Source of the DNA: a virus
IMG/VR virus record: IMGVR_UViG_3300030108_001010
Coordinates: 1-22,352 of that record
Reading direction: 5' to 3' (one strand)
DNA: 22,352 nucleotides
Part shown: positions 1 to 22,352 of the stretch, in pieces
Numbering within the stretch: the first letter of the stretch is position 1
Layout: each line of letters opens with the position of its first letter
Program-made: the position numbers and the translations under genes
The notes under the pieces: generated by a model
What the model was told of the DNA's origin: nothing
The model's input: the letters and a program-made list of their open reading frames with translations, nothing else
Databases searched by the model: none

Positions 1-594
1 ACAATGCAACAAGTATACGAAACCGTAGTGACAAAAAATAAAGAAAACAAAGTCAAGGAATTTACAATGCCAAGTAGTTTTATATCTATACTATCTGAAC
101 CTAAGTGCTATGATTATTTAAAAAATAATAATTGTTTACAAGCCAAACAAAAAGCAAAGGCAAGTTTTATGTATGATGTAAAACAACATAGAATTGTATT
201 TCTAATAAAAAACAAAGAAAAGGTTTTAGGTGCAGTTGGTAGAGCATTGACTTCAAAAGTATATCCTAAATGGTATATGTATGGTGGTAAGACATATCCA
301 TTCATTTGTGGTGATAGTGATGTGGCAATCTTGGTAGAAGACTGTGCGAGTGCATGTGCCGTGTCTGGTATTTATACAGGAGTAGCTTTGATGGGTACAA
401 GTTTACCAGATAGTTATATACCTATACTCAAAGAAAAGTTCAAGAAAGTTATAGTTGCATTAGACCGGGATGCAACAACCAAGTCATTTGACATAAGCGA
501 GAAACTAAAGTATTATATACCTAGTGAGGTTAGAATATTAAATGATGATCTTAAATATTTTAATGAACAACAAATTACGGAGGTATTACGATGA
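1..594 (+). CDS. DNA primase, TOPRIM catalytic part (5' end outside window)
   Basis: This gene makes RNA primers for phage DNA replication. Numbering from the Met at base 4, residues about 35-92 resemble the RNA-polymerase domain of T7 gp4-type primases (YDYLKNNNC, then RIVF and VGAxGR-like segments). A TOPRIM fold follows, with catalytic Glu112 in VEDCASA, the GTS loop at 131-133 and the metal-binding DRD at 154-156. The frame is open back to base 1, and the zinc-binding N-terminal domain of this family is missing. The true start is therefore probably upstream of the window, and the ATG at 4 is likely internal. No helicase domain is attached; a separate helicase gene begins at 2404. The stop overlaps the next gene by 4 bases. 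Confidence 0.85.
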   Translation, partial: TMQQVYETVVTKNKENKVKEFTMPSSFISILSEPKCYDYLKNNNCLQAKQKAKASFMYDVKQHRIVFLIKNKEKVLGAVGRALTSKVYPKWYMYGGKTYPFICGDSDVAILVEDCASACAVSGIYTGVALMGTSLPDSYIPILKEKFKKVIVALDRDATTKSFDISEKLKYYIPSEVRILNDDLKYFNEQQITEVLR

Positions 595-1070
595 ACATAT
601 TTTTTCTAGATAAAAATCCACAGAAAGCTGCAGAGTATTTATGTGATAAGCATGTGCCTAAAATGTTATTAGAATCATCCCAAATGCTGTGCACTGCAGT
701 ACAAAGGCATCTGGGTATTATTGAAGATCTGTATAAACCTGCATACCCTAAACATCCTATGACTATTTGGGTTGGCGAAAGTCAAGGAAACTTTAGTTGG
801 GCATTAAGAAATGCTCTATCAATTAATCAAGAATATGAAAAAAGATTTCACAAAAAACATAAATCAATGCGTGTAATTAATTATATTAGGTATTGGGCAT
901 TTCATTATGATATGCCTGGAGGAGAAATGAAAGCCCCACCTCAGTGTATGCCTGACAAATACAAAGCAAATGATTATGTTGTTGCATATAGAAAATATTA
1001 TAAAGGTGATAAGTCTTATTTTGCTAAATGGTCTAAAGGCACAGACTCGCCTCATTGGTGGGTTGTGTGA
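591..1070 (+). CDS. Conserved phage protein, function unknown
   Basis: This 159-aa protein has the look of a family I remember as common in tailed phages and usually annotated hypothetical. It begins MNIFFLDKNPQKAA, then CDKHVPKMLLES at 18-29, HP at 55-56, APPQCMPDKY at 115-124 and AYRKYY at 132-137, and ends in a Trp-rich KWSKG...HWW segment. The conserved His, Lys, Asp and Trp residues suggest an enzyme or nucleic-acid-binding protein, but I cannot assign a reaction. There is no signal peptide or membrane segment. A strong GGAGGT at 579-584 sits six bases before the ATG, and the start overlaps the primase stop as ATGA. Its place between primase and methyltransferase suggests a role in DNA metabolism (inference). 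Confidence 0.85.
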   Translation: MNIFFLDKNPQKAAEYLCDKHVPKMLLESSQMLCTAVQRHLGIIEDLYKPAYPKHPMTIWVGESQGNFSWALRNALSINQEYEKRFHKKHKSMRVINYIRYWAFHYDMPGGEMKAPPQCMPDKYKANDYVVAYRKYYKGDKSYFAKWSKGTDSPHWWVV

Positions 1071-1240
1071 TGCTTAGAGCCTTCTTGACAGACGAAACTA
1101 CAAATGTTATTGTGAATTATGTTTACGCTTATCTAAAAGATAAACCGAAAACAAAGAGAAACATAAAAGCTGCAATATTATTAGCACAAAACGAAATAAT
1201 TTTGCACATTAGGAAAGGCAAGAAAAATGGAAAAAAGTAA
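1070..1240 (+). CDS. Small basic hypothetical protein (56 aa)
   Basis: I do not recognise this gene. I start it at the ATG at 1070, which overlaps the upstream stop as TGATG, rather than at an in-frame ATG at 1055 that would lie inside the previous gene. The product is MLRAFLTDETTNVI followed by a predicted helical segment and a Lys-rich tail (HIRKGKKNGKK). It has no Cys motifs, signal peptide or membrane helix. Its last 14 bases overlap the methyltransferase gene, and the Lys-rich tail codons supply the AGGAAAGG ribosome site used by that gene. It may serve partly as a translational coupler (inference). Confidence 0.65.
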   Translation: MLRAFLTDETTNVIVNYVYAYLKDKPKTKRNIKAAILLAQNEIILHIRKGKKNGKK

Positions 1241-2180
1241 AGTAAATGTTTTATCGTTATTTGATGGTATGTCCTGTGGTCAGATAGCTTTAAAAAACTT
1301 AGGTATAGAGATAGGAAAGTATTATGCATCTGAAATAGATAAGTATGCTATGAAGATAGCGAAGAAAAACTTTCCTGATATAATTCATGTGGGTGATGTC
1401 ACAGAGTTAGATGCAACAAACCTGGATATAGATCTACTGATAGGCGGATCTCCTTGTCAGGGTTTTAGTTTTGCAGGTAAGCAGTTAAAGTTTGATGATC
1501 CGAGAAGTAAACTATTTTTTGAGTTTGTAAGAATAAAAGAAGAGACAAAGCCAAGATGGTTCTTGTTAGAGAATGTAAAGATGAAACAAGATGCTCAAGA
1601 TATTATTACAAAATACATGGGAGTAAAACCTATAGAAATAAATTCAAGTTTATTATCTGCACAAAGTAGAAAAAGATTATATTGGACTAATATACCTTTT
1701 GATAAAGACATCGAAGACAAAGGCATACTTCTTAGAGATATTCTAGACAAAGAAACAAATGAAGCTGCAGTTCCTATCAACGAAAGAAACGCCAGACATT
1801 TCAGAAGAACAGATCAAAAGGGTTTATGTATGACAGCCACAATGTATAAAGGTGCAGGCAACAATGGTTGTACTTTAGTTGGCATGGCCTCAGATATAAA
1901 TGGGCACGATATTTTAAAAAGAGTATATAGTCCTAATGGTAAGTCACCCACATTAAATAGTATGGGTGGAGGTAATCGTGAACCAAAAGTTGACATAAGC
2001 ACAGAACATGATATAACTAAAGATAGATGGAGAAAGCTGACAGTCACAGAATGCGAAAGGTTACAGACTGTTCCTGTTGGTTATACAGAGGGTGTATCAA
2101 ATACACAAAGATATAAGATGTTAGGAAATGGGTGGACAGTAGATGTTATTTCACATATACTCAAAGGTATGACTATATGA
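1227..2180 (+). CDS. dcm: DNA (cytosine-5) methyltransferase, orphan
   Basis: This 317-aa enzyme transfers a methyl group from S-adenosylmethionine to C5 of cytosine in DNA. All core motifs are present in order. Motif I is LFDGMSCGQIAL (11-22), binding SAM. Motif IV is GGSPCQGFSFAG with catalytic Cys77. Motif VI is ENV (115-117), motif VIII is QSRKRLYWTN (146-155), motif IX is LTVTECERLQ (271-280), and motif X ends GNGW (300-303). The target-recognition region is about 160-270 and includes RVYSPNGKSPTLNSMGGGN. No restriction endonuclease lies next to it, so it is an orphan, most likely protecting phage DNA from host restriction or marking it. It sits between the primase and helicase genes. 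AGGAAAGG lies just before the ATG. Confidence 0.95.
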   Translation: MEKSKVNVLSLFDGMSCGQIALKNLGIEIGKYYASEIDKYAMKIAKKNFPDIIHVGDVTELDATNLDIDLLIGGSPCQGFSFAGKQLKFDDPRSKLFFEFVRIKEETKPRWFLLENVKMKQDAQDIITKYMGVKPIEINSSLLSAQSRKRLYWTNIPFDKDIEDKGILLRDILDKETNEAAVPINERNARHFRRTDQKGLCMTATMYKGAGNNGCTLVGMASDINGHDILKRVYSPNGKSPTLNSMGGGNREPKVDISTEHDITKDRWRKLTVTECERLQTVPVGYTEGVSNTQRYKMLGNGWTVDVISHILKGMTI

Positions 2181-2404
2181 ATATGGCATTTAAGTCTTGG
2201 GTTATGGATGAACAAATGAAGGAGGAAGAGGAGCAGCTAATGAAAGAAGAAACCGAAAGAAAAGAAAAAGCAAAGAAAGAAAAGAAAAAGTGCCTCACTT
2301 GTAATAATCCTTTCGAAAGCAAAGGTAAGTTCAATAGAGTTTGTAATGATTGCAAAAGAACAGAGTATTGGGGTACAGGAAACGACTACAGGGTGATTGT
2401 ATAA
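2177..2404 (+). CDS. Small zinc-ribbon protein
   Basis: This 75-aa protein starts at the ATG at 2177, which overlaps the methyltransferase stop as ATGA; a longer in-frame start at 2132 would lie inside that gene. Residues 10-38 are a highly charged Glu/Lys helix. After it comes a four-cysteine zinc site: Cys39 and Cys42 (CLTC), then Cys56 and Cys59 (CNDC), with an NR just before the second pair. Zinc ribbons of this kind usually bind nucleic acid or mediate protein contacts. The target is unknown. Position just before the helicase suggests a replication or transcription accessory role (inference). The stop overlaps the helicase start as TAATG. Confidence 0.7.
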   Translation: MNMAFKSWVMDEQMKEEEEQLMKEETERKEKAKKEKKKCLTCNNPFESKGKFNRVCNDCKRTEYWGTGNDYRVIV

Positions 2405-3615
2405 TGATAGAAAAAGAACTAATAAAATTGCTACTTAAAAAAGATTTTTATACAAAAAACAAAGCAAAGTTATCAAAAGAATTATTTACAAATGGCACAG
2501 GTGATTTGTATAATACGATAGCAAAGGCACATAAAGACTCTGAAAACGATTTAACTTTGAATGAAGTATCTACATTGTACACTGATGTAGATAATCCAGC
2601 TCTTACTAGAGTTGCAAAACAGAATTTTCAATCTTTGATTGAAGATATACAAGATGCATCTTTACCGAATGAAAAGATAGCCAACAACATATTAGAGTCG
2701 CTACATAAGCGAAGACAAGCAAATAGAATTGCGGTGTTAGCTACTGAAATCTATAATGGTAAAGATGCAGACTTCACAGAAATAAAAAAATGTTTAGAAA
2801 CTTCTATAGATGATATAGGAGATGACTATGAATATATTACCTCTGATGTGGGCGAGTTAGTTGAACAATTGAAGGACAACACAAGATTTAAATTTAACCT
2901 GAAACCTTTGCAAGAACGGGTGCATGGCGTAGGTGATGGTAATCTTGTGATTATTTTTGCTCGTCCCGAAAGCGGCAAGACCGCTTTTTGGGTTAATCTG
3001 ATTGCAGGTGTCGGTGGCTTCGCATCTCAAGGTGCTAAAGTTTGTGCTTTGATAAACGAAGAGCCTGCAATTAGAACCCAAATGAGATTAATCAATGCAC
3101 ATACAGGTATGACATTTGATGAAATAAAACAAGATACTGCCCTGGCAAATAAGAAATGGGCAGAGATCAAAAAAAATGTTAAGATACTAGATACTGTGGA
3201 TTGGGATTTAGCTAAAGTTGATGAGTTAGTAGCGAAAGAAAAGCCTGATATAATAGTTATTGACCAACTAGATAAAGTTGGAGTAGCAGGAAACTTTGCT
3301 CGTACTGATGAAAAACTTAGGGCTATATACACAGGTGCTAGGGAGATTGCAAAAAGAAATAATTGTTGTGTTGTAGCAATCTCTCAAGCATCTGCTGATG
3401 CACAAGGTAAACTTGACATAACATTTGATATGATGGAGAATAGTAGAACAGGTAAAGCTGCAGAAGCAGATATCATTATTGGTGTTGGGTATAGAGATAA
3501 AGTAGATATGGATAAAAACTTGAGAGGATTAAATATAACTAAAAATAAAATCACAGGCTGGCATGGTATGATACCTTGTATGATTGTACCAGAATTATCG
3601 AGGTATGAAGAATGA
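2404..3615 (+). CDS. Replicative DNA helicase, DnaB/RecA-like fold
   Basis: This 403-aa hexameric-type helicase would unwind DNA at the phage fork. I start it at 2404 (TAATG overlap with the zinc-ribbon gene) rather than at the in-frame ATG at 2350. The N-terminal ~150 residues are helical and DnaB-like. The RecA-type motor has Walker A ARPESGKT (186-193), the glutamates of INEEP (219-220), Walker B DIIVIDQLD with Asp287, and the sensor segment AISQAS with Gln328. A late TGKAAEADIIIGVGY segment resembles the arginine-finger region of this family. T7 gp4 joins primase and helicase in one chain; here they are separate genes. The stop overlaps the polymerase start as ATGA. Confidence 0.9.
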   Translation: MIEKELIKLLLKKDFYTKNKAKLSKELFTNGTGDLYNTIAKAHKDSENDLTLNEVSTLYTDVDNPALTRVAKQNFQSLIEDIQDASLPNEKIANNILESLHKRRQANRIAVLATEIYNGKDADFTEIKKCLETSIDDIGDDYEYITSDVGELVEQLKDNTRFKFNLKPLQERVHGVGDGNLVIIFARPESGKTAFWVNLIAGVGGFASQGAKVCALINEEPAIRTQMRLINAHTGMTFDEIKQDTALANKKWAEIKKNVKILDTVDWDLAKVDELVAKEKPDIIVIDQLDKVGVAGNFARTDEKLRAIYTGAREIAKRNNCCVVAISQASADAQGKLDITFDMMENSRTGKAAEADIIIGVGYRDKVDMDKNLRGLNITKNKITGWHGMIPCMIVPELSRYEE

Positions 3616-5648
3616 TAACTACATTTGATGTAGAGACTAGCTTCCAAGTTACAGAAGAAGGTAAACTAGACCCTTCATCTAAAAATCCTGATAACTTTTT
3701 AATATCTATGGGATTAAATGATGAGTATATATTTTTTAAACACAGAGAGTATCATGGCACACCAAATAGAAAAGTTGTACAAGATATGTTAGACAAAACT
3801 ACTTTATTAGTTGGCCACAATATTAAGTTTGATTTAATTTGGTTATGGGAGTCCGGGTTTAAATATACAGGTAGAGTATACGATACAATGGTTGGAGAGT
3901 ATCTTTTAAACAGAGGAATGAAGACAAGTTTAAAATTAAAAGATTGTTGTATGAGAAGAAGCGTTACACAAAAGTCAGACTTGATGGATGGCTTTATAAA
4001 AAACAAAACTTCATTTGAGAATGTGCCTATAAAAATGTTAGAAGAGTATGGTAGGTTTGATATTAAATCTACACGATCTTTATTTGATGCACAGATCAAA
4101 CAATTTAAAAATCCAAAAAATAAACAATTAGTTAAGACTGTAAAGATGATGTGTGAGTTTTTGGTTGTCTTGGCAAAAATGGAAAACAATGGTATTTTCA
4201 TTGATAATCAAGCACTTTTGCAGGTTGAAAAAGATTTTCAAGAAGAGCATGATCAGCTAAGAGTGCAGCTAGACGAGATAATTTATGAGAAGATGGGTGA
4301 CACAGCTATCAATCCTTCTAGTCCTGAACAGTTATCCTGGCTAATATATGGTGCTAAAGTTACAGATAAAAAGAAATGGGCAGTACAATTTAATTTAGGT
4401 ATAGATAAGATTACAAAGAAACCAAAGAAAAGATTTCAATATTCTAAGTTAGAATTAAAAAAGATATGTCAAATGTATCTATGCCCTATATACAAAACAA
4501 AAGCAGAGCAATGCAGTTCTTGTAGTGGTAAAGGCTATGTGCAAAAAATGAAAGTAAATGGACAGCCTTTTAAAAATTTAAGTAAGTGTATAGACTGTTC
4601 TGCAAAAGGTTTTGTTTATGTAAACACAAAAGAACGAGCAGGATTTGGTGTTACTGCTGACTCTTACATGGATGCTGCAGAAGGTGGTTTTAAAACTGAT
4701 AAGAATACTTTATTAAAAATAGGCATGAAAGGTAATCAAGAACTAAAAGATTTTGTAGAAAAGATATCCAGGTACAATGCTCTTGATACATATTTAAAAA
4801 CTTTTGTTGAAGGTATAAAGAAACATAAAACGCAAAGTAATTATTTATTTCCAAACTTTATGCAATGTATTACTACTACAGGTAGATTATCTAGTCGTGA
4901 TCCTAACTTCCAAAATCAACCAAGAGGTGGTACATTTCCTATCAGAAAAGTTATAAGATCAAGATTTAACAATGGCAAAATTATGGAAATAGATTTTGCA
5001 CAATTAGAGTTTAGAGTTGCTGTCTTTCTTTCAAAAGATAGGCAGGGGCTACAGGATATAAAAGATGGTGTAGATGTTCATCAGTTTACTGCTGACACTA
5101 TAGGCTGTGACAGACAGAATGCCAAGGCACACACATTCAAACCTTTGTATGGTGGTATGTCAGGCACTGCAGATGAGAAAAGATACTACACAGCATTCTT
5201 AAAAAAATATCCTGATATAAAAGTTTGGCATGATAAACTGCAAGATCAAGCAATACGGCACAAAGTCGTGACGCTACCTACAGGTAGACAATACGCTTTT
5301 CCAAATGCAGAACGCATGCCATGGGGTGGCTCCAGCTTTTCAACACAGATAAAAAATTATCCTGTGCAGGGCTTTGCCACAGCTGACATTGTTCCTTTAG
5401 CGTGTATCCTTTCTCAAAAATTGCTAGAGGACAATGGCACAAAGAGCATCTTAATCAATACTGTCCATGACTCTATAGTGGCTGATGTTTTTCCTGGTGA
5501 GGAAAAGATCGTAGCTGATTGTCTAAAAAATGGTTGTCTTGGTGTTGTTGATAAAATGAGAGAAATGTATGGTATTGATTTCGATGTTCCACTAGATGTA
5601 GAAATAAAGGCAGGATCTAATTGGTTAGATACCTCTGTTTTTGTTTGA
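3612..5648 (+). CDS. polA: DNA polymerase, family A, with 3'-5' exonuclease and DnaJ-like zinc insertion
   Basis: This 678-aa protein replicates the phage genome. The N-terminal proofreading exonuclease has DVE at 6-8 (Exo I), HNIKFD with Asp74 (Exo II) and YGRFD with Asp150 (Exo III). The polymerase has motif A DFAQLEFR (Asp461, Glu466, Arg468), motif B RQNAKAHTFKPLYGG (Arg501, Lys505, Phe509, Tyr513) and motif C VHDS (His619, Asp620). Phe509 occupies the O-helix place of E. coli Pol I Phe762. Between the two domains is a cysteine-rich insertion: Cys286, Cys291, then two DnaJ-type CxxC units, CSSCSGKG (301-308) and CIDCSAKG (326-333). I recall such a partial DnaJ domain from the HMO-2011 polymerase. 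GAGGT precedes the ATG by about seven bases. The AT-rich promoter region begins at its stop codon. Confidence 0.96.
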   Translation: MITTFDVETSFQVTEEGKLDPSSKNPDNFLISMGLNDEYIFFKHREYHGTPNRKVVQDMLDKTTLLVGHNIKFDLIWLWESGFKYTGRVYDTMVGEYLLNRGMKTSLKLKDCCMRRSVTQKSDLMDGFIKNKTSFENVPIKMLEEYGRFDIKSTRSLFDAQIKQFKNPKNKQLVKTVKMMCEFLVVLAKMENNGIFIDNQALLQVEKDFQEEHDQLRVQLDEIIYEKMGDTAINPSSPEQLSWLIYGAKVTDKKKWAVQFNLGIDKITKKPKKRFQYSKLELKKICQMYLCPIYKTKAEQCSSCSGKGYVQKMKVNGQPFKNLSKCIDCSAKGFVYVNTKERAGFGVTADSYMDAAEGGFKTDKNTLLKIGMKGNQELKDFVEKISRYNALDTYLKTFVEGIKKHKTQSNYLFPNFMQCITTTGRLSSRDPNFQNQPRGGTFPIRKVIRSRFNNGKIMEIDFAQLEFRVAVFLSKDRQGLQDIKDGVDVHQFTADTIGCDRQNAKAHTFKPLYGGMSGTADEKRYYTAFLKKYPDIKVWHDKLQDQAIRHKVVTLPTGRQYAFPNAERMPWGGSSFSTQIKNYPVQGFATADIVPLACILSQKLLEDNGTKSILINTVHDSIVADVFPGEEKIVADCLKNGCLGVVDKMREMYGIDFDVPLDVEIKAGSNWLDTSVFV

Positions 5649-5672
5649 CAAATTTAATATATATAGTAATAT
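5645..5672 (+). promoter_or_regulatory. Candidate sigma70-type promoter
   Basis: A perfect -35 hexamer TTGACA (5645-5650) overlaps the polymerase stop codon. After 16 bases comes TAATAT (5667-5672), which matches the -10 consensus at four of six positions. TATAGT (5662-5667) and TATTAT (5672-5677) are alternative -10 boxes with worse spacing. It lies in the only sizeable gap of the rightward operon and would raise expression of the ssDNA-binding candidate. AT-rich DNA gives many chance -10 matches, so the intact -35 and the location carry most of the weight. Confidence 0.45.
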
Positions 5673-5676
5673 ATTA
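5655..5676. repeat. AT-only inverted repeat in the promoter gap
   Basis: TAATATAT (5655-5662) is perfectly inverted as ATATATTA (5669-5676) around a six-base spacer. It overlaps the candidate -10 box. It could be an operator half-site pair, a weak mRNA hairpin or simply a chance product of AT-rich sequence. All eight pairs are A-T, so the hairpin would be weak. Confidence 0.3.
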
Positions 5677-5690
5677 TTATAAATAAGCAC

Positions 5691-5697
5691 AGGAGGT
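5691..5697 (+). promoter_or_regulatory. Strong Shine-Dalgarno (AGGAGGT)
   Basis: A full AGGAGGT lies five bases before the ATG at 5703. It is the strongest ribosome site in the rightward operon and fits a protein needed in high copy, such as an ssDNA-binding protein. Confidence 0.75.
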
Positions 5698-5702
5698 GCA
5701 GA

Positions 5703-6560
5703 ATGAATAATGAAGTACAAGCTTTTCATAATTTAAGTACGGAAGAGATTATGAAAATGACAGGTCAAGATGACGGATCTCAGATGGGGTCTGGCACTTT
5801 ACCCAGGCTAACAATAAATAGAGCTGCCGAGGATGATGATGGTAATCCATTAAGGGCAGGAGTTTATACTATTTATGATCCTGAATCAGAAGACAGAGTG
5901 TATGGTTTAAAAGATAAGCCTGCACAGTTCAGGCCATTTATAAATGCGTACCAATACATGGAGTATGATGCAAATGATAATAAATATGCATCAACATCAG
6001 TAATATTTAAGTCTTGGAAAGACGAACCTATTGACACCAAAGGTGGTGTGAGATGTGGTAAAGTCATTGGTAAAGATAAAGAACAGTTGACTGATGCAGA
6101 GATAGATGCACAAAAACATATAAAGTGTTATAGACTTGTATATGGATTGCTAAGTATGGAATGTACAAAAGCAAATGGAGATGCTACAGCTATAAAAGAT
6201 ATGCCTGTTCTTTGGAGAGTCACGGGTATGAACTTTAAACCTATTGGAGAAACCTTAAAAGGTTTAAAAGGTAGAAATAGTTTGATGTTTAATCACACAT
6301 TAAATCTTTCTAGTAAAAGAAAAAAGAATGGTGATAACATATTCTACATAGCTTCTATATCTGTTGATGATAAACAGGTAGAGTTTTCTAAAAAAGATCT
6401 AGAACACATGGATATGTTTAATGATCTTATAAATGAAGAAAACTTAAAAGTGTCAGAACAATGGAAGCAGGCCAATGCCACTAGTAAAAGTGACGCTGAA
6501 AGTGCAAAAGTAGTTGAGGCTGTTACAGAGGATTCACCAGAAGAATTCTTGGCAACTTAA
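5703..6560 (+). CDS. Probable ssDNA-binding protein
   Basis: This 285-aa protein has no motif that proves its role. The assignment is inferred from four things. The central part (about 33-125) is beta-rich with aromatic residues (LPRLTINR, AGVYTIYD, FRPFINAYQYMEYD, VIFKSW), as in OB-fold proteins. The C-terminus is an acidic tail (VTEDSPEEFLAT), the usual partner-binding feature of phage and bacterial SSBs. It sits between the polymerase and a recombination-type nuclease. Finally, it is the only rightward gene with its own promoter candidate and a full Shine-Dalgarno. The three cysteines (118, 142, 154) do not form a zinc motif. A structural or recombination mediator role is possible instead. 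The stop overlaps the next start as TAATG. Confidence 0.55.
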   Translation: MNNEVQAFHNLSTEEIMKMTGQDDGSQMGSGTLPRLTINRAAEDDDGNPLRAGVYTIYDPESEDRVYGLKDKPAQFRPFINAYQYMEYDANDNKYASTSVIFKSWKDEPIDTKGGVRCGKVIGKDKEQLTDAEIDAQKHIKCYRLVYGLLSMECTKANGDATAIKDMPVLWRVTGMNFKPIGETLKGLKGRNSLMFNHTLNLSSKRKKNGDNIFYIASISVDDKQVEFSKKDLEHMDMFNDLINEENLKVSEQWKQANATSKSDAESAKVVEAVTEDSPEEFLAT

Positions 6561-7447
6561 TGTCTTCAATATTAAATAGAGTACAGATGTTTCTCACAGA
6601 GGCTAACAAAGCCTCTGTGGATATTTCTAGCACAATAGTAAATGAATTTGGAGAGGCTTGTAAACAAGCTTTTAAAAAACAGTTTACAGATACAAGGGAG
6701 AATAAATTTAGAATAAGAATGTCTAGTATAGGTAGACCTCTGTGCCAATTACAAATGGAAAAGTCTGGTGCAGAGGCAGAGCCTATGCCTTACAACGCAA
6801 AGATGAGAAACTTATTTGGAGATCTTATAGAGGCTTCTGCAGTTGCTATAATGAAAGCTGCAGGTATAAGAATAGAAGATTTACAAAAAGAAGTTAAATT
6901 AAAATTAGGAAAACAAACTATCAAAGGAACTTATGATGTTAAAATACAGAACAAAATATGGGATATAAAAAGTGCATCGCCTTACTCTTTTGATCACAAG
7001 TTTGGAGAAGACGGAGGCTTCGATGCCATATTAAAACAAGATACTTTTGGATATGTATCTCAAGGATATTTATATTCTAATGCAGAAAAAACAGATTTTG
7101 GTGGATGGATAGCCATAAATAAATCTACAGGGGAATGGTCTATAGCTGAAACACCTTTGTCTGATTCTAAATACTCTAAAGATGCTATAGAATTAGCACA
7201 AAAAAATATGGAAGCATTAGAATCTAATGCACCTTTTAAAAGATTATTCAAAGATGAAGAAGAGTTTTTTAATAAAAAGGCTACAGGCAATAGAACGCTA
7301 GGATTAGAGTGTAGATTTTGTGCATACAAAAAACCTTGTTGGGGTAAAAACTTACAGTATCTACCTCAACAACAATCAAAAGCATTAAATCCTAAATGGG
7401 TTTGGTACACTGAAGTAAATAATCCCAGGGAGGAAGTGAATGTCTGA
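6560..7447 (+). CDS. PD-(D/E)XK exonuclease, Cas4/RecB-like with probable Fe-S cluster
   Basis: This 295-aa nuclease has the core of the RecB/Cas4 family: FGDLIEA with Glu91, GTYD with Asp126, WDIKS with Asp135 and Lys137, and a YVSQGY helix with Gln168. One cysteine lies before the core (Cys62 in RPLCQLQ) and three follow it (Cys251, Cys254, Cys260 in ECRFCAYKKPCW). That one-plus-three pattern is the 4Fe-4S ligand arrangement of Cas4 and AddB nucleases. It probably resects DNA ends for phage recombination, genome maturation or host DNA breakdown. No CRISPR genes are nearby, so a Cas4 adaptation role is not supported. The start overlaps the upstream stop as TAATG, and the end overlaps the next gene by eight bases. 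Confidence 0.85.
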   Translation: MSSILNRVQMFLTEANKASVDISSTIVNEFGEACKQAFKKQFTDTRENKFRIRMSSIGRPLCQLQMEKSGAEAEPMPYNAKMRNLFGDLIEASAVAIMKAAGIRIEDLQKEVKLKLGKQTIKGTYDVKIQNKIWDIKSASPYSFDHKFGEDGGFDAILKQDTFGYVSQGYLYSNAEKTDFGGWIAINKSTGEWSIAETPLSDSKYSKDAIELAQKNMEALESNAPFKRLFKDEEEFFNKKATGNRTLGLECRFCAYKKPCWGKNLQYLPQQQSKALNPKWVWYTEVNNPREEVNV

Positions 7448-7706
7448 GAAACAAAGAAAGCCTATTTTTATTTCAATAAATCCAACTGATGTTGGATATG
7501 AATGTAATGTATTACCACCTGTGGACATGCCTAAATTAGAAAGTTATGCAGTTGCATTAACTATGGCATATGGAATGGTAAAAGCTGCAATACAAGAGCC
7601 TAACTATATATTTGATTTTGGTGTAGATGCTATGACAGAATCTGAAGAAGATTATAAAGTTAAGTTTGAAGATATATTAAAGCGTAGAAGGGAGAAACTA
7701 CACTAA
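7440..7706 (+). CDS. Hypothetical protein (88 aa)
   Basis: I do not recognise this gene. The product is soluble, mildly acidic in the middle (TESEEDYKVKFEDI) and basic at the end (KRRREKLH), with no Cys motif, signal peptide or membrane helix. GGGAGGAAG lies just before the ATG inside the nuclease gene, which supports the start. The stop overlaps the phosphoesterase start as TAATG, so translation is likely coupled to that enzyme. Confidence 0.7.
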   Translation: MSEKQRKPIFISINPTDVGYECNVLPPVDMPKLESYAVALTMAYGMVKAAIQEPNYIFDFGVDAMTESEEDYKVKFEDILKRRREKLH

Positions 7707-8452
7707 TGACAACACATCTAGTAATACCAGATCCCCATGTAAAAATGGGTGTAAGTAATAATAGATTTATTTGGGCAGCTAAGTTTGCTAATGAAGTGAA
7801 GCCTGATGTAATTATATGTTTAGGAGATTGGGTTAACATGGATTCTCTATCTCATTTTGATAGAGGTAAAAAAGCTTTTGAAGGTAGGAGATACAATAGA
7901 GAAATAGAACATGCTGAAGAAGCTTTGTACTATTTTAATAAATACTTAAAAGTAAAAAAATGTAAAAAGATAATGTTGGAGGGTAACCATGAATACAGAA
8001 TAACTAAATTTGTAGAAGATAATCCTGAGTTGGATGGTAAGTTGAGTGTGGGGGACATACCTTTTGAAGAATATGGATGGGAGGTCCATGAGTATGAAAG
8101 AATAATAGAAATAGATGGTATATTATATTGTCATAATATAGCAAGTGGTGTGATGGGAAAACCTATTAGTGGAGATTATGTAGCTTCTAATTTATTAAAA
8201 AAGAACTTTCAATCTGCTACTGTAGGTCATTCCCATCTATTTGATTATGCAATTAGATCTATGCATAATGGTAGAAAAATTATGGGACTGAATGCAGGGT
8301 GCTATTTACATCATAAAGAAAGTTTTGCTAAAGGTACACAGAGATTGTGGTGGAGTGGATTAATAGTAAAAAGAAATGTAGATAAAGGAGAATACGATTT
8401 AGAAACAATAAATATAAAGGAGTTAAAAAATAGATATGAAAACCGCAAATGA
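7706..8452 (+). CDS. Calcineurin-like metallophosphoesterase
   Basis: This 248-aa enzyme belongs to the two-metal phosphoesterase superfamily. The metal-binding motifs occur in order: DPH (Asp9, His11), GDW (Asp41), GNHE (Asn94, His95), CHN (His143) and GHSH (His175, His177). The substrate cannot be read from sequence. Phage members of this superfamily include DNA and RNA phosphatases and nucleases, and its place downstream of polymerase and nuclease genes suggests work on nucleic-acid ends or nucleotides (inference). It is cytoplasmic, with no signal peptide. It overlaps the DUF6378-like gene by 17 bases, the largest overlap in the rightward operon, so the two are probably co-translated. Confidence 0.9.
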   Translation: MTTHLVIPDPHVKMGVSNNRFIWAAKFANEVKPDVIICLGDWVNMDSLSHFDRGKKAFEGRRYNREIEHAEEALYYFNKYLKVKKCKKIMLEGNHEYRITKFVEDNPELDGKLSVGDIPFEEYGWEVHEYERIIEIDGILYCHNIASGVMGKPISGDYVASNLLKKNFQSATVGHSHLFDYAIRSMHNGRKIMGLNAGCYLHHKESFAKGTQRLWWSGLIVKRNVDKGEYDLETINIKELKNRYENRK

Positions 8453-8702
8453 GATGCTTACTATTGCTGATAAATTAGTAGCAGGTGATAGAGCAGAAGA
8501 GTATGGTGATAAAAAAACTATGCATAATAATATAGCAAGACTTTGGTCTGCATATTTAAATACTAATGTAACAGGACATGATGTAGCTTTGATGATGACA
8601 TTATTAAAAATGGCTAGAACTAAAGCAGGTAAAGTTACAGAAGATACATATATAGATATGGCAGCTTATAGTGCCATAGCAGGGGAGTTAAAAAATATAT
8701 AA
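8436..8702 (+). CDS. DUF6378-like phage protein
   Basis: This 88-aa protein matches the pattern I remember for DUF6378, a small all-helical phage family: GDRAEEYGD near residue 20, then a conserved Asn and Trp (NNIARLWSAYL), DVALMMTLLKMARTKAG and D..ID.AAYSAIAGEL. The layout resembles small MazG-like or dUTPase-like helical NTP-binding proteins, but no catalytic role is established to my knowledge. The start lies inside the phosphoesterase gene, and AAGGAG about ten bases before the ATG supports it. The stop overlaps the next start as TAATG. Confidence 0.75.
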   Translation: MKTANEMLTIADKLVAGDRAEEYGDKKTMHNNIARLWSAYLNTNVTGHDVALMMTLLKMARTKAGKVTEDTYIDMAAYSAIAGELKNI

Positions 8703-8914
8703 TGAGTAGTTATGTGATAAGACCTAAATACATAGTTGTTGAAGCAACTGAATATAAGACATTAGAAAAAGTAGATCATGATATTATAGCTAATTTTGAT
8801 GACCTGGAAACGGCACGCAGATTAGTTGATATCAGAAGTGAAGCAGATCAGCTTCAAGGATTTTCGTATAAAAGATATATGGTATATGCCATACAGGAGG
8901 AAGATGGAAAATAA
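8702..8914 (+). CDS. Hypothetical protein (70 aa)
   Basis: I do not recognise this gene. The product starts MSSYVIRPKYIVVEAT and is soluble, with an acidic centre and a hydrophobic-aromatic end (YKRYMVYAIQEEDGK). The pattern suggests a small alpha/beta fold. It overlaps the previous stop as TAATG, and its end overlaps the next gene by 11 bases. There is no Cys motif or membrane segment. Confidence 0.65.
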   Translation: MSSYVIRPKYIVVEATEYKTLEKVDHDIIANFDDLETARRLVDIRSEADQLQGFSYKRYMVYAIQEEDGK

Positions 8915-9074
8915 TTATTTAATAACGCAAGAACAAATTAATACTATATTGAAGTATATGTTTACAAGACCTTATGCAGAAGTAGTGCAGGCAATATCTT
9001 TATTAACTAAATTACCTAAGTTAGATCCAAAGATAAAACCTGAATTTGTGCAAGAAGGTGATAAGAAAAAATAA
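8904..9074 (+). CDS. Hypothetical protein (56 aa)
   Basis: I start this gene at the ATG at 8904, where AGGAGG at 8895-8900 lies just upstream, rather than at the in-frame ATG at 8826, which would sit deep in the previous gene and has no ribosome site. The product is a short helical protein (ITQEQINTILKYMFTRPYAEVVQAISLL) with a Lys-rich end. The RPY-EV-AI-LL-LP pattern seems familiar from marine phage hypothetical proteins, but no function can be given. The stop overlaps the next start as TAATG. Confidence 0.65.
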   Translation: MENNYLITQEQINTILKYMFTRPYAEVVQAISLLTKLPKLDPKIKPEFVQEGDKKK

Positions 9075-9286
9075 TGAAAGACACTGCTGTGTTATTTAAA
9101 ACCACAGTCCTTATAACTGATAAAGGGGCTGTGGTGGTAGATCATGAATCATTACCTAGTAAAGAAGTTACTAAAAGATTAGGCAATGGCTACTATCCTA
9201 GTTTAATAAATGCTATAGTAAGTCATTGTAAATCCAGGTCACATTCTTTTGACGAAGATCTTACAACTTTAGTAAATACTCTTTAA
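9074..9286 (+). CDS. Hypothetical protein (70 aa), last gene of rightward operon
   Basis: I do not recognise this gene. The product begins MKDTAVLFKTTVLITDKGAVVVDHES, a beta-hairpin-like start, and continues with a helical half. It is soluble and has one Cys. The start overlaps the previous stop as TAATG. Its stop codon shares four bases with the stop of the oppositely transcribed gene at 9283. A hairpin inside this gene (9101-9135) may end leftward transcripts. Confidence 0.65.
   Translation: MKDTAVLFKTTVLITDKGAVVVDHESLPSKEVTKRLGNGYYPSLINAIVSHCKSRSHSFDEDLTTLVNTL
9095..9135 (-). terminator. Candidate terminator for the leftward (late) operon
   Basis: ACCACAG (9101-9107) is perfectly inverted as CTGTGGT (9129-9135). 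The stem can extend to ten pairs with one mismatch on the - strand. Read leftwards, the GC-rich stem is followed by TTTTAAAT, a short U-tract. It lies about 150 bases past the late operon's last stop, inside the opposing gene. The loop is long (15-21 bases) and the U-tract short, so confidence is modest. Confidence 0.35.
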
Positions 9287-9699
9287 ACTGCAGTCATCAA
9301 CCCTGTGTTAGTATCTTGCTCTACATTTGTTGCAGGTCTATATACTTGACTCATTTTCATAGCATCTGATACAGGGGTGGGTGCATCAGGTGAAATAAAC
9401 TGTTCTTGAGTTGTGTCTTTTTCTGCTGAGTCTTGCACTTCTTTTGGCGTAGGTGGTGTTTTAACTTCTTTCATCAATCCTTCTGTAACTTCTGTATCTG
9501 TTTTTACAGGACTTTGGACTGCTGACATATCAGCAAATGTATTTACTAAATCATTAAAATTTAAATCTTTCATAGCATCTAATAAATTTTTTACAACAGA
9601 TGCATTTGTTACATTACCTTCCATATTAGTTTCAGGCTGTTGCCTAACTATTGATTGCATTAGAGGCTGTTTTAGATTTTCTATTGGTTGTGTTGCCAT
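9283..9699 (-). CDS. Hypothetical protein (138 aa), last gene of late operon
   Basis: I do not recognise this gene. The 138-aa product is rich in Thr, Pro, Gln and acidic residues (for example TPPTPKEVQDSAEKDTTQEQ), with one possible helix at about 34-56 (ASVVKNLLDAMKDLNFNDLV). It has no signal peptide, membrane segment or Cys, and looks largely disordered, as many minor virion or scaffold-like proteins do. GGAG lies about seven bases before the ATG. Its first 56 bases overlap the end of a basic 45-aa ORF in another frame. Its stop overlaps the stop of the convergent rightward gene. Confidence 0.7.
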   Translation of the reverse strand: MATQPIENLKQPLMQSIVRQQPETNMEGNVTNASVVKNLLDAMKDLNFNDLVNTFADMSAVQSPVKTDTEVTEGLMKEVKTPPTPKEVQDSAEKDTTQEQFISPDAPTPVSDAMKMSQVYRPATNVEQDTNTGLMTAV

Positions 9700-9781
9700 C
9701 TTTTACTCCTAACATTCTAAGAAGCCCTTCCCTATCTTGTTTATTAGTTTTAGGTTTAGGCTTCTTAGATTTCTTTTTCAT
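9644..9781 (-). CDS. Small Lys-rich ORF (45 aa)
   Basis: The ATG at 9781 overlaps the stop of the 39-aa membrane peptide as TAATG, the same coupling seen across this genome. The product starts with a strongly basic stretch (MKKKSKKPKPKTNK), then QDREGLLRMLGVKDG, and ends at TAG. Its last 56 bases overlap the next gene in another frame. It fills a stretch that otherwise has no gene, which together with the coupled start supports it, but it could be non-coding. The basic N-terminus would suit nucleic-acid binding (inference). Confidence 0.45.
   Translation of the reverse strand: MKKKSKKPKPKTNKQDREGLLRMLGVKDGNTTNRKSKTASNAINS
9716..9779 (+). terminator. Candidate terminator for the rightward operon
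   Basis: TCTAAGAAGCC (9716-9726) is perfectly inverted as GGCTTCTTAGA (9759-9769), an 11-pair stem. It is followed on the + strand by a U-rich run (TTTCTTTTTC, 9770-9779). It lies about 430 bases beyond the rightward operon's last stop and would catch transcripts crossing the convergent junction. The 32-base loop is longer than usual, and the same bases encode the Lys-rich start of the 45-aa ORF, so coding bias could explain part of the match. Confidence 0.4.
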
Positions 9782-9900
9782 TAAACTGCTTTTACTATAG
9801 CTACGATTACAATTACAGCAACAGCAGCTACGAGGATCTTGCCTTTTTTATTAAGACCATTCCACTTGTCTGTAATTTTAGTTACATATTCTGTTATCAT
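9781..9900 (-). CDS. Small membrane peptide (39 aa) in lysis locus
   Basis: The ATG at 9900 overlaps the lysozyme stop as ATGA. The 39-aa product has a short N-terminal part (MITEYVTKITDKWNGLNKKGK) and one hydrophobic helix of about 16 residues (ILVAAVAVIVIVAIVK). The Lys-rich segment before the helix favours the N-terminus inside the cytoplasm. Placed directly after holin and endolysin, it could be a second holin, an antiholin or a lysis regulator (inference). The family is not one I can name. The stop overlaps the 45-aa ORF as TAATG. Confidence 0.6.
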   Translation of the reverse strand: MITEYVTKITDKWNGLNKKGKILVAAVAVIVIVAIVKAV

Positions 9901-10328
9901 ACTTCCTCCATTTGTTTGCTTAGTGTTTTTGCCCGATTGGGTGTTTGTTTTGCCCATCTAGAATCGAGCATCTGACGGCCTGCTTCTACAAAATTATTTT
10001 GTTGTAGTGCAGCAATCATCATCTTAAACTTACTAACCCCTGCAAAACCCATTTGATATATCATTTCACACAATATACATTCTGCTTTAGAGGGTATGTT
10101 TAAATTATTTTCAGCACAGAACTTATCTTTTAGATCCCATGCTTTCTCAAAGTCTTCGTCAAATAGTTTGTCCCATCCTTCTTTTGTAGTAGGTATGTCT
10201 TCTCCGGGTAATATTTTATGACCATAGCCTCCTGTGTCAAATCCTAATGTGTCCTTATAGACATCTAGTCTATAGCCTTCATGTTGTTTTATTTGTTCTT
10301 TTAGAGTCTGTTTTATTACATCAACCAT
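9897..10328 (-). CDS. Endolysin, T4-type lysozyme (GH24)
   Basis: This 143-aa enzyme hydrolyses the beta-1,4 bond between N-acetylmuramic acid and N-acetylglucosamine in peptidoglycan at the end of infection. The catalytic triad of T4 lysozyme (Glu11, Asp20, Thr26) is present with exact spacing as Glu17, Asp26 and Thr32 in HEGYRLDVYKDTLGFDTGGY, followed by GH at 36-37. The C-terminal SRWAKQTPNRAKTL segment is also typical. There is no signal peptide or SAR anchor, so it should depend on the holin encoded just upstream. It is somewhat shorter than T4 lysozyme (164 aa). The gene follows the holin after eight bases. Confidence 0.93.
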   Translation of the reverse strand: MVDVIKQTLKEQIKQHEGYRLDVYKDTLGFDTGGYGHKILPGEDIPTTKEGWDKLFDEDFEKAWDLKDKFCAENNLNIPSKAECILCEMIYQMGFAGVSKFKMMIAALQQNNFVEAGRQMLDSRWAKQTPNRAKTLSKQMEEV

Positions 10329-10336
10329 ACTATCTC

Positions 10337-10732
10337 CTATTTCTTTTTACTAATCATGCCTTTGATACCAGGGGCAGCCCTAACACCTAGACTAACACTA
10401 CAAGCTAGATATAAGAGATGTGTATAATATTCTGGTAAAGTTTCTAAAATTGCAAACCCACGCTCTATGTGTGGTTGCATAAAAGGCAGGAAGGCACAAA
10501 TTGCTGGAACCATCAGGGCTAGTAAAACAAATTCGTCTTTCCAGCTCCCCTTCATTTGATCTACAGCCGAAGCCTCCCACGCAACTTTGCCTGCAATTTG
10601 TTGCTCTTTCAGACTCTTCTGTGCTTTTATCTCAGTGAGTGCTAAGTCTGCTTTTGCTTTCTTAGTCTCCACGAAACCTTTTATTGTATCTCCCACTATA
10701 TTAGTAATGGGACCTAATAACATATTAAACAT
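10337..10732 (-). CDS. Holin, GTA/3TM-like
   Basis: This 131-aa membrane protein probably forms the lesion that releases the endolysin. Residues 1-60 are an amphipathic, Lys/Gln/Ala-rich helical region (ETKKAKADLALTEIKAQKSL). Then come MKGSWKDEF and two clear membrane helices at about 68-84 (FVLLALMVPAICAFLPF) and 102-118 (YYTHLLYLACSVSLGVR), with a basic C-terminus (KGMISKKK). This layout fits the family named for gene-transfer-agent release (GTA_holin_3TM), which is common in alphaproteobacterial phages. Its position immediately before the lysozyme supports the call. An AAGGAGG site precedes the start. Confidence 0.8.
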   Translation of the reverse strand: MFNMLLGPITNIVGDTIKGFVETKKAKADLALTEIKAQKSLKEQQIAGKVAWEASAVDQMKGSWKDEFVLLALMVPAICAFLPFMQPHIERGFAILETLPEYYTHLLYLACSVSLGVRAAPGIKGMISKKK

Positions 10733-10741
10733 TATTCCTCC

Positions 10742-13700
10742 TTATAATCCTAAATCTTGATCATCAATATAATCCATAACACTTTTAAATAGCAAAGATA
10801 ATTGAGATTCTAATTGATCTATTTTGACTCTTTTAGCACCACCACTCATACTTTCATCATTAATTATTAGATTTCTAGTTTTATTTATAGATTGTATTTT
10901 TCTACCGATACTCTCTAGTGTTGGACTTATAGCCATTAGTTCCATAAAATCAGGGTCTTCTGCTAATTCTTTAATTAATTCTATCTTTCCTTCTTCTTTA
11001 AATTTTTTAACTATGTTAACAGCTTTATCTGCCTCTCTTTTTAGTCTATAAAAATCAGCCTCTGCCTGTGTAAACTTATTAGGATCTAATTGTAAGAATC
11101 TTTTTAGAAAAGGTAATTCATCTAACCTTTTATCTGGCATTTCTTTATTATCAAACATGTCAAACCCTGAATCTATTAAATCTAATAAATAACCACCCAT
11201 AGCACCTGTGTATGCTCTATAATAATTTTCAAACTTAATAGGAGACATTAAATATTTTCTAATATTAGGAGGTGCATTTTCTATAGCTGATGTGATCACA
11301 TTACTACTCCACGGATAAGATTGCCCATAATCAGGTAAACCATGTTTCATATTTTCTGGTATAACAGGAGATCCAAAAAATGTTTTATTTAACGCTGTAT
11401 TATATATGGGGGCTACTAACTGTGGCACATAAGATAATCTAGCTTGTTGTTTTAATATAGTCCAAGTAGTTAAGAAAAACTCATCTGCATCTTTTTCATT
11501 ATCTAAAGTTTCTAAAAAACTTGTTAATATAGTTCCTATCGCACCAAACTCAAAAGGTTTAGGTATTTTTATAAAATTACCATCACCTATTGGTATCATG
11601 TAGTTTAAATCTCTAATTTGTTGTGCAGTATTTTTATAGTTTTCATCGTTTCTATTTAATATGTAGAACATTATAGTGGGTGCAGCTACAAAAGTAGATA
11701 TCTTAGATAAAACTGCAGCCCTAACTTTAGGACCTTCATTTTTAAGTGCCCTTACAGTTCTGTAAATACCTTGTATTCCTGCATTCAAAAACGGAACCAT
11801 AGATGTATAGTTTCTAAAGAATTGATTAGCACCATGCATACCAAAGTCTACAGCCACCTCTCTAGCTGCAAACGCAGCTTCTCTTGCAGATATACCTCTT
11901 GCTCTTAACATAGCATACTCTGTAAATCTAGAAGCATTTTCAAATCCTGTAACTAATTTACCATAGTTATCTATCACTTTTAAAGGTCTATTTAAAACAT
12001 TTTGATAATCACTATGACCTAACTTTCTGTAAAACTCTCTTAAAAATCCTTCTGATACTTCGCCTCTCCATAAAGTAGATCCGAAAGATCCTCCATTTAA
12101 AAGAAACTCTTCATATAATTCTTTGTATGTAATTTCTGAACCGTCTTCTAATTTTATTTTAGCATTACTTTGAAATCTTTTTGATGTTTTTACGGCAGTG
12201 CTAAGTATAGGTATGTAAAAAGGATTTCTAGATAGAATAGCTGCAGAAAAGGTGTCTCTTAAAGCATTGGCTCCTGCAAAGAATCCGGGATCCATTGTAA
12301 CACCTTTTGTCAAAAGGTTTTTAAAAAATCTAGCTGCCCTAACAAATCCATTTGTTGAAGCAAATTGTTTAGGACTAATAGAATTTAGTGTGGTATATAA
12401 GAATGGATTTTTTACTTCGTATATAGTTTTTTCTATATCACCTGCTTTATTTTTTCTAAACACGACAAACTGATTATCTTCTAATGCTAATCTTTCTGAT
12501 CTAAATAAATTTAAATTGTCTAGATCTTCCAAGTCATTGATATCTAATTCAACACCTTTTTGTTTAAACACTTGTGTTTGCAATTCTTCTTTTTTTATAG
12601 TTACAACACTTTTTCTTTTTCCTTGACCTGGTGCTCTTATAGCCCAATCTTTTAACGCACCTTTTGCATTGTCAATTAAATTAAAAGTATTTTTTAATAC
12701 TTTATTTTTATAAGATGCAGTTAGAATACTGTTTATGTTTTCAATATAGTTATCAAATAAATTTCTTAAAGGTAGTTCACCTTCTTTAAATCCAATAGGT
12801 ACAGTTGCTCTCAATTGTCTTTTTACAGCAACACCTCCTCCACCTGATCTAGATAGAAAATTATCATCTATAGACATATCTCTATACAAAGGCACATAAT
12901 GTTTTCTCGCAGCTAATAATTTATCCATAGTTTTTTGAGATATTAATTCTGCATCTACAGCTATATTTAATAAATCTTTATTAAACTTATCTAACTCTTC
13001 TAAAGCCTTTGTATATTCAGGTATAGCATCGCCTTTTGCAGCCTCAGATATCATTTTGTCTTTTGTTGCTTGTGTATTTTCAGGAAATAATCCTTTAAAT
13101 CTTTTATTGTCTAGTGACAATACGCTTTTAGTTCCTACATAATTAAAAAATTCATCAGGGTTGTGCTTTTTACCTAAAGTTTTAACTAATAAAGTTTGCA
13201 AACCATCATTACCTGTTTTTTCCAAAACACCATTGGCTGAATATCTAAATGTGCCTTTGAATAAAAAGTGTTCTATCATACCACCAATAGCAGGCAAAAA
13301 TCTAGCTTCTTGATAAACACCTATACCATCTTTGTATATTTTGCTTAACTCAGGTACAGTTATTTTTCTTTTTACGCCAGGTTTTAAATTTATGTTTTTT
13401 ACTGCGTCTTCTAAATATCTTAGTCCTGCATTGTTATCTAAAAATTCTAAAGCAAATTTTTTCACAATATTACTATTAAAGAAACTAGTTTTTATATTTT
13501 GAATAGCAGATTTTTTGTCTCTTACTTTTGTGCCGATAGTATAATCACTGTCTTTGCCTTCAGTTTTTATTTGTTTTTTATCTTTATCTCTACCCAAAAC
13601 TTCATCAGTTTGTTCTTTTGTTGATTTAGTCGTAGTCGTAGTTGTAGCTTTAGTATCTTTAGTTTCTTTTAAAGTTTTATCTAATTCCTGTAGTGCTTTA

Positions 13701-14440
13701 CCACCTATTTTATTTTTACTCCAAACAAAACCTTTTGATACACCTGCTAAAAATGGTGGTATAAATACAGAAGGTATTCCTCCTGCAAGAGCATTTTTTA
13801 AACGCTCCATTCCAGGATCTCCATTAGGATCTGTTTGTAGCCATTCTGTTACAGCATTTTTTGTAGCAGGAAATCTAACCATAAAGTCGGCTAAGTTAGG
13901 ATCATAAGGAGCAAAAGCTATTGCATCAGCTGCAGCACCTGCACCTATTGCTAAACCTGCTGTAGTTTTTTTAGATACTTTTGGTTTTTTTAATTTAATT
14001 TTTACAGGAGTTGTGGCTTTATCTTTAGGTACATAACTTATAGTCTTTCTATCTATCTTTGTAGCCTTACCTGTTTTCTCTAGAGTCTTTATAGTTTTAT
14101 TAAGATTGCTCGCATTCTTAATAAACATGTAACCGCCCTTGAGTATTTTAAATGCTCCTGTATAAGGTATAAAAAACTGTGCACCAGGTCGTACAAATTG
14201 ACCTACTGTAGTTTCTGCTTCAGGAACTAGCTGACTAATTTCTATTTCTTTATCTTTTGGCACAACAAAATTATATGCAGATTCTGCAGCATCAACTACA
14301 CCCCCTGCAGTTTGCACCGCTATATCCTCTAGAGTTTTACCAACACTATGAAGAAAAGGCCTTTCTTCTTTTTCTTCTTTAGGTTTTACAGGTTGGTTTA
14401 TCTCTATAGAATTAAATAGGTTTTGTCTATCTATTCCCAT
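10742..14440 (-). CDS. Large internal/ejected virion protein, LPD38-like domain
   Basis: At 1232 aa this is the largest gene here. The N-terminal ~250 residues are low-complexity with hydrophobic Gly/Ala segments (TTAGLAIGAGAAADAIAFAP, 159-178; GGIPSVFIPPFLAGV, 220-234). A Lys/Thr-rich linker follows. Residues about 700-900 resemble LPD38, a domain of phage polyvalent proteins: TMDPGFFAGANALRD, then GISAREAAFAAREVAVDFG and VPFLNAGIQGIYR. The size and position, after a 762-aa protein and before the holin, mirror T7 gp16 after gp15. I infer that it is packaged in the capsid and ejected into the host. The lytic transglycosylase domain of T7 gp16 is not apparent. The C-terminal ~100 residues are coiled-coil-like. 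Confidence 0.8.
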   Translation of the reverse strand: MGIDRQNLFNSIEINQPVKPKEEKEERPFLHSVGKTLEDIAVQTAGGVVDAAESAYNFVVPKDKEIEISQLVPEAETTVGQFVRPGAQFFIPYTGAFKILKGGYMFIKNASNLNKTIKTLEKTGKATKIDRKTISYVPKDKATTPVKIKLKKPKVSKKTTAGLAIGAGAAADAIAFAPYDPNLADFMVRFPATKNAVTEWLQTDPNGDPGMERLKNALAGGIPSVFIPPFLAGVSKGFVWSKNKIGGKALQELDKTLKETKDTKATTTTTTKSTKEQTDEVLGRDKDKKQIKTEGKDSDYTIGTKVRDKKSAIQNIKTSFFNSNIVKKFALEFLDNNAGLRYLEDAVKNINLKPGVKRKITVPELSKIYKDGIGVYQEARFLPAIGGMIEHFLFKGTFRYSANGVLEKTGNDGLQTLLVKTLGKKHNPDEFFNYVGTKSVLSLDNKRFKGLFPENTQATKDKMISEAAKGDAIPEYTKALEELDKFNKDLLNIAVDAELISQKTMDKLLAARKHYVPLYRDMSIDDNFLSRSGGGGVAVKRQLRATVPIGFKEGELPLRNLFDNYIENINSILTASYKNKVLKNTFNLIDNAKGALKDWAIRAPGQGKRKSVVTIKKEELQTQVFKQKGVELDINDLEDLDNLNLFRSERLALEDNQFVVFRKNKAGDIEKTIYEVKNPFLYTTLNSISPKQFASTNGFVRAARFFKNLLTKGVTMDPGFFAGANALRDTFSAAILSRNPFYIPILSTAVKTSKRFQSNAKIKLEDGSEITYKELYEEFLLNGGSFGSTLWRGEVSEGFLREFYRKLGHSDYQNVLNRPLKVIDNYGKLVTGFENASRFTEYAMLRARGISAREAAFAAREVAVDFGMHGANQFFRNYTSMVPFLNAGIQGIYRTVRALKNEGPKVRAAVLSKISTFVAAPTIMFYILNRNDENYKNTAQQIRDLNYMIPIGDGNFIKIPKPFEFGAIGTILTSFLETLDNEKDADEFFLTTWTILKQQARLSYVPQLVAPIYNTALNKTFFGSPVIPENMKHGLPDYGQSYPWSSNVITSAIENAPPNIRKYLMSPIKFENYYRAYTGAMGGYLLDLIDSGFDMFDNKEMPDKRLDELPFLKRFLQLDPNKFTQAEADFYRLKREADKAVNIVKKFKEEGKIELIKELAEDPDFMELMAISPTLESIGRKIQSINKTRNLIINDESMSGGAKRVKIDQLESQLSLLFKSVMDYIDDQDLGL

Positions 14441-14442
14441 AT

Positions 14443-16731
14443 TTATTTAGGCTTTCCTGATGGCATATGAGTATCTCCATACAATGTGTCCCAATTTTCT
14501 TGTGTTAAAACGCTAAATAATGGATTAACATTAGGTCTAGGTAAAACATGATTTGGCGGTAAATCTGGACTCTTAAATAATAAATACCCTGTGTTAGGAT
14601 CATTTAAGCTACCCTTACCACCAACAGTAGTTTCTGCAGTGCTTCCATATTTTTCATTCCACTCTTGTCTGTTATCTGAGGTTCTAATAGGTACAGACCC
14701 TTTATTTAACCAAACAAGTTTTTCATTAGATTCTTCTCCTGCATCCTTTAATTGTTTTTCTTTTTGTTTATCAAAGTTAGACTTTTCAGGTTCAGATAAT
14801 AGTTGATCTAATTCTTCGCCAATATTCTGAGGTTCCATTTGATCCAGTTTAGCATCAATATGGTTTTTAAATATTAATTCAGTTATAGGCATATCATCCA
14901 CTATGTCATTAAGTTCAGCCTTAAGAGTTCTTAATTGGTCTGTATCATTTGGATCTGTAATTATATTTTTAATTAAGTCATCAATAACTTCCATACCACC
15001 AATTTGATCTATCTTGTTATTTGTTTGAGCATTTAATCTAGATTCTATTGTGTTATTAATATTATCTTTCATAGCTAGTAGATCATCAAAAGATCTTATT
15101 TTACTTAATTCTTCGTAAGCTACTCTTTCTGCGAACTCCTGATTTTGTACTGCGGGCTTTTCATTTATCATTCTATTGCCATACTCTTCTTCAAACTTAT
15201 CACCAGGCATGTTCATTATTTCAGATGTATAGAAAGCAACAACATCATTAGTTATATTTCTTATTTCTGCTCCAGCTCGTGATGCAAAAGCATCAAAAGA
15301 AACATTAGGATCATTAGCGTTTATTTGTAAATAATTATTTACTCCATCAGACACTCTACTATTAGTCCAAGTTTGTGCTAAATCAGCGTAAACACTAGAA
15401 GCAACAATAGCCCTATAATTATCTTTAGGCTCCCCACCTACTATATCTATTTCTATTTGACCTGGCATTGTTTGACTTTCTATTAATTCCTCTCTTGCAT
15501 AAAATCCTGTTGATGTTGCAAAGAAGTTTTTAAAGATATTACCTTTGTCATTTACACTTAAGGTTCTATCAACAAAACCTGTCTCTTCTTTTGCTTTTGT
15601 TATATCCCCACTACCTGCCTGCAAGTAGTCATTACTTATGCTTGCATTAGGAAAGTTGTTAGTTAGATATTCTTTAAATTTAGTATAAGTTACTTCTCGT
15701 TCCATAGGCTTAGTCATAAAACCTGCACCGGGAACACCTTCAGGTTGACTTGGAAGATTTAATTGAAAATTTATTAGTTCTTCAAGTTTATTAGGCATAA
15801 AAGTTATACTTTCTTCATTTGTACCATTGGTATATATATCATTTCTACCTGTAACAATATATGGTTTATTTTGATAGTTAACTACATACTCTGTTCTCTC
15901 TGATTTTTGTAAATTAGGGTAAAACTGATTAATTAATGATTTACCTTTTTCTGTGCTTTCATCAAAATACTGCACAGTATCACCATATTGTTGAAAGTAT
16001 TTACCTATGGGAATATGTCCATCTGCTGTATTTACTAAATATGAACTACCAAAATCTCCTTTCCCTGGAGTTTGTTCAGTCAAAAACGCATCTACTCTTA
16101 CACCATTACTGCCTATAAATGTTGTGTGCTTATCATGTTTTAAACTAGGTTTACCAAAAAATAATTGGCTGCCTATATATGCAGTTGTGTATGCAGATTT
16201 GTCAGATCCTGTACTACCAGACGCTGTTGATACATTACTAAATTGATTTTCTGCTATATTATCTGTAATATTATTTTCTGTTTTTACATTATTTATAGTT
16301 GTTTTTGTATCAAATGCATTGTTATTTTTATTTACTTTTGACAGTTCCATATCCATAACATTACTTCCAGCATACTGACCATAAACTATGTCTGTGTTCC
16401 ACCATCTTTCTAAACCATAGTGTTTAGCATTTGAAGATAGCCAATTTTCTAAAGCAGTATCACTTTTAGTTGCATACTTAGCAAAATGATCAATATATTC
16501 AGGAGTCATGCCTAAAGATATTAAATAATCAATTCTATCCTTTTCTTCTTGACCTCTAACTTTCTGATCTAAGTTATAATCTATTTCTTTTTTATCACTA
16601 TAAAGTTTTATTTCATCTAATATATTTTGTTTTCTAATATCATCTTCTCTTTCTTGTCTTGATTTTTCTGCTAATATATTACCAGTACCTTCAGCAAAAC
16701 CTCCAATAAAACTCATCAATGATCTTGACAT
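14443..16731 (-). CDS. Virion protein, probable internal/ejection protein (762 aa)
   Basis: I do not recognise a named domain. The product starts MSRSLMSFIGGFAEGTGNIL, a small glycine-containing hydrophobic helix. A charged coiled coil follows (about 20-70), then a long Asn/Thr/Ser-rich middle part. The last third is helical and acidic (DDLIKNIITDPNDTDQ, GEELDQLLSEPEKSNFDKQK). No signal peptide or Cys cluster is seen. At 762 aa it is close to T7 gp15 (747 aa) and holds the same relative place before the largest internal protein, so I infer an ejection-tube role. It is two bases from the 1232-aa gene, and its start overlaps the 168-aa gene's stop as TAATG. Confidence 0.75.
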   Translation of the reverse strand: MSRSLMSFIGGFAEGTGNILAEKSRQEREDDIRKQNILDEIKLYSDKKEIDYNLDQKVRGQEEKDRIDYLISLGMTPEYIDHFAKYATKSDTALENWLSSNAKHYGLERWWNTDIVYGQYAGSNVMDMELSKVNKNNNAFDTKTTINNVKTENNITDNIAENQFSNVSTASGSTGSDKSAYTTAYIGSQLFFGKPSLKHDKHTTFIGSNGVRVDAFLTEQTPGKGDFGSSYLVNTADGHIPIGKYFQQYGDTVQYFDESTEKGKSLINQFYPNLQKSERTEYVVNYQNKPYIVTGRNDIYTNGTNEESITFMPNKLEELINFQLNLPSQPEGVPGAGFMTKPMEREVTYTKFKEYLTNNFPNASISNDYLQAGSGDITKAKEETGFVDRTLSVNDKGNIFKNFFATSTGFYAREELIESQTMPGQIEIDIVGGEPKDNYRAIVASSVYADLAQTWTNSRVSDGVNNYLQINANDPNVSFDAFASRAGAEIRNITNDVVAFYTSEIMNMPGDKFEEEYGNRMINEKPAVQNQEFAERVAYEELSKIRSFDDLLAMKDNINNTIESRLNAQTNNKIDQIGGMEVIDDLIKNIITDPNDTDQLRTLKAELNDIVDDMPITELIFKNHIDAKLDQMEPQNIGEELDQLLSEPEKSNFDKQKEKQLKDAGEESNEKLVWLNKGSVPIRTSDNRQEWNEKYGSTAETTVGGKGSLNDPNTGYLLFKSPDLPPNHVLPRPNVNPLFSVLTQENWDTLYGDTHMPSGKPK

Positions 16732-17237
16732 TATTTATCCCCCTTTGACATTAAACCTTCTTTTTTTTCTTTTAACTCTTCTTTTACATCCTCTACAAAA
16801 CTTTTTAATTTTTCTTCAGGAGCCTTTGTAGTTTGTTTTTTAGATTTCATATTTTTAAACTCTGCAAACTGTTTATGAAATTTATCGTTACCTTGATCTT
16901 TTATAAATAAAACGATATTTTGTATGTTTGCTCTCACACCCATAGCCATAATTTGTTTGAATACTACTTCTGCTATTAGTAGTGCTACATCTACACTCCA
17001 CTTACCTTCCATAAAACCACCAAATAATATAGTTCTAGCTATAGCTTCAACAGGTATTCCATTCTTTAAAAAAGTCAATACTTGATCTGCATTTTTTTCT
17101 TTATGTAATATATCCCAAACATACTCTGATGCTTCTTTTATATTAGTATATTGTGGAGGATGTTCCCAAGGATAATTACCTGGTGTATTTGTTAAAGATT
17201 GTCCTGGAATAGGTGCGTCAAATATATTCTCTATCAT
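16731..17237 (-). CDS. Conserved marine-phage virion-associated protein (168 aa)
   Basis: The product begins with a Pro-rich motif, APIPGQSLTNTPGNYPWEHP, which I remember from structural-region proteins of marine podo- and myophages including cyanophages. A helical middle follows, with a hydrophobic stretch (VDVALLIAEVVFKQIMAMGV, 82-101). The C-terminus is a Lys/Glu-rich coiled coil (about 120-168). The mid segment might touch a membrane but is not a clean transmembrane helix. The gene lies in the ejection-protein cluster, where T7 has the small core protein gp14, so a similar role is possible (inference). AGAGG lies just before the start. Confidence 0.7.
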   Translation of the reverse strand: MIENIFDAPIPGQSLTNTPGNYPWEHPPQYTNIKEASEYVWDILHKEKNADQVLTFLKNGIPVEAIARTILFGGFMEGKWSVDVALLIAEVVFKQIMAMGVRANIQNIVLFIKDQGNDKFHKQFAEFKNMKSKKQTTKAPEEKLKSFVEDVKEELKEKKEGLMSKGDK

Positions 17238-17246
17238 ATTGTCCTC

Positions 17247-17528
17247 TTATAAATTTGGTAATGTTATTTTACTGTAAGAATCATTACCGCTGAATAATCT
17301 TCTTTGCCATAATTGTAATAATACATTTGGGTCAGATGTATCTATAGTTTCAGCTGTTCCTGGACTAGATTCATAATCACTAGTAGTGACATATGCATTT
17401 GAAAAACTAGGTGGACTAGTGCGAGAGGGTGTACTAGCACCATCTGTTCCAAAAGCAGAACCTAAAGCACTACCAATTGTATCTGAAAACATTTTTTTAG
17501 TAAATATACTACCTATTAAATCTATCAT
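17247..17528 (-). CDS. Small Ser/Thr-rich protein of the virion cluster (93 aa)
   Basis: I do not recognise this gene. Residues 1-27 form an amphipathic Gly/Ala-containing helix (MIDLIGSIFTKKMFSDTIGS). The middle is Ser/Thr/Pro-rich and probably disordered (STPSRTSPPSFSNAYVTTSD). The end, NVLLQLWQRRLFSGND, may form a short helix. Similar N-terminal helices occur in phage internal core proteins, and the flanking genes are virion proteins, so a minor virion role is plausible. The start overlaps the 468-aa gene's stop as TAATG. Confidence 0.6.
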   Translation of the reverse strand: MIDLIGSIFTKKMFSDTIGSALGSAFGTDGASTPSRTSPPSFSNAYVTTSDYESSPGTAETIDTSDPNVLLQLWQRRLFSGNDSYSKITLPNL

Positions 17529-18934
17529 TAATCTCCTCCTGTAGAAAATACTCCTGCAGCAAATCTACCTAACATGCTAAATAAAGCATCCCTAGATTCT
17601 TGATCTGCTAAATCAAAAGCTGTTTGTCTTTCTAATGCAGCTACTGCCATATTATGTGCTCTGTTTAAAGAATTTTGTGCGGCCTCATTTGTCCATGATG
17701 CCTCATCTCTCCATTGTTGCCATAATGATGACATAGCAAAATTAGATATGTTTAGTAAATTTTGTGCATTAGTTTGATTAGCTGCATTTACACTTGCTGT
17801 GTTTGCAGTATTAATTTGTCTTCTCCAATTAGTATTAGATTGATCAATAACCTGTTGATTCTGCACATTAAATCTTTCTCTTTGATCTGCTAGTTGTGAG
17901 TTAAACTGATTTATAGACGCTTCTGTTTGTAAATTAGCTTGTGCTACTGCTGTTTCATTATTAGCATTTTGTGCAGATATTCTATTTGTTTCTTGCGTAG
18001 CAAATTGATTCATTGCATCTGTTCTTTGTGCATTTGCTGTTGCTATATTTGAAGATAGATTTGCATAAAATTGATCTACTTGATTTTGACTTGTAGCGTT
18101 AAATTGAGCTGCAGCGTTGGAAGCTGCTTGATCTGATAATAATTGAGATTGTCTTAGTTGTATGTTTTGTAGATTAGCTTGCTGTTGATTACTAAGATTA
18201 GCCATATCCATTTTAAGATATGACTGTGCATTTTGTAATGCAGACTGTTGCCTATTAGATAGGTTTTGAAATATCATAGCCTTATAGGTTGCAGCATCTG
18301 CGGCAGCTATTGGTACTGCAGATTTCATAACACCTTCAGCTAAAGCTTCAGCGTACATACTAGAAGCACCAAGACCTCTCTTTGCCATGTTAGCCTCTAC
18401 TAGTTGCTGTGCACCTCTAGCCCATGCAGGTAATTCTTTGCCTTGTGTGACAGCATCTGTAACTTGTTGTTGTAATCCCTCTAGCTGTCCTGCAACAGTA
18501 GCATCACTAGTTATTTGACCTGTTTGTGCAACCATAGGTTGTGTCAAAGTACCTTGAGCTGCAGTCATAGTAGGTGCTGTGCCTACCGTAGTAGCTGTGT
18601 AATTAGCTGCAGCCTGCTCAGCAGGACTTACTACTTGTGTTGCGGTTGTTGGTGTTGTTGCTACGGCTGTCCCTGCAGTTGCAGTTGGCACTGCAGCAGT
18701 TGGTGCTGTTGTTGCTACACCTGGCGTAGAAAGCATTTCGTTTGTTTGAGTCTGTTGTAATGCAGGAGTTATAACTGCACCTTGAGGTAGTGCAGGATTA
18801 ACAACTTGTTGTCTAGCTAAATTTAAAGTATCTTGTGATGTCCCTGATTGAGGATTAGGAACTACTCCTACAGGTAATTCTACTGGTGGAACTTGTTGTG
18901 TAGGAGGTGTAGTGTGACCCGGTTCGTGTGGCAT
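17528..18934 (-). CDS. Ala/Gln/Asn-rich helical virion protein (468 aa)
   Basis: The product has three zones. Residues 1-150 are Pro/Thr/Ala/Val-rich and probably disordered. Residues about 165-215 contain ELPAWARGAQQLVEANMAKR and RGLGASSMYAEALAEG, then SAVPIAAADAATYKAM. I have seen this RGLG-SS-A-...-PIA-DA pattern in phage tail and DNA-ejection proteins. Residues about 215-440 form a long Gln/Asn/Ala-rich helix or coiled coil without hydrophobic anchors, and the C-terminus has RFAAGVFSTGG. The composition and place at the head of the ejection-type cluster suggest a virion protein, perhaps an internal core component (inference). It is TAATG-coupled to its neighbours on both sides. Confidence 0.7.
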   Translation of the reverse strand: MPHEPGHTTPPTQQVPPVELPVGVVPNPQSGTSQDTLNLARQQVVNPALPQGAVITPALQQTQTNEMLSTPGVATTAPTAAVPTATAGTAVATTPTTATQVVSPAEQAAANYTATTVGTAPTMTAAQGTLTQPMVAQTGQITSDATVAGQLEGLQQQVTDAVTQGKELPAWARGAQQLVEANMAKRGLGASSMYAEALAEGVMKSAVPIAAADAATYKAMIFQNLSNRQQSALQNAQSYLKMDMANLSNQQQANLQNIQLRQSQLLSDQAASNAAAQFNATSQNQVDQFYANLSSNIATANAQRTDAMNQFATQETNRISAQNANNETAVAQANLQTEASINQFNSQLADQRERFNVQNQQVIDQSNTNWRRQINTANTASVNAANQTNAQNLLNISNFAMSSLWQQWRDEASWTNEAAQNSLNRAHNMAVAALERQTAFDLADQESRDALFSMLGRFAAGVFSTGGD

Positions 18935-19140
18935 TAGTACATTACCTCTCTAGTTTTTATAAGATATTCTTCCATCCATATTATTTTTTCTTTTATGATA
19001 GCAATATCTTGTTGCATTTTAGAAACATTATCTGTCTTTGTTTCTAAAGCATCTAATCGTTCTGACCACATACCCCATGTCATGGCAAAACCTAGCATCA
19101 TAATTAAATATGGTGCTAATACTTTTACATCTATATTCAT
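18934..19140 (-). CDS. Small membrane-anchored coiled-coil protein (68 aa)
   Basis: The product has one N-terminal membrane helix (about 7-25, VLAPYLIMMLGFAMTWGMW) followed by a heptad-like coiled coil (RLDALETKTDNVSKMQQDIA... to about 62). There is no signal cleavage site or lipobox. A short anchor followed by a coiled coil is the architecture of inner-membrane spanins such as Rz, but the length is small and the gene is about 8 kb upstream of the lysozyme. It could instead be a virion or envelope protein pairing with the similar 152-aa protein next door. The gap to that gene is 11 bases, and the stop overlaps the 468-aa gene as TAATG. Confidence 0.65.
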   Translation of the reverse strand: MNIDVKVLAPYLIMMLGFAMTWGMWSERLDALETKTDNVSKMQQDIAIIKEKIIWMEEYLIKTREVMY

Positions 19141-19151
19141 AGTTTCTCCTA

Positions 19152-19610
19152 TTAGTTTTTAGCTGACATGCTATTTAATGGATTATTTAAAGCCTTATTT
19201 AACTTTAAATCTAAACTATCCTCAACAAGTTTTAGTTCATCCAAAAGTTCTCTAGCATCCTCTTTCTGTCTGTCCTCTACATCATTGACTATTTCAGTGA
19301 TATGTCTTATATCACCATTCATTTGACGCAAATCTGCTTTCATGTCGTTCTTTAAATCTTTGGCAACATCTGCTACTATTGTAATTTCATCAAGTATCAT
19401 ATCTATTTCTGATTTTAGCACTGCTAGTTGTTCATCATAGTGTGAAAGATCAGGGGCTGTATACTCCAAAACTTTCTGTTGAAGGTCTTGATAGTTTTTC
19501 CAAAATTCAAAAACTGCCCATGCTCCTGAACCAAGAGCACCTAGAAGAGTAAGAATAGCAAATGCTTTCCCCCCAGATACTTTCATTCCTGAATACTCAA
19601 TACTGGGCAT
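19152..19610 (-). CDS. Membrane-anchored coiled-coil protein, conserved in marine phages (152 aa)
   Basis: The first residues, MPSIEYSGMKVSGGKAFAIL, are familiar to me from marine T4-like and pelagiphage hypothetical proteins. A membrane helix at about 16-36 (AFAILTLLGALGSGAWAVFEF) is followed by YQDLQQKVLEYTAPDLSHYD, then a long charged coiled coil to about residue 140 (for example LKNDMKADLRQMNGDIRHIT). The layout predicts one anchor with a long helical rod outside the inner membrane, as in an i-spanin or a membrane-fusion rod. No function is established to my knowledge. GGAGG lies nine bases before the ATG. The start overlaps the 494-aa gene by 14 bases. Confidence 0.7.
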   Translation of the reverse strand: MPSIEYSGMKVSGGKAFAILTLLGALGSGAWAVFEFWKNYQDLQQKVLEYTAPDLSHYDEQLAVLKSEIDMILDEITIVADVAKDLKNDMKADLRQMNGDIRHITEIVNDVEDRQKEDARELLDELKLVEDSLDLKLNKALNNPLNSMSAKN

Positions 19611-21078
19611 TTATCATATCCTCCATTGTCTGTGCTTGTGCCATATCAAATAATACTCCATAATTATCTTCTATTGTTTTATTTAAATATTCATTGACAT
19701 CTGTATCAACTATTGTCGATTGTGTATCAAAGAATGTTTTTGTATTGCCAAGTATCTGCATAACAATTAATGTTTTCATTTGATTTGATTCATCATACCT
19801 AGCTTTGTCGTCAATCTTTTTTACTATCTTAGTTGCAGCTTTTTCTTTTGCAGAAGGTTCTTTTACAGGTTTCTCAGCAGGCTCTTGTGCTTCTTCCTGT
19901 TGTACACTTTCTTGCTCATCACCACTCTCATTTTCCATAGTGGGTTCCTCAGTAGTTTCGCTATTGGGTTCTGCTGTTTCTTCTGTTGGTTGCTCATCTA
20001 TAGTTTCTTCTACTTCAGGTTCAGGTAAATCTATTTCCATCTCCATTTCTATCTCTAGTTCTAATTCCATTTCTGTTTCAATTTCTACAGAGACTAATTC
20101 AGGTTCAGGTAAATCTATTTCAAAATCTATCTCAAACTCTTGTATTTCTAATTCTACAGTTTCATAAGTTACTTCTTCTGTTTCAGGTTCAATTGGTGCA
20201 AACTCAATATCTCCTACATCATCAATACTAATATCATTATATTCAAACACTTCTTCTACAAATTCTATTTCTATAGGATCAAATATATTTAAATAATATA
20301 TTTCTTCTAAAGTAGTTATTTGCTGTTCTATTATTGTAGATACTACATTGTAAAAAACATTTACAGTAACATCATCAAATAATGGACCTATTGATAAATT
20401 TATATCTCTACCACCAACCTCTATAACAACTCTATTTATAGATCCTGCAAAATCAAAAGATCCTGTGTAAGATTGATAGCCTGAAGATATACCTGTTTCA
20501 GATAATATATCTGTGCCTTGAAATACATTAGTAGATCCATTTCTTCCTGTAATGTGCATATATATCCTATCTTGTGCATCTCTTTTATCTACTTGAATAG
20601 AATATTTAACTTCTCCACCACGATCTATATTTAGATCTGATATGTCTACAGTTTGTATAAAAGTTGTGCCCATACCTGAGACACCCATTGTAGATGTAGA
20701 ATTACCGCTACCTGTTATCTGTGCACATTTATCTGTGCCTAAAGCATAACAATTATTACCTGAAGGCATATTAGCAGGACCTTGTCCACCCCAATCAACA
20801 TCCATGTCGCCTTCTTTATTTGTTACAACATATCCATTACTACTATCTAATATGTCACCTGAATCTTCGTTTGTAACAGTCTGTGTTGTAGTTGTAGTAG
20901 TAGTAGTTGTGGTTGTTACTATCTCTGTCCCTAAATCTTCTTCGGTAACTTCTACTTGTACATCCTCTGTAATTGTAACTCCAGGTTCACATAGGCCTTC
21001 ATGATTAGGCAGACATACATCAGCCTTAGAATAAGAGCAATAAACTAAGAGCCATAAGACCAAAATTCTTAAGAGCAT
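19597..21078 (-). CDS. Exported polyacidic protein with poly-Thr tract (493 aa)
   Basis: I start at 21078, the second of two adjacent ATGs, because AGGAGA (21089-21084) is five bases from it and only two from the one at 21081. A signal peptide is clear (MLLRILVLWLLVYCSYSKA, cut likely after Ala19). Residues 55-65 are 11 consecutive Thr. Residues about 99-250 form a beta-rich domain (GTTFIQTVDISDLN, DRIYMHITGR, VVIEVGGRDINLS, FDDVTVNVFYNV) resembling a jelly-roll or carbohydrate-binding sandwich. Residues about 255-405 are extremely acidic with two copies of EIDLPEPE. The last 85 residues are Lys-containing and helical. Two Cys pairs could form disulfides. I recall relatives in marine phages, all hypothetical. 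Its start region overlaps the previous gene by about 56 bases. Confidence 0.75.
   Translation of the reverse strand: MLLRILVLWLLVYCSYSKADVCLPNHEGLCEPGVTITEDVQVEVTEEDLGTEIVTTTTTTTTTTTQTVTNEDSGDILDSSNGYVVTNKEGDMDVDWGGQGPANMPSGNNCYALGTDKCAQITGSGNSTSTMGVSGMGTTFIQTVDISDLNIDRGGEVKYSIQVDKRDAQDRIYMHITGRNGSTNVFQGTDILSETGISSGYQSYTGSFDFAGSINRVVIEVGGRDINLSIGPLFDDVTVNVFYNVVSTIIEQQITTLEEIYYLNIFDPIEIEFVEEVFEYNDISIDDVGDIEFAPIEPETEEVTYETVELEIQEFEIDFEIDLPEPELVSVEIETEMELELEIEMEMEIDLPEPEVEETIDEQPTEETAEPNSETTEEPTMENESGDEQESVQQEEAQEPAEKPVKEPSAKEKAATKIVKKIDDKARYDESNQMKTLIVMQILGNTKTFFDTQSTIVDTDVNEYLNKTIEDNYGVLFDMAQAQTMEDMINAQY
20014..20121. repeat. In-frame 24-bp direct repeat
   Basis: The 24-base string beginning TTCAGGTTCAGG and ending TCTATTTC occurs at 20014-20037 and identically at 20098-20121. 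The copies are 84 bases (28 codons) apart, so they are in frame within the exported acidic protein and encode EIDLPEPE twice. This is consistent with recent tandem growth of the acidic segment by slippage or recombination. Confidence 0.85.
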
Positions 21079-21586
21079 CATTATCTCCTGTAGGTTCTTG
21101 CTTATCTACTTTAGCTTGTAAATATTCTGGCTTGTATTTACTTCCGTCTGGAATTTCAGAAGGATGATTACTCCAATATTGTGCGGCTTCTGTTCCTATA
21201 AATCCTTTAGCTGGGCATGGGGTCCCTGCGTCTGTCATCGCATCCCATACTCTTGGATCTTGACATAATATAGATACTGCAGCTACCTTCATACCATAAG
21301 CATACATAGATCTAGATAATTTTAATTTTTGACATAGTTCATCATCTATAACTATACCGCTAGCTAATCCAACTATATTATTTTGCACACTAGCTCCCAC
21401 ACCAACTTTACATATATCGCTGTTAGAATTTATAATACTTGGTGCGTTTGCTGTAGGTGGTGTTGAGTTAGTAACTACAGTTGAGGACACAGTATTGGTT
21501 TCTGCAAAAGTATGGTTTATGGAAAAACCCATAAGTATAAAACTTAATAATAAACATAGAGCAAAAAAATTAGAGTTTTTATTCAT
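21026..21586 (-). CDS. Exported protein with C-terminal hydrophobic tail (186 aa)
   Basis: A signal peptide is clear: charged start MNKNSN, hydrophobic core FFALCLLLSFILMGF, and a likely cut after TFA at residue 28. The mature part starts with a Thr/Ser/Pro segment (SSTVVTNSTPPTANAPS) that I remember from hypothetical proteins of marine myophages. It then has Cys59, Cys85, Cys108 and Cys124, which could form two disulfides. The helical KLSRSMYAYGMKVAAVSIL and DPRVWDAM segments lie in this region. The last 13 residues (FGLMALSLLLLF) are hydrophobic and could anchor it. This predicts a periplasmic or membrane-tethered product. Its final 56 bases also encode the next gene's signal peptide. It starts one base after the fibre gene stop. 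Confidence 0.75.
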   Translation of the reverse strand: MNKNSNFFALCLLLSFILMGFSINHTFAETNTVSSTVVTNSTPPTANAPSIINSNSDICKVGVGASVQNNIVGLASGIVIDDELCQKLKLSRSMYAYGMKVAAVSILCQDPRVWDAMTDAGTPCPAKGFIGTEAAQYWSNHPSEIPDGSKYKPEYLQAKVDKQEPTGDNDALKNFGLMALSLLLLF

Positions 21587-22352
21587 CTATCTTGCCGTTA
21601 CTGGCACTCCTTTACTACTTACAAATGGATGTTCTGCAAATGCTATGTAGATGTATGTTTCACCATTTGTATTAAAAGTATTTCCAAGGTTTGTAATTTT
21701 AAAACCATTAGAAAGAAAATCACCAAATACAAAAGTTCCATCAGCATCACTATTATTTGGGTTTAAATATAAATTTAAAGGATTAATTGTGTTTCTTTTA
21801 TTATCTATTATATGCCAGTTTCTTGCGGCATCTATACTTTTTATTAAAAAAAATGCAGGTTTAAATCCTGTGTATACAAAAGGTCCATCACTTGATGCAC
21901 CATTGCCTATATAAGAACCAAACTTTGAGTAGCCTTGTATTGGTGCCAAAACATACGCAACATAATCATCTCCACTATCATTAATAGAGTTATTATCTCC
22001 TACCGTAAATACTGTGCTTGATGCTCTTGTGTCACCAAACACTGCACTTAATGTTTGTTCTGCGCCAGTTGTGCTAAGTGTTTGTCCTTTACTAGCAGAC
22101 GAATTTCCTATGTGTTGATTATACCATTGTCTATCACCTGTAGACCTATTTTTAACAAGAACCCAATGAGGCGTTGTACCCACCCCATGAGCAATAGTTC
22201 CTGCACTTCCTGTTCCTGTATAAGTTACAATACTAAATCCTGCAGTAGTGTTAGCTTGATAAACTGAATCTATAGTTCCTACACCTGTTGCACTTGCATC
22301 ATTAGTTGTTGTAGTGCCTCCATTAGCTTTCCATTGCCATGCTACGCAATTT
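21587..22352 (-). CDS. Tail fibre/receptor-binding protein, C-terminal part (DUF7483-like), 5' end outside window
   Basis: The frame is open to the window edge. A GTG at 22183 is internal, because the residues encoded upstream (WQWKANGGTTTTNDASATG, then a segment reading AGFSIVTYTGTGSAGTIAHG) are the usual lead-in to this domain. The following GVGTTPHWVLVKNRSTGDRQW, NWHIIDNKRNTINP and YIYIAFAEHPF segments match the DUF7483 pattern seen at the C-terminal ends of phage tail fibres and other structural proteins. About 255 codons are visible. The protein most likely contacts the host surface or forms the fibre tip. It is the first late gene in the window, and the four envelope-directed genes follow immediately. 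Confidence 0.8.
   Translation of the reverse strand, partial: NCVAWQWKANGGTTTTNDASATGVGTIDSVYQANTTAGFSIVTYTGTGSAGTIAHGVGTTPHWVLVKNRSTGDRQWYNQHIGNSSASKGQTLSTTGAEQTLSAVFGDTRASSTVFTVGDNNSINDSGDDYVAYVLAPIQGYSKFGSYIGNGASSDGPFVYTGFKPAFFLIKSIDAARNWHIIDNKRNTINPLNLYLNPNNSDADGTFVFGDFLSNGFKITNLGNTFNTNGETYIYIAFAEHPFVSSKGVPVTAR

Follow-up and report, generated by a model that had tools for sequence, protein, structure and literature searches.

Related envelope systems

The described systems closest to the locus considered here are the spanins. In two-component spanins, such as lambda Rz/Rz1 and T4 PseT.3/PseT.2, the inner-membrane i-spanin is a protein of about 150 aa with a single N-terminal transmembrane (TM) helix and a periplasmic coiled coil, its partner (the o-spanin) is an outer-membrane lipoprotein, and the two genes overlap; unimolecular spanins (T1 gp11 and the roseophage/cobavirus examples) combine an N-terminal export signal, with its lipobox, and a C-terminal TM helix in one chain. 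In the survey of phage genomes by Kongari et al. no recognisable spanin was present in about 13%, many marine ones among them, and such spanin-less phages constitute a recognised open problem (PMC6139136). Another point of comparison is the pelagiphage curli (type VIII secretion, T8SS) cluster, a multigene envelope module common to myo- and podoviruses (PMC9599517, PMC7029224).

The three-gene core and its distribution

The stretch of viral DNA analysed here (the window, 22,352 nucleotides in all) carries at 18934-21586, on the minus strand, four ORFs of 186, 494, 152 and 68 aa, called in what follows A (21026..21586), B (19597..21081, alternative start 21078), C (19152..19610) and D (18934..19140). 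An earlier reading of the sequence (the original prediction) had picked these out as a four-gene cassette aimed at the cell envelope, and the architectures it described are indeed present, namely signal peptides on the 186- and 494-aa proteins and a TM helix plus coiled coil on those of 152 and 68 aa; only the length of the second protein, given as 493 aa, needs correcting, there being two adjacent ATGs. Upstream lies a tail fibre gene of which the contig end leaves the C-terminal part (DUF7483, 21587..22351, minus strand), and downstream a gene for a 468-aa protein (17528..18934, minus strand), which comes after D in some members of the window clade.

The conserved unit is, however, one of three genes rather than four. 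In a set of marine phage loci made non-redundant at 90% identity, A is followed directly by B in 96 of 100 cases, and B directly by a C protein ending in Asn-Pro-Leu (NPL) in 94 of 96, the overlap of C with B being a few bases. This order is near-invariant over 39 lineages (identity of A below 70% between lineages) with differing flanks, and the co-occurrence of A, B and C is far beyond chance; the outcome that was to have refuted the cassette, namely that its genes do not occur together elsewhere, clearly fails for these three. Where slot B holds a different protein (four exceptions, L243, L152, L153 and L156), the substituted gene still has a signal peptide and an NPL-ended C still stands behind it. 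D, in contrast, may be found after C, ahead of A or beside lysozyme, and is absent in distant groups; it is a variable neighbour outside the core, and a unit comprising all of A to D is rejected for these reasons.

Contigs of T4-like, T7-like and siphophage-like type carry the module, as do very large contigs and ten named phage records. Similar sequences had been expected in unrelated marine myophages, and Mosig (Kyanoviridae) and T4-like contigs do carry it. A plasmid search gave three weak matches. The whole window had zero matches to phages by megablast; no match over cut-off was found for A to D in Pfam or NCBIfam, and the proteins of the module fall into no family of these two libraries or of the PDB. 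Nor is A-B-C described as a system in the literature or family libraries searched, so that the original idea of a shared, undescribed cassette with predicted export to the envelope holds for these three genes: A-B-C is new as a module, while any role in lysis is something that we infer.

Architecture of the proteins

The A protein is predicted to have a Sec-type signal peptide, a short linker and a core of a beta-hairpin and helices (pLDDT >90 in the AlphaFold model), followed in the window clade by a C-terminal hydrophobic helix. Its N-terminus is signal-like in 35 of 38 relatives (92%), as compared with 15% of other neighbouring genes, and four cysteines (C59, C85, C108 and C124) are conserved in 100% of 70 sequences. 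The coding sequence of A overlaps the stretch encoding the B signal peptide by 53-56 bp in the window clade; the C-terminal helix of A is kept in relatives where A and B do not overlap, so that it cannot be a mere by-product of the overlap. This TM helix is nevertheless limited to the window clade and near relatives, being mostly absent beyond them. Relatives of A also show Ser/Thr/Asn/Gly-rich stretches. Foldseek found no match for the A structure in the PDB (best E 0.6), and profiles of A and B gave nothing useful against PDB sequences. A is matched by the phrog_20531 profile (E 4e-10 for the window, 4e-13 for Mosig), an unnamed cluster of unassigned function that is uninformative as to B, C or function. 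An A-family core, complete with signal peptide and cysteines, is also found in protein A0A0K2FIE8 of Achromobacter phage phiAxp-2 (HMM E 2.7e-11, with a fold match); neither B nor C was matched in the 50 kb read of that phage, and no recognised lysis gene adjoins A0A0K2FIE8, so A-like proteins also occur outside the module.

In B a signal peptide, again of Sec type (N-terminus signal-like in 31 of 33 relatives, or 94%, against the same 15%) is followed by a Thr-rich stretch, a beta-sandwich, a long Glu-rich extended linker and a helical C-terminal domain. The beta-sandwich resembles CBM4/CBM6 lectin folds (Foldseek, CBM4-2 2y6k, E 2.7e-4, prob 1.0), although this comes from a low-confidence model (mean pLDDT 47); the Pfam family CBM_4_9 matches B in two relatives, below cut-off. 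C has an N-terminal TM helix, oriented N-in/C-out to judge by charge, and a predicted periplasmic coiled coil; the C-terminal NPL provides the sole invariant columns in an alignment of 17 sequences. Against spanin profiles C showed weak coiled-coil similarity alone (phrog_1152, E 0.005).

Comparison with spanins

In length, and in the layout predicted from its sequence, C would share the plan of an i-spanin, and the resemblance to two-component spanins extends to the overlapping genes and, in many relatives, to a position beside holin, endolysin or canonical spanin genes. What is missing is the outer-membrane lipoprotein. Neither A nor B of the window has a lipobox, and the window holds no sense-strand lipoprotein, the single match being an unlikely antisense ORF. 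No credible sense-strand lipoprotein was found in HTVC202P, Baldr, S28C10 or HTVC033P (50 of 53 kb scanned) either, by a scan that did detect the o-spanins of T4-like phages used as a control; by that test these four have no classical o- or u-spanin. An identification of A-B-C as a two-component spanin thus fails through absence of the o-spanin partner; in its place the module has two predicted secreted proteins, one of them (B) with a lectin-like domain and acidic linker, and C has its conserved NPL end. Equally, A has the export signal and (in the window clade) the C-terminal TM of a unimolecular spanin, but it has no lipobox, its C-terminal TM is for the most part lacking beyond the clade and its near relatives, and it comes with the constant partners B and C. 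The module cannot simply replace spanins in T4-like phages, where it coexists with real ones: in about ten T4-like contigs a canonical Rz/Rz1-like pair precedes A at a distance of 27-1,705 bp.

Lysis genes and other neighbours

According to the original prediction none of the genes looked like a lysis gene by position. This is true of the window genome, where the lysozyme (endolysin, PF00959, 9897..10328, minus strand) lies 8.8 kb away from C and is accompanied by a membrane protein (phrog_2524, function not assigned, 10337..10732, minus strand) that, from its topology and its place beside lysozyme, is probably a holin; it does not extend to relatives, many of which have lysozyme, holin-like or spanin genes beside A-B-C. 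A proximity test took as seeds only the lysozyme and the holin-like gene of the window itself, both distant from A-B-C there, and was run with control genes as well. With the lysozyme seed alone, lysozyme genes had a density of 0.077 per kb in the first 1 kb around A-B-C; this fell to 0.031 at a distance of 1-2 kb and to 0 at 3-6 kb, and every one lay on the same strand. For lysozyme and holin-like genes pooled, the densities were 0.109 per kb in the first 1 kb and 0 at a distance of 3-5 kb. Within the window clade the gene-order blocks KJABCD, DKABC and ABCDKJ are conserved and found repeatedly. Among individual phages, Mosig has a PF11351 holin directly upstream of the module, HTVC023P an M15 peptidase directly after C, HTVC033P amidase and holin-like genes nearby, and ctXG6705 holin-like and lysozyme genes nearby. 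In Baldr and HTVC202P, by contrast, the module is beside terminase with the endolysin far off, and HTVC115P has its lysozyme about 24 kb from it. Since tail-fibre, helicase/polymerase and 468-aa-protein genes also adjoin the module in some clades, adjacency is not specific to lysis, and as the helicase/polymerase control is likewise close, proximity alone amounts to moderate evidence.

Possible functions

The reading we favour, at a probability of roughly 0.4, is that A-B-C is a late, periplasm-spanning module, free of lipoproteins, that aids the outer-membrane step of lysis. The three proteins would be made from the late region and exported by Sec to form an envelope complex in which C, anchored in the inner membrane, would extend its coiled coil into the periplasm, the C-terminal helix of the secreted B could pair with C, and the acidic linker of B would bring the lectin-like domain to the sugars of the envelope, either peptidoglycan or the glycans of the outer membrane. 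A would be a periplasmic partner stabilised by disulfides, and tethered to the membrane in the window clade. Such a complex might act as a spanin-like bridge, without a lipoprotein, once endolysin has removed the wall. This reading is suggested by the clustering with lysozyme and holin-like genes, the neighbouring spanins, the phages in which the scan found no credible lipoprotein, the near-invariant order and the signal-like N-termini. Against it must be set the complete canonical spanin pair beside the module in T4-like relatives, the distant endolysin of Baldr, HTVC202P and HTVC115P together with the non-lysis neighbours of some clades, the absence of a lipobox from A and B of the window, and the A-like protein of phiAxp-2 lying away from recognised lysis genes. 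The original prediction chose no single function from those it listed; taken together, the data bearing on function tilt towards lysis or exit, without deciding the matter.

A somewhat less probable alternative is superinfection exclusion or envelope remodelling. The proteins would coat or alter the infected cell's periplasm or outer membrane in such a way that competing phages cannot inject, or that released virions do not get stuck on debris; the receptor glycan would then be the ligand of B's lectin-like domain. Exclusion genes normally act early, and the late or lysis-region position of the module would be unusual for them; a set of three proteins that depend on one another, an inner-membrane coiled coil among them, would also be elaborate for this purpose, and sugar binding by B depends on a low-confidence model. 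On the other hand, retention of the module in T4-like phages that already have spanins fits this explanation, as do the predicted export, the lectin-like fold and the position directly after the tail fibre in several clades (receptor and receptor-masking genes would then travel together), and coinfection-avoidance functions have already been proposed for pelagimyophages (PMC7029224).

That A and B are instead virion decorations or tail-fibre accessories, their N-terminal hydrophobic stretches remaining uncleaved, seems improbable. The window and 11 non-redundant loci have an adjoining tail fibre gene, structural genes flank the module on both sides in the window, and the lectin-like fold of B would suit such a role, but signal-like N-termini occur in more than 90% of A and B, the four invariant cysteines of A suggest an oxidising compartment, C has a TM helix, and the module is not tied to tail type, occurring in myo-, podo- and sipho-type phages. 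Membership of the pelagiphage curli cluster, in which A would be the fibre and B or C an accessory, is rejected: that cluster is likewise an envelope module shared by unrelated pelagiphage families, and the Ser/Thr/Asn/Gly-rich stretches of A relatives might recall it, but the proteins differ; CsgG (PF03783) and the curlin repeat (PF07012) were found in 0 of 20 A-B-C records (with positive controls), and none of 70 A members matched the Pfam curlin families. An accidental association of unrelated late genes, which the unrelated sequences in slot B of L152, L153 and L156 might suggest, is refuted by the order kept despite differing flanks and by the signal peptide and trailing NPL-ended C that accompany even those substitutes.

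Implications for marine phages

Much of the carbon in the ocean is moved when viruses lyse SAR11 and other abundant marine bacteria, a process in which the phages have to breach the outer membrane. To the question of how they do so the module offers three defined genes and a diagnostic C-terminal motif, and the question of lysis can be asked in the cultured phages HTVC033P, HTVC023P, Mosig and CRP-207, all of which carry it. Going further, and correspondingly more tentatively, the three proteins of A-B-C may make up an outer-membrane exit system of marine phages, mainly those of SAR11, that is free of lipid anchors and is neither spanin nor disruptin. It would complete lysis in phages that look spanin-less and operate alongside canonical spanins in T4-like pelagiphages, its working parts being the NPL end of C and, in B, the lectin on its tether. 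If the lysis reading is true, A-B-C would be an unrecognised part of how marine phages leave their hosts; if exclusion is the answer instead, it would be a conserved multi-protein exclusion system spread across several phage families.

A conserved three-gene module

The four ORFs that the original prediction had grouped as one envelope-directed cassette are all present in the window, a linear 22.4-kb IMG/VR virus record, on the minus strand: A (21026-21586, 186 aa), B (19597-21081, 494 aa), C (19152-19610, 152 aa) and D (18934-19140, 68 aa). None could be assigned to a named family from Pfam, NCBIfam or PHROGs, A matching phrog_20531, a cluster of unknown function; the closest named relatives of A, B and C are in Pelagibacter phages, chiefly HTVC115P.

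Relatives of A and B were collected from IMG/VR, GTDB genomes and phage records. Among loci non-redundant at 90% A identity with at least 2.5 kb downstream of A (n = 100), B directly follows A in 96, and in 94 of the 96 with sequence past B the next protein ends in Asn-Pro-Leu (NPL) plus a short tail, this NPL-ended C usually overlapping B by 3-13 bases. At 70% A identity (39 lineages) the corresponding figures are 30/34 and 29/30, the four exceptions (L243, L152, L153, L156) keeping A and an NPL-ended C around a different protein. The three genes always share a strand. The proposed four-gene unit holds for its A-B-C core, but not for D, which shifts position among relatives and is missing from distant groups. 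A-B-C can be regarded as established as a conserved module that is shared by unrelated marine phages and whose sequences strongly indicate export.

Carriers include Mosig (a 141-kb T4-like phage, Kyanoviridae), S28C10 (Autographiviridae), HTVC023P, HTVC033P, HTVC115P, HTVC202P, Baldr, two roseophages, one freshwater-spring phage and contigs of 243 and 328 kb. A-family proteins also occur in Achromobacter phages AXY1, 2-1, vB_Ade_ART and phiAxp-2 (L255:44598-45155), in the last of which A adjoins a second secreted, Gly/Ser-rich protein of 164 aa, with no B or C within the 50 kb of sequence read.

No description of A-B-C was found in the open-licence literature. The pelagiphage curli cluster is likewise an envelope module common to unrelated pelagiphage families; it was tested for directly and is missing from 20/20 A-B-C records.

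Elsewhere in the window, a 1232-aa protein with an LPD38 domain (10742-14440; Pfam E 4.8e-31) has relatives among the large proteins of Thalassomonas phage BA3, Vibrio phages and other pelagiphages, of which some carry a methylase or DarB-like antirestriction annotation. An early-region protein of this pelagiphage-like contig (1227-2180) has a cytosine-C5 methyltransferase-like PCQGFS motif, read by eye.

Properties of the proteins

Signal-like N-termini, called with a simple rule on hydrophobicity and cleavage site rather than a trained predictor, occur across lineages in 92% of A and 94% of B, against 15% of other nearby genes. The A core, for which AlphaFold gives a confident model (a beta-hairpin plus helices), has no structural match in the PDB, its relatives being viral proteins of unknown function; four cysteines of the core are kept throughout the alignment of 70 sequences, a pattern suggestive of an oxidising compartment. 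Window-clade members of A have a hydrophobic C-terminal helix, whose coding DNA also encodes, in another frame, the B signal peptide (21026-21081); this overlap of some 53-56 bp is kept in 104/108 loci, and the helix is present also in members without it.

B runs from a beta-rich N-terminal half through a Glu-rich linker to a helical C-terminus. A low-confidence model of the first half is similar to lectin folds, CBM4 and CBM6 among them, and sub-threshold CBM_4_9 matches in relatives agree with this. One protein in the B position (L244:6935-7672, from a contig assigned to a Bacteroidetes bin) differs from other B proteins in its lipobox-like N-terminus (LLVSC).

C is predicted to comprise a transmembrane helix and a coiled coil; in an alignment of 17 sequences, no columns but those of NPL are invariant. 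CRP-207 gp73 (L152:3292-3873) and CRP-810 gp51 (L153:7198-7620) are annotated as lysozymes, but are C-family transmembrane/coiled-coil proteins ending in NPL, so that the annotation looks wrong. All three module proteins are likely to act in the periplasm.

Possible function

Lysis had been set aside on account of the 8 kb that separate the cassette from holin and lysozyme; that distance is real in the window, but in relatives such genes are often close. Window-clade orders include K-J-A-B-C-D, D-K-A-B-C and A-B-C-D-K-J (K, lysozyme; J, holin-like), and lysozyme matches, seeded solely with the window's own distant lysozyme, number 17 within 1 kb of the module, 6 at 1-2 kb, 1 at 2-3 kb and 1 farther, all same-strand. 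The window's holin-like protein (10337-10732; phrog_2524, a cluster with no assigned function), which adjoins lysozyme here and in relatives, is a candidate new holin family. Mosig has a PF11351 holin directly upstream of the module, HTVC023P an M15 peptidase immediately 3' of C, and about ten T4-like contigs a canonical Rz/Rz1-like pair (phrog_739, phrog_812) 27-1,705 bp upstream of A. By the author's own tally, about half of the 39 lineages contain one or more members with a recognisable lysis gene no farther than some 2.5 kb away. The control tempers this: tail fibre, helicase/polymerase and 468-aa genes also adjoin the module in some clades, and in Baldr, HTVC202P and HTVC115P it lies far from the endolysin.

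The spanin pairs at L163:9163-9946, L245:7868-8651 and L161:246-626, each a phrog_739 i-spanin with a phrog_812 lipoprotein (lipobox LTSC), were, like those of other T4-like marine loci adjoining A-B-C, previously unannotated. A lipobox scan that recovers the o-spanins of T4-like relatives gave no credible lipoprotein on the sense strand of HTVC202P, Baldr, S28C10 or 50 of the 53 kb of HTVC033P, so that on this criterion some module-bearing phages would have no classical spanin; T4-like phages have both. Whereas the definition of a spanin demands a lipoprotein, A-B-C has none, and is therefore not itself a spanin.

A role in exclusion or remodelling ranks second, being judged somewhat less probable than one in lysis. 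The favoured reading, given a probability of roughly 0.4, is that A-B-C helps the outer-membrane step of lysis, working at most like a spanin.
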